The notes under the pieces: generated by a model | What the model was told of the DNA's origin: nothing | What the model saw: only the letters and a program-made list of their open reading frames with translations | Database searches by the model: none | Translations under genes and position numbers: made by a program | From: Luteibacter rhizovicinus | GTDB taxonomy: Bacteria; Pseudomonadota; Gammaproteobacteria; Xanthomonadales; Rhodanobacteraceae | Assembly (NCBI RefSeq): GCF_004342265.1 | Contig: NZ_SMCS01000004.1 | Location: 388,354-452,353, forward strand | Direction: 5' to 3' | Length of the DNA stretch: 64,000 nucleotides | In this document: positions 1 through 64,000 of the stretch, in pieces | How the letters are laid out: every line of letters starts with the position of its first letter | How positions within the stretch are numbered: position 1 is the stretch's first letter

Positions 1-734
1 TAAAGGAATTCGTCGATCACACCCTGGGCGTCGAAGGGCGCCGCCGGGCAGTGGTCGTTGCCGCACCGGCCGATGCGCCACCGCTCAGTCGCTTGCGTGG
101 CGCGCAGCTGGCTACCGCGGTCGCCGAGCACTTTCGCGATCAGGGTAAGCGCGTACTGCTGCTTATGGATTCGCTGACCCGCTACGCGCAGGCTCAGCGC
201 GAAATCGCGCTGGCGATCGGCGAGCCTCCCGCCACGAAGGGTTATCCACCTTCCGTATTCGCCATGTTGCCCGCGCTGGTCGAGCGCGCCGGCAACGATA
301 AGGATGGGCGCGGGTCGATCACCGCGTTCTATACCGTACTTACCGAAGGCGACGACTACCGTCACGATCCGATCGCCGATTCGGCGCGAGCGATTCTCGA
401 CGGCCATATCGTTCTTTCACGCGACCTGGCCGAGGCCGGGCATTACCCCGCGATAGATATCGAGGCGTCCATCAGTCGCGTGATGCCGGCCGTGGTGTCG
501 AAGGATCACATGAAGGCCGCGCAGCGTTTTCGTCAGGTCTATTCGGCTTACAGGCAGCAGCGCGACCTCATCAGCGTCGGCGCCTATCAGAAGGGTAGCG
601 ATCCGCGCACCGACGAAGCCATCGCGCTCTATCCGCATCTGTCGGCCTTCCTTCAGCAGGAAACCGACGAGCCGGTGTCGCTGGAACAGGCAGCCGAAGG
701 GCTTGTCGACGTCGCGCGTAGCGGTGCCGCATGA
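1..734 (+). CDS. fliI: Flagellar export ATPase FliI (3' part)
   Basis: The reading frame is open from base 3 to the TGA at 732-734, giving about 243 C-terminal codons; the start and the Walker A loop lie upstream of the window. FliI is the F1-beta-like cytoplasmic ATPase that unloads substrates for the flagellar type III export gate. Visible family signatures are the hydrophobic Walker B strand ending [12 protein letters not shown], followed by [16 protein letters not shown], and the [17 protein letters not shown] and [20 protein letters not shown] segments, all close to FliI/YscN proteins. The stop overlaps the fliJ start (ATGA), as expected for the fliHIJ order. The fliH and fliG genes probably lie upstream. 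Confidence 0.97.
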
Positions 735-1159
735 GTTCCCGTGCCGATCGTCTGCAGCCCGTGGTCGACCTGGCCGCCGACAAAGCGGACGAAGCCACGC
801 GTTCGCTTGCCGAGCATCAGCGACAGGTCGCGGCGGCGGAAGCGCAACTCGTGGAACTGCGTCGCTACCGCAATGAATACGCGACGATGCCCGATGGCCT
901 GGGTGTCGCCGCATTGCTGAATCGTCAGCAGTTCCTGCTTCGTATCGACAGCGCGATCGTGCAGCAGATGGGCGAAGTCCAGCGGCGCGAAATAGCGCTT
1001 ACGCGTGCGCAGAACGACTGGGCCGACGCACGCGGCAGGGCTAAAGCGCTCGATGCTGTCACCACGAAATATCGGGAGCAGGAGCGCAAGCAGGAAGCCC
1101 GGCGCGAACAAGAGCAAGCCGACGAACGTTCCCAGCACCGTCGCACACCCAGGGGATAG
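731..1159 (+). CDS. fliJ: Flagellar export chaperone FliJ
   Basis: A 142-residue, highly charged protein, almost entirely helical with heptad-like spacing, as in the antiparallel coiled coil of FliJ. FliJ enters the central pore of the FliI ring and links it to FlhA, and it helps recycle export chaperones. Length fits the family (about 145-150). Identification rests mainly on position between fliI (ATGA overlap) and fliK plus coiled-coil character, because FliJ sequences are poorly conserved. The C-terminus is rich in Arg, Glu and Gln. Confidence 0.88.
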
Positions 1160-1211
1160 GAATGTGTCTTTCGATGCATCGCACCCGCCACGTCATCAGA
1201 GAGCTCGCCGT

Positions 1212-2285
1212 ATGATTTCTCCAGCCATCGCCAATGTCGCTCCTCCGGCTCCCGCCACGTCGTCCACGCCGGCGACGGACGCTTCGTCGTCGGCGCATCG
1301 TTTCGATGCGGCGCTGGACGCGGCGAACAAGCAGTCGAAGGGCAAGGATTCGAACGATTCCAGCTCGAATACGCAGACATCCACGAGCCCGGCTGCCTCG
1401 ACTCCCTCGAAAGCCGCCGGCACGAAGAGCCAGGGCGCCGACGAGTCGAAAGCATCGGACAAGAAAGACGATCAGACCGACACGACCGATACGTCCGCCG
1501 TCGCGGCCGTCCTTGCGTTGATCGGCGTACCGCCGAAGGTCGCGACGGTGGCCGGCAAGGCGCTGGGCGCGGCGACCGACGCGCTCGCGGGTAAGGGCGA
1601 CCCGGCAATTACGGCTACCGGACAGGCCGGCGATGCGGCCGCCGCCGCGCTGGCTCAGCAGGCACAGGCGCAGGTTGCCGCCGCGGCAGCGGCCGTTGCC
1701 GCGGCGACGCCAGCCGGACTGCCGAGCGTGGCCGCCGATAAGGCAGGACTTCTGACCGCCATTGGCGCGACCGCGCCGAAGGAAGACACGGCGGCGCCGG
1801 ATGCGACGACGTCTCTGGCATTGCCTGCGATGCACCTGCACGCGGCGACGCAGGACCCGCAGAACGTACAGCTTCAGTCGACGCAGCCGGCGACCTCGCC
1901 GCAGTTTGCGCAGGAGCTGGGCGAGCAGATTGCCTGGATGGGCAACTCGAATATCAATCAAGCGCGTATCCGCCTGCATCCGGAAGAGCTCGGTTCCATG
2001 GATGTGAAAGTCAGCGTGGAGCATGGCAAGGTCAACGTCGCTTTCGCGACCGAGCATCCCGCAGCGGTCATCGCCGTGCAGCAGACGCTTTCCCAACTGG
2101 ACACGATGCTTGCGCATCACGGCCTTTCGCTGGGCAATACCGAAGTCAGCCAGCAAAATGCCGGGCAAGGTGACGGTTCGTCCGCTCGGTCGTCAGGCGC
2201 GGCATCGGGCGATGCCGGTAGCGATGAGGCGACCGTTGTGTCCACGACGCGCGTGAGTCGCGGTCTGGTCGACGAAGTGGCGTGA
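1212..2285 (+). CDS. fliK: Flagellar hook-length control protein FliK
   Basis: FliK is secreted during hook assembly, measures hook length and switches FlhB specificity. The ATG at 1212 (MISPAIANV) gives 357 residues and follows fliJ by 52 bp; the open frame extends further upstream but only by overlapping fliJ. The first 230 or so residues are low-complexity, rich in Ala, Ser, Thr, Asp and Lys, as expected for the disordered ruler. The conserved C-terminal hook domain is recognisable at about residues 230-320 from QARIRLHPEELGSMDVKV and the following VNVAFATEHPAA segment. The tail is Gly/Ser-rich. A weak CTGAC-GTCAG hairpin follows the stop. Confidence 0.9.
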   Translation: MISPAIANVAPPAPATSSTPATDASSSAHRFDAALDAANKQSKGKDSNDSSSNTQTSTSPAASTPSKAAGTKSQGADESKASDKKDDQTDTTDTSAVAAVLALIGVPPKVATVAGKALGAATDALAGKGDPAITATGQAGDAAAAALAQQAQAQVAAAAAAVAAATPAGLPSVAADKAGLLTAIGATAPKEDTAAPDATTSLALPAMHLHAATQDPQNVQLQSTQPATSPQFAQELGEQIAWMGNSNINQARIRLHPEELGSMDVKVSVEHGKVNVAFATEHPAAVIAVQQTLSQLDTMLAHHGLSLGNTEVSQQNAGQGDGSSARSSGAASGDAGSDEATVVSTTRVSRGLVDEVA

Positions 2286-2445
2286 TGGCGGGTATCCGGT
2301 GTGACGTAAAACTGACGAGAGTCAGAAAAGCGCCGGTCATGAGATTGCGCCGATTTGCCGCCGGATGAGTCCCGAATGTTGTAACTGTGCGCCGCCTCAC
2401 GCTTTTCCTTGAGCGCACATCGTCAATAATGAGGGCTCCCCGTCG

Positions 2446-2461
2446 TGGCACACGACTTGCT
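2446..2461 (+). promoter_or_regulatory. Sigma-54 (-24/-12) promoter upstream of fliL
   Basis: TGGCAC at 2446-2451, a 5-bp gap, then TTGCT at 2457-2461 matches the RpoN consensus TGGCAC-N5-TTGC exactly. It lies in the 243-bp fliK-fliL gap, about 65 bp before the fliL start. RpoN control of class II flagellar genes, usually with an FleQ/FlrA-type activator, is well established in polar flagellates. The activator gene is not in the window. Confidence 0.85.
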
Positions 2462-2528
2462 TTTAGGGGTTTAGCGAACGCCACGACGCGTATCCCCACC
2501 GTTTTCGTTTAGTAGAAGAGGCTTCACC

Positions 2529-3008
2529 ATGGCAGCAGCACCGGATCCGACCACCCCGCCCAGGAAGGGCAAAGGCATGTTCATCGTCGTGGGTGCGCTT
2601 GTCGTGCTGGCTATCGGTGGCATTGGCGGCTGGATGATGATGAAGCACAGCGCCGCGGGCGGTCAGGCCTCGGCGGCGAAGTCGAATGTTCCGGCGGTCT
2701 ATCTCCAGCTCGATCCCGCGTTCGTCGTCAATTTCCAGGACGAGAACGCGCTGCGTTTCCTTCAGGTCGGCGTCAATGTCATGTCGCACGATGCCGAAGC
2801 GATCAAGGCCACGAAAGAGGCCGATCCTGAAATCCGCAATGCGCTGTTGATGCTGTTCTCCGCACAGGACTTCAAGTCGTTGTCGGATGTGAAGGGCAAG
2901 CAGAAATTGCAGGCAGCCGCGTTGGCCGAAATCCAACGCGTACTGAAGGACAAGATCGGCCGGCCGGGTATCGACGCCGTGTTTTTCACCAGTTTCATCA
3001 TGCAGTGA
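2529..3008 (+). CDS. fliL: Flagellar basal body-associated protein FliL
   Basis: A single-pass inner-membrane protein that surrounds the stators and supports torque. The 159 residues begin with a short charged cytoplasmic tail (MAAAPDPTTPPRKGKG), then one transmembrane helix at about residues 17-38, a linker, and a periplasmic domain with the family features LDPAFVVNFQD and FLQVGVNVM and a C-terminal VFFTSFIMQ. Length fits FliL (150-180). It is first in a transcription unit led by a sigma-54 site, with fliM 16 bp downstream. The fliL-fliM pairing is typical. Confidence 0.95.
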   Translation: MAAAPDPTTPPRKGKGMFIVVGALVVLAIGGIGGWMMMKHSAAGGQASAAKSNVPAVYLQLDPAFVVNFQDENALRFLQVGVNVMSHDAEAIKATKEADPEIRNALLMLFSAQDFKSLSDVKGKQKLQAAALAEIQRVLKDKIGRPGIDAVFFTSFIMQ

Positions 3009-3024
3009 CAGAGCGAACCGGCCC

Positions 3025-4029
3025 ATGAGCGACATCCTTACCCAGGAAGAAATCGACGCACTGCTGGCCGGTGTGGAAGGTGGCGATGTCGAGACCGAGA
3101 TCGAGCTCCCACCGCCCGGCGGCATCCAGGATTACGATTTCACGCAGCAGGACCGCATCGTTCGCGGTCGCCTGCCGACGCTGGAAATGGTCAACGACCG
3201 TTTCGCGCGTTATTTCCGGCAGAACCTGTTCAACGTGCTGCGCAAGTCGTGCGAAGTGTCCGTGCTCGGCGTCAAGATGACGAAGTTCAACGAGTACGTG
3301 CACTCGCTCGCGGTACCCAGCAATCTCAACCTGATCCGTATCAAACCGCTGCGCGGTACGGCGCTGATGGTGTTCGAGCCGCGCCTGGTATTCACGGTCA
3401 TCGACAACTTCTTCGGTGGCGACGGGCGTTATCACGCGCGCATCGAAGGTCGCGATTTCACGCCGACCGAGAACCGCGTGATCCAGATCGTGCTGCAGGA
3501 GGCATTTACCTCCATGGCCGAAGCCTGGGCGCCGGTGCTGAAGATGAAGTTCGAGTTCCTGAATTCCGAGATCAATCCGCAGTTCGCGAACATCGTCAGT
3601 CCGACCGAAACCGTGGTCGTTTCGCGCTTCCATGTGGAGCTCGATGGCGGTGGCGGCGAAGTTCACCTGACGCTGCCTTACTCGATGGTCGAGCCGATTC
3701 GCGAGCTGCTGGACGCGGGCGTGCAAAGCGATCGGGCCGAGCGAGACGATCGCTGGATACAGAGCCTGCACGAGGAAATCCTCGATGCGCAGGTGGAATT
3801 GACCTCGCTGCTCGCCGAAGCCCAGTTGAGCATCGGCGACTTCCTGCACCTGCGCCGCGGCGACGTGATTCCTATCAATCTGCCGGAATTCGCGACGGTA
3901 TTCGCCGAAGACGTGCCGGTATTCCGGGGGAAGATGGCGAACATGAGCGGCAACAAGGCCGTTCAGTTCGAGAGCCTGCTCCGCCGCAGGGAGCAGCGGC
4001 CACCAGAGCCGTTGACCGAGCTGGCCTAG
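3025..4029 (+). CDS. fliM: Flagellar motor switch protein FliM
   Basis: A C-ring switch protein that binds phospho-CheY and sets rotation direction. The 334 residues open with MSDILTQEEIDALLAG, the CheY-binding N-terminal peptide. The middle domain contains FVVIDNFFGGDGR-type sequence (seen here as VIDNFFGGDGRYHAR) and the C-terminal SpoA domain follows (HLRRGDVIPINLPE near residue 275). Length matches the family (about 330). A 305-bp gap with a long palindrome and a new sigma-54 site separates it from fliN, so fliLM may be its own transcription unit. Confidence 0.98.
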   Translation: MSDILTQEEIDALLAGVEGGDVETEIELPPPGGIQDYDFTQQDRIVRGRLPTLEMVNDRFARYFRQNLFNVLRKSCEVSVLGVKMTKFNEYVHSLAVPSNLNLIRIKPLRGTALMVFEPRLVFTVIDNFFGGDGRYHARIEGRDFTPTENRVIQIVLQEAFTSMAEAWAPVLKMKFEFLNSEINPQFANIVSPTETVVVSRFHVELDGGGGEVHLTLPYSMVEPIRELLDAGVQSDRAERDDRWIQSLHEEILDAQVELTSLLAEAQLSIGDFLHLRRGDVIPINLPEFATVFAEDVPVFRGKMANMSGNKAVQFESLLRRREQRPPEPLTELA

Positions 4030-4056
4030 TCATCCTGGTGTCGTGTACCCGTTCGG

Positions 4057-4106
4057 GGCCCACCTTCTGTGGGAGCGCGCAGGCGCGCTCCCACAGAAGG
4101 TGGGCC
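4057..4106. repeat. Perfect 24-bp-arm palindrome between fliM and fliN
   Basis: Bases 4057-4080 and 4083-4106 are exact reverse complements with only two bases between them. The core contains TGTGGGAGCGCGC, the same core as the inverted arms in the repeats at 20398-21198 and related to the hairpins at 44125 and 48306. It starts 27 bp after the fliM stop. As RNA it would form a very stable hairpin but no clear T-run follows, so it is better described as a REP-like palindrome that may also protect or terminate the fliLM transcript. Confidence 0.85.
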
Positions 4107-4280
4107 GTTCTCTTGTGGGGTACCGTCAACTGACCGTCGCGGTGACTTACTGCCGTCGAGCGTCAATTATTTGCTCTTGAAGCGTCACATTTCGCTGGAT
4201 AGTACGACGAGGGCTCCTTGGGCCTCTCTAAGTCATTGATCCGGGTAGTCGTCTTTCGCCGATACATCCCGTCCGACCCA

Positions 4281-4296
4281 TGGCATGCGGTTTGCA
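4281..4296 (+). promoter_or_regulatory. Sigma-54 (-24/-12) promoter upstream of fliN
   Basis: TGGCATGCGGTTTGCA fits TGGCAYR-N4-TTGCW at every defined position. It lies 38 bp before the fliN ATG and downstream of the fliM palindrome, so it probably restarts transcription for fliNOPQR-flhBA and perhaps onward. Confidence 0.85.
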
Positions 4297-4334
4297 TCAA
4301 CGAGGTTATCCCTCGTTACGCGCAGTGAATCGGC

Positions 4335-4688
4335 ATGAATAACAACGACGCATTTTCGAACCCCGATGTTGTCGAAAACCCCGAAGCCGCCGTGTCGGCG
4401 ATGGGCCCCACCACGGGGCTCGGCAGCGAGGTCAACCTCGACACCATCCTCGATGTGCCGGTGACGATGGCCATGGAAGTGGGGCGAACCAAGATCAGCA
4501 TTCGCAACCTGTTGCAGCTCAACCAGGGCTCGGTCGTCGAACTCGACCGCGCCGCGGGCGAGCCGCTCGACGTCTTCGTGAACGGCACGCTGGTCGCCCA
4601 TGGCGAAGTCGTCGTCATCAACGAAAAGTTCGGTATCCGGCTGACCGACGTGATCAGCCCGGCCGAGCGGGTCCGCAAACTGCGATGA
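4335..4688 (+). CDS. fliN: Flagellar motor switch protein FliN
   Basis: A 117-residue C-ring protein that forms the base of the switch together with FliM and helps dock the export ATPase through FliH. The first 35 residues are a variable acidic tail. The rest is a SpoA domain with LDVPVTMAMEVGRTKI, IRNLLQLNQGSVVELDR, GEPLDVFVNGTLVAHGEVVV and KFGIRLTDV, all family hallmarks. The stop overlaps the fliO ATG. A sigma-54 site sits just upstream. Confidence 0.98.
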   Translation: MNNNDAFSNPDVVENPEAAVSAMGPTTGLGSEVNLDTILDVPVTMAMEVGRTKISIRNLLQLNQGSVVELDRAAGEPLDVFVNGTLVAHGEVVVINEKFGIRLTDVISPAERVRKLR

Positions 4689-5110
4689 AAAATGCCGTGC
4701 GCATTGCCGCCGCTCTCACGGGTGGCTTCGTTTCCTGCGTCTTCGCGGCGGCCCCGGCACCGGTGCCGGCTGTCGATTCCGGCGCCGAGCTCGCTCGTGT
4801 CGTGCTGAGTCTTGCCGGCGTTATCGCCCTGATCCTGATCGTCGGATGGCTGAGCCGTCGCGCACAGGGTCGCGTCCGTCCCGGCGGCCGGAAAATCCGT
4901 GTGATCGAAACGATGCCCGTAGGCATCAAGGAAAAAGTGATGTTGCTGGAAGTGGGCGGCACGCAGTTGCTCGTCGGTGCGTCGCCCAACGGCTTACGCA
5001 CCCTGCATGTGCTTGCCACTCCGGTGGCGGAAGATACCCAGACACCGCAGGCCACGCCTTCGCTGCGCGGCTTCCGCGACGTGCTGGCCCAGTGGAAGCG
5101 TACGCCATGA
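4685..5110 (+). CDS. fliO: Flagellar export gate assembly protein FliO
   Basis: A small membrane protein that stabilises FliP during assembly of the export gate. The 141 residues have an N-terminal signal-like segment (to about residue 22), one transmembrane helix at about residues 39-57 (VVLSLAGVIALILIVGWL), and a cytoplasmic domain with IRVIETMPVGIKEKVMLLEV and LLVGASPNGLRTLH, typical of FliO. It overlaps fliN and fliP by 4 bp each, indicating translational coupling. Confidence 0.93.
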   Translation: MKNAVRIAAALTGGFVSCVFAAAPAPVPAVDSGAELARVVLSLAGVIALILIVGWLSRRAQGRVRPGGRKIRVIETMPVGIKEKVMLLEVGGTQLLVGASPNGLRTLHVLATPVAEDTQTPQATPSLRGFRDVLAQWKRTP

Positions 5111-5856
5111 AGCGCTGGAGCTGGATTGCCCTGATCGTCCTGATGTTCCTGCCGGCCGTGGCTTTCGCCATCGAGCCGCCGGGTATTCCGTTGGTGAACG
5201 TGCAGACCGCGCCGGGCGGTGGCCAGAACTGGTCGCTGTCGATCCAGATGCTGGCGCTGATGACCGCGCTGACCGTGCTGCCGGCCATCCTGCTGATGAT
5301 GACGTCGTTCACGCGTATCGTCATCGTGCTCGGCTTTCTTCGCCAGGCACTGGGCACCAATAGCACGCCGCCCAACCAGGTCATCCTCGGGCTGTCGCTG
5401 TTCCTGACGTTGTTCGTGATGTCGCCGGTGATCAACCGCGCGTACGACGATGGCATCAAACCGTATATGGATGGCGCGATGACGGTGGATCAGGCGATTC
5501 CCGCCGCTGCCGCACCGTTCCGTCGTTTCATGCTCGACCAGACGCGCGAAGCCGATCTGCAGCTGTTCACCAAACTGGCAAACGAGCAGCCGTATGCAAG
5601 CAAGGACGCGGTTCCTTATCGCGTCGCGCTGCCGGCATTCGTGACCAGTGAGCTGAAAACCGCGTTCCAGATGGGCTTCCTGCTGTTCATTCCCTTCCTA
5701 ATCATCGATCTGGTCGTGGCCAGCGTACTGATGTCGATGGGCATGATGATGCTCTCGCCGATGATCATCTCGTTGCCCTTCAAGATCATGCTTTTCGTAT
5801 TGGTCGACGGGTGGACGCTGCTGCTCGGTACGCTGGCCGGGAGCTTCTACACATGA
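5107..5856 (+). CDS. fliP: Flagellar export gate protein FliP
   Basis: One of the three core proteins (FliP5-FliQ4-FliR1) of the type III export channel. The ATG at 5107 overlaps the fliO stop and gives 249 residues with a cleavable signal peptide (MKRWSWIALIVLMFLPAVAFA), as is usual for FliP. Family motifs follow: TSFTRIVIVLGFLRQALGT, PPNQVILGLSLFLTLFVM, the long periplasmic segment, and C-terminal helices with MGMMMLSPMIISLPFKIMLF. The open frame extends further upstream but only inside fliO. Confidence 0.98.
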   Translation: MKRWSWIALIVLMFLPAVAFAIEPPGIPLVNVQTAPGGGQNWSLSIQMLALMTALTVLPAILLMMTSFTRIVIVLGFLRQALGTNSTPPNQVILGLSLFLTLFVMSPVINRAYDDGIKPYMDGAMTVDQAIPAAAAPFRRFMLDQTREADLQLFTKLANEQPYASKDAVPYRVALPAFVTSELKTAFQMGFLLFIPFLIIDLVVASVLMSMGMMMLSPMIISLPFKIMLFVLVDGWTLLLGTLAGSFYT

Positions 5857-6122
5857 CGCCCGAGTCGGTCATCGCCTTCGGCCAGCAGGCATTGCATATC
5901 GCGATGCTGGTCGGCGCGCCGTTGCTGCTCACGGCGCTGGCGGTCGGTCTGCTGGTCGGCATGATTCAGGCGGCGACACAGATCAACGAAACCACCCTGA
6001 GCTTCATCCCGAAGCTGATCGCCATGGCGCTCGTCATGATCGTGACCGGTCCGTGGATGCTGCGTACCCTCGTGCAGTTCACCCGGCAGCTGATCGAAAG
6101 CCTGCCGATGGCGGTGCGCTGA
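5853..6122 (+). CDS. fliQ: Flagellar export gate protein FliQ
   Basis: An 89-residue protein with two transmembrane helices, part of the FliPQR export channel. The ATG at 5853 (MTPESVIAFGQQAL) overlaps the fliP stop. Conserved features are GLLVGMIQAATQINETTLSF and PKLIAMALVMIVTGPWML. Size is typical (89 in many species). The TGA overlaps the fliR ATG by one base (TGATG). Confidence 0.97.
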   Translation: MTPESVIAFGQQALHIAMLVGAPLLLTALAVGLLVGMIQAATQINETTLSFIPKLIAMALVMIVTGPWMLRTLVQFTRQLIESLPMAVR

Positions 6123-6889
6123 TGGTCTTCGACCTTAGCCAGATCGAAGGCTGGGTCGGTGGGGCCGTCTGGGCGCTTGCCCGCGTGTCGGGACTGATGC
6201 TGGTAGCGCCCGTCCTTGGCGCGCCGGTGATCCCGATGCGTATCCGTCTGGGTATCTGCGTGATGCTGACCTATGTGCTGGCGCCCCTGGCGCCCGTCGA
6301 CATCCGTCCGCTGAGCGCGGCCGGCGTCGCGACGATGGCGCAGCAGATGCTGGTGGGCGCGGGGCTGGGTTTCGTGATGAAGCTGGTGTTCGAGGCGGTG
6401 TCCTTCGGCGGCCAGTTCGTGGCGCAGTCGATGAGCCTGGGCTTCGCCGAAGTGGTCAATCCCCAGTCCGGCGGTTCGGTGCCGGTGCTGAGTCAGTTCT
6501 ATACAATCCTGGTGACGTTGCTGTTCCTGACGTTGAATGGCCATCTCCAGCTCATCAGCCTCCTCGCGGGCAGTTTCAACAGTTTGCCGATCGGTATCGA
6601 CGGTCTTGGCACGAACGGTATCTGGGCCATTCTTTCTTTCGCCACCCATCTGTTCGGCGGTGCGGTGCGCGTAGCGCTTCCCGCGCTGACGGCCGTGCTG
6701 GTGGTCAATCTCGGTTTCGGCGCGATCAGCCGCGCGGCACCGTCGATGAATCTCTTCGCGGTCGGTTTCCCGATCACCATCTGCCTCGGCATGATCGCCG
6801 TATGGCTCGCATTGCGCGGTTTGCCCAGCGCATTCGATTCGCTGCAAACCGACGCGTGGGACATCATGCGCCGGCTGATCGGAGGTTAA
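6122..6889 (+). CDS. fliR: Flagellar export gate protein FliR
   Basis: A 255-residue multi-helix protein completing the FliPQR channel. The start at 6122 shares a base with the fliQ stop. Visible family segments include ARVSGLMLVAPVLGAPVIP near the N-terminus, FEAVSFGGQFVAQSMSLGFA around residue 100 and the C-terminal GFPITICLGMIAVWLALRGL. Length fits the family (about 255-260). The flhB ATG follows after 4 bp, so fliR and flhB are probably cotranscribed. Confidence 0.97.
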   Translation: MVFDLSQIEGWVGGAVWALARVSGLMLVAPVLGAPVIPMRIRLGICVMLTYVLAPLAPVDIRPLSAAGVATMAQQMLVGAGLGFVMKLVFEAVSFGGQFVAQSMSLGFAEVVNPQSGGSVPVLSQFYTILVTLLFLTLNGHLQLISLLAGSFNSLPIGIDGLGTNGIWAILSFATHLFGGAVRVALPALTAVLVVNLGFGAISRAAPSMNLFAVGFPITICLGMIAVWLALRGLPSAFDSLQTDAWDIMRRLIGG

Positions 6890-6893
6890 GCCG

Positions 6894-8036
6894 ATGAGCG
6901 AACAGGACGACCAGGAACGCAACGAACCGGCCAGTGAGAAACGCCTTCGCGAAGCGCGCGAAAAGGGCGATCTGCCGCGTTCGCGCGATCTGAGTGCCGC
7001 AATTGTGGTGCTGGCCGCCGTATCGACGCTGATCGCATCGCGCGACCAGATTGCGCTGCATGCGAGCAACATCATGCATGTCGGGCTACGTTATTCCCGC
7101 GACGATCTTTTTTCCGCCGACGGCGCATCGCGCGCGCTGAGCACCGCCGGCCTCGAGGCGTTGAAGCTGCTGGGTCCCGTGTTCACGGCCACGCTGGTCG
7201 CGGCCGTCGCGGCGCCGGCATTGCTTGGCGGTCTCAATTTCAGTGGCGAAGCGCTGGTTCCCAAGTTCAATCGCCTGGACCCTATCAAGGGCTTCGGTCG
7301 CCTGTTCTCGATGAACGGGCTGGTCGAACTGGTGAAGTCGCTGCTCAAGGTCATTCTGATCGGTGGCGTGCTGGCGATGTACCTGCGCAGTACGACGCAT
7401 GAGCTGTACGCCGTGGGCGCGGGCTCGGTGAACAACGGTATCGCGCATGCGTTCAGCATGCTCGGTCACGCATCGCTTCTGTTCGGCTCCATGCTCGGCG
7501 TGATCGCGATGGTCGATGCGCCGTGGCAGAAGTTCTCCTTCGCCAAGAAAATGCGGATGACGAAGCAGGAACAGAAAGACGAACACAAGGAAAGCGACGG
7601 CAACCCCGAACTCAAGTCCCGCATTCGTGGGCTGCAGCTTCAGGTTTCCCGCCGCCGCATGATGCAGGACGTGCCCACGGCCGACGTGATCGTCGTGAAC
7701 CCGACCCATTTCGCCGTGGCGTTGCGTTACGACGACGGCGCGATGCGTGCGCCTCGCGTGGTGGCCAAGGGCGTCGATGTGATCGCGCAGCAGATCCGCG
7801 ACGTCGCCGGCGCGAACAAGGTACCTCTTGTCGAAGCCGCGCCGCTGGCGCGCGCGCTTTACAACACAACTCAGGTAGGCAAGGAAATCCCGGCGGCGCT
7901 GTATATCGCGGTGGCCCAGATCCTTGCTTACGTCTACCGCCTGCAGCAGGCGGTCGCCACCGGCGACCTTCCGCCCGATCCACCGACGCCTGAGATCGAT
8001 CCGGATCTGCTCGGCCCTTACCGTATGGATACCTGA
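6894..8036 (+). CDS. flhB: Flagellar export switch protein FlhB
   Basis: An inner-membrane protein that controls the change from rod/hook to filament export. The N-terminus has the expected polar start with RNEPASEKRLREAREKGDLP, then four transmembrane helices, then a cytoplasmic domain carrying the autocleavage motif NPTH at residues 269-272, with the nucleophilic Asn intact. The 380 residues match the family, including the position of the cleavage site. It sits between fliR (4 bp) and flhA (2 bp). Confidence 0.98.
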   Translation: MSEQDDQERNEPASEKRLREAREKGDLPRSRDLSAAIVVLAAVSTLIASRDQIALHASNIMHVGLRYSRDDLFSADGASRALSTAGLEALKLLGPVFTATLVAAVAAPALLGGLNFSGEALVPKFNRLDPIKGFGRLFSMNGLVELVKSLLKVILIGGVLAMYLRSTTHELYAVGAGSVNNGIAHAFSMLGHASLLFGSMLGVIAMVDAPWQKFSFAKKMRMTKQEQKDEHKESDGNPELKSRIRGLQLQVSRRRMMQDVPTADVIVVNPTHFAVALRYDDGAMRAPRVVAKGVDVIAQQIRDVAGANKVPLVEAAPLARALYNTTQVGKEIPAALYIAVAQILAYVYRLQQAVATGDLPPDPPTPEIDPDLLGPYRMDT

Positions 8037-8038
8037 CG

Positions 8039-10132
8039 ATGGCTGTTCCGATGACATTTCTGAGCACGCTCAAGCGGGTCGGCCGCCGCGGTATCGGTGC
8101 GCCTATCGCCATGCTGCTGATGCTCGGCATGATGATGCTGCCGCTGCCGCCTTTCATGCTGGACCTGTTGTTCACGTTCAATATCGCGCTGTCGCTGGTG
8201 ATCCTGCTGGCCGTGATGTACGTGATGAGGCCGCTGGAATTCGCCTCCTTTCCGACGGTGGTGCTGTTCGCGACCCTGTTGCGTCTTGCGTTGAATATCG
8301 CCTCCACCCGCGTGGTGCTGCTGCACGGTCATATGGGGCCGGGCGCGGCGGGCAAGGTCATCGAGGCCTTCGGCGAGTTCGTCGTGGGCGGCAACTTCGC
8401 CGTCGGTTTCGTGGTGTTCGCGATCCTCACCATCATCAACTTCGTCGTCGTGACGAAGGGCGCCACGCGCGTATCCGAAGTGACGGCGCGATTCACCCTC
8501 GATGCCATGCCCGGCAAACAGATGGCGATCGATGCCGACCTCAATGCCGGTCTGCTGACCCAGGAGCAGGCGCGCGAACGTCGTCAGGAAGTGCGTGAAG
8601 AAGCCGATTTCTATGGCTCCATGGACGGCGCGAGCAAATTCGTCCGTGGCGATGCCACGGCCGGCATCCTGATTCTCGGCATCAATGTCATCGGCGGTTT
8701 CTTCATCGGCATGATGCAGCACGGCCTGTCCGCCTCGGAGGCCGCGCGCACCTATACGCTGCTGACCATCGGCGACGGTCTGGTCGCGCAGGTTCCGGCG
8801 CTGATGCTGTCGATCGCGGCCGCCGTGATCGTCACCCGCGTGTCCAAGTCCGAGAACATGGGCTCGCACGTGATGGGGCAGTTGTTCGGTCAGCCGAAAG
8901 CGCTGGGCGTCGCCGCGGTCGTCCTCGCCGTGATGGGATTGATTCCCGGCATGCCGAACATCGCGTTCCTGCTGCTCGCGGGGATCTGCGGCGGTGGCGC
9001 GTATATGTTGCACAAGCGTTCGGTCGACATTGCCGAAGGCAAGCTGCCCAAGGCCGTGACCAACACCGAAACGGCCACGCCGCCTGAGCGTCTGGAATTG
9101 AGCTGGGAAGACGTGGCGACCGTGGATACGGTGGGTCTGGAAGTCGGTTACCGCCTGATTCCGCTGGTGGATCGCAACCAGGGTGGCGAGCTGATGGCGC
9201 GGATCAAGTCCGTACGCCGGAAGCTATCGCAGGAACTGGGCTTCCTGGTTCCGTCGGTACACATCCGCGACAACCTCGACCTGGCGCCGCACGGATATCG
9301 CATCGCTCTTATGGGCGTTCCGATGGGCGAGGCCGAGATCCATACCGAACGCTTGCTGGCGATCGATCCGGGCCGCGTGCACGGTACGGTGAGCGGCATC
9401 GCGACGCGCGATCCCGCGTTCGGCCTCGATGCGGTGTGGATCGAGCCGGGGATGCGCGAACACGCGCAGACGCTTGGTTATACGGTGGTCGATCCGGCAA
9501 CGGTTATCGCCACCCACCTGTCGCATATCCTGCAGAGTCATGCCCACGAACTGCTGGGTCATCAGGACGTGCAGCAGTTGCTCGATCGCCTCACCACGCA
9601 GGCGCCGAAGCTGGTCGAAGACCTCATTCCGAAACGCCTGTCGCTGGGCGTGGTGGTCAAGGTGCTGCAGAACCTGCTCGCCGAGCGCGTGCCTATCCGG
9701 AACATCCGCAGCATCGTCGAATCTTTGGCGGAGCATGCCGGCCAGAGTCAGGATCCCGGCGTGCTCGCCGCTGCGGTCCGCGTCACCCTGGGCCGTCAGA
9801 TCGTGCAGGAAATCGCCGGCCTTGGATCGGAAATCCCCGTCATTACGCTGGCACCCGAGTTGGAACAGATCTTGCTCCAGTCGCTACAGGGCGGGGGCGT
9901 TGCGGGTGCGGCCGTCGAACCGGGTCTGGCCGATCGTCTCCAGCAGAGCGTCGCGGATGCGGCGAGGCGTCAGGAAGCGGCCGGCGAGCCGGCTGTACTC
10001 CTTGTCGCACCGACTCTTCGGCCTTGGCTGGCACGCTTCACCAGACATGTGGCCCAAAACCTGCATGTACTCGCCTACAACGAGGTTCCGGACAACCGCC
10101 GCGTCAAATTGGTGGCAGCGCTCGGAAGGTAA
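8039..10132 (+). CDS. flhA: Flagellar export apparatus protein FlhA
   Basis: The large FHIPEP-family protein whose nonameric cytoplasmic ring docks chaperone-substrate complexes. The 697 residues have eight predicted transmembrane helices in the first half. The family core includes FPTVVLFATLLRLALNIAST, VVTKGATRVSEVTARFTLDA, MPGKQMAIDADLNAGLL and EEADFYGSMDGASKFVRGDA. The soluble C-terminal domain starts near residue 340. A second ATG four codons in (MTFLSTL) is a possible alternative start. A 129-bp gap with no convincing gene precedes flhF. Confidence 0.98.
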   Translation: MAVPMTFLSTLKRVGRRGIGAPIAMLLMLGMMMLPLPPFMLDLLFTFNIALSLVILLAVMYVMRPLEFASFPTVVLFATLLRLALNIASTRVVLLHGHMGPGAAGKVIEAFGEFVVGGNFAVGFVVFAILTIINFVVVTKGATRVSEVTARFTLDAMPGKQMAIDADLNAGLLTQEQARERRQEVREEADFYGSMDGASKFVRGDATAGILILGINVIGGFFIGMMQHGLSASEAARTYTLLTIGDGLVAQVPALMLSIAAAVIVTRVSKSENMGSHVMGQLFGQPKALGVAAVVLAVMGLIPGMPNIAFLLLAGICGGGAYMLHKRSVDIAEGKLPKAVTNTETATPPERLELSWEDVATVDTVGLEVGYRLIPLVDRNQGGELMARIKSVRRKLSQELGFLVPSVHIRDNLDLAPHGYRIALMGVPMGEAEIHTERLLAIDPGRVHGTVSGIATRDPAFGLDAVWIEPGMREHAQTLGYTVVDPATVIATHLSHILQSHAHELLGHQDVQQLLDRLTTQAPKLVEDLIPKRLSLGVVVKVLQNLLAERVPIRNIRSIVESLAEHAGQSQDPGVLAAAVRVTLGRQIVQEIAGLGSEIPVITLAPELEQILLQSLQGGGVAGAAVEPGLADRLQQSVADAARRQEAAGEPAVLLVAPTLRPWLARFTRHVAQNLHVLAYNEVPDNRRVKLVAALGR

Positions 10133-10261
10133 GACCAGACACGAACAGGACTTAAGGATGGACAAGCGCAAGACAGGATTTCTTCGGATCGTCGCCATGG
10201 CACCGGTCGGCACCTGCGCATTTTCCCGCGATCAGATCAACGCAACGGAAGGGTTCCACGC

Positions 10262-11572
10262 ATGAAAATCAAACGTTTCGTTGCCGCCGATATGCGTCAG
10301 GCCATGCGCCAGGTTCGCGATGAGCAGGGTCCGGACGCCGTCATTCTCTCGACGCGTCGCCTGGACGAGGGCATCGAGATCATCGCCGCGCTGGATTACG
10401 ACGAAGCGCTGGTACGCGAAGCGGCCGGGAAGGGTCCCGATACGCTGCCGCAGCAGCAGACCGAGCGCGAGGCGATCTTCGCCGCCGAACTGGCCAATCC
10501 GCCGCGAGTCCGTCGCGATTCGAACGCTGCTGCCCGTACCGCCAATCCCAATGCGCCGAAGGCTCATTCCAGCGCCGCGCTTGCCGCTGATGTCGCCGAC
10601 GCTTTCCGCGTTTCCGTTGCGGCGCCGGCAAGCGATGTAGCCATGAACACCATGCGCGCCGAACTGAACAATATGCGCGAGATGCTGGAAGTGCAGCTGT
10701 CCGCGCTGCGCTGGAACCAGACCGAGCGCGAACAGCCGCTGCGCGCGCGCGTGCTGCGCGAAATGACCCGCCTGGGCATCGACGGCGACGTGGCGCGCAC
10801 GCTGTGCGCCGAGCTGCCGGACGACATGACGCCCGAACAGGCGCGTTATCTGCCGCTGGGCGTACTGAGCCGCAGCATCCGCACGACCGGACGCGAACTG
10901 AATACGGTCGGCGGCGGCATTACCGCGCTGGTCGGTACGACCGGCGTCGGCAAGACGACCACGATCGCGAAGCTCGCCGCACGCGCCGTCCTGCGCCACG
11001 GTGCGGCCAACGTCGCTCTGATCAGCGCGGACCAGTACCGCATCGGTGCCGGCGCGCAGCTCGAACATTACGGGCGCCTCCTCGGCGTTCGCGTGTTCAA
11101 TGCCCACGACGCTACCAGCCTGCGCAACGTGCTCATCCAGTTGCGCGGACGTCACACCGTTCTGGTCGACACCGCTGGAATGGCGGGGACGGACCCGAAA
11201 CTGCAGCAACAGTTCGAAACGCTGCGCGCGTCGTCCGACGTGCGCGTGTGTCTGGTGCTGGCGGCGAACGCCCAGTCCCAGTCGCTGGACAGCGCCATTC
11301 GCGCCTATGCACCCATTGCTCCACAGACTGCCATCCTGACCAAGCTCGACGAAGCCCCGCTATTAGGTGGTGCATTGTCGGCGCTGATCCGGCATGGTCT
11401 GTCGCTTGACTACACCACGGATGGTCAGCGCGTACCCGAGGACATCGCCGTAGCCGACTCGCGCAAGCTGGTCTGCCACGCGGCGCAACTCCTCAAGAAT
11501 CGTAACGACGAACCCGACGCCGCCGTGCTAGCCGATCGTTTTGGCTTTCCGGTTCCGGCGGCGACGGTCTGA
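10262..11572 (+). CDS. flhF: Polar flagellum SRP-like GTPase FlhF
   Basis: FlhF marks the pole where the flagellum is built. The 436 residues contain an N-terminal basic region (MKIKRFVAADMRQAMRQVRDE), a variable linker, an N domain, and an SRP-type G domain: P-loop GTTGVGKTTT near residue 224, ISADQYRIGAGAQLEHYG, DTAGM (G3) and TKLDEAPLLGGALS (G4 area). Together with flhG downstream this indicates polar, number-controlled flagellation. A TGGCACCGG stretch upstream was considered as a sigma-54 site but lacks the TTGC element. Confidence 0.97.
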   Translation: MKIKRFVAADMRQAMRQVRDEQGPDAVILSTRRLDEGIEIIAALDYDEALVREAAGKGPDTLPQQQTEREAIFAAELANPPRVRRDSNAAARTANPNAPKAHSSAALAADVADAFRVSVAAPASDVAMNTMRAELNNMREMLEVQLSALRWNQTEREQPLRARVLREMTRLGIDGDVARTLCAELPDDMTPEQARYLPLGVLSRSIRTTGRELNTVGGGITALVGTTGVGKTTTIAKLAARAVLRHGAANVALISADQYRIGAGAQLEHYGRLLGVRVFNAHDATSLRNVLIQLRGRHTVLVDTAGMAGTDPKLQQQFETLRASSDVRVCLVLAANAQSQSLDSAIRAYAPIAPQTAILTKLDEAPLLGGALSALIRHGLSLDYTTDGQRVPEDIAVADSRKLVCHAAQLLKNRNDEPDAAVLADRFGFPVPAATV

Positions 11573-11589
11573 CCCCGGAGTCCATCGAA

Positions 11590-12516
11590 GTGAACCAGGC
11601 ATCTGGACTCGAATCCCTAATGGCGGTAGCGAGCCCTTTCATGACCACACCCGTGAACACTAGCCAGGCAGCCGGTATCAACTGGCTCGCCGAGCGCAAA
11701 CCGTGCCGCAGCATTGCCGTCGCGGGTGGCAAGGGTGGCGTGGGCAAGACAACCGTCGCCGTCAATCTGGCGATGGCCCTGTCCATGGGCGGTCGCGATG
11801 TCGTATTGCTCGATGCCGACCTCGGCATGGCCAATATCGACGTATTGCTTGGCCTGCAGCCGACCCGCCACCTCGGGCATATGCTCGATGGCGCGTGCAC
11901 GATCGAGGAACTGGTACTCCAGGCGCCGCACGGTCTGAAGGTCATTCCCGCCACGTCCGGCGCGCGACGCATGGCGCAGCTGCCGAACATCGAACACGCG
12001 GCGGTCATCCGCGCGTTCGACGAATATGCCGTTCCCCCCGAGTTCCTGATCGTCGATACCGCCGCGGGCATCTCCGACAGCGTGTCGATGTTCGCCGCGG
12101 CCTCCGATGAGGTGGTGGTGGTCGTCTGCGACGAGCCGGCGTCGCTTACCGATGCTTACGCCTTGATCAAGGTCCTGAGCCGCGAGTTCGGCGTGGGCCG
12201 CTTCCGGGTCGTGGCCAACATGGTCCGCCACGCCCAGGAAGGAAGGCAGCTATTCGAGAAGTTGTCGCGCGTTACCGGCCGTTTCCTCGACGTTTCGTTG
12301 GATTTCATGGGTATGGTCCCGCACGACGAGTATCTGCGCCAGGCGATTCGTCGCCAGGCCGCGGTCGTCGAAGCGTGGCCGAGCAGTCGATCGGCGGTCG
12401 GATTCAAGAATCTGGCACGTGCGGTCGATACATGGGGTGAACCCGAACCCCGGGCACAGGGTCGGATCGGCTTTTTCGCCGATCGGGCCTCCATGGGGGG
12501 AGGGCTGCCGTTGTGA
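11590..12516 (+). CDS. flhG: Flagellar number regulator FlhG (FleN), MinD-like ATPase
   Basis: A MinD/ParA-type ATPase that activates FlhF GTPase and limits flagellar number. The deviant Walker A is GGKGGVGKTTVAVNLA, with LLDADLGMANIDVLLGL and VDTAAGISDSV following. The GTG start at 11590 is chosen because the resulting N-terminus (NQASGLESLM) resembles the conserved DQAxGLR helix that contacts FlhF. An ATG at 11623 is the alternative. The 308 residues end in a GTGA overlap with fliA, so the two are translationally coupled. Confidence 0.95.
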   Translation: MNQASGLESLMAVASPFMTTPVNTSQAAGINWLAERKPCRSIAVAGGKGGVGKTTVAVNLAMALSMGGRDVVLLDADLGMANIDVLLGLQPTRHLGHMLDGACTIEELVLQAPHGLKVIPATSGARRMAQLPNIEHAAVIRAFDEYAVPPEFLIVDTAAGISDSVSMFAAASDEVVVVVCDEPASLTDAYALIKVLSREFGVGRFRVVANMVRHAQEGRQLFEKLSRVTGRFLDVSLDFMGMVPHDEYLRQAIRRQAAVVEAWPSSRSAVGFKNLARAVDTWGEPEPRAQGRIGFFADRASMGGGLPL

Positions 12517-13244
12517 GCGTTGCGACCGAATACCTGGAAGTCACGCGAATCCCGGCGGATCAACTGGTGCGTATCCACGCGCCGCTGGTCCGGCGTATCG
12601 CCTATCACCTGATGGGTCGTCTGCCGGCAAGCGTCGACGTGGGCGACCTCATTCAGGCCGGCATGATCGGACTGCTTGAGGCCGCGCGAAATTATTCGCC
12701 GACTCGCGCGGCCAGCTTCGAGACCTATGCGGGTATCCGCATCCGGGGCGCGATGCTGGACGAACTGCGCAAGACGGACTGGACGCCGCGCTCCGTGCAT
12801 CGAAAGTTGCGCGAAGTAGCGGAGGTAACACGACAGATCGAAAATGAAACGGGTGGCGATGCCGAAGACGCAGAGGTAATGAAGCGCCTCGGAATCGACG
12901 CCCTCGAGTACAACCAGATTCTGGCCGACGCGGCAAGCGCGCGACTGCTGAGTCTTTCCGCCCCCGAGGGCGACGAAGGCGCGGCGATCGACGTGGCCGA
13001 CCCGGACGCTCAGGGTCCGGAAGGATTGTTCGAGGAAGCGGGCATGCGCGAAGCGCTGGTCGCGGCGATCGACGGTCTGCCCGAACGCGAGAAGCTGGTG
13101 ATGTCGCTGTACTACGAGGAAGAACTGAATCTCAAGGAAGTAGGCGCGGTCCTGGGAGTCAGTGAATCGCGGGTATGCCAGATCCATGGGCAAGCCCTGA
13201 TCCGGCTTCGTGCGCGTATGACGGGATGGAACGCAAGAACGTGA
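12513..13244 (+). CDS. fliA: Flagellar sigma factor FliA (sigma-28)
   Basis: Alternative sigma factor for late flagellar and chemotaxis genes. The GTG start at 12513 overlaps the flhG stop. The 243 residues carry region 2 ([56 protein letters not shown]), region 3 and a region 4 helix-turn-helix ([20 protein letters not shown]). Length matches FliA (about 240). The gene sits between flhFG and cheYZA, the order of Pseudomonas and Vibrio. Confidence 0.98.
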
Positions 13245-13308
13245 TGGCGCCGCTTCGTCGGCGACGTCGGAATCAACAGTAAACGCGCGGTCAAGGCGGA
13301 GTAGCGTT

Positions 13309-13707
13309 TTGGACAAGAATATGAAGATCCTCGTGGTGGACGATTTCTCCACCATGCGACGTATCGTCAGGAACCTCCTGGTCGAGCTCGGTTTCACCAA
13401 CGGTCTCATCCAGGAAGCCGAAGACGGCACCGCGGCGCTCGTGTCGCTGCGTGCGCAGGCGTTCGACCTGGTCGTCACCGACTGGAACATGCCGAACATG
13501 ACCGGCATCGATCTGCTTCGCGCCATCCGCGCGGACGCCAAGCTGAAGTCGATCCCCGTTCTAATGGTTACTGCGGAGAACAACCGCGACCAGATCATCG
13601 CGGCGGCTCAGAGCGGCGTGAACGGATACGTGGTGAAGCCTTTCACGGCCGTCACGCTCAAAGAAAAACTCGACAAGATTTTCGAACGCCTCGCGGCGGC
13701 CGGCTAA
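13309..13707 (+). CDS. cheY: Chemotaxis response regulator CheY
   Basis: A single receiver domain that binds FliM when phosphorylated. The acidic pair lies in [18 protein letters not shown], the phospho-Asp in [13 protein letters not shown], with VMVTAE for the switch Thr and VVKPFT for the Lys. The TTG at 13309 is preferred because AAGGCGGAG ends 7 bp before it; the ATG at 13321 would be 19 bp away. With the TTG start it is 132 residues. cheZ follows after 8 bp. Confidence 0.97.
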
Positions 13708-13715
13708 GGGACATC

Positions 13716-14360
13716 ATGAACATCTCGCTTAATGCCGACCACGAAGTCGTCCCCGAACTGCGTGAGCTTCTCGACGCCGACGACCGTGCCGCCTTCGAGA
13801 AGGCACTCGATCGTCTGCTGCGCAGCCGCGAACAGCACCTGTTCCACGCGCTTGGTTGCCTTGCGCGCGATCTGCACGATTCCGTGCGCCGTCTTGCCGC
13901 CGATGTCTCCAGCGATGGCGTGCCGGGCAGCATGGGCGACGCACGCAAGCATCTTCGCGATGTGCTGGAAATGAGCGCGCAGGCCGCCCACAGCACGCTC
14001 GATTTCAGCGAGAAGCTGCGTCCGCAGGCACAGGCGCTCGCCACGCAGGCCGACGAGCTGCTCGTGCTGGAAACCTCCGATCCCGCGTTCGGCGTCAATG
14101 CCACGGCGCTTGCCGTGCGTGTCGGCGACTTCGCTCAGAACTGCGATATCGGTCTTGGCGAACTGGTCGAAGCCCAGTCGTGGCAGGACATCTCGGGTCA
14201 GCGCGTTGCCCAGGTGGAGCAGTTCATGGGCAAGGTCGAATCGTCGCTGCTGGAACTGGTTCGCCTGACCGGCTCGCTGGCTGGCGGCAACGCGCCGCCG
14301 GTGGCCGATAAGGTCAGCCAGGACGAAGTGGATCGTCTCCTCAGCGAATTCGGATTCTGA
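13716..14360 (+). CDS. cheZ: CheY-P phosphatase CheZ
   Basis: A 214-residue long-helix protein that dephosphorylates CheY-P. The catalytic helix region is visible as LVEAQSWQDISGQRVAQVEQ around residue 150, with the Asp-x-x-x-Gln arrangement of CheZ phosphatases. The C-terminus SQDEVDRLLSEFGF is the classic CheY-tethering peptide joined by a flexible linker. Position between cheY and cheA is standard for polar flagellates. Confidence 0.96.
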   Translation: MNISLNADHEVVPELRELLDADDRAAFEKALDRLLRSREQHLFHALGCLARDLHDSVRRLAADVSSDGVPGSMGDARKHLRDVLEMSAQAAHSTLDFSEKLRPQAQALATQADELLVLETSDPAFGVNATALAVRVGDFAQNCDIGLGELVEAQSWQDISGQRVAQVEQFMGKVESSLLELVRLTGSLAGGNAPPVADKVSQDEVDRLLSEFGF

Positions 14361-14367
14361 GACCGGC

Positions 14368-16362
14368 ATGAGTGTCGAGCTCGACAATGAGTTGCTCAAC
14401 GTCTTCCTGATCGAGGCCAGGGAACTGCTCGAGACGCTGGGCGAGCAACTGGTCGACCTGGAGGCCTCGCCGGGCGACAGCGAGCTGCTGAATGCCGTTT
14501 TTCGTGCATTCCACACCGTCAAGGGCGGTGCGGGCTTCCTTGGCCTGAACGCGATGGTTGGCCTGTGCCATCGCGCGGAAGATCTTCTGAACGAAGCCCG
14601 CAACGGTGCGGTGATGCTCAACGCAGCGTATATGGACGCGTTGCTCGAATCGCTCGATCTTCTCAACGATATGATGCGCGCGGCCGATGCCGGCGCGGAT
14701 TCGCAACCGGCGCCCGACGCGTTGTTGGCGCGCCTTCTGATTCCCGGGCGCACCACCTCGGCCGAGCCCGTCGCGCTGACCCTGTCGACGCCGTCCGCCA
14801 GGCCATCGGCTAGTCGGGATGCGATCGAAGACGAGTTCGAGGCCATGCTCGACGCCGCGCGTGGCGAGCACGCACCGGCATCGGCGCCGTCCGGCCCAAT
14901 CGACGACGACGAGTTCGAGGCACTGCTTGATTCGCTTTACGGCAGCGGCAATGCTCCCGGCGCGTCGGTCGATGTGGACGTCGTTCCCGCTGCCACACCC
15001 GTCGTTTCTTCCAGTGGCGATGTTATCGGCGACGACGAGTTCGAAGCGTTGCTGGATGCGTTGCATGGACAGGGCAAAGCGCCCGGTCTTGTCGAAACAC
15101 CCGCGCCCGTTGTCGCCGAAGCGATAGCACCCGTGCCTGCGCCCGCGCCCGTCGCGAAGCCAGCCGCCGAGAAACGCACGGCATCGAACGCCGACACCAC
15201 GGTCCGCGTCGATACATTCCGTCTCGATAGTCTCGTCAATGCGGCGGGCGAACTCGTGCTCGTGCGCAATCGCCTGACCAGCCTCGCATCGCAAGGTGTC
15301 GAGGGACCGATGGAACGTGCCGTCGGCGAACTGCAGCGTGTCGCCGAAGATTTGCAGAACGCCGTATTGCGCATGCGCATGCAACCCATCGGCAAGCTGT
15401 TCCAGCGTTTTCCGCGCATCATCCGCGACCTCGCCCGGCAGTTGGGCAAGGAAGTCGAACTGGTGCAGGAAGGCGAGGAAACCGACCTCGACCGCACCGT
15501 TGTCGAAGCATTAGCCGATCCACTCGTCCATCTGCTGCGCAATGCGGTCGACCACGGTATCGAAATGCCCGATGTCCGCGAACAGGCCGGCAAGTCTCGG
15601 GTGGGTACCGTCCACCTGACGGCGGGTCAGTACGGCGACCATATCGTCATTACCGTGCGCGACGACGGCAAAGGCATGGATCCCGAAATACTTCGCCGCA
15701 AGGCGGTGGAAAAGGGCCTGCTCGACGAGGAACAGGCCGCGCGGCTGGACGATCGCGAATGCTTCGACATCGTGTTCCGTCCCGGATTCAGCACGGCCAG
15801 CCAGGTGTCGGATATCTCCGGCCGTGGCGTCGGCATGGATGTCGTCAAAACCAAGATTGTCGAACTCGGCGGCACGCTGTCGATCGATTCGCGCGTGGGA
15901 GGTGGCAGCGAGGTCCGTCTGTCGGTACCGCTCACGCTGGCGATTCTCAGGGTCCTCATGGTGCGCGTGGGCAATCGACTGCTGGCGCTTCCGCTCAGCA
16001 ATGTGGCCGAAGTATTCGAACTGGTCGAAGGCCAGATCCAGACGCTGGACGGCCGTGTCGTAGCCTCGCATCGCCAGCGAGCGCTTCCGCTGTGCGATCT
16101 GGCTGGCTGGGCGGGCGTGCCTTCCGGTGGCAGGCATGTCGTGGTGGTGCAGATCGGTCATCAGACGCTGGGTTGCCTCGTCGACGAAGTGATCGGCCGC
16201 GAGGACGTCATGGCCAAGCCGCTGGGACCGCTGCTGAAAGACGTACCCGGTGTCGCGGGCGCCACTATCACGGGCGACGGGCGTATCTCGCTCGTCCTCG
16301 ACCTGGCGGGTCTGGCGGACGACGCCGGCCAGCTCCTCCCTTCGATGAGGGTAGCGATCTGA
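14368..16362 (+). CDS. cheA: Chemotaxis histidine kinase CheA
   Basis: The core kinase of the swimming chemotaxis system, 664 residues. The Hpt domain has its phospho-His at H49 (RAFHTVKGGAGF). A P3 dimerisation segment begins near residue 276 (RVDTFRLDSLVNAAGELVLV), followed by the HATPase with LLRNAVDHGIEMP, DDGKGMDPE and GRGVGMDVVKTKI, and a C-terminal CheW-like P5. No canonical P2 fold is evident. The long linker instead holds three near-copies of DEFEALLD at about residues 155, 181 and 222. Such motifs resemble the EIDALL peptide of FliM and the CheZ tail, so they may dock CheY (inference). Confidence 0.97.
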   Translation: MSVELDNELLNVFLIEARELLETLGEQLVDLEASPGDSELLNAVFRAFHTVKGGAGFLGLNAMVGLCHRAEDLLNEARNGAVMLNAAYMDALLESLDLLNDMMRAADAGADSQPAPDALLARLLIPGRTTSAEPVALTLSTPSARPSASRDAIEDEFEAMLDAARGEHAPASAPSGPIDDDEFEALLDSLYGSGNAPGASVDVDVVPAATPVVSSSGDVIGDDEFEALLDALHGQGKAPGLVETPAPVVAEAIAPVPAPAPVAKPAAEKRTASNADTTVRVDTFRLDSLVNAAGELVLVRNRLTSLASQGVEGPMERAVGELQRVAEDLQNAVLRMRMQPIGKLFQRFPRIIRDLARQLGKEVELVQEGEETDLDRTVVEALADPLVHLLRNAVDHGIEMPDVREQAGKSRVGTVHLTAGQYGDHIVITVRDDGKGMDPEILRRKAVEKGLLDEEQAARLDDRECFDIVFRPGFSTASQVSDISGRGVGMDVVKTKIVELGGTLSIDSRVGGGSEVRLSVPLTLAILRVLMVRVGNRLLALPLSNVAEVFELVEGQIQTLDGRVVASHRQRALPLCDLAGWAGVPSGGRHVVVVQIGHQTLGCLVDEVIGREDVMAKPLGPLLKDVPGVAGATITGDGRISLVLDLAGLADDAGQLLPSMRVAI

Positions 16363-16363
16363 T

Positions 16364-17104
16364 ATGGATATCGTAAGCATCGTCGGCACGATCCTGGCCT
16401 TCCTGGTCATCATCGTCGGTACCGTCCTCAAAGGCAGCAGTCTCGATGCCCTGTGGAATCCGGCCGCCTTCGTCATCGTCTTTGTCGGTACGTTCGCGGC
16501 CCTGCTGGTGCAGACGCCGGGCGTCGTACTCAAGCGCGCATGGAGCATGCTGCCCTGGGTCTACCGTCCGCCGCTGATCGAAACGGCCGACCTGGTCAGC
16601 CGCATCGTCGGCTGGAGCGAAATCTCGCGTCGCCAGGGCCTGCTAGGTTTGGAAGCGGGCATCGAACGCGAAACCGATCCCTTCATCCGCAAAGGGCTAC
16701 AGCTTCTCGTCGATGGAACCGAACCGGACGCGATGCGTAGCGTCCTGGAAGTCGAGGTCCTCGCCCGTGAGCACATCGACATCGAAGCGGCGAAAGTCTT
16801 CGAGAATGCCGGCGCGTATTCGCCGACCATGGGTATCATCGGCGCGGTGATGGGCCTCATGTCCGTCATGCAGAACCTGGCGGAGCCGAGCAAGCTCGGT
16901 CACGGCATCGCCGCCGCGTTCGTCGCCACTATCTACGGTATCGGCCTCGCCAACCTTCTTGCACTGCCGATGGCCTCGCGCCTGAAAGGACTCGCCCGCG
17001 CGCGTTCGCAGATGCGCGAGATCCTGGTCGAGGGCCTCGTTTCCATCGCGCAGGGCGACAACCCGCGCCACATCGAAAGCAAACTGCAGGGATTCGTGTC
17101 GTGA
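16364..17104 (+). CDS. motC: Flagellar stator protein MotC (MotA family)
   Basis: A proton-channel stator subunit of the MotA/TolQ/ExbB family, 246 residues with four predicted transmembrane segments (about residues 5-22, 33-52, 150-170 and 183-203). The start MDIVSIVGTILAFLVIIVGT, NPAAFVIVFVGTFAALLVQT, and AGAYSPTMGIIGAVMGLM are typical of the MotA/MotC family. It follows cheA by one base and overlaps motD, exactly where MotC lies in P. aeruginosa except that cheB is absent between cheA and motC. Confidence 0.93.
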   Translation: MDIVSIVGTILAFLVIIVGTVLKGSSLDALWNPAAFVIVFVGTFAALLVQTPGVVLKRAWSMLPWVYRPPLIETADLVSRIVGWSEISRRQGLLGLEAGIERETDPFIRKGLQLLVDGTEPDAMRSVLEVEVLAREHIDIEAAKVFENAGAYSPTMGIIGAVMGLMSVMQNLAEPSKLGHGIAAAFVATIYGIGLANLLALPMASRLKGLARARSQMREILVEGLVSIAQGDNPRHIESKLQGFVS

Positions 17105-18114
17105 AACGGCGTCACGTCGAAGAGCACATCAATCACGAACGCTGGGCTATTCCCTACGGCGATCTGATTACGTTGCTGCTTGCGTTGTTCGTTGTGATGT
17201 ACGCCGTATCCGCCGTCAACGAAACGAAGTTTCGCGTGATGGCCCAGTCCATCAACGAAGCGTTCAACGGTACGGGGCGCGTGATCGAGCCCACGCGTGA
17301 GGCCGAGCCCGCCAAGCAGGTGCCGATGCCCAATCAGTCGCGTGCGCCCAATGCCACGCCGATATCCCGTATCGACGTACCGCTGCCGCCGCGCGATCTG
17401 CCGTTGCCCGGGCACGAAGGTGCGTCGGTCCAGCGTCAGGAATCCTCGGCGGTACAGACCGCCCCGGCGTCGAACCCCACGGTAGGCAAGACGGACGAAG
17501 CCAACCTGAGCCAGATTTCCGAGGAAGTTCAGCGCGCCATGAAGCCGCTGATCGACAAGAACCTCGTCAGCGTGCGGCGGACCACCGACTGGCTGGAAAT
17601 CGAAGTGCGCACCGACATTCTCTTTCCGATCGGCGTCGCCCGGCTGCAAGGCCCCGCGGAAACCACGTTGATGAAGATCGCGGGGATTCTCGCGCCGTTC
17701 CCCAACGCGATGCGGATCGAAGGCTATACCGACACCACGCCGATCAGCACGCCCGCATTTCCGTCGAACTGGGAACTGTCCGCCGCACGTGCCGCCAGTG
17801 TCGCGCGCCTGCTCACGGGCGCCGGCGTAGACGCGCATCGCGTGGGCATCATCGGTTGGGGCGAGTTCCGTCCGGTCGCCGACAATGCGACGAACGAAGG
17901 GCGCAACCGCAATCGGCGCGTGCTCATCGTCGTGATGAGCGACAAGGCCGCACCCGCACGATTTTATAGCGACGCGGATCGCATCGATCTGACCCGGTCC
18001 GAGCCGGCATCGGTGCCTGTGCCAGCACCAGATGCGGCACCCGCAGCGGTCGTGCCGCCGGTTGCCGCACCCGTTGCAGGCTCCGCGGCATTCGCCCGGC
18101 AGGAGGCGCTCTGA
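17101..18114 (+). CDS. motD: Flagellar stator protein MotD (MotB family)
   Basis: The peptidoglycan-anchoring partner of MotC, 337 residues from a GTG at 17101 that overlaps the motC stop. One transmembrane helix at about residues 18-40 includes the expected ion-binding Asp (D21, in IPYGDLITLLLALFVVMY). A Pro-rich linker leads to an OmpA-like domain at about residues 180-285 (IEGYTDTTPI, NWELSAARAASVARLL, RNRNRRVLIVV). The C-terminal tail is Ala/Pro/Val-rich. Confidence 0.94.
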   Translation: MKRRHVEEHINHERWAIPYGDLITLLLALFVVMYAVSAVNETKFRVMAQSINEAFNGTGRVIEPTREAEPAKQVPMPNQSRAPNATPISRIDVPLPPRDLPLPGHEGASVQRQESSAVQTAPASNPTVGKTDEANLSQISEEVQRAMKPLIDKNLVSVRRTTDWLEIEVRTDILFPIGVARLQGPAETTLMKIAGILAPFPNAMRIEGYTDTTPISTPAFPSNWELSAARAASVARLLTGAGVDAHRVGIIGWGEFRPVADNATNEGRNRNRRVLIVVMSDKAAPARFYSDADRIDLTRSEPASVPVPAPDAAPAAVVPPVAAPVAGSAAFARQEAL

Positions 18115-18902
18115 TGGTTGTCTGGGCCGTCGCTAACCAGAAGGGCGGCGTCGGCAAGACGACCACCACCGTCGCACTGGGTAGCATGCTGGCCTCACGC
18201 GGCGAACGCGCGCTCATGGTCGACATGGACCCGCATGCGTCGCTCAGCGGCTACGTCGGTGTCGAGAACGGCGCGCACGGCAGCATCTACGATCTGTTCG
18301 GCAGCAGTGGTAGCGCACCACCGGCTTCGTCGCTGGTCCATGCGACGGCTTACGAGCGGCTCTCGGTGCTTCCCGCGTCCTCGGCCATGATTACGCTCGA
18401 CCGGCAGGTGGGGACGCGCGCGGGCATGGGCCTGGTGCTCAGTCAGGCGCTGGCCGGGCTCGCCGAGGACTTCGATCATGTTCTGATCGACTGTCCGCCG
18501 ACACTCGGTGTCCTGATGGTCAACGCGCTGGCCGCGAGCGACCGCCTGCTAGTTCCCACGCAGACCGAGGCGCTGGCCCTTGCAGGTCTGGAGCGCATGC
18601 TGCGAAGCCTCGGCATGATCGAGCGCTCGCGCGGGCGCCCGCTACCCCGCACGATCGTGCCGACGATGTACGACGCGCGGACCCATGCCTCGCGCGCCTG
18701 TCTCGAGCAGTTGCGCGAAAAATATGGAGACGCGGTCAGCGCGACCGTCATCCCCACCGATACCCAGATTCGTGAAGCCAGCGCGGCGGGTGTCCCGCTC
18801 GCGTCGTGGTCCGCGGCGCGCCGGGGTGGTCTGGCCTATCGCCAGTTGCTCGACGAATTGCTCGCCATGCGCGGTCAACTCATGGCGGACGCAGCCGCAT
18901 GA
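18114..18902 (+). CDS. parC: ParA-like ATPase for polar chemotaxis arrays (ParC type)
   Basis: A 262-residue ParA/Soj ATPase with the deviant Walker A NQKGGVGKTTTTVALG, DMDPHASLSGY and LIDCPPTLGVLMVNAL. In Vibrio, ParC in the same position (after cheA and its neighbours, before a CheW-fold ParP and cheW) recruits signalling arrays to the pole. The start overlaps the motD stop. No centromere-binding ParB partner is nearby, which argues against plasmid or chromosome partitioning. The name follows context rather than direct proof. Confidence 0.85.
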   Translation: MVVWAVANQKGGVGKTTTTVALGSMLASRGERALMVDMDPHASLSGYVGVENGAHGSIYDLFGSSGSAPPASSLVHATAYERLSVLPASSAMITLDRQVGTRAGMGLVLSQALAGLAEDFDHVLIDCPPTLGVLMVNALAASDRLLVPTQTEALALAGLERMLRSLGMIERSRGRPLPRTIVPTMYDARTHASRACLEQLREKYGDAVSATVIPTDTQIREASAAGVPLASWSAARRGGLAYRQLLDELLAMRGQLMADAAA

Positions 18903-19465
18903 CGACCTCGATGCAGGCCGCCGACCAGCTCGTCGCGGATTATCTCGCCGAACTCCTCACGCCTGCGGCCATCGTCCCCGCGGCCGTCGTCCAGGTCATG
19001 GCATTCGAGCCGGGGCGTAAGTCCTCCGGAACAGAGTTGGTGGTCGAAGGCGACACTCGTTACCTGTTGTGTATCGCGGCGGGTGTCCGGCTAGCCATTC
19101 CCATGCGCGACGTCATCCACCTGCTGCCTATGCCGCCGCTGGCGCCCACCGTAGCGACCCGGCCTATCTGTCTGGGGCGCTGGCGGCATCCTAGCGGGGA
19201 GGCCCGGGTCGCGGATCTGGCGGCGGTCATGTCGCCGGATATGGCGGGCTCGCCGGCAACGACGCTGGTACTGCTGAGCGACCGCCAATGGGCGCTGGCC
19301 TGTACCGTAGAGGACGAACCCGTGGTGTTCGGCCCGGATGCGATCCAGTGGCGCACGAATGCCACGACGCGCCCATGGCTGGCTGGCATGGCGAAAGAAC
19401 CGAAGTGCGGTGTCGTCGACACCGCGGCATTGATCGAATGGCTTGAACGGGAGGAGTGTCCATGA
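18899..19465 (+). CDS. parP: CheW-fold adaptor, ParP-like
   Basis: A 188-residue protein with a weakly conserved CheW-like domain: GDTRYLLCIAAGVRLAIPMR and HLLPMPPLAP look like the start of a CheW fold, and VLLSDRQWALACTVEDEPVV like its second half. The ATG at 18899 overlaps the parC stop. In Vibrio the gene between parC and cheW encodes ParP, which binds CheA and ParC and keeps arrays polar. Its short N-terminal helix (residues 1-20) replaces the longer Pro-rich region of Vibrio ParP. Confidence 0.72.
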   Translation: MTTSMQAADQLVADYLAELLTPAAIVPAAVVQVMAFEPGRKSSGTELVVEGDTRYLLCIAAGVRLAIPMRDVIHLLPMPPLAPTVATRPICLGRWRHPSGEARVADLAAVMSPDMAGSPATTLVLLSDRQWALACTVEDEPVVFGPDAIQWRTNATTRPWLAGMAKEPKCGVVDTAALIEWLEREECP

Positions 19466-19920
19466 ACGATGTGCGCCAAGCGGTACATGGCGGGCAGGGC
19501 GCGTGGCTCGGCTTCGTTCTCAAGGAACAGCATTACGCGGTCACGCTGGCCAGCGTGCGCGAGGTTATCCGTTGCGGCGACGTCACGCCGGTGCCGGGTG
19601 CACCTGACGACGTCCTCGGTATCGTCAATTTGCGTGGGCAGATCGTGCCCGTGCTCGACGGGCGACGCCGTTTCGGCCTGGCCGGCTGCGTCGCACCGGA
19701 CCGGGAGGACGCCCAGCGCGTCGTCGTCTTCGACGACGAGGGGTCGATCGTGGGTATGCGCATCGATGCCATCGGCGATATGCTTGATTTCAATGCCAGC
19801 GATATCGCGGTGCCGCCCCCGGGCCGCGCCAGTCGCAGGGACGACCCGGTCAGCGGCGTGGTCACGCGGCACGACGGTTTCATCGCGCTCGTCGACGTGC
19901 AGCGCCTCTGCCGTGTGTGA
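19462..19920 (+). CDS. cheW: Chemotaxis adaptor CheW
   Basis: A 152-residue adaptor joining receptors to CheA. Family motifs are FVLKEQHYAVTLASVREVIR, VPGAPDDVLGIVNLRGQIVP, VGMRIDAIGDMLDF and GVVTRHDGFIALVDVQRL. The ATG at 19462 has GGAGGAG about 5 bp upstream and overlaps the preceding stop (ATGA-type coupling). A GTG six bases earlier is in frame but lies inside the ribosome-binding site. Confidence 0.95.
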   Translation: MNDVRQAVHGGQGAWLGFVLKEQHYAVTLASVREVIRCGDVTPVPGAPDDVLGIVNLRGQIVPVLDGRRRFGLAGCVAPDREDAQRVVVFDDEGSIVGMRIDAIGDMLDFNASDIAVPPPGRASRRDDPVSGVVTRHDGFIALVDVQRLCRV

Positions 19921-19967
19921 CGGCTAGCGAATCGCGTTCATTCGCGCGGCTCATGCAGGAAACGCCC

Positions 19968-20372
19968 GTGAACAACATGCTTGCTTACATCCTGATTGTC
20001 TTCGCCGTACTGCAGATGCTCGGCTTGCTGCTGCTGTGGCGCAGGCTCGACGCCAGAACGCCTCTCACGCAACCGGCCGCCTCCGCCCCCGTGCCCGATG
20101 CCGAGCCCGAACGGCGCATCGTCGGTGTGGACGAAGCCGCGCTCATCGGTGTGCTGAAGCGTCTGGAGATTCGCCTCGGCGATATCGAAGACCACGTCCG
20201 CCACGCGCCGACCATGCCGAACGAAGTAGGGCAGACCGCCGACCGCGCCTACACCCTGGCACAGCGCCTTGCCCGCCAGGGAGCTACCGCGCAGCAGATC
20301 GCCGAGACCTGCGGCCTTTCGCTGTCGGAAGCGGAACTGCTACACCGCCTGCACGCAGGCAACCCGTCTTGA
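19968..20372 (+). CDS. DUF2802 membrane-anchored protein
   Basis: A short protein (134 residues from the GTG at 19968) with one N-terminal transmembrane helix (LAYILIVFAVLQMLGLLLLW), a Pro/Ala linker, and a C-terminal helical segment with AYTLAQRLARQGATAQQIAE and CGLSLSEAELLHRLHA, resembling a small helix-turn-helix. DUF2802 proteins occur after cheW in polar-flagellum clusters; in Shewanella, work on SwrD/motility-linked DUF2802 proteins supports a role in motility (recalled, not certain). The start is uncertain: the frame is open from a GTG at 19917 overlapping cheW, with an ATG at 19953; AGGA 7 bp before 19968 favours that site. Confidence 0.75.
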   Translation: MNNMLAYILIVFAVLQMLGLLLLWRRLDARTPLTQPAASAPVPDAEPERRIVGVDEAALIGVLKRLEIRLGDIEDHVRHAPTMPNEVGQTADRAYTLAQRLARQGATAQQIAETCGLSLSEAELLHRLHAGNPS

Positions 20373-20602
20373 GCACACGCTAGCTCAACAGCGCCGCTGT
20401 AGGAGCGCGCTTGCGCGCGAAAGCCAACAAGGCGAGGAAGACGGACTCCCACCTCCGCAAGCCCGGTGTCCTGGCTGCGGATGGCGAACTCATCATCTCC
20501 GCTTCGTTGGCTTTCGCGCGCAGGCGCGCTCCTACAGAGAGCTTGCTGGTCGCGGAATGACCAGCGCAACGCAAGTCGTTGCCACACAAGTGCGAATCGC
20601 AG

Positions 20603-20648
20603 TTATCCACATGCTTATGCAGCGACTATCCACATGCCCTGTGGATAT
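20603..20648. promoter_or_regulatory. DnaA-box-like cluster 1
   Basis: TTATCCACA at 20603-20611 (exact match to the DnaA consensus TTATNCACA), CTATCCACA at 20626-20634, and TGTGGATAT at 20640-20648 (ATATCCACA on the - strand). The last two form an inverted repeat with a 5-bp loop. Binding by DnaA is inferred from sequence only. Confidence 0.6.
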
Positions 20649-20877
20649 CGCGCATTGCCGGAGTTTGCTTTCTGTGGGAGCGCGCCTGCGCGCGAAAGCC
20701 AACAGGGCGAGGAAGACGGATGCTCACCTCCGCAAGCCCGGTGTCCTGGCTGCGAATGGCGAACTCATCATCTCCGCTTCGTTGGCTTTCGCGCGCAGGC
20801 GCGCTCCTACAGAGAGCGTGCTGGTCGCGGAATGACCAGCGCAACGCAAGTCGTTGCCACACAAGTGCGAATCGCAG

Positions 20878-20923
20878 TTATCCACATGCTTATGCAGCGA
20901 CTATCCACATGGCCTGTGGATAT
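20878..20923. promoter_or_regulatory. DnaA-box-like cluster 2
   Basis: Same layout as cluster 1, 275 bp on: TTATCCACA at 20878-20886, CTATCCACA at 20901-20909, TGTGGATAT at 20915-20923. Confidence 0.6.
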
Positions 20924-21152
20924 CGCGCATTGCCGGAGTTTGCTTTCTGTGGGAGCGCGCCTGCGCGCGAAAGCCAACAGGGCGAGGAAGACGGACCCTC
21001 ACCTCCGCAAGCCCGGTGTCCTGGCTGCGAATGGCGAACTCATCATCTCCGCTCCGTTGGTTTTCGCGCGCAGGTGCGCTCCTACAGAGAGCGTGCTGGT
21101 CGCGGAATGACCAGTGCAACGCAAGTCGTTGCCGCACAAGCGTGCATCGGAC

Positions 21153-21198
21153 TTATCCACACGCTTATGCAGCAACTATCCACACACCCTGTGGATAG
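21153..21198. promoter_or_regulatory. DnaA-box-like cluster 3
   Basis: TTATCCACA at 21153-21161, CTATCCACA at 21176-21184, TGTGGATAG at 21190-21198. Surrounding bases have drifted from units 1 and 2, yet all three 9-mers remain within one mismatch of consensus, and the third changes only in its last base. Confidence 0.6.
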
Positions 21199-21209
21199 TT
21201 GGCGGTGGA

Positions 21210-24200
21210 CTATCTCTCGTACCGGTAGTTGAGGCTTGCGCGATTGAAGTCGGTGGCGCTCTGGGCTTCGAAGTTCCAGCGGTGGCTCAGCAGGTAGCGC
21301 AGGGTAATGACCTGGCCGGGATCGAACAGGCCAACGCCATAGCTGAGGTAGAGGCGTGGCGACAGGTACTTGCCAACGGTGAAGGCCGAACCGCCGCCAA
21401 GGGCGTCGTTGTTCGATACGCCGATATCGTCCACACCGATTTTCGATCCGACGCTCTTCGCCAGCAGATCGCCGGCCGCCGAGCCCAGCGCCTGTGCGGC
21501 CGCGCCGACCATGTTGCCTTCGCCGCCTTTCACCTGCGAAAGAGGTTTACCCGTGACGAGATAGGAGAGCGCATCGGACTGTTCCATGACCGGGTTGGAG
21601 AACACCGTCAGGATAGGACGCCGTGCCGTGCCCGAAACGTACAGACCGACCTTCTGGCCGTCGTTGATCGTGGCGTTGGGATTGAGTGTGCGCGTCGCGC
21701 GGATATTGATGCCGGGATTGTCGATTGGCGTGCTTGCGAACAATAGCTGGCCCTGCTCGATGCGCAGGTCCTGCCCATAGGCTTTGTAAGTACCGTCGAC
21801 GCCGATCTGCCCCTGGCCCGTAGTGACGCGGCCAGGACGTTCGCGTACATCGAGTGTTCCGGTGATGCGACCGTCGATACCAAAGCCGACGAGATGGACA
21901 TGCTGCCCAAGGTCGACGCGCAGGTCGACCGTGATGGGAAGCGATTCGACTATCTGTTCCTGCTGTTTCTCATCCACGACCACGACATCGGACGATGCCT
22001 TGGTCGCACCGGCACCGGGAAGGCGCTCGACGTTGACGTCTGCCATGTCGACACTGAGCTTGCCGGTGACATTCGTCCCTTCGCCGCTCTGGATGATCTT
22101 GATGTCGGGGGAGATCACCGCTTTCGCGGCGGGGATGTCGACCGCGGTGAACTTGCTGCCGCTGATGCCGATCTGCGTGCTCGCACCCTTGCCGAGACCT
22201 GCCGTGCCGGCGATCGTCAGGTTGCCGTCGCCCGATTTAACGGTGCCATCGATGCGATACGTCGTTGCGTCGGAGGTCGTCAGCGTGACGCGACCGTCCT
22301 TCAGCTTCAGTCCCGCACTGGGCACTTCGGCGGCGAAGTTGCCGAGAACGGCCTGGCCGGTAATTGCGGGTTGGGCAACCGTTCCCCCCATCTGGAAGCT
22401 GCCGTCGAGCGCGCCCTTCACCTCGGCGATTTCGCTGGTGAACAACTCGACGAATGCGAGGTTCTTCAGGTGTACCGAAACGCTGCCGCTCAGAGCCTGT
22501 TGCGCACCGGCGATGCCGACATTGCCGTCGAGCGTGCCGCCGTCGTTAAGGCTGGCGCGCACGGTGACGCGTTGATTGCCTGGTGTCAGCTGGGCATTGG
22601 CTGCGAGATTGTCGTAGACGAGTAACGGCTGGTCGGGATGATCCGAATAGGCGATCGACCCATGCGTGGATGTGATGTTCGCCTGACCGCTGAGAGCACC
22701 GGCGGCAGTGCGGCGTACATTGCCATCGCCTTCGATACTGCCTTCTGCCCGCATCGGCAGATCGGACGAGCCCGCCGCGGTGAGCAGCATGGCCACGGGA
22801 ATATGGCGCACACGGTAGTTGCCGTCGAGATTGCCGGCCTTGTCCTGTTTTGCGGCGACGCAAACGAGGGGATCGCCCGCGGTAAGACAGAGATCGCTCA
22901 TGCTCGCGGCGCCGTTGTTCCAGCTGAGCTGGCTGGCATTCTGCAGATGCCAGCGGGGCAGACCCTGCAAATCGAGGTTCAGTGTCGACAGCGTACCGGT
23001 CCACGACGTGTCGCGGAGCGAACCGCTGAGCGCGATATCCGCCGAAAGCGGCTTGCCCTTCGCATCGACGGTGAGCTGGTGCTTTTGCTGGTTTCCGTTG
23101 GCGTGTACAGCGATGCGATCGAAGTGCATGCCGGAGGTCGATACGCCATTCGCATCGATGGCGACATTGCCGCCCGGCTGGCTGATGTCGGGCACGTCCG
23201 CATCGACATGCAAGGCATCGAGTTTATGGTCGGCATAGACCACCGAGTTTCCTCGGATGTTCGCCTTCACCGCCAGTTTGGGCCATTTGCCGCGTACGCC
23301 GATGTCGCCCTCGATTCGTCCGCCCGCGTCGGGCAGCCAGTCGCCGAGGGACGCGATGGCGAGTTTCAGGTCGGCGTCGTTGGCGGTATCGCCGCGCGCG
23401 TCGAGTCGGATGCTGCTGCCGCCGGAGGCGAGGTCCAGGCGACCGTTGACGACCTCGCCCGGCTTCAACGTCAGCGTGCCATTGCCGCGCAATGCGCGTT
23501 TGCGCAATGTACCGTCCAGCTTGCGCAGGTCCAGCGTACCCAGGGGACCGTTTGGCGACATGTTGCCATCGGTCGACAGATCGAGGTTGAGCGCGCCATC
23601 CCATCCGGCCAGCAACTGGCCAGGATCGAAGTTGTTGCCGTTGACCTGGAGTTTCCATGCCAGCTGCGGATCGAGGATCAGCGTTCCCTTCGTGTCGAGG
23701 CTGCCCTTCGGTTGTTTCAGCGTCAGCGCACGGAGTTCGATGACCTTCGGCGTGCCATCGAGATCGAGCGCGAGATGCTGCGCATGGCCAGGCGGTCCGA
23801 TGTCGACGGCGCCGTCGGCGTGGAATGTTTCGGCGCTGCCGCGGACGGCGAGTCCGCCGGCGCTTGCCAGGTCCTGACCGGCTATCTCTGCCGGTATGAG
23901 CACGTCTTTCCAGTCCAGACGCAGATCGGCCGATATGGGCTTGGCGTCCAGCTGGACGGTGCCCCTGGCCGTGAGCGCGCCCTTGAACTGAGGCGAGCCC
24001 ACGCTCAGCTCATCGAGCGTCAGGCGCTTGTACTCGTGGTCGAAATTCGCGCGCAGCGGAGCGAGATGGACGGTATAGGCATTGAGGCCGATATCGCCGG
24101 ATACGTCCGCGCCATAGCGATCGCCATGACCTTGCAGCGACAGACCCAGCGACGCGATGGCGCTTTCGCCCATCAGGGGTTTCGGATCGAAACGCGGTGC

Positions 24201-24956
24201 GTCGATGCGGCCGGTCCATGCGAAGTCGCCGCTTTGCACCAGATCGGCGTTGATCTCGGCAACCATCGGCAACGTCAGCCCGATGACCGTGTGCGCTTTT
24301 TTCCCGTCGCTATGCGCTTCGATCTGGCCGGCGTAGTCGACATCGCCCACTTTCCATGCGAACGACGCCTTGCCGTCGCCGCTGTAACCGCGACCGACCG
24401 CAAGCGTGCCGTCAAGATCCGCATGGCCGGCAGGTGCCTTGAGGGCAAGCTGGCGCAGCTCGACGCCCTTGCCGGTCCATGAGCCGATCAGGTCGAGCGA
24501 GTCCGATTCGAAAACGGGTTGATTCGCCTGCGTCACCTTGACGTGACCCACGTGTACGCGGTCGAGCACGATGTCGAGCGGCGGTGTCAGCGAGAAGGGT
24601 TGCGATGGCGTCGTGTCGGGTTCGCTGGGGCCAAGCGCGACGTCGATGCCATCCGCGCTCAGGTCGAGCACGTGCGCGCGCTTGCGCAGCAAGGGCAGGA
24701 TACGCAGATCGAGGTGCGCCTTCGCGACCTTGACGTCTATGCCCTTGCCGTCCACATAGCGAACGCCGGCAAGATCGAGCGGGCCGGCCAGACGCCCCTC
24801 GGCGTGCTGGACGGTCAACGCGCCACCGGTGAACGCGGTCGCGCGCGCCAGCGCGAATCGAAGTCCCGCGCCAGTGCCCAGCACCCACCATGCGGACGCG
24901 ACGACCAGCAGCAGGATGACGGCAAGCGCCATGAGTACGCGGAGGAACCATTTCAT
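21210..24956 (-). CDS. tamB: Translocation and assembly module subunit TamB
   Basis: A very large inner-membrane-anchored, beta-rich periplasmic protein (1248 residues) that bridges to TamA; AsmA-like proteins of this group help move phospholipids to the outer membrane. It has one N-terminal helix (MKWFLRVLMALAVILLLVV...) and long repetitive beta sequence. The conserved DUF490/TamB domain is at the C-terminus (GIDGRITGTLDVRERPGR, GTYKAYGQDLRIEQGQLLF, ending LNYRYER). The ATG at 24956 is preferred over a GTG at 24971 because GAGGAG lies 7 bp before it. tamA is immediately upstream. Confidence 0.95.
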   Translation of the reverse strand: MKWFLRVLMALAVILLLVVASAWWVLGTGAGLRFALARATAFTGGALTVQHAEGRLAGPLDLAGVRYVDGKGIDVKVAKAHLDLRILPLLRKRAHVLDLSADGIDVALGPSEPDTTPSQPFSLTPPLDIVLDRVHVGHVKVTQANQPVFESDSLDLIGSWTGKGVELRQLALKAPAGHADLDGTLAVGRGYSGDGKASFAWKVGDVDYAGQIEAHSDGKKAHTVIGLTLPMVAEINADLVQSGDFAWTGRIDAPRFDPKPLMGESAIASLGLSLQGHGDRYGADVSGDIGLNAYTVHLAPLRANFDHEYKRLTLDELSVGSPQFKGALTARGTVQLDAKPISADLRLDWKDVLIPAEIAGQDLASAGGLAVRGSAETFHADGAVDIGPPGHAQHLALDLDGTPKVIELRALTLKQPKGSLDTKGTLILDPQLAWKLQVNGNNFDPGQLLAGWDGALNLDLSTDGNMSPNGPLGTLDLRKLDGTLRKRALRGNGTLTLKPGEVVNGRLDLASGGSSIRLDARGDTANDADLKLAIASLGDWLPDAGGRIEGDIGVRGKWPKLAVKANIRGNSVVYADHKLDALHVDADVPDISQPGGNVAIDANGVSTSGMHFDRIAVHANGNQQKHQLTVDAKGKPLSADIALSGSLRDTSWTGTLSTLNLDLQGLPRWHLQNASQLSWNNGAASMSDLCLTAGDPLVCVAAKQDKAGNLDGNYRVRHIPVAMLLTAAGSSDLPMRAEGSIEGDGNVRRTAAGALSGQANITSTHGSIAYSDHPDQPLLVYDNLAANAQLTPGNQRVTVRASLNDGGTLDGNVGIAGAQQALSGSVSVHLKNLAFVELFTSEIAEVKGALDGSFQMGGTVAQPAITGQAVLGNFAAEVPSAGLKLKDGRVTLTTSDATTYRIDGTVKSGDGNLTIAGTAGLGKGASTQIGISGSKFTAVDIPAAKAVISPDIKIIQSGEGTNVTGKLSVDMADVNVERLPGAGATKASSDVVVVDEKQQEQIVESLPITVDLRVDLGQHVHLVGFGIDGRITGTLDVRERPGRVTTGQGQIGVDGTYKAYGQDLRIEQGQLLFASTPIDNPGINIRATRTLNPNATINDGQKVGLYVSGTARRPILTVFSNPVMEQSDALSYLVTGKPLSQVKGGEGNMVGAAAQALGSAAGDLLAKSVGSKIGVDDIGVSNNDALGGGSAFTVGKYLSPRLYLSYGVGLFDPGQVITLRYLLSHRWNFEAQSATDFNRASLNYRYER

Positions 24957-24967
24957 GCCGGCGCTCC

Positions 24968-26734
24968 TCACAGGTCGGGCCCGATGACGACATGCAACTG
25001 CACGCCGTGTTCGTTCTTGTCGTGGACGGGTACGCCCAGATCGACACGGACCATGCCGACCGGCGAAAGCCAGCGCACGCCCAGACCCGCACCGATGCGC
25101 GGGCTGTAGTCGGTACCGGTGAAGGCATTGCCCGCATCGACGAACGCGGCCATGCCCCAGTTGCGTGTGAAGTAGTGCTCCACTTCGGTACTGGCAACCA
25201 GCAGGCTTTCGCCGCCGATGACCCGGTCGTACTGATTGCGTGGGCCGATGCTCTCGAAGCTGTAGCCGCGTACGGAACGGTCGCCGCCCGCGAAGAAGCG
25301 TAGCTGCGGGGGCAGGGCGCTGAAGTCGTTGGTCCAGGTATGGCCGGCGGTGCCGCGAAGGATCAGGCGGTTACGGCCCCAGAACGACTGGATCCATTTG
25401 GCATCGGCGATGACCTCGCTGAAGCTGGCATCCGAAAGCAGGTTGCCGACGGTGCTGCGGCCCACGAGGTTGAGCGACCAGCCATGCCGCACGAAGATCG
25501 GGTTGTCGCCCGATTTGCGCGACAACGATATCTCCGGATAAAGCAGCGTGCTGCGGCCGTGTTCGATGCCGAACGTGTTGTCGGGTTCGCCGCCGCGCTT
25601 GCCGACGGTGAATGTGCCGGACAAGGCGTTGATGCCGATGGTCCGTGTCCAGCCGTGCCACAGCCGGGTTTCGTTGGCCACCAGCTGCAACGTGCGCGAC
25701 TGCGATGTCGTCGTGTCCGCGTCCCGGTAGTTGGCGCCGAAGTTGAAACTGCGCTGGTTCGGGCCAGGCATCGGGATCTGGTACAGCGTGGAAATCGTCT
25801 TGAGCTTCTGCGCCACGACCAGTTCGTTCTTCCACTTGTGGCCGCGATCGTTCACCCAGCGCTTCTCGATACCACCACGCAGACCGGCCCCCGTATCCGT
25901 GCCGAAAAACGGACCGCCGGTATAAATCGTGCGTTTCGCGGGCGCCAATTCGACGGTGACATCGACGACACCGTTCTTCGCCTCGTCGATGTCGGGCATG
26001 ACATTGACCACGGAGAAATAATCGGCGCCGTTCAGCGACTGCTGAAGCAGCAGCAGATTGTCCTGTGCGAAATAGTCGCCGCTCTTGAACGGCACGTAGC
26101 GGTCGAGGAAGCTCTCGCGGAACTGCGAATCCTTGAAGTGCACCTTGCCGAAGCGATAGCGCTGGCCGGCGGTCCAGGCGAGCGACACGCTGGCTTTTTT
26201 TTCGGCGCGATTCACTTCCACGCGATGGACGGTCAGCTTCGCGTCGAGGAAACCCGTAGCGGTCAGCGCCGCGCCTATCGCGTCGCGCGACGCGTCGTAC
26301 TGACCGTCGTTGAGGGGCTGGTCCTTCAGCTTCTCGGCGGCGCGGATCGCCCGGCGCACGCCCGGCACTTTCGCGGCTTCTTCGTCGATATCGACTTTGA
26401 CGGAAGAGATGACGACCGGTGCGCCGGTCTTGACGTGCAGGGTGACGATCCAGTCGTTACCTGCCTGCTTGATATCGCCGTCCGACGTGGCCTCGTAATA
26501 GCCATACGGTCGAAGGGCGGTCTGGACCTGATCGGGTGCTTTTTCGTACAGGCGCCGCGCCTGGGCGGCCGAGATGTCGCGCGTGGCGTACTGACTGAGT
26601 TCCACGCCGGCGACGACGGCGCCCTTGAGCGGTTCCTCGACGCCATCGACGACGAGCTTTACTCCCGCGTGTGCGAGAGCGGGGAGAAAGAACCACGGCA
26701 ACAGCAGCAGTCCATGGCGTCTGGTTCGGCGCAT
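24968..26734 (-). CDS. tamA: Outer membrane protein TamA (BamA family)
   Basis: An Omp85-family outer-membrane protein of 588 residues: signal peptide to about residue 23 (LLPWFFLPALAHA), three POTRA-like domains, then a 16-stranded barrel. The barrel carries the family RGY-type lid motif as RSVRGYSFESIGPRNQ and ends with GVQLHVVIGPDL. The C-terminal residue is Leu rather than the more usual Phe. It is encoded just before tamB; its stop overlaps the alternative tamB GTG. Confidence 0.95.
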   Translation of the reverse strand: MRRTRRHGLLLLPWFFLPALAHAGVKLVVDGVEEPLKGAVVAGVELSQYATRDISAAQARRLYEKAPDQVQTALRPYGYYEATSDGDIKQAGNDWIVTLHVKTGAPVVISSVKVDIDEEAAKVPGVRRAIRAAEKLKDQPLNDGQYDASRDAIGAALTATGFLDAKLTVHRVEVNRAEKKASVSLAWTAGQRYRFGKVHFKDSQFRESFLDRYVPFKSGDYFAQDNLLLLQQSLNGADYFSVVNVMPDIDEAKNGVVDVTVELAPAKRTIYTGGPFFGTDTGAGLRGGIEKRWVNDRGHKWKNELVVAQKLKTISTLYQIPMPGPNQRSFNFGANYRDADTTTSQSRTLQLVANETRLWHGWTRTIGINALSGTFTVGKRGGEPDNTFGIEHGRSTLLYPEISLSRKSGDNPIFVRHGWSLNLVGRSTVGNLLSDASFSEVIADAKWIQSFWGRNRLILRGTAGHTWTNDFSALPPQLRFFAGGDRSVRGYSFESIGPRNQYDRVIGGESLLVASTEVEHYFTRNWGMAAFVDAGNAFTGTDYSPRIGAGLGVRWLSPVGMVRVDLGVPVHDKNEHGVQLHVVIGPDL

Positions 26735-26898
26735 CGCGTCCCGTTCCGGTCGTGATCCATGCCCCGATGCGGCCGGGGCAACAAGCGGGTTCGCGTCCGA
26801 CGAACCCTGACAACGCGTATCCGACGAAGTCTGTCCTTAACTTACCTTGCAGGCCCGCTCAGGTCACTAGACGGGTTCTCACAAATATGAACGTCCGG

Positions 26899-29496
26899 TC
26901 AGCCTGCCTCGTCGCCTGCGCGATGGGCGATCCATGCGCCGATCAATGCCGACACGTAGGGGATCGACTGCGCCGTAAGAATCGACATCCACAGAATGCT
27001 TTCCAGATAGCGGGTGCCATAGGCATAGCCCATGCCCGCGACGGCGAGCGCGAGGGCAAAGGCCATGAAACCTTCTTCGCGCACGGGAGCAAACGCCGCG
27101 AAACTGCTGCCGCCCATGCGACGACTCTTCGCGGTGACGACGAACGCCGTTTTCTCGCGCGTGAGGCCGTGCAGGATGCCGCGCGCGATGGCGTGCGAAA
27201 GGCCCATGCTGGCCAGCGACGCCATCAGCGTGTCGCGCCAGCTACACGGGACGCGAGCCCGGTACAGCACCACACCGAAGATGGCCTTGGCGAAGAAGAA
27301 GCCGATGACCGGGATCAGGAACAACTGCATGGGCAGGTTGAAATACTGGGGCAGGGCGATCATGCCAGCCGTCCAGTAGATGCCCATCAGCGTAAAGATC
27401 AGATGCAACGCATCGGCGAACCAGCTGAACCAGCCCGTGAGGAAGTGGAAACGCTGGCCAGCGCTCAGGGGGCCGCGGCGAGTCATCCAGTGCCAGCGAC
27501 CCTTCAGGATCTGCATCGCGCCGAAGGCCCAGCGATAGCGCTGGCTCTTATACGCCTTGAAGTCGGCGGGCGTCAGGCCCTTGCCCATCAGTTCGTCGAC
27601 ATAGACCAGCTCGTAACCCGCATGCATCAGGCGCAGGCCCAGCTCGGCGTCCTCGCAGATCGTCCACTCCGACCAGCCGCCCGTACCTTCCAGCGCCGAA
27701 CGACGCACCATCGTCATGGTGCCGTGCTGGATGATGGCGTTGCGCTCGTTGCGATGATGCATGCCGATGCGGAAGAAGCCGTCGTATTCCCAGGCGGTCA
27801 TGCGCCGGAACTTGTTGCGTTCGAAATCGCGATGCGCCTGCGGGCACTGCACCACGGCGACCTTGCTGTCGTGGAAGTAACCCGTCAGCGTCGCCAGCCA
27901 GTCTTCGCGCACGACATAGTCGGCGTCGATGACCGCGACGACGTCGGCGCGCGGATCGGTGGCGGTGAGGCCGAAATTGAGCGCGCCCGCCTTATAGCCC
28001 GGCCATGGCTCGAGGTGGAAGAAGCGGAAGCGTTCGCCCAGTTGTTCGCAATAAGCCTCGACCGGCTTCCAGACGTCCGGGTCTTTCGTGTTGTTGTCGA
28101 GCACGAGGACTTCGAAGTTGGCGTAGTCCAGCCGCGCGAGCGAATCGAGCGTGAGCATCACCATCTCGGGCGGCTCGTTGTGGCACGCCAGGTGGATGGA
28201 TACGAACGGCTGCTTTTCCGGCGGATCCGGCGTCAGCATCTCCGCATGCCTGATCCAGCTGCGACGCCACAGCACCTCGGTGAACTCGAAGGCGTTGATG
28301 AGCAGGATCGCGAGGATGGCGATCTGCGCGGGGAACAGCAGGATCAGCATCGCCCAGTCGAACGGGCTCAGGTAGAAATTGAACGGCAGCGTGGCCGACC
28401 ACACGATCAGTCCGCACGACAGCTGGATCATCGCCAGCATGAACAGGCGCCCCATCAGCTTGAAGCGGCTGAAGCGCACCGCGAACCAGAGCATCGGTAT
28501 GAAGGCGAGCGCGGCGGCGGCCAGAGCCTTCCACGGCCAGCCGGTGTCTTCGGTCACCGGGCCGGTGAAGGGGAACTTCAGCTGCCGGTCGGCGTTGAAC
28601 ATGCCCCAGTAGGCGCCCGTGCGGCCTTCGCCGAGGTTTTCCTTCCAGGGCTGGTCGATGGCTTCGAGCACGTAGTAGTCGATGCCGTCCTTGCGGGCGG
28701 CATTGAACCAGTCGCGCAGGAAGATGGCCTGGTTGGATACCGACGGATAGGCGTACTGGAAGCGGTCGCCGTTCGACGGCCAGCCGATTTCGCCGACGAC
28801 GATGTGCTTGCTCGGAAACCGCTGGCGCAGGCTCTGATAGCTACCGATGGAGTCGCCGACGGCGTCCTTGCGATCGATGCCGTTCCAGTAGGGGAACAGA
28901 TGGACCGTGATGAAGTCGACGTGCTCGACGAGTTCGGGGTTCTGCAACCAGATGTGCATCGGCTCGGCGATGGATACCGGCTGGCGCACGGCGGCGCGCA
29001 CGCGGTCGAGGTAGGTCATGATGCGTTCGGGGGGAAGATCCGAACGGAACAGCACCTCGTTTTCCACGATGACGCGGGTGATCGTGTCCGGATAACGGTT
29101 CGCCTGCGCGATCAGCGCATCGATTTCGCGTTCGTTGTTGTCGATGCGGCGGTCGATCAGCGCGCCCGCCATGACTTCCAGGTGCTCCTGCCGCGCCAGC
29201 CGGATGACCTGTGGATTTTCCAGCATCGAGTACGTGCGGATACGACCCGAATAATGCTTGATGAGCTTCAGGTCGCTGTCGATTTCGGGATCGGTCGAGA
29301 CGTCGCCCTTCATCGGGTTCTGGTAACGCTGGTAGGCCGTAAAGGCGAAACCGCCGATCGGTCCTTTCCAGTCGTTCGGTCCATGCGGCATGTTGCCGAG
29401 GAACCACAGCCCGAAATTCAGCCCCGCGACGACCAGCGCAAGGAGCAGCGCGGCGAGGAAAGGGTGGCGGGTGTCGGTCGTGGTGGCAGCGCTCAA
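26899..29496 (-). CDS. ndvB: GH17-GT2 fusion, NdvB-like beta-glucan synthase
   Basis: A membrane glycosyltransferase of 865 residues, essentially the length of P. aeruginosa NdvB, which makes cyclic beta-(1,3)-glucans linked to biofilm tolerance. After one N-terminal helix comes a GH17-like domain (residues about 35-300) with both expected acids visible: VIVENEVLF and VVGEIGWPSNG. Several transmembrane helices follow, then a GT2 domain with VSIHLACHNEPPEMV, VIDADYVV, CEDAELGLRL and KSQRYRWAFG, then more helices. The start is a TTG at 29496 with GGGG 7 bp upstream; no better start is seen. It lies downstream of dps but beyond a terminator. Confidence 0.88.
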   Translation of the reverse strand: MSAATTTDTRHPFLAALLLALVVAGLNFGLWFLGNMPHGPNDWKGPIGGFAFTAYQRYQNPMKGDVSTDPEIDSDLKLIKHYSGRIRTYSMLENPQVIRLARQEHLEVMAGALIDRRIDNNEREIDALIAQANRYPDTITRVIVENEVLFRSDLPPERIMTYLDRVRAAVRQPVSIAEPMHIWLQNPELVEHVDFITVHLFPYWNGIDRKDAVGDSIGSYQSLRQRFPSKHIVVGEIGWPSNGDRFQYAYPSVSNQAIFLRDWFNAARKDGIDYYVLEAIDQPWKENLGEGRTGAYWGMFNADRQLKFPFTGPVTEDTGWPWKALAAAALAFIPMLWFAVRFSRFKLMGRLFMLAMIQLSCGLIVWSATLPFNFYLSPFDWAMLILLFPAQIAILAILLINAFEFTEVLWRRSWIRHAEMLTPDPPEKQPFVSIHLACHNEPPEMVMLTLDSLARLDYANFEVLVLDNNTKDPDVWKPVEAYCEQLGERFRFFHLEPWPGYKAGALNFGLTATDPRADVVAVIDADYVVREDWLATLTGYFHDSKVAVVQCPQAHRDFERNKFRRMTAWEYDGFFRIGMHHRNERNAIIQHGTMTMVRRSALEGTGGWSEWTICEDAELGLRLMHAGYELVYVDELMGKGLTPADFKAYKSQRYRWAFGAMQILKGRWHWMTRRGPLSAGQRFHFLTGWFSWFADALHLIFTLMGIYWTAGMIALPQYFNLPMQLFLIPVIGFFFAKAIFGVVLYRARVPCSWRDTLMASLASMGLSHAIARGILHGLTREKTAFVVTAKSRRMGGSSFAAFAPVREEGFMAFALALAVAGMGYAYGTRYLESILWMSILTAQSIPYVSALIGAWIAHRAGDEAG

Positions 29497-29734
29497 AACA
29501 ATCCCCGGACCTTCTGGCCCCCAAAGAAATAGTGGTGTAACCCGCCGAGCTTAACGAACGGGGGCAGCAGGCTCAACGCATTGCAGCATGGATAGTCAGG
29601 CTGAACTCAGAGAGGTACCGTTCCGCAGCCACTCGGGGAGCGAGTATGAAGGGATTGGCGGGTAACCGGTTGGGAAGGGTTGCCCCTTGACGGAGGCGGC
29701 GAGGGATTCCCTCCAGCTCCCATGGTTCGGAAAC

Positions 29735-29762
29735 AAAGCCGCCGCCCGGAGGCGGCGGCTTT
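29735..29762 (-). terminator. Rho-independent terminator of dps
   Basis: AAAGCCGCCGCC at 29735-29746 pairs perfectly with 29751-29762 around a CGGA loop, followed in the - direction by TTTGTTT. It lies 22 bp after the dps stop. The rest of the gap (29497-29734) between the ndvB start and dps shows no gene. Confidence 0.88.
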
Positions 29763-29783
29763 ACACGGATTGAACGAACCCGC

Positions 29784-30251
29784 TTACTTCAGCAGCGAAC
29801 GCAGCATCCAGGCGGTTTTTTCGTGTTCCTTCAGGCGTCCCGTTACCATATCGGCGGTGCCTTCGTCGCCGGCCGTGTCGGCGGCCTTGATCGTGTCGCG
29901 CGCCGTGGCGGCGGCGATTTCGTGGCCTTCGACCAACTGGGCGACCATGTCCTTCCACTCGGGAACGCCGGCTTCTTCCTTGATGGAGGTGAGCTTGCCG
30001 AACTGGCTGTACGAGCCCGGAGCGAACACGTCGAGAATGCGGATGCGCTCGGCGACCTCGTCGGCGGCGGTCCAGAGCTCGTTGTACTGGACCTCGAACA
30101 TGGTATGCAGGCTGTTGAACTGCGGGCCGGTCACGTTCCAGTGGAAGCTGTGGGTCTTCAGATACAGCGAATAGGTGTCGGCGAGCAGCTTCGAAAGATG
30201 CTTGGCGACCGTTTCGCGGTCTTTCTTGGCAATGCCGATATCGATAGCCAT
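29784..30251 (-). CDS. dps: DNA-protecting ferritin-like protein Dps
   Basis: A 155-residue mini-ferritin that stores iron, consumes peroxide and may coat DNA. The ferroxidase region is clear: [19 protein letters not shown] and [19 protein letters not shown]. The N-terminus is short, without the long Lys-rich DNA-binding tail of E. coli Dps. AAGGAG lies about 10 bp before the ATG at 30251. It is divergent from hrpA across a 118-bp gap where an oxidative-stress promoter would be expected, though no site could be assigned by eye. Confidence 0.96.
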
Positions 30252-30369
30252 GGTGCTTCTCTCCTTAAGTGAATCCTGGCGTCAGACAGCAGATTAGACG
30301 GGTCGGAAGGTCCTTGGAAATGAAACGTTCCGATCCAATTGATAGGCTCAGGCTATTATTTGCGGTTCC

Positions 30370-33300
30370 ATGAGTCAGTCCACAACCCCAGCACGTCATT
30401 CCTCCCCCGATCCGCGGCTGCGTGCCCTGCGGAACGAACTCGCGCGCGTCAGCAGCCGGGACTACGGCCGCTTGCTCGGCCGGCTCGGGGCGCTTTCGCG
30501 CAAAGATGCCGATCCGGGCCGCATGGACGCGCTCGAAAAGGACATCCAGGCATCCGCCGCGCGCCGGGCCGGGCGGGCCGCCAATAAGCCGCCCATCGTG
30601 CTCGACGAGGCGCTGCCCATCACGGCGCGGGCCGACGACATCGTCAAGCTGATCCGCGAGCACCAGGTGGTCGTCATCGCCGGCGAGACCGGCTCGGGCA
30701 AGACCACCCAGCTACCCAAGCTCTGCCTGGCCGCCGGCCGGGGCGAGGCGGGCCTGATCGGTTGCACGCAGCCGCGCCGGCTCGCGGCGCGCTCGGTGGC
30801 CACCCGTGTCGCCGAGGAACTGGGTACGCCGGTGGGCGACAAAGTCGGCTTCCAGGTACGTTTCACCGAGAAGGTGTCGGACCAGGCGCTGGTCAAGTTC
30901 ATGACCGACGGCATCCTGCTCGCCGAAACCCAGTCCGATCCCTGGCTGTCGGCATACGACACGATCATCATCGACGAGGCGCACGAGCGCAGCCTCAATA
31001 TCGACTTTTTGCTCGGCTATCTGAAGCGGCTGGCCGTACGGCGTCCCGATCTGAAGATCATCGTCACCTCGGCGACGATCGATACGGAGCGTTTCGCGGA
31101 ACATTTCGAAGGTGCGCCCGTCGTCGCGGTCGAAGGCCGGGCGTATCCGGTCGAGGTCCGCTGGCGACCGCCCGGCGAACGTGGCGAGGGCAACCTCGCG
31201 CTTCAGATCGCCGACACGCTCGACGCCATTACGCGCGAAGACCCTCGCGGCGACGTGTTGATCTTCCTGCCGGGCGAACGCGAAATCCGCGACGCCCATC
31301 TGCTGCTGTCGCGGCGGCAATACCGGGAAACCGAAATCCTGCCGCTGTATGCGCGCCTGTCGGCGAACGATCAGGACCGTGTGTTCAAGCCGGGTCCGAA
31401 GCGTCGCGTCGTACTCGCAACGAATGTCGCCGAAACCTCGCTGACCGTACCGCGCATTCGCTACGTCGTCGATTCGGGTACGGCACGCGTCAAGCGCTAC
31501 AGCCAGCGCGGGCAGCTGGAACGACTGCACGTCGAACCGATCTCGCAGGCGGCGGCCAACCAGCGCAAGGGTCGCTGTGGACGCGTGGGCCCGGGTATCT
31601 GCTATCGCCTGTACGACGAAGCGGATTTCCTCCAGCGTCCCGAATACACCGATCCGGAATTGCTGCGTTCGTCGCTCGCCAACGTCATTCTGCGCATGCT
31701 GGCGCTGGACCTTGGCGAGGTCGAAGACTTTCCCTTCCTCGAAGCACCCGATCCGCGCGTAGTGGCGGACGGCCATCGCCGACTGGCCGAAATCGGCGCC
31801 ATCGACGAAAACCGCCGGTTGACCGATATCGGCCGTACCGTCGCGCGCCTGCCGATCGACGTACAGCTGGCGCGCATGCTGGTGGAGTCGCGTCGTCTGG
31901 GCTGTCTGCGCGAAGCCGTCACCATCGTGGCCTTCCTCAGCATTCAGGACCCGCGCGAGCGGCCGCCGGAAGCGCGTGGGCAGGCGGATGCCGCGCATGC
32001 GCAGTTTGCCGATCCGAAGTCCGATTTCGCGGGCGTGCTGAATTTGTGGCGCGGCTATCACGATGCGTCCGAAGAACTGACGCAGACGAAATTGCGCGAC
32101 TGGTGTTCGCGGCATTTCCTGAGTTTCATGCGGATGCGCGAGTGGCGTGAATTGCATCGACAACTGGTGCTGGTGACGCGCGAGTTGGGGTGGGATGTCG
32201 ATGTGCCGTCGTTGGCGGCGCCGTCGGAGGGTGTCGCTTCGGCGACGGGATCGCGTCGGTCGCGGTCGTTGGGTTCGCGCTCCGCGGGGATCGCACCCGA
32301 GGGCGCTCCTGCAGGCGTTCCTGCTCGCAAGGAAGGTTCCGAGGCCGATGCGTTGTACGAAGCCGTGCATCGAAGCTTGCTCGCGGGTATGCCGACGCAG
32401 GTCGGGCATAAGGACGAGAAGGGTGTGTATCGCGGTACGCGCGAGCGGCGGTTCCAGGTCTTTCCCGGTTCGGCGCTTTCGAAGGCACCGCCAGCGTGGG
32501 TTTTTTCCGCGCAGATCATCGATATCGGCGGTCGCGTGTGGGCGATGATGTGCGCCCGCGTCGATCCGGCGTGGATCGAGACACAGGGTGCCCATCTCGT
32601 CCGTGCGACCGCGCGCGACGCCCATTGGTCGCGCAAGCGCGGTACGGTGGTTGCTTACGAACAGGTGTCGTTGTTCGGACTGATCCTGGTCGAACGCCGT
32701 CCGGTGACCTTCCATCGTCAGGACCCCGCCGCCGCGCACGATATCTTCCTGCGCGAAGCGCTGATCCGCTGCGATCTGGAAACCCGCGCCGACTTCGTGC
32801 GCGCGAATGCCCGCGTACTGGAGCAAGCCGGCGAGATCGAGGCCAAGCAGCGTCGCGCCGGATTGCTCCGCAGCGACGACGACCTCGTCGCGTTCTTCAC
32901 CGGCAAGCTGCCCGCCGATATGTCCGACGTGCGTGCGCTGGACGCCTGGTATCGCAAGGCCTCGCCGGGCGAGCAGGCCGCGCTGCGCTGGTCGCTCGCC
33001 GATGTGATGGATAACGGCGCGGGACTCGATCCGCATGCCTTCCCGGCATCGCTCGAACTCGGACAACATCGCTACCGACTGGAATATCGCTTCGTGCCCG
33101 GCGATCCGGCCGACGGCGTGACCATGAACGTACCGCTCGCCTTCCTCAACGCCGTGCCCGCTGCCCGCTGCGAATGGCTGGTCGCCGGGCTGCTCGGCGA
33201 AAAAGTGGCGGAACTCATTCGCGGCCTGCCCAAGACGCTGCGCCGCAACTTCGTGCCGGCGCCCGATTTCGCGCGCGCCTTCGTCGAGGCGGAAGCCCCG

Positions 33301-34383
33301 CGCGACGAACCGCTGCCCAAAGCGCTTGCCGCCTTCCTCAAGCGGACCACCGGTGTCGCCATCGACGCATCGGCATTCGCCGAGGTCGACGTGCCCGCGC
33401 ATTTCCTGATGCGTTTCCGCATTCACGACGAAAGCGGCCGCACCGTAGCCGATGGCCGCGACCTGGCCAGTATTCGCGCCGAATGGGAAGGCAAGGCGCG
33501 CGAGGCTTTCTCGCGCAAGACGGATCTGGAACTGACCCGCGAAGACATCGTCAGCTGGGACTTCGAATCGATTCCGCGGGACGTGCGGTCGGAAGGCGGA
33601 CTGATTGCCTATCCCGCTCTCGTTGACCTTGGCGAAGCCGTGGCCCTGCGCGTGTTCGAACGCGCGGACGAAGCCAGAGAAGCACACGTGGGCGGCGTTG
33701 AACGATTGCTTCGTCAGGCGCTTGCGTCCGATTTCAAGCGCGCTCGCCGCCAGTTGCCCATTGCCAATCCGCTATCCCTGAAGTACGCGCCGATGGGCAG
33801 CGTCGATGGTCTGCGCGAGGATCTGGTCGAAGGCGGTTTCGAGGATCTGGTCGCCGACCGGCGTCTCGATGCGCGCACGCAGGGCGAGTTCGAAGCCTTG
33901 CGGGTGGACCTGTCGCGCGAACTGTTCGGTGCGGCCGTAGCGCGGCTGAAACTCGCCGAGCCCATCATCGAAGCCCAGGCCGAACTGAAACCCTGGATGG
34001 AACCGCCGCTGATGGGCTTCGCCAAGGCCAGCTACGACGACCTGCGCGAGCAACTGCATGCGCTGATCCAGCCGGGCGTCCTGAGGGAGCTTCCCCCCGC
34101 GAGGCTCGCCCATCTGCCGCGCTACCTGAAAGCCATGCGCCTGCGTGCCGAACGCCTGCGCCAGGACCCGGCACGGGACCAGTCGCGTATGCTGCAGGTG
34201 CTGCCCTACTGGCGCGCGTTGCTCAATGCCGGCGGTACGGCGCTGGACGCCACGGGCTGGCACGAATTGCGCTGGTTGCTGGAGGAATGGCGGGTGTCCC
34301 TGTATGCGCAGGAACTGAAAACCGCCGAGCCGGTTTCGGCAAAGCGACTCGCGAAGGCGCTGGAAGTAGCACAAGCGGGCTGA
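30370..34383 (+). CDS. hrpA: ATP-dependent RNA helicase HrpA
   Basis: A DEAH-box helicase of 1337 residues, linked in E. coli to rescue of stalled ribosomes and mRNA processing. Motif I is GETGSGKTTQLPKLCL, motif II IIIDEAHERSLN, motif III SATID, and motif VI QRKGRCGRVGPGICYRL; the long C-terminal DUF3418 region follows. Compared with E. coli HrpA (about 1300), a region of about 40 extra residues, rich in Ser, Arg, Gly, Ala and Pro, sits near residues 615-655 and includes a stretch resembling the local palindromic repeats. The ribosome-binding site is weak. Confidence 0.96.
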   Translation: MSQSTTPARHSSPDPRLRALRNELARVSSRDYGRLLGRLGALSRKDADPGRMDALEKDIQASAARRAGRAANKPPIVLDEALPITARADDIVKLIREHQVVVIAGETGSGKTTQLPKLCLAAGRGEAGLIGCTQPRRLAARSVATRVAEELGTPVGDKVGFQVRFTEKVSDQALVKFMTDGILLAETQSDPWLSAYDTIIIDEAHERSLNIDFLLGYLKRLAVRRPDLKIIVTSATIDTERFAEHFEGAPVVAVEGRAYPVEVRWRPPGERGEGNLALQIADTLDAITREDPRGDVLIFLPGEREIRDAHLLLSRRQYRETEILPLYARLSANDQDRVFKPGPKRRVVLATNVAETSLTVPRIRYVVDSGTARVKRYSQRGQLERLHVEPISQAAANQRKGRCGRVGPGICYRLYDEADFLQRPEYTDPELLRSSLANVILRMLALDLGEVEDFPFLEAPDPRVVADGHRRLAEIGAIDENRRLTDIGRTVARLPIDVQLARMLVESRRLGCLREAVTIVAFLSIQDPRERPPEARGQADAAHAQFADPKSDFAGVLNLWRGYHDASEELTQTKLRDWCSRHFLSFMRMREWRELHRQLVLVTRELGWDVDVPSLAAPSEGVASATGSRRSRSLGSRSAGIAPEGAPAGVPARKEGSEADALYEAVHRSLLAGMPTQVGHKDEKGVYRGTRERRFQVFPGSALSKAPPAWVFSAQIIDIGGRVWAMMCARVDPAWIETQGAHLVRATARDAHWSRKRGTVVAYEQVSLFGLILVERRPVTFHRQDPAAAHDIFLREALIRCDLETRADFVRANARVLEQAGEIEAKQRRAGLLRSDDDLVAFFTGKLPADMSDVRALDAWYRKASPGEQAALRWSLADVMDNGAGLDPHAFPASLELGQHRYRLEYRFVPGDPADGVTMNVPLAFLNAVPAARCEWLVAGLLGEKVAELIRGLPKTLRRNFVPAPDFARAFVEAEAPRDEPLPKALAAFLKRTTGVAIDASAFAEVDVPAHFLMRFRIHDESGRTVADGRDLASIRAEWEGKAREAFSRKTDLELTREDIVSWDFESIPRDVRSEGGLIAYPALVDLGEAVALRVFERADEAREAHVGGVERLLRQALASDFKRARRQLPIANPLSLKYAPMGSVDGLREDLVEGGFEDLVADRRLDARTQGEFEALRVDLSRELFGAAVARLKLAEPIIEAQAELKPWMEPPLMGFAKASYDDLREQLHALIQPGVLRELPPARLAHLPRYLKAMRLRAERLRQDPARDQSRMLQVLPYWRALLNAGGTALDATGWHELRWLLEEWRVSLYAQELKTAEPVSAKRLAKALEVAQAG
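32281..32313. repeat. REP-like sequence inside hrpA
   Basis: On the - strand this reads TGCAGGAGCGCCC followed by TCGGGTGCGATCCCCGCGG, close to the GTAGGAGCGC-type core of the intergenic palindromes at 4057, 20398, 44125 and 48306. It is in frame and encodes AGIAPEGAPAG within the extra linker of HrpA. The assignment is by visual similarity and is tentative. Confidence 0.45.
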
Positions 34384-34420
34384 TACGGATGGACAGGACG
34401 GCACAGATGGCAGCGGTGGC

Positions 34421-36535
34421 ATGAATACGCCGATCACGGGCGAAACGGCGGGGCGGGCAAGCGGCGGGTCGATGCCGCTGACCACCCATGCGCGCGAAGC
34501 CATCGCCGCGCTTCCGGTCGCCGTGCGCGCCGAAACCGAAACCGTCATCGAACTGCTGCAGCTACTCGGTTGCGACGACGAAACCTGCGCCTCGGCGCTA
34601 TGGTTCGCGCTGGTATCCGGTTCGGCGGAAGCGTGGGCGCTGCATTCGCCGGCATGGACGCCGTCGCTGCGTCGCCTGATCGACGGTCAGCGCGAAGCGG
34701 AGAAGGTCTGGGCGTTGCATGCGCAACGCGGTCCCGCCGATGCCGAAGGGCTACGCCGTCTGTTGCTGGCGATCATCCGCGATCTTCGCGTCGTTTTCGT
34801 TTTGCTTGCCCGGCAGTTGGCGGCCATGCGTTCGGGCATGTCGCTGGCCGATGCCGACCGGCGCGAACTGGCACAGCTCACCTCCGACATCCATGCACCG
34901 CTCGCTAACCGGCTGGGTATCTGGCAGCTGAAGTGGGAACTGGAAGACCTTGCCTTCCGGTATCTGCAGCCGGACACCTACCGCCGTATCGCGCGCCTGC
35001 TGGACGAGCGCCGCGCCGACCGCGAGATCTTCATCGCCGCGTGCCTCGAAGACCTGCGCGTCGCACTTTCGGGCGCGGGCATCGAGGCTCAGCTTGCCGG
35101 ACGTCCGAAGCACATCTATTCCATCTGGAAGAAGATGAAGCGCAAGGAGCTGGAATTCTCCGACCTGTATGACATCCGCGCGGTGCGTATCCTGGTCGGC
35201 AGCGTCGCGGACTGCTACGCCGCGCTCGGCATGGTGCACAGCCTCTGGCCGCACCTTCCCGGCGAATTCGACGATTACGTGGCGCGCCCCAAGGGCAACG
35301 GCTACCAGTCGCTGCATACGGCCGTCATCGGGCCGCAGGGCAAGACGCTCGAAGTACAGATACGTACGCACGAAATGCATCGCGCCAACGAACTCGGTGT
35401 CGCGGCGCACTGGCGCTACAAGGAAGGCGGCGGTGCCGATGCGGAGTTCGAAGCCAAGATCGCGTGGATGCGCAAACTGCTGGAGCCGCGTGGCGACGAC
35501 GAAGCCGAACTGGCTGCGGAGTTCCATACCGAGCTGCTGGAAGACCGCGTTTACGCGCTGACGCCCAAGGGCGAAGTCGTCGACATGCCGCGCGGCGCGA
35601 CCGTGCTGGATTTCGCGTATCACATCCATACGGAAGTCGGTCACCGCTGCCGTGGCGCCAAGATCAACGGACGCATCGCTACGCTGACGGCACAGCCACG
35701 TAGCGGCGACCGTATCGAGATCCTCACGACCAAGGTCTCCGAACCCAGTCGCGACTGGCTGTCCGCGCACCATGGTTATCTGAATACGTCGCGCGCGAGG
35801 GAAAAGGTTCGCGCGTGGTTCCGGCGCGAGGCCCACGATGCCAACGTCATCGCCGGGCGCACGGCCCTGGAACGCGAGTTACGCCGCCTTGCGCTGGACG
35901 ATGTAGAGCCGGCGAAACTGGTTTCGCAGTTCCGTCTGAAAACGCAGGACGAACTGTTTATCGCCATCGCCCTCGGCGAAGTCACGCTGGGGCAGATCGC
36001 GCGTTCGTTACAGGAACCAGTCGAGTCCGAGATCACGCAATCGGGCAGTCCGGTTGCGTCGCGCGCTGCGCAGCACGATCGCGGCGCGCTCAGTATCGAA
36101 GGCGTGGGCAACCTGCTCACGACGCTCGCCCGCTGCTGCCAGCCGTTGCCCGGCGATCCGGTTCGCGGTTTCATCACCCGTGGACGCGGCGTGTCCGTGC
36201 ATCGTGCCGACTGCGCGAGCCTTGAACGTCTTGCCCGCCGCAGTCCGGAACGCGTGATCGACGTGAGCTGGGGCAGGGTGGAAGTGCAGGCTTACGAGAT
36301 CGACATCGAACTGCGCGGCTACGACCGCAAGGGCTTGCAGAAAGACGTCACGAATACGATCAGCAACGCGGGTCCGCATATCGTGGCGTCGTCGAGCCGC
36401 GTGCACGTGCGCACCGCCGAAGTGGAGATGCGCTTCACGTTGCGGGTCAAGGATTACGAGCAACTTTCCACCTTGCTTGGGCGTCTGAATGCGTTGCCCA
36501 ATGTGATCGATGCGCGCCGGCTTGGCGGACGCTGA
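34421..36535 (+). CDS. relA: (p)ppGpp synthetase RelA
   Basis: A long RSH alarmone synthetase of 704 residues. The N-terminal hydrolase-like domain lacks the HDxxED metal site, so hydrolysis is not expected. The synthetase domain has GRPKHIYSIWKKMKRKELEF, EFDDYVARPKGNGYQSLHT and VQIRTHEMHRANELGVAAHW; the EFDD sequence is the EXDD motif typical of RelA rather than SpoT. TGS (VYALTPKGEVVDMPRGATVL) and ACT (C-terminal 80 residues) domains follow. It starts 37 bp after hrpA and is probably cotranscribed. Confidence 0.95.
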   Translation: MNTPITGETAGRASGGSMPLTTHAREAIAALPVAVRAETETVIELLQLLGCDDETCASALWFALVSGSAEAWALHSPAWTPSLRRLIDGQREAEKVWALHAQRGPADAEGLRRLLLAIIRDLRVVFVLLARQLAAMRSGMSLADADRRELAQLTSDIHAPLANRLGIWQLKWELEDLAFRYLQPDTYRRIARLLDERRADREIFIAACLEDLRVALSGAGIEAQLAGRPKHIYSIWKKMKRKELEFSDLYDIRAVRILVGSVADCYAALGMVHSLWPHLPGEFDDYVARPKGNGYQSLHTAVIGPQGKTLEVQIRTHEMHRANELGVAAHWRYKEGGGADAEFEAKIAWMRKLLEPRGDDEAELAAEFHTELLEDRVYALTPKGEVVDMPRGATVLDFAYHIHTEVGHRCRGAKINGRIATLTAQPRSGDRIEILTTKVSEPSRDWLSAHHGYLNTSRAREKVRAWFRREAHDANVIAGRTALERELRRLALDDVEPAKLVSQFRLKTQDELFIAIALGEVTLGQIARSLQEPVESEITQSGSPVASRAAQHDRGALSIEGVGNLLTTLARCCQPLPGDPVRGFITRGRGVSVHRADCASLERLARRSPERVIDVSWGRVEVQAYEIDIELRGYDRKGLQKDVTNTISNAGPHIVASSSRVHVRTAEVEMRFTLRVKDYEQLSTLLGRLNALPNVIDARRLGGR

Positions 36536-36582
36536 TAGCGGTCGGTCGCGACACGGGATAGGTTTTTCGACTCTCGTCGCGA

Positions 36583-36835
36583 TCAGAAATGCCAGGTGAA
36601 GCTGAAGCTCGGTCCGCTCAACTGGACTTTCTTCAGGAATTTATTGTCCGCGCTTTCCTTTGTTGGGCAACTGAAAGCGGGTTTCGCCCGTCACGCCGGG
36701 CAGCCATCCATAAGGCGTGATGCTGCCATGCCAGTCGCCGTCCCAGGGATCGACGGTGTCGGCATGCGCGGGCATGCCGGCGACGGCGAGCACGACAGCC
36801 GCTCGAACACTTAGAGAAACCAGACGGCGGTTCAT
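36583..36835 (-). pseudogene. Remnant of an outer-membrane beta-barrel protein gene
   Basis: The 5' part (36641-36835) encodes a signal peptide (MNRRLVSLSVRAAVVLAVAG, then MPAHA) and the beginning of a mature barrel protein (WHGSITPYGWLPGVTGETRF), then stops at TAA. Shifting by one base at about 36655 opens a frame to the TGA at 36583-36585 encoding ESADNKFLKKVQLS and GPSFSFTWHF, with the alternating pattern and C-terminal Phe of a final barrel strand. The simplest reading is an internal deletion with frameshift that fused the two ends of a protein that is normally about 250 residues. The parent family was not identified. Confidence 0.7.
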
Positions 36836-36994
36836 ATGGACAGCCTGCGTATAGGGCGGAAACCCAAGCGAATGTTTGGGAGTTCCCGCGCCGGTCTCCA
36901 GCGCATTCCTACTGAGGCTATGTCTGGTAAATCTACGGACGTACGTTTTCATCCATCGTTGCGGCAGTCGGTATGCGAGTACCCATGTCGTCTT

Positions 36995-38353
36995 CTATTC
37001 GAGCAACCGGTTAACGTCTTCCAGGTCGTGCAGATCGATGGTTCCCGCTGCCTGCTTCAGCAACATATGGTTCAGCACGAAGTTATGGCGCACGAGGGTG
37101 TATTCGGTCTTGGTTTCCGCCAGCAACTGAATGGCCACCACGACGTTCGTGAGGCTCTGGGTGCCAATATCGTTGCCTGCACGCATGGATTCCAAAGCTT
37201 TTCCGGCGGCGGCGACCGCGGCACGCGCACTCGCTACCTGGTCGACGCCGTCGACGATCAGGTTGAAGTAATTCAGTGCATCGCGCGCCGCCTGTCGGCG
37301 CTGGGTTTCCACCAGGCCTTCGTCCGCGTCGCGCTGACTGATGGCCTGTCCTATCTGTGCGTGCACGAGACCGCCGCTGAATATCGGCACGGACAGTTGC
37401 AGGCCGACCGACGTGGTACCCGGACCGTATCCCGCGCCGCCGGCACGGGCATTGGACCAGCTGCCGTACTTGCTGTATCCGACCGCCAGGCCCAGCGTCG
37501 GCGCGTGGCCCGCGCGCGCCGCGTTGATCTTGTGTTCGTCCGCATCGACGACATAGCGGGACGCAAGGACCGACGGATTGGTGTGCATCGCCGCGTCGAC
37601 CCAGGCTTCGGGTTTGTTCGGTTCCGGCATTTGCATGGGCAGTTCCTCGCGCAGCCGTTTCAGTACCGGTGTGGGCTGTCCCGTAATTTGTTCGAGCGCG
37701 CGCTTGGTGTCCTTCAGGGCACCTTCGGCTGTAATGCGCCGCGATTTGATGTAGTGGTAATACGCTTCGGACTGGGCGACGTCCGATGCCGCGGCCAGGC
37801 CGTCCGCGAACCGTTCGGTGGACTGGGCGAATTCCTGCTGGTAGGCATCCTCGTACGACTTCGATACCTCCAGTTCGTCCTCGGCAATCAGGACGTTGAA
37901 ATAGGCGGTGGCGACGCGGACGTACAGGGCTTGCATCGCGGCCCGTTCCGTTTCGTCCTGCGAACTTCTCGTCGCCTGCGCCGCATGCAGGGTGGCGAGG
38001 CTTGCGAGGTTCACGATCGGCTGCGCCAGATTGGCGCTCGCCGCGCGTTCGCGGACGTGACCGCCCGCACCGGTGTCGATGATGTTGCCGTTTCCGCTCG
38101 TGGTGGACGACCCGTTACCACCGCTGTACTGGGTCAGGCTGAGATTCGCCGTCAGCTGGGGCAACAGAGCCGATCGTGCGATGGGAACGCCTGCCGCCGC
38201 CACGCGCTGCGTTGCCTGCGCGGTGGCAAGCACCGGGTCGTTGGCCACGGCCTGACGGAAGGCATCCAGCAGATCCTCGCCATGCGCAGACGAGCAAAGC
38301 AGGCCGAGGCCGATGAGGAAGGGAAGTAGCGACAGACGTTGTGCGACGAGCAT
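36995..38353 (-). CDS. tolC: TolC-like outer membrane efflux protein
   Basis: An outer-membrane channel-tunnel protein (452 residues) for type I secretion or efflux. The signal peptide ends near SSAHGEDLLDA. Two OEP repeats are visible: DAFRQAVANDPVLATAQATQ with RSALLPQLTANLSLTQY, then NPSVLASRYVVDADEHKINAARA with GHAPTLGLAVGYSKYG. The ATG at 38353 has AAGG about 7 bp upstream; an ATG 6 bp earlier is also in frame. No inner-membrane pump or adaptor is adjacent, so the partner is encoded elsewhere, as for E. coli TolC. Confidence 0.92.
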   Translation of the reverse strand: MLVAQRLSLLPFLIGLGLLCSSAHGEDLLDAFRQAVANDPVLATAQATQRVAAAGVPIARSALLPQLTANLSLTQYSGGNGSSTTSGNGNIIDTGAGGHVRERAASANLAQPIVNLASLATLHAAQATRSSQDETERAAMQALYVRVATAYFNVLIAEDELEVSKSYEDAYQQEFAQSTERFADGLAAASDVAQSEAYYHYIKSRRITAEGALKDTKRALEQITGQPTPVLKRLREELPMQMPEPNKPEAWVDAAMHTNPSVLASRYVVDADEHKINAARAGHAPTLGLAVGYSKYGSWSNARAGGAGYGPGTTSVGLQLSVPIFSGGLVHAQIGQAISQRDADEGLVETQRRQAARDALNYFNLIVDGVDQVASARAAVAAAGKALESMRAGNDIGTQSLTNVVVAIQLLAETKTEYTLVRHNFVLNHMLLKQAAGTIDLHDLEDVNRLLE

Positions 38354-38577
38354 GGGCATCCTTTTGCCGCACGGCGTATGCGTGCGGATCGGTGGCTAGC
38401 GCGATGCATCTGCAATGCGCATGCCAACGCGATCCGGGCTGCCCGGGCCACGGTAATGGCGACCTCCCGCCGATTGCGCAGCCCGGCCCTCTGTCCGCGG
38501 ACATGTACGCGGACGAGGCCGGACAGGAGCTTTCCGGTCGGCGTCGTCGTCGGCTCCCCGAATCCGGGGGCAGCCGG

Positions 38578-39693
38578 TCAGGGACTGAACGTCAGGACGA
38601 GGAACACCACGAACATCGACAGGTGCACCGCGCCCTCCAGCATCGTGGTGCGCCAGCCGGAGAACGTGAGGGTGCTGAGTACCAGGGTCGCGGTGAGCAG
38701 GACGATGCTTGCCGAAGGCAGTCCGAGCACGACGCTCTGGCCGGTAAAGAGTCCGATGGCCAGCACGGCGGGCACGGTAAGACCCACGGTGGATGCGGCG
38801 GCGCCCAGGCACAGGTTGATGGCGCGGGTGAGCTGATCGCCGCGAATCGAGATCAGCGCGGAAATGCCCTCGGGAGTGAAGACGAGCATCGCGATAATGA
38901 TGCCGCCGAGTGCGGGCGGTGCACCGGTCGCGTCGATGCCGTAATCGAGGACCTTGGCGAGACTTTTGGAGAGGATGACGATTGGCAGCAGATAGACCAG
39001 CAGCATGCCGATCCGGCGCGCGAGTTCCCGTGGCGGCATCTTCGGCTGCGGTTCCGGCGGCGGCTCCGCTTCGTTGGGAGCGGTCGATTTCGGCGCAACG
39101 AAATAACCTTTGTGCCGCCCCGTCTGTAGCCAGAGGAACAGACCGTACAGCGCCATCGTCAACAGGGAGAAGGCGACGGCCTGCACCGGACTCAGGGTGC
39201 CGTCGCTCGTGGACGTCGTGAAGTTCGGCAGCACGAGGGCGATGGTCGCCAGCGGAATGATGACGGACAGATAGGACGAAGCGCCTTGAAGGTTAAAGGT
39301 CTGCTCGTGGTGGCGTATGCCGCCGATGAGCAACCCCAGTCCGACGACGCCGTTCAGTACGATCATCAACACGGCGAACATGGTGTCGCGGGCAAGCGTT
39401 GCCGTGCCGGTCCCGCCGAGCATCACCGCCGAGATAAGCGCGACCTCGATGATGACGATCGACAGCGTGAGAATCAGCGTGCCGAAGGGCTCGCCCAGCC
39501 GTGTCGCAAGTTCTTCCGCCTCGTGGACCACGCCGAAGGCGGTCCAGACGATCATGACGAACAGCCACGCGAACAGCGAAATAGCCACCGTATCCCGGCT
39601 GAGTTCGGACATCCATCCGGAGCCGTAGACGAGGAAGAGGGCGACGGTCAGCCACGCGAGCAGCGGTCGTCCGTACTTCGTGAACGATGCCAT
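38578..39693 (-). CDS. chaA: ChaA-like Ca2+/cation:proton antiporter
   Basis: A 371-residue inner-membrane antiporter of the CaCA superfamily with about eleven hydrophobic segments. The two alpha repeats are visible: GVVHEAEELATRLGEPFGTL with LTLSIVIIEVALIS, and LVFTPEGISALISIRGDQL with RAINLCLGAAASTVGLTVP, each with the expected acidic residue. A charged loop (residues about 200-225, KSTAPNEAEPPPEPQPK) separates the halves. The 218-bp gap to tolC holds a GTCCGCG-CGCGGAC hairpin that may act as a terminator. Confidence 0.9.
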   Translation of the reverse strand: MASFTKYGRPLLAWLTVALFLVYGSGWMSELSRDTVAISLFAWLFVMIVWTAFGVVHEAEELATRLGEPFGTLILTLSIVIIEVALISAVMLGGTGTATLARDTMFAVLMIVLNGVVGLGLLIGGIRHHEQTFNLQGASSYLSVIIPLATIALVLPNFTTSTSDGTLSPVQAVAFSLLTMALYGLFLWLQTGRHKGYFVAPKSTAPNEAEPPPEPQPKMPPRELARRIGMLLVYLLPIVILSKSLAKVLDYGIDATGAPPALGGIIIAMLVFTPEGISALISIRGDQLTRAINLCLGAAASTVGLTVPAVLAIGLFTGQSVVLGLPSASIVLLTATLVLSTLTFSGWRTTMLEGAVHLSMFVVFLVLTFSP

Positions 39694-39749
39694 GCGGGTT
39701 CCTCGCTGCGGTGGTTCCGTCCGAGGTTAGCGGAGATTGCGTGGTGGGA

Positions 39750-40166
39750 CTAGAAATCCTGCGTGAAGTCCACGGTCTCTGTCGCACTGCCGCGCGGCGT
39801 CACGGTCAGCACGAAATGCAACGCGCCGGGCGAGGGGATACGGAACGTCCCCAGCCACGACACCGTGCCCGCATCCTCGACACGACGGAACGCGATCGGC
39901 ACCGGTGCGCCGATCAACGTCATCGCCCTGCCTTCCACCGTTGCCGGTACATCGCCATCGTCGCTGCCACGGGCTACCGCAACGATCACGATGCCCTGGT
40001 CTTCCGCGCGTGTGAGTCCGTAACGCTGCGCCGACGCGGCGGGCAAATTCGACGTGGCGAGCGCGTTGTAGCGGATGACGTTCGCACCGCCGACTTGCTC
40101 GCCCGCGTGCGCACGAATGGCGACGCAGGCAAACAGTACGGCGAGAAACGCGCGGGAGATCGTCAT
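39750..40166 (-). CDS. DUF4426 periplasmic protein
   Basis: A 138-residue exported protein: signal peptide MTISRAFLAVLFACVAIRAHA, then a beta-rich domain starting GANVIRYNALATSNLPA and ending FVLTVTPRGSATETVDFTQDF, characteristic of DUF4426. Function is unknown. It begins 2 bp after the yggT stop, so proC-yggT-DUF4426 form one operon, an arrangement also seen in pseudomonads. The upstream open frame overlaps yggT and is not used. Confidence 0.88.
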   Translation of the reverse strand: MTISRAFLAVLFACVAIRAHAGEQVGGANVIRYNALATSNLPAASAQRYGLTRAEDQGIVIVAVARGSDDGDVPATVEGRAMTLIGAPVPIAFRRVEDAGTVSWLGTFRIPSPGALHFVLTVTPRGSATETVDFTQDF

Positions 40167-40168
40167 GC

Positions 40169-40744
40169 TTACAGTCCCAGCATCAATCGCTGGCCGATGT
40201 CCGACAGCGGTTGCGCGACAAGCAAACGTACCAATGTCAGCAGCAACAGGACCACGGCCGGCGAGAAATCCAGACCGCCAAGCACCATGCGGCCGCGCAA
40301 CGGGCGCAGCAGCGGCTCGGTAATGCTGGTGACCAGACGCGCTACCGGGTGGTAACGATCGGTCGACAGCATGCTCATCAGCGACCAGACGACGATAAGC
40401 ACGATGTAAAGCAGCAGGACGAAATCGAGCAACTCGGCGACGCCCATCACCAGCACGCCGACCGGATTGGGTATGAAGCCCATGATCGCGATCAGCAGCA
40501 CGACCTTCAGGCATTCGATCAGCCACGCCACGACCAGCGCCGACGTGCTCAGGCGACGCCAGTTGGGCAGTACCTTGCGCAGCGGACGCAGCACCGGATT
40601 GGTGTAGCGGTAGATGAACTGGCAGATTGGATTCTGGAAATCCGCGCGCCATGCTTCGGCCAGCAGACGCAGGACGAACAGCGCGACGGCTGCGCCGAAG
40701 ATGAAGTTGATGATGAGTCCGCCGGCGTTGGTCAGGTAATTCAC
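40169..40744 (-). CDS. yggT: YggT family membrane protein
   Basis: A 191-residue integral membrane protein with two YggT repeats, each containing paired helices and the NP(V/L)LRPLRKVLP- or TEPLLRPLRGRM-type motif. YggT proteins are linked to osmotic tolerance or membrane protein placement, with no firm biochemical role. The GTG start at 40744 overlaps the proC stop (GTGA). Confidence 0.94.
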   Translation of the reverse strand: MNYLTNAGGLIINFIFGAAVALFVLRLLAEAWRADFQNPICQFIYRYTNPVLRPLRKVLPNWRRLSTSALVVAWLIECLKVVLLIAIMGFIPNPVGVLVMGVAELLDFVLLLYIVLIVVWSLMSMLSTDRYHPVARLVTSITEPLLRPLRGRMVLGGLDFSPAVVLLLLTLVRLLVAQPLSDIGQRLMLGL

Positions 40745-41565
40745 TTATTCGATTCCATGGCTTGAGACAGTTCGCCGCCGCGACGCCGGGCGGCGTCGAC
40801 GGCGCGTGCGACGATGGCGTTGAAGCCATCGGCGCCGAAACTTTCGAGGGCGGCCTGCGTGGTGCCGCCCGGAGATGTGACGCGCTGGCGCAGGGTCGCG
40901 GCGGATTCGCCGCTTTCGGTCAGCATGCGGCCGGCGCCAAGCGCCGTCTGGGCCGCGAGAGCCCTTGCCGTTTCACGGGACAGCCCCTGGGCGAATGCCG
41001 CGTTTTCCAGCGCCTCGACCAGCAGGAAGAAGTACGCGGGACCGGAACCGGACAAGGCCGTCACGGTGTCCAGCTGGTCCTCGTCCGGCACCCATACGGT
41101 GAGTCCCGCGGCATCCAGCAGGTGCTGCGCTTCCGCGCGCTGCACCGGGCTGACGCGGCCATTGGCGTACAGCGCCGTGGCACCCGCGCCGATCATCGCC
41201 GGGGTGTTGGGCATGCAGCGTACGACGGGCAGGGTGCCGCCCAGCCAACGCTCCATCTGTTCGATGCGGATGCCTGCGGCGATCGAAACGATCAGGGGAC
41301 GCTGGCGTTGGATCTGGGGCTGCAACTGGCGGCATACGTCGGCCATGACCTGGGGTTTGACGGCCAGGACCACGGTGGAGGCGCCTTCGACGGCGTCCAG
41401 GTTATCGACATAGGTCGCCACGCCGTAACGCCGCGACAGCTCCTGGCAGGCCTCGGCCCGGGGCTCGGCGACAGCGATGCTGCTGGGCTGGCTGCCCTTG
41501 TGCAGCAGGCCGCCGATGAGGCTGGCCGCCATGTTTCCTCCGCCGATGAAGGCAATCCGGCTCAT
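40741..41565 (-). CDS. proC: Pyrroline-5-carboxylate reductase ProC
   Basis: Last step of proline biosynthesis: NAD(P)H reduction of pyrroline-5-carboxylate. The 274 residues start MSRIAFIGGGNMAASLIGGL (Rossmann GxGxM-type motif). VVLAVKPQVM, VRCMPNTPAMIGAGATALY and the C-terminal VTSPGGTTQAAL are family signatures. The ATG at 41565 is chosen over an upstream in-frame ATG at 41610 because the Rossmann strand should begin at once. It is divergent from pilT; yggS, often between pilT and proC, is not here. Confidence 0.97.
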   Translation of the reverse strand: MSRIAFIGGGNMAASLIGGLLHKGSQPSSIAVAEPRAEACQELSRRYGVATYVDNLDAVEGASTVVLAVKPQVMADVCRQLQPQIQRQRPLIVSIAAGIRIEQMERWLGGTLPVVRCMPNTPAMIGAGATALYANGRVSPVQRAEAQHLLDAAGLTVWVPDEDQLDTVTALSGSGPAYFFLLVEALENAAFAQGLSRETARALAAQTALGAGRMLTESGESAATLRQRVTSPGGTTQAALESFGADGFNAIVARAVDAARRRGGELSQAMESNK

Positions 41566-41805
41566 TGAGTTCGTCTCTTCGGTGCGCCACGTCACAGTCG
41601 AGCATGGCATCGACCTAAGAATATACGCGACGCGCCTTGCCGCCGAGGGTGGGGGCGTGTTTACCTATGCGAAACGCGTACTCCGGGCCGGTCCCGGGGC
41701 GTCATAAGAATCACAGGGGCTTCGATTCGCGAAAGCGCACGGCATGATCGGCTTCCGATCGCCGGTCGAAAGTCCCTGCCGCAAGCCACTTATCAGGGGA
41801 CACCG

Positions 41806-42843
41806 ATGGATATCGCCGAACTCCTTGCCTTCTCGGTGAAGAACAAGGCTTCCGACTTGCATCTTTCCGCAGGTCTGCCGCCCATGATCCGGGTCGACGG
41901 CGATGTGCGCCGGATCAACATCCCGGCGCTGGAGCACAAGCAGGTCCATTCGCTGATCTACGACATCATGTCGGATAAGCAGCGCCGCGATTTCGAGGAA
42001 TTCCTCGAAACCGACTTTTCGTTCGAGATTCCCGGTCTGGCCCGTTTCCGCGTGAATGCGTTCAACCACAATCGTGGCGCGGGCGGCGTATTCCGTACCA
42101 TTCCGTCCGAAGTGCTGACGCTGGAAGACCTGGGTGCGCCGAAGATTTTCCGCGAGCTGATCGAGCAGCCGCAGGGGCTGATCCTGGTGACCGGTCCGAC
42201 CGGCTCGGGCAAGTCGACGACGCTGGCGGCGATGGTCGACCACATCAACAAGAACGAATACGGCCATCTCCTCACGGTCGAAGACCCGATCGAATTCGTG
42301 CATACGTCGCAGAAGTGCCTGGTCAATCAGCGCGAAGTGCATCGCGATACGCATGGCTTCAACGAGGCGCTGCGTTCCGCGCTGCGTGAAGATCCGGACT
42401 ACATCCTCGTCGGCGAGCTTCGCGATCTGGAAACCATCCGGCTGGCACTGACCGCCGCGGAAACCGGCCATCTGGTATTCGGCACGCTGCATACCTCGTC
42501 GGCGGCCAAGACCATCGACCGTATCATCGACGTCTTCCCGGCCGGCGAAAAGCCGATGGTCCGCTCGATGCTTTCCGAATCGCTGCGCGCGGTCATCTCG
42601 CAGTCGCTGCTGAAGAAGGTCGGCGGCGGTCGTATCGCGGCCCACGAAATCATGGTCGGCATCCCGGCTATCCGTAACCTGATCCGCGAGGACAAGGTCG
42701 CGCAGATGTACTCGGCCATCCAGACGGGTCAGCAGCACGGCATGCAGACGCTGGACCAAACGCTGCAGGACCTGGTCAAGCGCGGCTTGGTAACGCGGCA
42801 GGAAGCGGGTAAATATGCCAAGAACAAGGAAGGCTTCCGCTAA
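41806..42843 (+). CDS. pilT: Type IV pilus retraction ATPase PilT
   Basis: A hexameric motor that depolymerises pili for twitching. The 345 residues (family about 344) begin MDIAELLAFSVKNKASDLHL, with Walker A GPTGSGKST near residue 130, the Asp box LTVEDPIEFVH, Walker B ILVGELRDLETI (Leu where most PilT have Met), and the His box FGTLHTSSAAKTIDRI. The AIRNLIRE motif needed for retraction is present as IPAIRNLIREDKV. pilU follows 110 bp downstream. Confidence 0.98.
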   Translation: MDIAELLAFSVKNKASDLHLSAGLPPMIRVDGDVRRINIPALEHKQVHSLIYDIMSDKQRRDFEEFLETDFSFEIPGLARFRVNAFNHNRGAGGVFRTIPSEVLTLEDLGAPKIFRELIEQPQGLILVTGPTGSGKSTTLAAMVDHINKNEYGHLLTVEDPIEFVHTSQKCLVNQREVHRDTHGFNEALRSALREDPDYILVGELRDLETIRLALTAAETGHLVFGTLHTSSAAKTIDRIIDVFPAGEKPMVRSMLSESLRAVISQSLLKKVGGGRIAAHEIMVGIPAIRNLIREDKVAQMYSAIQTGQQHGMQTLDQTLQDLVKRGLVTRQEAGKYAKNKEGFR

Positions 42844-42953
42844 AGCCCCGACCCGGGCGCAGGAACGTGGCGTCAGACACAGCCGCCCGCCCCCGGGCGG
42901 TATATGATCGCCCGTAGGGGCGCCGGCCCGGTCCGGCCACAAGAGGGCTCGCC

Positions 42954-44117
42954 ATGAGCGACTTCGATTTCACTTCATTCCTCAAGCTGATGGTGCATAA
43001 ACAGGCGTCCGACCTGTTCATCACCGCCGGTGTGGCGCCGTCCATGAAGGTGCAGGGGCGCATCGTCCCGATCACGCAGAGTCCGCTGTCCGCGCAACAG
43101 GCGCGCGACATGGTGCTCAACGTGATGACGCCTTCGCAGCGCGAAGAGTTCGAGAAGACCCACGAATGCCAGTTCGCCATCAGCGCGTCGGGTGTCGGCC
43201 GTTTCCGTGTGTCGTGCTTCTACCAGCGCAACTGCGTCGGCATGGTGCTACGCCGGATCGAATCGAAAATTCCCACGCCCGAAGAACTGAACCTGCCGCC
43301 GATCGTCAAGCAACTGGCGATGACCAAGCGCGGCATCATCATTTTCGTGGGCGGTACGGGTACGGGTAAGTCGACGTCGCTCGCGTCGATGATCGGTTAC
43401 CGCAATCAGAATTCGACGGGTCACATCATCACGATCGAAGACCCGATCGAATACGTGCACAAGCACGAAGGCTGCATCGTCACCCAGCGCGAACTCGGTA
43501 TCGATACCGATAGCTGGGAGAACGCGCTGAAGAACACGCTGCGCCAGGCACCCGACGTCATCATGATCGGCGAAGTGCGTACGCGAGAAACGATGGAGCA
43601 TGCGATCAACTTCTCGGAAACGGGCCACCTGTGCCTGTGTACGCTGCATGCGAACAACGCCAACCAGGCGCTGGACCGTATCCTGCACTTCTTCCCGGAA
43701 GACCGTCGCCAGTCGCTCCTGATGGATCTTTCGCTGAATCTGAAGGGCATCGTCGCGCAGCAGCTGATTCCCACGCCCGACGGGAAATCGCGTCGCGTAG
43801 CGGTCGAAGTGATGCTGGGTACGCCGCTTGCGCAGGATTACATCCGTCAGGGCGAAGTGCACAAGCTGAAGGAACTGATGCGCGATTCCAATCAGCTCGG
43901 CATGCGCACTTTCGACCAGAGTCTGGTGGAGCTTTACCACGCGGGCGAGATCTCCTACGAAGACGCGCTGCGTCACGCCGACAGCTCGAACGAAGTGCGG
44001 TTGCGCATCAAGCTCGCGCAGGGCGGCGATGCGCATACGCTTTCGCAGGGACTGGAAGGCGTCGAAATCGAAGAGTCAACGAACCGGAATACGTTCGGCG
44101 GCATGCTGCATCGCTAA
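42954..44117 (+). CDS. pilU: Type IV pilus accessory retraction ATPase PilU
   Basis: A PilT paralogue of 387 residues that assists PilT-dependent retraction. It starts MSDFDFTSFLKLMVHKQASD, with Walker A GGTGTGKSTSLASMI, the Asp box ITIEDPIEYVHKHEGC, Walker B VIMIGEVRTRETM and CLCTLHANNANQALDRILHF. The C-terminal extension ends NTFGGMLHR. The pilT-pilU pairing is conserved across pseudomonads and xanthomonads. Confidence 0.97.
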   Translation: MSDFDFTSFLKLMVHKQASDLFITAGVAPSMKVQGRIVPITQSPLSAQQARDMVLNVMTPSQREEFEKTHECQFAISASGVGRFRVSCFYQRNCVGMVLRRIESKIPTPEELNLPPIVKQLAMTKRGIIIFVGGTGTGKSTSLASMIGYRNQNSTGHIITIEDPIEYVHKHEGCIVTQRELGIDTDSWENALKNTLRQAPDVIMIGEVRTRETMEHAINFSETGHLCLCTLHANNANQALDRILHFFPEDRRQSLLMDLSLNLKGIVAQQLIPTPDGKSRRVAVEVMLGTPLAQDYIRQGEVHKLKELMRDSNQLGMRTFDQSLVELYHAGEISYEDALRHADSSNEVRLRIKLAQGGDAHTLSQGLEGVEIEESTNRNTFGGMLHR

Positions 44118-44124
44118 TGCCCTG

Positions 44125-44156
44125 TGTGTAGGAGCACTCAAGAGCGCTCCTACACA
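44125..44156. repeat. REP-like hairpin after pilU
   Basis: TGTGTAGGAGC at 44125-44135 pairs with GCTCCTACACA at 44146-44156. It shares the GTAGGAGC core with the other palindromes of the window and immediately precedes a classic terminator. Confidence 0.8.
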
Positions 44157-44166
44157 AAAGCAGAAC

Positions 44167-44198
44167 AAAAAAAGGGAGCCTTTCGGCTCCCTTTTTTT
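44167..44198. terminator. Bidirectional terminator between pilU and the BON gene
   Basis: AAAAAAAGGGAGCC, a short TTTC loop, then GGCTCCCTTTTTTT. The 7-bp GC stem has A/T runs on both sides, so it can end both pilU (+) and the converging BON-domain gene (-). Confidence 0.92.
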
Positions 44199-44215
44199 AC
44201 CGCTCGCGAAACGTC

Positions 44216-44581
44216 TTACTTAGCGTCGGCAGCCGGCGCAACTGTCAGCCCGCTTGCATCGACGCTCTTCACGCCCTTGACCGCCTTCGCGATCTTCTCG
44301 GCGTTGGTCTTTTCCTTGGCCGTGGTGACGCTACCCGTCAGCGCGACGACACCTTCGGTCGTCGTCACGGAGATGTCCGAGCCGTGGACAGCTTTCTTCG
44401 TAGCGAATTCCGATTTCACCTTGGTGGTAATCCAGGCATCGTCGGCCTTGCCGGGGACGGTCTGGTTGTCGCTGGTCTTGGCAGCGGAATCCTGGGCGCT
44501 CACCTGGGCGAACGGTACTGCGCCGAGGCCTGTAACAAGGGCGGCAGCAAAGAGGGCCTTACGAATGGTTGCATGGTTCAT
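44216..44581 (-). CDS. BON-domain periplasmic protein (OsmY-like)
   Basis: A 121-residue exported protein with a signal peptide (MNHATIRKALFAAALVTGLG, then AVPFAQVSA) and one BON domain: DDAWITTKVKSEFATKKAVH, DISVTTTEGVVALTGSVTTA, and AEKIAKAVKGVKSVD. BON domains are thought to bind membranes or envelope ligands, often under osmotic stress. AAGGAG precedes the ATG at 44581 by a normal distance; an ATG at 44596 would place that site inside the coding sequence. Confidence 0.9.
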   Translation of the reverse strand: MNHATIRKALFAAALVTGLGAVPFAQVSAQDSAAKTSDNQTVPGKADDAWITTKVKSEFATKKAVHGSDISVTTTEGVVALTGSVTTAKEKTNAEKIAKAVKGVKSVDASGLTVAPAADAK

Positions 44582-44810
44582 GGTGAACTCCTTCATGGAT
44601 GGGACGACGGTAAGTGCTGCGTTCGGCAGCGGTCGTACCGCGGCGCCAATAGAAACAGCGCATCCGTGAACGATTCGTGCCCTGCGCGACGGTTCGTTCA
44701 GATATCCGTTTAGGGTGTATTCGGTTTGGCAAGCCGGCAAGAAGGTTCTTCATGCCTTGTCGGGAAGGGCTCGGCTTTGCCATCGCTTTCGCGCTCGGAC
44801 GTTTCGGGGG

Positions 44811-45049
44811 GAGCCGTCGGCCACCACCCTCGACGCTCCGGCTTCACCGTCGCTCGGGGAAGGAGAGCCGCTGCGCGGCTTGTGTCTGATGGCTGCGCCC
44901 CGTCGCGCCCGCGCTGCGGGCGGGGGTTTTTGATTCGGCATCCTTGCCTCAGCAAAAACGGCGGACCGTCCAGGTCCGCCCCCTGCGGGCCTTTTCCGCC
45001 CGCAGCGCTCGGTTGCGCAAGTCGCGTCGAGGGTGGTGGCCGACGGCTC
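44811..45049. repeat. Perfect 26-bp inverted repeat, 187-bp spacer
   Basis: Arms at 44811-44836 (GAGCCGTCGGCCACC...) and 45024-45049 (...GGTGGCCGACGGCTC) are exact reverse complements. No transposase is encoded between them. They could be ends of a small non-autonomous element or a structured RNA. Confidence 0.85.
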
Positions 45050-45183
45050 TGCCGAACGCTGCGGTCACGTGGGGGAAAGCATGGCGTCGACGCATGGGTA
45101 TAGCTGACCCCATGCCTGTGCACGCCTGCCCATGTGCTCGGCTCGTGCTCTCCCCACAGCCAACCGCAACCGACGGTGCCGTG

Positions 45184-45300
45184 GCCGGGTTGGCCCTTGG
45201 GGCCGCCTTAGCCGAGAGCCGCCATACCCAGTTGGAGCGAAAGCGGGACTACGGCCCGCTCCCGCAGGGACGGCGCCGAAGGCCCCAAGGGCCAACCCGG
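45184..45300. repeat. Perfect 20-bp inverted repeat, 76-bp spacer
   Basis: CCGGGTTGGCCCTTGGGGCC at 45185-45204 is the exact reverse complement of 45281-45300; pairing continues outward with a few mismatches (GCCGTGG against TCGCGGC). It lies 135 bp after the first inverted repeat and the two do not share sequence. Confidence 0.82.
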
Positions 45301-45420
45301 TCGCGGCTTCCCCGACGCACGAGCGTGAGCCGACGAAGCCGCGGATAACACGAGCCAACCAGCGACTGTCCTTACCCAAAGAGCGGCCAGACGCGAGAGA
45401 TCGTCCCCTAATGCGTGAAA

Positions 45421-45447
45421 AAAAAGGGCGCCCGAAGGCGCCCTTTT
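45421..45447 (-). terminator. Rho-independent terminator of the lipoprotein gene
   Basis: AAAAAGGGCGCC, CGAA loop, GGCGCCCTTTTT. It is 20 bp beyond the stop of the - strand lipoprotein gene; the A-run on the left becomes the U-tract in that direction, and the T-run on the right would also allow + strand termination. Confidence 0.9.
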
Positions 45448-45466
45448 TCACTGCGTAGCGAATGCC

Positions 45467-47254
45467 TTACTTAAGTTCGCTCTGGCCGGTGATGACCATG
45501 CCCTTGTCGTCGACATGCGCTTCGGCGGATACCGAAACGATGCGATCAGCCTGTGCACGCATCGTCTGGAACTGCAGCTTCGAACGCTGTGCGGCGGCGG
45601 CGCCCTCTTTCTCCGGGTCCGCATCGGTGCCGTCGGCAGCCGCTGCACTGGCCGCGGTGGCTTCGGCATAGGCTTCGGCCTTCTCCGACATCAGGTCGAT
45701 CCACGTGCGATACATATCGCCGGTCAGGTGCATGCGTGCCGAGCGGCCCGCATCGCCCGTGCTGGCTTTCAGTGCGTCGCCAAGACGTGCGTCTTCGCCC
45801 TGACCGAAACCGATCGCGAGCGCGATATCGCTCATGGCGGCCCACGCAGGCTGACCGACCATGGCGGTAAGGTTCTGCGGAAGCGCGGCAGGCTTGCCGT
45901 CATTGGCGAGCTTCAGGTTCACGCCGCCGAGCACGGTCTGGCCGAGCGCGACCAGGCCCGCCGGATTGCGCGTGCCGATCACGATGCGACCGCTGAACGT
46001 GGGCACCTGCGTGGCGGCAGCGGGATCGGCTGCCTTGAACGAATCGAGCACGATGCGCAGACCGCGGATGTCGCCGAACGGCGGAATGGCCGCCTGCTGC
46101 ATGGTCGAACCGACCTTGGCGAAACCGTCGTTGAGATCGGTCAGGCTGGGGCAGGTGAACGGCTTGGCGGCAACGGCGTCGGCCTGGGCGGTCCAGAACG
46201 TACGCAGCTGTTCCATGGGCAGAGCGATGCTGACGTCGAACGGAGCGTCGGCGTTCTGACCAAGACCCGGCAGTTCGACCTTCAGGCCCGAGAATGCCTT
46301 CGTGACGTCGTCGGCAAGGGCGATGTCGAAGCGCTGGTCCTGATGCTTCGCATCCAGACGGGTATAGCCGAAGCTCATGGACGGAACGCGCGAGGCGATA
46401 CGTGCCGCATCGGTCTGGCAGCTAGCCGGAACTTCCGGCGCGGCGGCCGGCGCAGGCTCGCCGTTTGCCGTGGCTTCGGCGACGGCTTTGTGCTTGAGCA
46501 GGGACGTGAACAGCGGGTCCTTGCCTCCGGCGATCAGCGGCAGCAGGCGAACCATATCGACCTGGCCGACGGCGTAAGGCTTATAGCCCTTTTCCTTGGC
46601 CAGATCGTCGAGGCGGCCATCGTCCTGGATGTTCTTCGCGGGGCGGTCGAGGCCCAGCGCCTGACGGACCAGCGGTTCGCCGGCATCGGCGGGCAGCAGC
46701 GTACCCACGGCCTGCTTGCCGACGACCGCGAGGATCAGCTGTACGCCCGAATCCTTCGGCGTGACGTGGCGATAGGACTGTCCGCCGACGGTGGCCGTTT
46801 CAAGCTTCTGGCCGTAAGCCGTTTCGATACGGCCGACCAGACCTTCGAAAGCCGTCGGGTCGGCCAGCTCGACGCGGGCGACCGGGCTGAGGCCCAGGCC
46901 GAAGAAGGCAGTCCTGCCCTTCAGGTCGAAACCGTCGTTTTTCGCGACCTGCTCGATGGTTTTGCCATCGAGTTCCGCCGCGAGGGCATTGATCAGGCGG
47001 GCGCCTTCGGCATTGCCCTTGGCAGTGAGCTGGTCGGCGGCCGCCTTCATCTGCAACACCTGGGCGGGCAGCTGCGTATTGAGCTGCGCGATCATGGCGT
47101 TACGGGTGTCGTCGTCCAGTACGTCGAGGTTCGCCAGCACGTACGGGGTGTCGGCCGGCACGAAGGCCAGCGGAGCATCCTTGTCTTTGTGGCCGCAGGC
47201 CGCCAGCAGGACGCTGGTAAGGCCGAGCGCGATCAATCGCTTCGTCGGTCGCAT
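45467..47254 (-). CDS. Large lipoprotein of unknown function
   Basis: A 595-residue protein whose N-terminus (MRPTKRLIALGLTSVLLAACG) is a lipoprotein signal with lipobox LAAC; the residues after Cys are GHKDKD, suggesting outer-membrane or at least periplasmic anchoring. The body is alpha/beta, with FVPADTPYVLANLDVLDDD near the start, DLKGRTAFFGLGLSPVARVE, and a region about residues 400-500 with DIRGLRIVLDSF and FSGRIVIGTRNPAGL. It resembles DUF3352-type proteins in general style, but no family is assigned with confidence. The ATG at 47254 has GGGG 6 bp upstream. It stands alone, 74 bp downstream of pyrB. Confidence 0.8.
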   Translation of the reverse strand: MRPTKRLIALGLTSVLLAACGHKDKDAPLAFVPADTPYVLANLDVLDDDTRNAMIAQLNTQLPAQVLQMKAAADQLTAKGNAEGARLINALAAELDGKTIEQVAKNDGFDLKGRTAFFGLGLSPVARVELADPTAFEGLVGRIETAYGQKLETATVGGQSYRHVTPKDSGVQLILAVVGKQAVGTLLPADAGEPLVRQALGLDRPAKNIQDDGRLDDLAKEKGYKPYAVGQVDMVRLLPLIAGGKDPLFTSLLKHKAVAEATANGEPAPAAAPEVPASCQTDAARIASRVPSMSFGYTRLDAKHQDQRFDIALADDVTKAFSGLKVELPGLGQNADAPFDVSIALPMEQLRTFWTAQADAVAAKPFTCPSLTDLNDGFAKVGSTMQQAAIPPFGDIRGLRIVLDSFKAADPAAATQVPTFSGRIVIGTRNPAGLVALGQTVLGGVNLKLANDGKPAALPQNLTAMVGQPAWAAMSDIALAIGFGQGEDARLGDALKASTGDAGRSARMHLTGDMYRTWIDLMSEKAEAYAEATAASAAAADGTDADPEKEGAAAAQRSKLQFQTMRAQADRIVSVSAEAHVDDKGMVITGQSELK

Positions 47255-47341
47255 GTATTTCCCCATGGTTATCATCTATGTCGCAGGTCGGCATTATGCC
47301 GAATCGCCCCGCATCCTGTACGGATCCACTGCCGGAGGGCG

Positions 47342-48268
47342 CTAGCGCCCCATGACCTCCGCCAGTACCGCCATGCGTACGAATACGCCGTTGGCGACCT
47401 GTTCCAGAATGCGCGACTGGGCACCGTCCGCGACGTCGGTCGCGATCTCGATGCCCCGGTTGATGGGGCCGGGGTGCATGACCAGGCATCCGGGTGCCGC
47501 GCGCTTCAGTCGCGCGCCGTCCAGGCCGTAACGGGTGAAGTAGGCCTGTTCGTCCGGCAGGTCGGTCGCCGCCATGCGCTCTTTCTGAAGGCGCAGCATG
47601 ATGACCGCATGGGCCCCTTCGATGGCTCTGTCGAAGTTGTCGTAAATTTTGCAGCCCGGGACCTCGGCCGGATCGGGCATCAGCGATGCCGGACCGCACA
47701 GGCGGATTTCCTTCGCACCCAATGCCGAAAACGCGTGCACATCGGAGCGGGCGACGCGCGAATGCTTCACGTCGCCGCAGATGGTGACGATCAGATCGCT
47801 GAAATCGGGATGGTGCTGGCGGATGGTCAGCGCGTCGAGCAGGCCCTGGGTGGGGTGCGCGCGATTGCCGTCGCCGGCGTTGATCACGGCGACGCCACTC
47901 ATGGCGTGGCGGACCAGCGACTCGGGCGTGCCCGATTCCTTGTGCCGGACGATGATGGCGTCCATGTGCATGGCTTCAAGCGTGTGCAACGTGTCGAAAA
48001 GCTCTTCGCCCTTCGCGGTCGACGAGAAGCCGATGTCGAAATTGATGACGTCGGCACCGAGGCGCCGTGCCGCCAGTTCGAACGATGTGCGCGTACGCGT
48101 CGACGGTTCGAAGAACAGGTTCAGTACGGTGCGTCCGGCCAGCAGGTCGAGCTTGCGCGTGCCATGGGCGCAGCCGTCGCGCATCGTTCCCGCGCGGTCT
48201 AGCAGTCGCTCGATCGTCTCGCGCGGCAGGTTCTCCAGCGTGGTCAGATGGCGCAGACGGTTGGACAT
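47342..48268 (-). CDS. pyrB: Aspartate carbamoyltransferase PyrB
   Basis: Condenses carbamoyl phosphate and aspartate in pyrimidine synthesis. The 308 residues include the carbamoyl-phosphate site FFEPSTRTRTSFE, the 80s-loop region GFSSTAKGEELFDT, HPTQGLLDALTI and MHPGPINRGIEI. No pyrI, pyrR or pyrC-like partner is adjacent, unlike P. aeruginosa where pyrR precedes and a dihydroorotase-like gene follows. The gene order pyrB-ruvX-yqgE is otherwise as in Pseudomonas. Confidence 0.97.
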   Translation of the reverse strand: MSNRLRHLTTLENLPRETIERLLDRAGTMRDGCAHGTRKLDLLAGRTVLNLFFEPSTRTRTSFELAARRLGADVINFDIGFSSTAKGEELFDTLHTLEAMHMDAIIVRHKESGTPESLVRHAMSGVAVINAGDGNRAHPTQGLLDALTIRQHHPDFSDLIVTICGDVKHSRVARSDVHAFSALGAKEIRLCGPASLMPDPAEVPGCKIYDNFDRAIEGAHAVIMLRLQKERMAATDLPDEQAYFTRYGLDGARLKRAAPGCLVMHPGPINRGIEIATDVADGAQSRILEQVANGVFVRMAVLAEVMGR

Positions 48269-48305
48269 GACAGCCTCGGATAAGGGTGGGAACGGAGTGG
48301 GTTAT

Positions 48306-48335
48306 TTGTAGGGGCGCTCAAGGACGCTTCTACAA
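48306..48335. repeat. REP-like hairpin between ruvX and pyrB
   Basis: TTGTAGGGGCG at 48306-48316 pairs with CGCTTCTACAA at 48325-48335, allowing two G:T pairs. It shares the GTAGGRGCGC core with the other elements and separates ruvX from pyrB. Confidence 0.7.
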
Positions 48336-48359
48336 CGGAAGGGTGGGGCATGCGTCCAA

Positions 48360-48779
48360 TCACGACTGTGCCAGCCAGCTTTCGAGAATGACAGCCGCAG
48401 CCTCCGCGTCGATGGTCAGTGCGTCGGACCGTTTGCGCAGTCCCGCGGCGCGGCCCGCGGCGAAACGCCGGGCGGCTTCCTGGGAACTGTGGCGCTCGTC
48501 CACCAGGGCGACCGGCAGCCCGTAACGTTCGCCGATCCGCGTGGCGAATTTGCGCGCGGTGCGCGTCATCGGCTGGTCCTTGCCGTCGATATCCAGCGGG
48601 AGCCCCACGACCAGTTCGACGGGAAGCCATTCGCCGCGAAGCCGGTCGATAACCTGCCAGTCCGGTTCGCCGTCGCGAACGGGAACGGCGGCCAATCCGC
48701 GCGCGGTGCCGGTCAGGCGATTGCCCACGGCGATACCCACGATTTTCGTGCCGACATCGAAACCGAACAGGGAGCTCAT
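48360..48779 (-). CDS. ruvX: RuvX/YqgF family pre-16S rRNA nuclease
   Basis: A 139-residue RNase H-fold protein, known to act in 5' end maturation of 16S rRNA and possibly on Holliday junctions. The first metal-binding Asp is in LFGFDVGTKIVGIAVGN; VELVVGLPLDIDGKDQPMT and LVDERHSSQEAARRF follow, the latter with the second acidic site. It starts 7 bp after yqgE and is probably cotranscribed. Confidence 0.96.
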   Translation of the reverse strand: MSSLFGFDVGTKIVGIAVGNRLTGTARGLAAVPVRDGEPDWQVIDRLRGEWLPVELVVGLPLDIDGKDQPMTRTARKFATRIGERYGLPVALVDERHSSQEAARRFAAGRAAGLRKRSDALTIDAEAAAVILESWLAQS

Positions 48780-48786
48780 CGTGCGG

Positions 48787-49350
48787 TCAGGCGTGACCGG
48801 CGTAGCCGGCGAGCTGGAAAGGATCGACGCCCATGAGCCCCGCGGCCGCGATCCAGCGTTCCTCGAGCGGCGTATCGAACACGATGCGTTCGTGGGCCTG
48901 CGTGGTCAGCCATGCGTTGTCGATGAGTTCCTTTTCGAGCTGTCCCGCGTCCCATCCGGCATACCCCAGGGTGAGTAATGCGCGGCGCGGGCCTTCGCCC
49001 GCCGCTATCGCCACCAGAATGTCGCGCGACGTGGTGACCGACCATTCTTCGTTCACGCGGTAACTGGAGTCCCAGTGACCGACCTCGCGATGCAGGACGA
49101 AACCGCGCTCCTGCTGGATGGGGCCGCCGATCAATACGGGGTAATCGGCGATTTCGGGATCGTCGCAGGTCAGCTTCATCTGCGCGAGGACATCGCCCAG
49201 CCGGTATTCGGATATCTGGTTGATCAGCAGACCGACCGCGCCATCTTCCCCGTGCTGGCAGAGAAAGGCGACGCCGCGCGCGAACGGAGGTTCGGCGAGG
49301 GTGGGCATGGCGATGAGAAACTGCCCAGCGAAGGTGTTGGCGATCGTCAT
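48787..49350 (-). CDS. yqgE: YqgE/AlgH family protein (UPF0301)
   Basis: A 187-residue protein with FAGQFLIAMPTLAEPPFARG at its start and GPIQQERGFVLHRE, GYAGWDAGQLEKELIDNAWL further on, all hallmarks of the AlgH family. P. aeruginosa AlgH influences alginate regulation, but the molecular activity is unknown. The yqgE-ruvX pair is widely conserved. Confidence 0.95.
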   Translation of the reverse strand: MTIANTFAGQFLIAMPTLAEPPFARGVAFLCQHGEDGAVGLLINQISEYRLGDVLAQMKLTCDDPEIADYPVLIGGPIQQERGFVLHREVGHWDSSYRVNEEWSVTTSRDILVAIAAGEGPRRALLTLGYAGWDAGQLEKELIDNAWLTTQAHERIVFDTPLEERWIAAAGLMGVDPFQLAGYAGHA

Positions 49351-49452
49351 GGCCGCATTGTAGCCGCTCGCCGTGACGGGTGTGTGCGAAGCGGTTCAGC
49401 GAGATATTTGTAGGGTTTATTCCCAGAGCTTCATCCACGAAAGGAGATCGAG

Positions 49453-49761
49453 ATGCTGCGTTACGCCTTACCCGCGCTGGCCCTGTTCATGGCGCTCGGC
49501 GCACATGCTTCCTCGCCAAAAGCGTGGGCCGACGACGACGCCCGCATCCAGAAGGCGTGCCGGGCCGCCAGCGGCCTTGCCGACGTGAAGCCGGTCGGGC
49601 GGATCATCCGTTACGACGACCGTATCCCGGTGAGCGCGCTGGTGCTCGAAGGGCGCTATCCGCAGAAGCATATGGCGGGGAAAACGGGCAGGGAGCTTTG
49701 CGTGTTCGAGAGGAAAACGGGGACGGCGTCGGTGAGCGAGGCGGATCAGTTGTTGCCGTAA
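49453..49761 (+). CDS. Small secreted protein, unknown function
   Basis: A 102-residue protein with a clear ribosome-binding site (AAAGGAGAT, 5-6 bp before the ATG) and a signal peptide ending near AHA-SS at residue 19. The mature part has two cysteines (C36 and C83) that could pair in the periplasm, a basic patch and KTGRELCVFERKTGTASVSE. It is alone on the + strand between yqgE and the TonB-like gene, converging on a palindrome. The family was not recognised. Confidence 0.75.
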   Translation: MLRYALPALALFMALGAHASSPKAWADDDARIQKACRAASGLADVKPVGRIIRYDDRIPVSALVLEGRYPQKHMAGKTGRELCVFERKTGTASVSEADQLLP

Positions 49762-49797
49762 GGAAGGCTTTACGAGGAATCGCTTCGCAGCGCTTTT

Positions 49798-49845
49798 TCC
49801 CCCTCACCGTCATTCCGGCGCACGCCGGAATGACGGTGAGGGGGA
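49798..49845. repeat. Perfect 23-bp-arm palindrome, CCGTCATTCCGGCG type
   Basis: Bases 49798-49820 and 49823-49845 are reverse complements with a 2-base loop. The core TCATTCCGGCG is a widespread intergenic repeat in proteobacteria and differs from the GTAGGAGCGC family found elsewhere in this window. It lies between convergent genes, where it can serve as a terminator. Confidence 0.85.
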
Positions 49846-49876
49846 TGCAACGGTGAGGGGAGGGAATCCCCCCCCC

Positions 49877-50737
49877 TCAATAATTGCGCAACACATTCCC
49901 CGGCAAAAACTGCCACGTACGCGTGATGTACAGCTCATCCACCTTGCTCTTATCCGGCGGCAGGCTGGGGAAGGGGGCTGAAAGGCGCACGATGCGCTGG
50001 GCGGCATCGTCCAGCAGCTTGTGCCCGGAACTCTTGATGACGTCCATGCTCTTGATGCTGCCGTCGCGGTTCAGGCCAACGGTAAGCACCAGTTCTCCGT
50101 GCATGTCCTGCCGGCGTGCCTCGTCGGGATAGTTGAGGTTGCCCACGCGTTCCACGCGGCCGACCCAGCCCTTCATATAGGCGGCATAGACGTATTCGCG
50201 CGTGTTCGAAGAGATGTACTTCTTCTTCGGGCGCTTGGCATACGCCTGCGACTGCTCGCGCACTTCGGCGCTGAGGCGCGCCATTTCGAGCTTGCGCTCC
50301 ACTTCCTCGTCGGAAACGGGCACGGGGCGTTCGCGCTGGGTTGTGCGCTCTTTCTGGGTGTCGACCGTGAAGCCGGTGGCGCCGCTGGTGGTCAGCAGCT
50401 GGGCATCCGCGGCTTCGCGCGGTGCCGGAGCCGAGGCTTCCTTCGGCGTGGGGACGACGCCCCGGTTGGGCGTGGGCAACGGGCCGGACACGGGCTCGGA
50501 CGGACGCGCCGCCTTGTCCCGGTCGCCGCCGCCCGAGTTATTCGCCTGCGCCAGGAAGTCCGCTTTGTCCGGTGCTTCGCTGTTGGCGACGTCCACGAGG
50601 GTGACGTCCAGCGTCGGCAGGCTGGGTTTCGGCTTGTCGAAGTCGAACGTGATGCCGAGGACCACCACGCCGTGCACTAGCAGGGAAAAGAGCAGGGTGG
50701 CGCCGATCAGGTCGGCGCCGGTGGGGCGGGAAGTCAT
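49877..50737 (-). CDS. tonB: TonB-like energy transducer (TonB3 position)
   Basis: A 286-residue protein with an N-terminal helix (LIGATLLFSLLVHGVVVLGI; the His of the TonB SxxxH-type motif is present), a Pro-rich and charged periplasmic linker and a C-terminal TonB domain (NLNYPDEARRQDMHGELVL, VGLNRDGSIKSMDVIKSSG). In P. aeruginosa the gene at this position, tonB3, is needed for twitching motility. The linker is not the long Pro-Lys/Pro-Glu repeat of classical TonB. The ATG overlaps the gshB stop. Confidence 0.9.
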   Translation of the reverse strand: MTSRPTGADLIGATLLFSLLVHGVVVLGITFDFDKPKPSLPTLDVTLVDVANSEAPDKADFLAQANNSGGGDRDKAARPSEPVSGPLPTPNRGVVPTPKEASAPAPREAADAQLLTTSGATGFTVDTQKERTTQRERPVPVSDEEVERKLEMARLSAEVREQSQAYAKRPKKKYISSNTREYVYAAYMKGWVGRVERVGNLNYPDEARRQDMHGELVLTVGLNRDGSIKSMDVIKSSGHKLLDDAAQRIVRLSAPFPSLPPDKSKVDELYITRTWQFLPGNVLRNY

Positions 50738-51675
50738 TGGGCCTCGATGGCGTCGAAGAGCAGCCCGGCAATATTAAGGCCGAACTGGGCGTCGAGTTCA
50801 CGGATGCATGTCGGGGATGTGACGTTGATCTCGGTCAGGTAGTCGCCGATGACGTCGAGACCCACGAAACGCAGTCCACGCTTGCGAAGTTCGGGCGCCA
50901 CCTGGGCGGCGATCCAGCGATCGCGCTCGCTGAGCGGCACGCCTTCGCCGCGTCCGCCGGCCGCAAGATTGCCGCGGAATTCGTCGCCCTGCGGGATGCG
51001 CGCCAGAGCGTAGGGCACCGGCTCGCCGTCGATCAGCAGGATGCGCTTGTCGCCGCTGACGATCTCAGGGATGTATTTCTGCGCGATCGCAAAATGTTTC
51101 GCCCCGTCGAGCAGGGTTTCCAGCATGGAATTCAGGTTGCTGTCGCCATGGCGTACGCGGAAGATGCCGCGCCCGCCCATGCCGTCCAGCGGCTTCAGCA
51201 CTGCCTCGCCATGTTCGGCGACGAAGCGCTTCAGTTCGCCCGCATCGCGGGAAACCAGCGTCGGCGCGATGCACTGGGGGAAATCCAGGGCGAACAGTTT
51301 CTCGTTGCAGTCGCGCAGGGAGCGCGGATCGTTGACCACGCGCGTGCCGGCGCGCTGGGCCCGTTCGAGGACCATGGTGTCGTAGACGAACTGGCTGTCG
51401 ACCGGCGGGTCTTTGCGGGCGAGGGCGATATCGATCTCGCCCAGTGGGCGCCAGGCGGCCTCGCCCAGCGTGTACCAGTTCGCCGGGTCCTCGCGGACGG
51501 CGAGCGGACGCAGCCTGGCCCAGGCGTCGCCTCCACGCAGGGCCAGGTCGCCCTGCTCCATGTAAAACAGGGTATGTCCGCGGCGCTGGGCTTCCAGCAG
51601 CATGGCGAACGTAGAGTCCTTGGCGATCTTGATGGAACGGATCGGGTCCATGAGGACGGCGACGGAAAGGGGCAT
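50734..51675 (-). CDS. gshB: Glutathione synthetase GshB
   Basis: ATP-grasp ligase joining gamma-glutamylcysteine and glycine. The 313 residues include VLMDPIRSIKIAKDSTFAML at the start, the ATP-binding loop region VLKPLDGMGGRGIFRV, and the C-terminal ALARIPQGDEFRGNLAAGG and GLDVIGDYLTEINVTSPT, all family motifs. AGGAAG lies before the ATG at 51675. It is divergent from pilG with a 310-bp gap. Confidence 0.97.
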   Translation of the reverse strand: MPLSVAVLMDPIRSIKIAKDSTFAMLLEAQRRGHTLFYMEQGDLALRGGDAWARLRPLAVREDPANWYTLGEAAWRPLGEIDIALARKDPPVDSQFVYDTMVLERAQRAGTRVVNDPRSLRDCNEKLFALDFPQCIAPTLVSRDAGELKRFVAEHGEAVLKPLDGMGGRGIFRVRHGDSNLNSMLETLLDGAKHFAIAQKYIPEIVSGDKRILLIDGEPVPYALARIPQGDEFRGNLAAGGRGEGVPLSERDRWIAAQVAPELRKRGLRFVGLDVIGDYLTEINVTSPTCIRELDAQFGLNIAGLLFDAIEAQ

Positions 51676-51985
51676 GACGGCTTCCTGACCTGCAAAGGCG
51701 AAGCGCGGAGTTTAGTGCCGCGCGAGCTGTCCTGCCCACGGGCGGTGCCTAAAGCCTTTCGGGTTGGCGGCCGACACCCTCTTGGCGAGGGGATTCCCGG
51801 CTAATACGAACAATTCAGCTTGACGTTATGCTGGCCACCCGCTAAACAGCGACACTAGGCGGAACGCCGAAGAGCGTGCCGTCGGGGTGGCTATTTGCCC
51901 CGGTCGTCGATTTGCGCACGGTTAACCGGAACCATCCGGGTTATCGTGGGCCTTGAACTGTAGTCTTGGGTGGTACGGGGGCGTA
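51676..51985. other. Divergent gshB-pilG intergenic region
   Basis: About 310 bp holding the promoters of gshB (-) and the Pil-Chp operon (+). No sigma-54 site or clear -35/-10 pair could be fixed by eye. An in-frame TTG at 51953 would extend pilG upstream but lacks a ribosome-binding site. Confidence 0.5.
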
Positions 51986-52387
51986 GTGAACGAAAACGGA
52001 CGTGGTACCGACCTGGCCGGACTGCGGGTCATGGTCATAGACGACTCGAAAACCATCCGACGTACGGCAGAAACCCTCCTCAAAAAGGAAGGGTGCGACG
52101 TATTGACGGCGGTCGACGGTTTCGAGGCGCTAGCCAAGATTTCAGACCAGAAACCGCACATCATCTTCGTGGACATCATGATGCCCCGGCTCGACGGGTA
52201 TCAGACATGTGCGCTGATAAAGAATAATCCGCACTTCAGGGCTACGCCGGTGATCATGCTGTCGTCCAAGGACGGCCTGTTCGACAAGGCGCGGGGCCGT
52301 ATCGTAGGCGCCGAGCAGTACCTGACCAAACCTTTTACTCGCGACGAGCTACTCGGCGCGATCCACCGATATGCGACTGCCGTTTAA
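51986..52387 (+). CDS. pilG: Twitching motility response regulator PilG
   Basis: A single receiver domain of 133 residues (P. aeruginosa PilG is about 135) that promotes pilus extension and polarisation. Features are LRVMVIDDSKTIRRTAETLL, the phospho-Asp in IIFVDIMMPRLDGY, VIMLSSKDG and YLTKPFTRDELL. The GTG at 51986 has a GGGGG run 4-5 bp upstream. pilH follows 30 bp later. Confidence 0.95.
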   Translation: MNENGRGTDLAGLRVMVIDDSKTIRRTAETLLKKEGCDVLTAVDGFEALAKISDQKPHIIFVDIMMPRLDGYQTCALIKNNPHFRATPVIMLSSKDGLFDKARGRIVGAEQYLTKPFTRDELLGAIHRYATAV

Positions 52388-52417
52388 GTTCGCTGCTGTC
52401 GACGTCTAGGGGGACGC

Positions 52418-52789
52418 GTGGCAAATATTCTAATCATCGACGACTCGCCCACCGACGTACGCGTGTTCACCACGCTGCTCGAAAAGGCGGGTTTTTCCGT
52501 GTCCAGCGTGGACAACGCCGAGGACGGCATCGAGCGCATCCGTGTGCACAAGCCGGATCTGGTCATCATGGACGTCATCATGCCCGGCATGAATGGCTTC
52601 CAGGCCACGCGCACGCTCAGTCGCGATCCCGCCACCGCGGATGTCCCGGTGGTAATGATCACGACCAAGTCCATGGAAACCGATCGCGTCTGGGGTCTGC
52701 GTCAGGGAGCCAAAGCCTTCATCACCAAGCCGGTGAACGAGAAGGAACTCCTTGCATGCATCGACAATCTGCTGCCGAAAGCCCACTGA
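52418..52789 (+). CDS. pilH: Twitching motility response regulator PilH
   Basis: A second single receiver domain (123 residues) of the Pil-Chp system, thought to oppose PilG or to drain phosphate from ChpA. Motifs are ILIIDDSPTDVRVFTTLLEK, LVIMDVIMPGMNGFQ, VVMITTKSMETD and FITKPVNEKELL. The GTG at 52418 has an AGGGGGA site. It is followed by pilI after 7 bp. Confidence 0.95.
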   Translation: MANILIIDDSPTDVRVFTTLLEKAGFSVSSVDNAEDGIERIRVHKPDLVIMDVIMPGMNGFQATRTLSRDPATADVPVVMITTKSMETDRVWGLRQGAKAFITKPVNEKELLACIDNLLPKAH

Positions 52790-52796
52790 GGTCGCC

Positions 52797-53342
52797 ATGA
52801 GCGCAGTCGCAGCACTTTCGCCGTTCGAACTGCTTGCCCTCTACGAACGCCGCTGCCTCGCCCATTCGGCGGGAGCGTCCGAGCGCATCGAGGCTCTGGG
52901 TCTGTGGCGCGGCATCGGTTTTCGCGTGGGGCGGCGCAGCTTCGTCAGCGGCATCGAGGAAATCAACGAACTCCTCGCCGTGCCGACGCTGACCCATGTG
53001 CCGGGCACGCAGGCCTGGTTGATGGGTGTAGCGAACGTCCGCGGCAACCTGATTCCGGCGATCGACCTCGGACGCTTTCTGTTCGACGAGCGTACGCCGT
53101 CGTCGGAGCGCACGCGTCTGCTGCTGGTACGGCAGCACGGCGGGACGGTCGGGCTGCTGGTCGACGAGGTATTCGGTCAGCGCACGATCGACGACGAGCA
53201 GCGCGGAAGTTCGGAAGAAGAAACCGATCCGCGCCTCGCGCGTTTCGTCGAAGGCAATGTCCGGTTGGCTGAACAGGCGTTTGGCCTGTTCAGCATGAGC
53301 CGGCTGGTACGTGCACCGGATTTCAGGCAGGCCGCGCTGTAG
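52797..53342 (+). CDS. pilI: Pil-Chp CheW-like adaptor PilI
   Basis: A 181-residue CheW-fold adaptor linking PilJ and ChpA. LWRGIGFRVGRRSFVSGIEE, THVPGTQAWLMGVANVRGNL and VGLLVDEVFGQRTI are the expected CheW segments. The ATG at 52797 follows the pilH stop closely; the open frame upstream overlaps pilH and is not used. A 150-bp gap with two hairpins precedes pilJ. Confidence 0.93.
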   Translation: MSAVAALSPFELLALYERRCLAHSAGASERIEALGLWRGIGFRVGRRSFVSGIEEINELLAVPTLTHVPGTQAWLMGVANVRGNLIPAIDLGRFLFDERTPSSERTRLLLVRQHGGTVGLLVDEVFGQRTIDDEQRGSSEEETDPRLARFVEGNVRLAEQAFGLFSMSRLVRAPDFRQAAL

Positions 53343-53383
53343 CGTGGGGGAACGGGACGCCGCGAGGTGTTCCGGTACAGGAG

Positions 53384-53434
53384 CGACGGTGTTACGCCGT
53401 CGTACGGGAAAAGGCAGGGGCGGCAAAACCGCCC
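53384..53434 (+). other. Two hairpins in the pilI-pilJ gap
   Basis: CGACGG at 53384-53389 pairs with CCGTCG at 53397-53402; GGGCGG at 53418-53423 pairs with CCGCCC at 53429-53434 around CAAAA. No T-run follows, so these are not ordinary terminators. Confidence 0.5.
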
Positions 53435-53493
53435 TAACGCGCTGGTGACCGAAAGGGCCGGCGATGGCTCCGCCAGGTTTGGGTGAGGTGAGT

Positions 53494-55527
53494 ATGAGCA
53501 CGACAGCAGGGGGCGCAGGCAGGGAAGGCGGCTATACGATCATCGTCGTATTTCTGCTTCTCTCCATCGGTTTGGCTTCGGTCGACTTCTGGTGGTTGAA
53601 CAGCAAGAACGGCGAGGACCGCGAAGCTATTGCGCTTACGACGCAGATCCAGGTGCTTTCGCAGCAGGTTGCGAAATATGCGCTGGAGGCATCGGACGGC
53701 AATCGCGACTCTTACCGCGAACTGGCTGCCACCCGGAACACTATCGACTCGGCCGTGTCGCGCCTGAACAAGGGCGACGTGAAAACCGGCATGCCCGCGT
53801 ACGCCGACAATAACGTGACGCAGGCGGGGCGCTCGGTGGGCGCGCTGGCCAATGCCTGGAACCAGCTGGACGCCGACATCGGCAAGATCCTTGGCAATAA
53901 GGACCTCGTGCTGAGTTCCGGCGAGCGCGCGGACCTGTTCGCCAAGCAGATGCCCCTGCTCAACGCGCGCGCCGACGAAGTGCTCAACATCGTCCAGCAG
54001 AAGAATGCCTCGGTCGAACAGACCTTCGCGATCGCCCGCTGGATGCTCATGTCCGATCGTATGATCCGCCGCGTGCAGGAGATTCTCCAGGGTGGCGACG
54101 CCGCCCAGCCCGCCGCCGACGGCCTGTCGCGCGATGCGCAGTTGTACGGCTCTGTCCTCAAAGGACTCGTGGACGGCAATCCCGAAGGCGGCGTACGCGC
54201 CATCGGCGATGCCAATGCGCGCAAAATCCTGGAAGGTATGCAGACCTCCTGGAGCGATCTCACGGACCCGGTGACGCAGCTTGTCAGCGCCTCGCCCAAT
54301 CTTCAGGACGTGAAACGCGCGGGTAACCAGGCATCCCTGGATTCCCAGTCCGTGCTTCTTCGCGCGAACGAATCGGCGGAGCAGATCGCGAAACTGCCGG
54401 TGACCCGTCTCTTCCCCAATGTGTGGGCCGGTCTGCTGGGCGCTATCGCAACCGTTGCCTTTGCGCTGACCCTGGTGTTCTTCCTGGTCCGCGACCAGCG
54501 TCGCCGCTTCGAGACGACGTCCGAACTCAACCAGCGTAACCAGATCGCGATTATGCGGTTGCTGGATGAGATGGGTTCGCTGGCCGAAGGCGACCTGACC
54601 ATCAAGGCGACGGTGACCGAAGACATCACGGGTGCCATCGCCGACGCTATGAACTCCGCGGTCGACGAGATGCGCAACCTCGTCACCACGATTAACGAGA
54701 CCGCCGTGCGCGTGTCCGCGGCCGCCCAGGAAACCCAGGCGACCGCTATGCATCTGGCCGACGCGGCGGAGCAACAGGCGCAGCAGATCACCTCGGCCAC
54801 CTCCGCGATTAACCAGATCGCGACCTCGATGGATACGGTGTCGAAAGACTCGGCCGAATCCGCGGACGTCGCGCAGCGCTCGGTGCAGATCGCATCGCGC
54901 GGCGCGGAAGTGGTGCGCGAAACGATTCAGGGCATGGATTCCATCCGTGACCAGATTCAGGAAACCTCGAAGCGAATTAAACGTCTGGGTGAGTCGTCGC
55001 AGGAAATCGGCTCCATCGTCGAACTGATTAACGACATTGCCGAGCAGACGAACATCCTGGCTCTGAACGCGGCGATCCAGGCCGCGTCGGCCGGTGAAGC
55101 GGGTCGCGGTTTCGCGGTCGTCGCGGACGAAGTGCAGCGCCTCGCGGAACGCTCCGCGAGCGCGACGAAGCGAATCGAAACGCTGGTCCAGACGATTCAG
55201 TCCGATACCAACGAGGCGGTCAGCTCCATGGAGCAGACCACCGCCGAAGTGGTCGCCGGTGCGCGACTGGCGGAAGACGCGGGTACGGCACTGGGCGATA
55301 TCGAGCGCGTGTCGAACGATCTGGCGGCGCTGATTCAGAACATCTCCAGCGCGGCACGACTGCAGTCGGCGGCGGCGACGGATACGTCGGCGACGATGAA
55401 CGTGATTCAGGAAATTACGTCGCAGACTTCGCTGGGTGCCAGCCAGACCGCCGAATCGATCGGAAACCTGGCGCAGCTCGCGAACGATCTGCGCCTGTCC
55501 GTCGCGAACTTCAAACTCCCGGGATGA
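53494..55527 (+). CDS. pilJ: Type IV pilus methyl-accepting chemotaxis protein PilJ
   Basis: The single receptor of the Pil-Chp system, 677 residues. Two transmembrane helices (about residues 10-30 and 310-330) flank a periplasmic domain of PilJ type; a HAMP-like region and an MCP signalling domain follow, with the hairpin tip at [20 protein letters not shown] and [20 protein letters not shown]. The ATG at 53494 is chosen because GAGGTGA sits just upstream at good spacing; an ATG at 53464 is in frame with a weaker site. pilK does not follow; chpA does. Confidence 0.95.
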
Positions 55528-55672
55528 ACGTGAACAGCGTGCAGCGTTACCTGCCGGACGATCGCGCGAATGGGCACGGTGCCCACGACCGCGCGTGTCC
55601 GCGATTGCGCTCACGCGGCGAGCGGCTCGCAAGCCGGTTCAACCGGCGCCTCGCACCTTCTGGATGCGTTCG

Positions 55673-58600
55673 ATGAGACTTCAAGACCATACCGATTTCA
55701 CCACGCTGCACTGGGTCAAGGCCGAGCTGGACGACGCCCTGGCCAAGGCACGCCAGGCGCTAGAGTCCTATGTGGAGGACCCGCGCGACACCTTCGTCAT
55801 GCACACCTGCGCCGCCGACCTGCATCAGGTCCACGGCACACTGCGCATGGTCGAGCTGTACGGCGCCGCGATGGTCGTGGGTGAAATGGAACTGCTGGTG
55901 GCCGCCCTCATCGAGGGGCGTGTCGCGCAGCGCGACGAGGCTTATGCGGCGCTGATGCGCGGCATGATGCAGATGCCCGATTATCTCGAGCGTCTGCAGA
56001 GCGGCCATCGCGACGTACCCATCGTATTGCTGCCGCTGCTCAACGATCTGCGCGCGAGCCGCGGCGAACAGTCGCTGCACGAATCCGCGCTGTTCACGCC
56101 GAATCTCGACACCATGCTGCCGGCGACGGCACCCGGTGCCGCCGATCCGTCCATTGCCGAAATGCACCGGCCGGAAATTGCCGGCCTGCGCGTCCGTTTT
56201 CAGCAGCAGTTGCTTGCCTGGTTCCGGGGGCAGGGCAACGATCGCCAGTTGCTTGGCATGCGCGCCACGCTCGATTCGCTGGCCGCGCGTTGCTATACGA
56301 TCGCCGGCCGCCGTCTGTGGTGGATTGCCGCCGGTGTGCTGGAAGGTCTGGAGCGCGGCGTGCTGCGTGCCCATGCGGGCGACGTTCGCCAGCTGATCGG
56401 TCGCGTCGACCGTTGCATCCGCGAACTCGTCGAGGGCGGCGAAGAAGCGTTGCAGAGCGGCGATGCCGACGATCTGGCGCGCAAGCTTCTTTATTACGTT
56501 GCGCAGGCGAAGCCCGGCAGCGAACGTCTGGACGAATTGCGCCAGACCTATCGGCTCGACGGCCTGCTTCCCGATGCGGCCGAAGTGGAGCATGCGCGCG
56601 GATCGATGTCCGGTCACAACCGCGCGCTGCTGGATACGGTTTCCGCGGCGATCAAAGACGATCTGCTGCGCGTGAAAGAAGCGCTTGACCTGTTCCTGCG
56701 CCGTCCGGATGGCGACCCTGCGCAGCTTGGACCGCAGGCCGAAGTGCTCGAGCGGGTAGGCGACACGCTCGGCATGCTGGCGCTGTCGGTACCGCGCCGC
56801 GTCGTGAACGAGCAGCGGCGCATCATCGAAGAAATCGCGACGCACCAGCGCACGCCCGACGAAGAATCGCTGCTGGATGTCGCCGGCGCACTGCTGTACG
56901 TCGAAGCGTCGCTGGACGATCACATCGAGCGTCTCGGCGCCGAAGAAGAACATATCGACGCGGAAGGCGGTCATCACCCGCTGCCGCGCAGCGAAGCGCG
57001 GCACATTCTCGCGACGCTGATGCGCGAAGCGACCGCGAATACCGGCAAGGTGAAGGACGCGATCGTTTCTTTCGTCGAGTCGTCGTGGAATCACGAATAC
57101 CTGAATGGCACGCCTGAACTGATGGCGGAAATCGGCGGCGCCATGCGCATGCTGAACGCCACGCGCCCGGCGGATCTCGCTGGCGGTATCGGCCTGTTCA
57201 TCCATCGCGAACTGCTTGGCGACCGCCGCGTGCCGACCAGCACGCAGATGGACCGTCTGGCCGATTCGCTGGCGGCGCTGGAGTACTACCTTGAGGCCGC
57301 ACGCGAGCATCGTGGCGGTCTCGAACACATTCTCGATGTGACGCAGCAGAGCCTTGCCGACCTCGGCTATTGGCCGGTGCCGGCGGAGCGCGAGGTACGT
57401 GGATTGGGCGACGAGCTCGAATCCATCGAACAGACGGCGGTCGAACACATCGCGGTGCCCGAGAGCAGCGCCGACCACGGCGAGACGGTCGCGACCTTCG
57501 CCGATACGTTCGACGTCATCGACGAGCCCGTGGAAGACGAACCCGTCGCGCCGGCCGTTGCCGTTGCGTCGGAAGAGGGCGACTGGGTCGAGATCGAAGA
57601 AGAAGTCGAGCAGGAAGTCGGTGGCGACGGCAATGCCGAGTTCGCCGGATTCCAGATCACGGTCGACGGCATCGACGACGAAATTCGCGACATCTTCCTT
57701 GAAGAAACCGAGGAAGAAATCGGCAACCTGCTCGCGGCGCAGTCCGCCTGGATGTCCGATCCGGAACAGATTCAGGCGCTCACCCCCATCCGTCGTTCGT
57801 TCCATACGCTGAAGGGTTCGGGCCGCCTGGTCGGCGCGCGTCTCCTGGGCGAGTTCTCCTGGAAAGTGGAGAACATGCTCAACCGCGTGCTGGACGGTAC
57901 GATCCTGCCGCACGACGGCGTGCAGGCGCTGGTGCGCCACGCTATCGACGCATTGCCGCAGCTGAAGCTCGCGCTGCAGGGCGAAACGACGCCGGCCGCG
58001 CCGATCGCGGCGATCATGGAAACGGCCGACAAAATAGCGGCGGGCGAAAGCGCCTACGTCGAGAACGTGGCCAGCAGTTCGATGCAGACGGTGCGTACCA
58101 AGGTGAAGCGTCGCGTTCCGCGCGACACGATCGCCGAGGTTCCCACCGGTTCGTTTGCCTCCATTGCCGGTACCACGACGGACGAGGCGGCCGAGCTGCT
58201 TTCGTTCGCGGACGACACCTATGCCGCTCCGGCGCTGCCGCCGGTCGATGCGGTGCTGCTGGATATCCTGCGCACGGAAGTCGCGCAGTACCAGCAGACC
58301 ATCCGCGCCAATCTCGCGCGTACCGAGAACGGCGAACTGCCGGTCGACGATGGCCTGCTGCGTGCGGTGCATACGCTGCATGGCGCCATCGGCATGGTCG
58401 ATATTCCGGTACTGATCCAGGTGCTGGCACCGCTGGAAGGCCTGATCAAGCGCGTTCGCGCCAGCGGCGTGCCGCTGCGTGCCGACGGCGTCGAAGTGCT
58501 CGGCAAGGCGGCGGATCTGGTCGATCACGTGATGACGTTGTTCGACGAGACGAACCCGGTGGTGCCGAACGGCGAGGCGTCGGCGCTGGCTTCGCGTGTC

Positions 58601-61600
58601 GCCGCGTTGCGCGACGAACAGCCCGAAGCCACCGTAGCGCATGTGCTTTACGAGCCCGATCCTGTTCCGTTGGACGACGAGGAAGAGGACACCCGGTTCG
58701 CCGGGCCGGCCACGGAAGCCGTGCGGATCGACGAAGTGCAGCCGGTGGTCGACGACGAATGGCTCGTCGACGAGCCGGACGACGAATTCGCACCGCTGAC
58801 CGAGTCGGTCGCGGACGCGGACGATGACATTCCCGATATCGAATCGGTACCGCTGGCGCCCGTTTCGACGAACGAGGATCTCACCGCCGAACTGCTGGCG
58901 GCATTCGAGAAATTCGAAGTCGACGCGAGCCCCGAGCCGATCAAGAGCATCGAAAAATACGACGCCGACGAAGACGCCGCGTGGAAGGCGCTTGTCGGCG
59001 ACCTTGCGGTCGACAAGCCTGGCGTGGCCGAAGAGGCGACGGACGAACCGGCGACGCTCGCGCAGCCGATGTCGCACGATGGCGAAACGCCGCGTTACGA
59101 CGAATCGCTCGACGAAGTGGTTGACGAAACGCCGTACGAGGAACATCTCGTCGCCGACGCTTCGCTGGTCGACGTGTCCGAAGCGCTGCCTGCCGACGAG
59201 CACATCGCGGAAGAAGAACCTGCCGTCGAAGTACCGGCTGTCGAGGCATTTGTCGCCGCGGCACCCGTCGTCGAAGAGCCGGTCGCAGCTCTCGTGCCCG
59301 AGGTTTCGCCGTACGCGAATATCGATCCCGATCTGCTGGAAGTCTTCGTGGAAGAGGGCCGCGAGATCCTCGATCACGCCGACGGCGTACTCGCCCAGTG
59401 GCGTGTCGAACCCGACCAGCCCGAACATGTCGCCGGTCTTCAGCGCGACCTGCATACGCTGAAGGGCAGTGCACGCATGGCCGGCATGGCGCCGGTCGGC
59501 GATCTGTCCCATGCGATGGAAGCGCTGCTGGACGCCGTTGCCGGCGGACAGCGCGAGCCGGACCGTGCCGCGATCGAGGCGACCGAAGTCGGCTTCGACA
59601 AGTTGCATGGCCTGGTCCAGAAGATTGCGCTCGGCCATCCCATCGCGTTGACCGACGAAGATATCGAACCGTTCGCGCGCCTTGCCGGTGCGCCGATCGC
59701 ACCCGATACCGATACGCTGGAAAGCTTCCGCGACGAACGCGAGGCCGCGCGTCCCGCGCCGGTCATGCGCGATATGCCCGAGCTGCTTCCGGAATTCGAG
59801 GAAGAAGAAGTCCAGCGTTCGCCGCAGGAGCAGATCCGCGTTCGCGCGGATATGCTCGATACGCTGGTGAACCACGCGGGCGAGGTGTCGATTTACCGCT
59901 CGCGTCTGGAACAGCAGATCGCCAGCTTCCGTTCGACGCTGACCGAGCACGAACAGACGGTCAGCCGCCTGCGCAGCCAGCTGCGCATGCTGGAAATCGA
60001 AACGGAAACGCAGATCATCGCGCGCTACCACCAGGAGCATCGCGAAACCGGTCTGTCGACGTTCGATCCGCTCGAACTCGATCGTTTCTCGCAGCTGCAG
60101 CAGTACTCGCGCGCACTCGCCGAGTCGGTTTCCGATCTCGTGTCGATTCAGACGATCCTCGACGACCTGACCCGTCAGTCCGAAACGTTGCTGCTCCAGC
60201 AGCAGCGCGTCAACGCGGAACTGCAGGACGGTCTGATGCAGACTCGCATGCTGCCGTTCGACGCCATGGTGCCCAACCTCCGCCGTACGCTGCGGCAGGC
60301 CGCGCAGGATCTCGACAAACGCGCCCAGCTGCAGGTCGAAGGCGCGCACGGCGAAATGGATCGCAACCTGCTCGATCGTATCAAGGCGCCGTTCGAACAC
60401 ATGCTGCGCAACGCAGTCGCACACGGTATCGAATCGCCCGCCGAGCGCGAGCGGGCCGGTAAGCCCGCCGAAGGCACGGTCCGCATCCAGGTCGCACGCG
60501 AAGCCACCGAAGTCGTCGTTCGCCTCAGCGACGACGGCGCGGGCATGGATCGCGACGCGATCCGCAGCAAGGCTATCGACCGCGGACTGCTGCGCGCCGA
60601 CGCACGTATCTCCGACGACCAGCTATTCGCGCTGACGCAGGTTCCGGGTTTCTCCACCGCGGAGAAAATCACCCAGGTGGCCGGTCGCGGCGTCGGCATG
60701 GACGTCGTGGCGAACGAAATCAAGCAGCTCGGTGGCACATTGGGGATCGAATCCCAGCGCGGTGTCGGAACTACCTTCGTACTGCGCCTGCCGTTCACGC
60801 TGGCCGTAACCCAGGCCATCATCGTGCGCATCGGCGAATCGAACTTCGCGATTCCGATGACGTCGGTGCAGGGTGTGGCACGCATTTCTCCGGAAGACCT
60901 CGCCGAGCGCGTGGCGTCCGAAGATCCGCAGTTCAGCTATGCCGGCGAGAACTACGCCATTCACGACCTTGCGCAACTACTCGGCGTGAACGTCGTCCAT
61001 GCGCCCGACGAAGCGCAACTGCCGCTGCTTCTCACCCGAAGCGGCGAACTGCGCGGCGCCATCCGTATCGACGCCGTGATCGGTTCGCGCGAAATCGTCG
61101 TCAAGCCGGTCGGCCCGCAGGTCAGTTCGGTGCCGGGTATCCTCGGTGCGACGATCATGGGCGACGGCTCGGTGCTGATGATTCTGGATCTCGCTCCGCT
61201 GGTGCGTCACGGCCTTGCACGCCGCGCGTTCGAGGTAGAAGCGGGTATAGCTGCCCTCGGGCACGCGCAGGACGAAATCCGGACCAAGCCGCTGGTCATG
61301 GTGGTCGACGATTCGATCACGATGCGCAAAGTCACTGGCCGCGTGCTGGAACGCAACGAGTTCGAAGTCACCACCGCGAAGGATGGTGTCGACGCGCTCG
61401 AAAAGCTCAACGAACGCGTACCGGACCTGATGCTGCTCGACATCGAGATGCCGCGGATGGATGGCTACGAACTCGCGACGCACATGAAGGCCGACAGTCG
61501 CCTGCGCGACGTACCGATCATCATGATCACCTCGCGTACCGGCGATAAGCATCGCCAGCGCGCGTTCGATATCGGTGTCGACCGTTACATCGGCAAGCCA

Positions 61601-61660
61601 TACCAGGAGAGCGATCTCATCGTGCAGATCAACGACGTGCTGAGAGTGACCCATGGCTGA
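55673..61660 (+). CDS. chpA: Pil-Chp hybrid histidine kinase ChpA (PilL)
   Basis: A giant CheA-type kinase of 1995 residues controlling pilus dynamics. A FimL-like N-terminal region (HTCAADLHQVHGTLRMVEL) is followed by three histidine phosphotransfer domains with His at about 711 (RRSFHTLKGSG), 900 (RAVHTLHGAIG) and 1261 (RDLHTLKGSARMAGM), separated by long acidic linkers (residues about 600-680 and 990-1190). The HATPase (LRNAVAHGIESPAERE, GRGVGMDVVANEI), CheW-like domain and a C-terminal receiver (phospho-Asp D1923, LMLLDIEMPRMDGYE) complete it. P. aeruginosa ChpA is larger, with more Hpt domains. The start is uncertain: ATG at 55673 or 55664. Confidence 0.95.
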   Translation: MRLQDHTDFTTLHWVKAELDDALAKARQALESYVEDPRDTFVMHTCAADLHQVHGTLRMVELYGAAMVVGEMELLVAALIEGRVAQRDEAYAALMRGMMQMPDYLERLQSGHRDVPIVLLPLLNDLRASRGEQSLHESALFTPNLDTMLPATAPGAADPSIAEMHRPEIAGLRVRFQQQLLAWFRGQGNDRQLLGMRATLDSLAARCYTIAGRRLWWIAAGVLEGLERGVLRAHAGDVRQLIGRVDRCIRELVEGGEEALQSGDADDLARKLLYYVAQAKPGSERLDELRQTYRLDGLLPDAAEVEHARGSMSGHNRALLDTVSAAIKDDLLRVKEALDLFLRRPDGDPAQLGPQAEVLERVGDTLGMLALSVPRRVVNEQRRIIEEIATHQRTPDEESLLDVAGALLYVEASLDDHIERLGAEEEHIDAEGGHHPLPRSEARHILATLMREATANTGKVKDAIVSFVESSWNHEYLNGTPELMAEIGGAMRMLNATRPADLAGGIGLFIHRELLGDRRVPTSTQMDRLADSLAALEYYLEAAREHRGGLEHILDVTQQSLADLGYWPVPAEREVRGLGDELESIEQTAVEHIAVPESSADHGETVATFADTFDVIDEPVEDEPVAPAVAVASEEGDWVEIEEEVEQEVGGDGNAEFAGFQITVDGIDDEIRDIFLEETEEEIGNLLAAQSAWMSDPEQIQALTPIRRSFHTLKGSGRLVGARLLGEFSWKVENMLNRVLDGTILPHDGVQALVRHAIDALPQLKLALQGETTPAAPIAAIMETADKIAAGESAYVENVASSSMQTVRTKVKRRVPRDTIAEVPTGSFASIAGTTTDEAAELLSFADDTYAAPALPPVDAVLLDILRTEVAQYQQTIRANLARTENGELPVDDGLLRAVHTLHGAIGMVDIPVLIQVLAPLEGLIKRVRASGVPLRADGVEVLGKAADLVDHVMTLFDETNPVVPNGEASALASRVAALRDEQPEATVAHVLYEPDPVPLDDEEEDTRFAGPATEAVRIDEVQPVVDDEWLVDEPDDEFAPLTESVADADDDIPDIESVPLAPVSTNEDLTAELLAAFEKFEVDASPEPIKSIEKYDADEDAAWKALVGDLAVDKPGVAEEATDEPATLAQPMSHDGETPRYDESLDEVVDETPYEEHLVADASLVDVSEALPADEHIAEEEPAVEVPAVEAFVAAAPVVEEPVAALVPEVSPYANIDPDLLEVFVEEGREILDHADGVLAQWRVEPDQPEHVAGLQRDLHTLKGSARMAGMAPVGDLSHAMEALLDAVAGGQREPDRAAIEATEVGFDKLHGLVQKIALGHPIALTDEDIEPFARLAGAPIAPDTDTLESFRDEREAARPAPVMRDMPELLPEFEEEEVQRSPQEQIRVRADMLDTLVNHAGEVSIYRSRLEQQIASFRSTLTEHEQTVSRLRSQLRMLEIETETQIIARYHQEHRETGLSTFDPLELDRFSQLQQYSRALAESVSDLVSIQTILDDLTRQSETLLLQQQRVNAELQDGLMQTRMLPFDAMVPNLRRTLRQAAQDLDKRAQLQVEGAHGEMDRNLLDRIKAPFEHMLRNAVAHGIESPAERERAGKPAEGTVRIQVAREATEVVVRLSDDGAGMDRDAIRSKAIDRGLLRADARISDDQLFALTQVPGFSTAEKITQVAGRGVGMDVVANEIKQLGGTLGIESQRGVGTTFVLRLPFTLAVTQAIIVRIGESNFAIPMTSVQGVARISPEDLAERVASEDPQFSYAGENYAIHDLAQLLGVNVVHAPDEAQLPLLLTRSGELRGAIRIDAVIGSREIVVKPVGPQVSSVPGILGATIMGDGSVLMILDLAPLVRHGLARRAFEVEAGIAALGHAQDEIRTKPLVMVVDDSITMRKVTGRVLERNEFEVTTAKDGVDALEKLNERVPDLMLLDIEMPRMDGYELATHMKADSRLRDVPIIMITSRTGDKHRQRAFDIGVDRYIGKPYQESDLIVQINDVLRVTHG

Positions 61661-63350
61661 GCGCCAGCCATCGGCGGTCGCACTGCTGTTCGACGATGCG
61701 AGCCTTAGCACGCATCTTCGCGAAGCACTCATCGAGCTCGGTGCGAGCATCGTCTACGCATCCGACCTGAAGTCGTTCGCCCCGGCCGAGCTGGTCGGTT
61801 CGTCGGCCGACGTGGTCGTCGTCGATCTGGACAATCCGTCCGATGCCGACCTGGACCGTCTCTACGACGCCATTGACGGCGACCATCCGCGTCTGGTGTT
61901 CAACGACGCGGATTCCTCGCGTCGTCTTGCCGGCTGGGACCGAGCGCGCTGGGCGCGCCATCTCGCCGCCAAACTCGTTGGCGAAGCACCGGTGGATCCG
62001 CCGCGTCCCGCTGACGCACGCGCGATCGAGCCGCGACTCGCCGCCGTCGAACTGCCCGATGCCCTCATCGACGAGCCCGTGGCCGCCGATGCGTTCGAAG
62101 CGTCTGCAGAATCCATCGATCAATTTGTATACGAGCCCGAATCCTCTAGCGAACCGGTGGCTACAGTCGAGGAAGATTTCGACGAGCTGGAATTCTCCAC
62201 ATCGCTCGACGAGGCCCGGGGCAACGAAACCGATGCGGATGCAACGACGCTAGCCGCCGAGCTCGAAGCGCTGCTTGCCGAGAACGACGGTCACGCATTC
62301 GATTCCGACAGCCTCGACGCCGTGCCGTCCGCCGATCTCGAACTGACCGAGCTGGCGTCTCTGGATCTGTCGAACTTCGAAGTAGTGGATGAGGCAGCAC
62401 CCGCGTCCGCGTCCGTCGAACACGAATTCGACCTGAGCCGGTTCGAACTGGCCGCCGTGGACGACATGGCCGCTGCCTCGACCGACGCGGTCGGCTCCCT
62501 CGAGATCGAATCGCGTTCGACTGAATTCGTGCCGCCGCCGGCGCCCGAGTGGGACCTGATCGATCACGACACTATCGTCGTCGAGAAAACCGCGCCGACC
62601 AATCCGGGCCAGTTCGGTATCGAGACCATCAGCGCCGCGGAATATCTGGCGCAAGACGTCGTCGACGACGGTTCGCACGACCTGAAGCCCGGCCTCAGCC
62701 TCGAGCTGGTCTCGATGGAAGAAGCCGTGGCACCGCGTACCGATGGCGACTTCGCGCACGAAATGTTCCTCGAAGGCGGCTCCCGCGCCGTGCGGCGTGT
62801 CGTCGCGCTGGGTGCCACGAACGAGGGCGAAGCGGCACTTGGCCGTTTCCTGGGCCGCATGTCGGCCCGGCTTCCAGCCGTGATCCTGGTAGCGCAGCAT
62901 CACGACGGCGATACCGCCGTGCTTGTCGAGCGTCTCTCGGCGACGGCTGGCCGGAAGTCGTTCGTCGCGACGAACGGTATGGCTGTACACCATGGCGATA
63001 TCGTCGTGGCGCCGCGCGGATCGCTGGTGCAGATCCGTCGCGACGGTGCCGTCTCCGTAAAGGACGACGACAATGGACGGCGCGCGAAGGGACCGTCGAT
63101 CGACAGCATCTTCAGCGCGCTCGCCACCGATTTCGGCCCGGACGCGCTGGCCATTGTGTTCGCAGGCCACGCCAATGACGCGGTAGCCGGCTCGCAGGCC
63201 GTATACGACCGGGGCGGCCGTGTGTGGATCGAAACACCCGAAGACGATGCCGCGGGCCAGATGGTTGCGGGCATTCGCGAGGAACGCGTCGCCGGCTTCA
63301 CGGGCGATGTCGATGCGCTCGTCAAGAAACTGATCGAGGAACTCTCATGA
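61653..63350 (+). CDS. chpB: ChpB-like protein with altered CheB active site
   Basis: A 565-residue protein overlapping the chpA end by 8 bp. The N-terminal 110 residues look like a degenerate receiver domain (LLFDDASLSTHLREALIELG, DVVVVDLDNPSDADL). About 260 residues of acidic, Asp/Glu/Ala/Ser-rich linker follow. The C-terminal 190 residues align by eye with the CheB methylesterase: GATNEG replaces GASTGG, so the nucleophilic Ser becomes T389; the His (QHH, H416) and Asp (NDA, D509) are kept. Xylella pil-chp operons also have chpB here. Loss of methylesterase activity is inferred. Confidence 0.85.
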   Translation: MAERQPSAVALLFDDASLSTHLREALIELGASIVYASDLKSFAPAELVGSSADVVVVDLDNPSDADLDRLYDAIDGDHPRLVFNDADSSRRLAGWDRARWARHLAAKLVGEAPVDPPRPADARAIEPRLAAVELPDALIDEPVAADAFEASAESIDQFVYEPESSSEPVATVEEDFDELEFSTSLDEARGNETDADATTLAAELEALLAENDGHAFDSDSLDAVPSADLELTELASLDLSNFEVVDEAAPASASVEHEFDLSRFELAAVDDMAAASTDAVGSLEIESRSTEFVPPPAPEWDLIDHDTIVVEKTAPTNPGQFGIETISAAEYLAQDVVDDGSHDLKPGLSLELVSMEEAVAPRTDGDFAHEMFLEGGSRAVRRVVALGATNEGEAALGRFLGRMSARLPAVILVAQHHDGDTAVLVERLSATAGRKSFVATNGMAVHHGDIVVAPRGSLVQIRRDGAVSVKDDDNGRRAKGPSIDSIFSALATDFGPDALAIVFAGHANDAVAGSQAVYDRGGRVWIETPEDDAAGQMVAGIREERVAGFTGDVDALVKKLIEELS

Positions 63351-63844
63351 GCGAGCCGTTACCGCGCGAAATTCGCTGCGTATTGATTCCCAGCGGCGGC
63401 GTTCGTCTGTTGCTGCCGAATGCGGCGGTGGCTGAAGTCATTACGCTTACCAAGCCCGAGCCAGTCGCCGATGCGCCGGAGTGGTTGCCGGGCCGGATCG
63501 GTTATCGCGGCTGGCAGGTGCCATTGGTGTCGTTCGCGCATCTGGCCAAGGCAGGCGACGAGGATGTTCCGACGGCGTCTCGCGTTGCCGTGCTGAAAGC
63601 ATTGGGGAACCATCCCAGACTTCCGTTTATCGCCGTACTTACGCAGGGATTTCCGCGTTTGACGACGTTGAATGCGGAACTGATTTTGCCTACGCACGAC
63701 GGGAGCGATTTACCGTTCGGGGTTCGTGCGCAGGTGCTGGTGCGGGACGATACGGCGATTATTCCCGATCTCGAGGCGTTGGAAGAGACGCTTGTGGGGT
63801 TGCTTGGGCTTGAAGGCGATGAGGGTATTCGCGTCGCTGAGTGA
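63347..63844 (+). CDS. chpC: CheW-like adaptor ChpC
   Basis: A 165-residue CheW-domain protein, the second adaptor of Pil-Chp systems. The fold is visible as REIRCVLIPSGGVRLLLPNA, VAEVITLTKPEPVADAPEWL, GRIGYRGWQVPLVSFAHLAK and VRAQVLVRDDTAIIPDLEAL. The ATG at 63347 overlaps the chpB stop. The pil-chp block appears to end here; the last 155 bases show no gene. Confidence 0.9.
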   Translation: MSEPLPREIRCVLIPSGGVRLLLPNAAVAEVITLTKPEPVADAPEWLPGRIGYRGWQVPLVSFAHLAKAGDEDVPTASRVAVLKALGNHPRLPFIAVLTQGFPRLTTLNAELILPTHDGSDLPFGVRAQVLVRDDTAIIPDLEALEETLVGLLGLEGDEGIRVAE

Positions 63845-64000
63845 TGCGGATACGCTTTAACCAGCTATTCGCTGGAAGAGCGTCGCGGTGTGTTGTGGCG
63901 TTGGGGGAACCAGCCGTCCCCCTCGCCGGGCCCACGTCGGGCGGTCGCTGCGCGACGCGGGTGGACTGGCGGGGCTTCGTGAGCGGGCTTCCTGCCCGCA

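Follow-up and report, generated by a model that had tools for sequence, protein, structure and literature searches.

Chromosomal sites that recharge DnaA are described in print, as far as we found and within the accessible portions of that literature, for Escherichia coli, where they are named DARS1 and DARS2. DARS1 occupies the gap between bioD and uvrB and lies at about 0.33 of the genome from oriC, DARS2 lying at about 0.20. In the accessible text of PMC11317965, DARS2 is placed upstream of mutH. Both regions were taken from the K-12 record, located by their geometry and then scanned, which returned the boxes of DARS1 at L093:3108, 3122(-) and 3134(-) and those of DARS2 at L092:5136, 5150(-) and 5162(-); as measured, the two are alike, with box I followed after 5 bp by an inverted box II and after a further 3 bp by box III. 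The head-to-head pair of boxes I and II is a prominent feature of DARS in the available part of PMC5742627, and the available part of PMC4245941 gives GnnYAnnnnnTRnnC as the Fis consensus used for DARS2 and reports that both Fis and the core of DARS2 are conserved in those gamma-proteobacteria that are relatives of E. coli. DnaA of E. coli favours boxes that stand 2 or 3 bp apart, the loss of one base pair from a 3-bp gap being tolerated (PMC11317965, accessible sections). In the open-licence literature, which offers partial coverage, we found the element presented below nowhere described, no DARS reported from Luteibacter or Xanthomonas, and nothing that joins Luteibacter with a DnaA box.

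The locus considered here lies in a stretch of 64,000 nucleotides from Luteibacter rhizovicinus (the window) and consists of three direct repeats of 275 bp that together span 20397-21221 on the plus strand (20397-20671, 20672-20946 and 20947-21221; 100, 97 and 87% identity to the first). It is flanked by a DUF2802 gene (plus strand, ending at 20372, downstream of a CheW gene) and by tamB (minus strand, ending at 21210), which converge. Each unit is made of a GC-rich REPIN, recognised by repeat analysis and by its dispersed copies (20397-20537, with inverted REP arms at 20397-20441 and 20493-20537; 20667-20817; 20942-21092), and of a 102-bp DnaA-box module on the plus strand (20547-20648, 20822-20923 and the more diverged 21097-21198), the first bounded by the information content of 128 copies and the other two located by box geometry. 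Motif scans place box 1, TTATCCACA, at 20603-20611 (also 20878 and 21153) and box 2, CTATCCACA, at 20626-20634 (also 20901 and 21176), both on the plus strand, and the inverted box 3, 5 bp from box 2, at 20640-20648 on the minus strand (also 20915 and 21190). Conservation adds a weak middle box on the plus strand, TTATGCAGC, at 20615-20623 (also 20890 and 21165) and a second block, GCAACGCAAGTCGTTGC, at 20566-20582 of the same strand (also 20841-20857 and 21116-21132), whose IHF-like fit is weak; a Fis-type dyad, GGTCGCGGAATGACC, one mismatch away from the consensus in each of the three copies, occupies 20548-20562 (also 20823-20837 and 21098-21112). At no more than one mismatch, TTATCCACA is matched 12 times in the 64 kb against 3.54 expected, a count that 0 of 100 shuffles reach, and nine of the 12 fall in the array (20603, 20626, 20640(-), 20878, 20901, 20915(-), 21153, 21176 and 21190(-)); the three-box geometry with each box at one mismatch or fewer is expected about 6e-9 times per window from base composition alone. 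The earlier note had read the stretch as tandem 275-bp units carrying nine DnaA-box-like 9-mers, the first of each unit an exact consensus match, with no replication gene nearby, and all of this holds: the nine sites stay within one mismatch, the exact matches stand at 20603, 20878 and 21153, and dnaA is on another contig, where the next gene is dnaN (read by eye) and two TTATCCACA sites lie between them. The three 9-mers it listed per unit are there as described, but the weak fourth box, conserved elsewhere, was missing from its count; likewise the GC-rich inverted arms that it saw beside the boxes are present, but they form a separate REPIN and are not part of the box element.

The plan of the module was drawn from 128 Luteibacter copies, all different in sequence, selected by box geometry from 51 stretches (the window and 50 others). 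Counted from box 1, information content climbs at -56 from values close to zero at -57 and further out, and it is again close to zero past +46; between these limits the arrangement is nearly base-exact: a Fis-type dyad from -55 to -41, a second block around AACGCAAGT, three co-oriented boxes with gaps of 3 and 2 bp, and an inverted box after 5 bp, the boxes starting at 0, 12, 23 and 37. Box 1 reads TTATCCACA in 73 copies, TTGTCCACA in 37, TTATGCACA in 15 and otherwise in 3, and the positions that vary are those at which DnaA boxes are loose. The middle site at +12, three mismatches from TTATCCACA, mostly keeps TTATGCA in these copies and varies between groups. Boxes 2 and 3 are separated by 5 bp in 128 of 128 copies, a spacing by which these copies were selected. 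The Fis consensus is matched exactly at -55 in 102 of the 128 modules, with one mismatch in 21 and with more in 5, against a background of 312 matches in 179148 positions (0.17%). In a second family (f2), 33 modules were read, 30 of them found by the model and three identified by their geometry after turning up among lone boxes; an AT-centred 15-bp dyad, with 97% A+T over its seven central bases, begins at -55 in 27 of the 33. The consensus is matched exactly in 4 of the 33, whereas 13 have one mismatch, 12 have two and 4 have three. Given these mismatches, and the one in the window's own dyads, the dyad could belong to a dimeric protein other than Fis. The genome does encode a Fis homologue (C2:467132, 42% identity, E 2.6e-13), a 75-residue piece of which has Fis as its best NCBIfam model, at a score below the cut-off of that model. 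The second block departs from the IHF consensus by 2.8 mismatches on average, mostly two to three. A structured RNA was also considered and rejected: none of 5 predicted pairs shows two-sided change across 83 copies, and Rfam returned only sub-threshold matches, on the REPIN. Among these, the REPINs at 20389-21105 of the window match MIR1437 with 45-55 bits at a cut-off of 168, which we read as a hairpin artefact.

The unit was sought in relatives, and it is the box module that recurs there. It is found at two further places in its own genome and in 23 of 23 Luteibacter genomes, the own genome included. A sequence-only model built from 83 copies, run with stricter filters, matched 142 of 197 genomes and 23 of 26 genera of the family (Rhodanobacteraceae) at E 0.01, leaving 55 genomes without a match under those filters and with few candidates scored, and 101 of 250 genomes and 31 of 78 genera of the order at E 0.001. 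Many of the order-level matches come from f2, which we take to be the Xanthomonadaceae/Lysobacteraceae from its place in the order; weak single matches in four other families (f8, f9, f10 and f12) may be due to chance. Sister genera share the plan, some with the distance from box 1 to box 2 shifted by 1 bp, and in the modules read there (the longest 36 of 77 matches, in stretches drawn non-randomly from the best-scoring family matches) NCACA stands at the 5-bp gap in 36 of 36 and CCACA in 31. Luteibacter sites carry from 1 to 6 modules; among the best 150 of 186 matches, 33 of the 37 f2 loci have one listed match and 4 have two. Some sites recur, with MiaA beside the array in 9 genomes and SucD in 4, and the DUF2802-TamB site of the window is common to one other Luteibacter genome (L126), where it holds a single module. 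Of 63 copies from two groups of orthologous arrays, 52 are closest to a copy in another genome, so that tandem copies stay distinct across speciation; the window array is younger than those, its units 1 and 2 being 97% alike with a REPIN in each. The spacing of arrays gave no support to helical phasing (vector lengths 0.17-0.31 for periods of 10-11 bp). A scan of named genomes with a pattern lacking box 1 yielded 39 stretches, 28 from Luteibacter and 11 from elsewhere; 10 of the latter lack a box where box 1 would be, and by eye no Fis dyad was seen in any of the 11. The exception is a Geobacteraceae contig (L171:5850-5900) that has all four boxes, at 0, +12, +23 and inverted at +37, in the geometry of the module, and in which three ORFs were checked and had no DnaA or DnaN domain. 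A related box group occurs in Oxalobacteraceae (Massilia and a relative; L149, L157 and L179), that of L149 upstream of xseA.

Read on the opposite strand, the module opens with box 3, which is followed after 5 bp by the inverted box 2, after another 2 bp by the weak middle box and after a last 3 bp by box 1, and at the level of sequence box 3 is the counterpart of DARS box I, box 2 that of box II and the middle box that of box III less one base pair, box 1 being an extra, strong fourth. As in DARS1 and DARS2, a box is set opposite to the next two across a 5-bp gap, the third box lies on the strand of box II, and the position is non-coding; as in DARS2, where core, IHF region and Fis site follow one another, the module has core, block and dyad in that order, the predicted Fis site beyond the core fitting less well in f2 and the block, though conserved, standing mostly 2-3 mismatches from an IHF consensus. 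There are also differences: the gap between II and III is 2 bp instead of 3 and leads to a weak box, the strong box 1 is displaced outward by 11 bp relative to DARS III, an IHF site is not evident, everything is held within 102 bp whereas the Fis site of DARS2 begins about 110 bp beyond its core, and the module occurs in tandem arrays (in Luteibacter) and at several loci per genome. Its gaps of 3 bp (box 1 to middle box) and 2 bp (middle box to box 2) recall the E. coli double DnaA boxes, set 2-3 bp apart in the accessible text of PMC11317965, from which it differs in having three boxes in a row and an inverted one. Since the inverted pair, the 5-bp gap, the orientation of the third box and the succession of core and Fis site are shared, the module most likely works like a compact DARS, although the 2-bp spacing, the weak middle box and the poor IHF fit speak against it. 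We give a probability of roughly 0.45 to the reading that it is an element of this type which would bind ADP-DnaA and help the exchange of ADP for ATP, tandem copies raising the dose. DnaA would bind boxes 1, 2 and 3 and be relayed through the weak middle box; boxes 2 and 3 would seat two molecules head to head, arranged otherwise than in a filament as has been proposed for DARS, and these would release ADP; Fis, bound at the dyad, would aid this release in growing cells and so tie the module to growth; and several modules would add up, copy number setting the strength. Because 33 of 37 f2 loci are single among the best 150 of 186 matches, dosage by tandem copies would be no general rule.

The alternative that survives best, though we consider it unlikely, is a sink, in which arrays would bind DnaA tightly, by titration or in the manner of datA, and lower the amount of free or ATP-bound DnaA once replicated. 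Up to six strong-box modules occur in one stretch, and a sink would favour tandem repetition. Of the 49 exact TTATCCACA sites in five f2 genomes, 36 are accounted for by the region within 20 kb of dnaA (9), by a pair linked to priA (10) and by the modules (17), a tally that counts for the DARS-type reading as well. DnaA-box clusters of this kind are cited for two other bacteria in the available part of PMC5742627. The module resembles datA and the clusters of Bacillus subtilis and Streptomyces in being a non-coding group of DnaA boxes away from oriC, and differs from them in its fixed plan, its Fis-type dyad and its distance from oriC. A sink would need neither the 0/12/23/37 geometry nor a conserved weak middle box nor a Fis-type dyad, and datA acts through an IHF site between its DnaA boxes 2 and 3, for which the module, with gaps of 3, 2 and 5 bp, has no room. 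Besides, among the best 150 of 186 matches, f2 modules lie at 0.24-0.50 of the genome from dnaA, which is late for a sink; datA of E. coli lies nearer oriC.

Location and orientation bear on an improbable second alternative, that of a polar mark on the chromosome whose action, in a terminus or segregation function, would depend on which way it faces the fork. Among 35 single-contig genomes selected for earlier matches (all 35 match), the best 150 of 186 matches form 80 loci, of which 72 are oriented toward oriC, with dnaA as its marker (35 of 37 in f2, 24 of 25 in other Rhodanobacteraceae and 13 of 18 in Luteibacter), and the direction of flanking genes is unlinked to this. The binomial test gives p = 5e-14, which is too strong a figure because orthologous loci are counted more than once and some genome sizes are rounded. 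Once modules, the dnaA region and the priA pair are set aside, the lone TTATCCACA sites left in five f2 genomes share this lean in 10 of 13 cases, so we do not claim the polarity as specific to the module, and strand composition may explain much of it. The lower share in Luteibacter also weighs against a polar mark, as do those loci of other Rhodanobacteraceae that lie at only 0.04-0.19 of the genome from dnaA. Luteibacter loci among the best 150 of 186 matches stand at 0.16-0.21 (12 of 18), 0.25 (one) and 0.31-0.39 (five), and their resemblance to the positions of DARS in E. coli may be a coincidence. In two genomes (G331, C1:1375812/1509387; G391, C1:1561009/1685833) the modules reverse their direction at less than half a genome length from dnaA, and this reversal may mark the real terminus.

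A switch by which DnaA would control the transcription of neighbouring genes is a shade more improbable still. The genome does hold other DnaA-box groups upstream of genes. Upstream of priA (C2:591340; L053:1329-1363) an inverted pair with a 5-bp gap and a third box 3 bp further on has the exact spacing of a DARS core, and an inverted TTATCCACA pair lies upstream of priA in all five f2 genomes examined (L288-L292), at 0.12-0.16 of the genome from dnaA; such a pair can thus sit near a promoter. It may be that this priA-linked site is the true DARS of the order and the modules have another role, or that both act. Upstream of dnaB (C1:151647; L055:1148-1177) two exact TTATCCACA sites have a partial box between them, an Arthrobacter locus (L158) likewise having boxes beside dnaB, and a DARS-spaced box group lies upstream of argS (C6:13901; L059:990-1024). 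The modules themselves have unrelated neighbour genes, which converge at the window and SucD sites, and the four classes of flanking gene arrangement are about equally frequent among 40 loci (12, 10, 9 and 9, from rough gene calls).

That the module is a mobile repeat, carried by a REPIN or otherwise, with boxes that are incidental, is very improbable and largely refuted. It could be suspected from the 97% likeness of units 1 and 2 and from the REP elements that accompany all three module loci of the genome, the two single ones included (read by eye), and the earlier note had proposed that a REPIN amplified the boxes. A two-unit query finds at least 84 matches on both strands of its own genome (40 of 229 candidates scored), nearly all of them covering the REPIN part only, whereas the box half, used as a query by itself (20541-20671), has five strong matches spread over three loci, namely the array, C3:527988 and C3:80265, the remainder having E-values above 1. 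Of 67 tandem spacings below 400 bp in the 51 Luteibacter stretches, 40 measure 113-130 bp, the others 149-275 bp, and the shorter ones leave no room for a REPIN beside a 102-bp module; amplification of the boxes by a REPIN is thus not supported. It is the GC-rich half of each unit that belongs with the REPINs, as an inverted REP pair with many dispersed copies, and to this half only would the description of a common dispersed repeat with unconserved 9-mers apply; the DnaA-box half stands outside the family, and neither the searches of the own genome nor the Luteibacter spacings show it travelling with REPINs. In the window array the two elements were duplicated together. Conservation, moreover, is limited to the module and peaks at its sites, some syntenic positions are common to several genomes, there are old copies, and the phage and plasmid collections searched gave no module match. 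One viral contig matches a partial pattern of the module. As for the accessory origin that the earlier note had also put forward, for which clustered DnaA boxes might speak, it is scarcely credible, as the lowest GC content over 50 bp is 0.48, within the boxes, with no AT-rich unwinding element, and as the modules are several and scattered with the dnaA region elsewhere. Of that note's interpretation, what stands is a DnaA-box cluster of the datA/DARS kind away from oriC, supported by conservation, geometry and the Fis-type site.

The sequences thus show a fixed plan, a DARS-type pair, conserved sites in two families, long-lived tandem copies and a Fis homologue, and on these grounds the module is a real, conserved element that comes in repeats, has a predicted Fis-type site and resembles DARS more than any other known system. 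A sharply bounded and alignable element of this kind makes it straightforward to ask whether DnaA recharging is general and which spacings matter, and as copy number differs between close relatives it lends itself to testing a dose effect on the timing of initiation. It is tempting, though doubtful, to hypothesize that Lysobacterales tune initiation by the number of compact cassettes that recharge DnaA, every one equipped with a Fis switch and facing the fork in a set direction, beside or in place of the single DARS2 of enteric bacteria, gain and loss of cassettes adjusting the timing. The timing of replication could then depend on the number of modules that a genome keeps.
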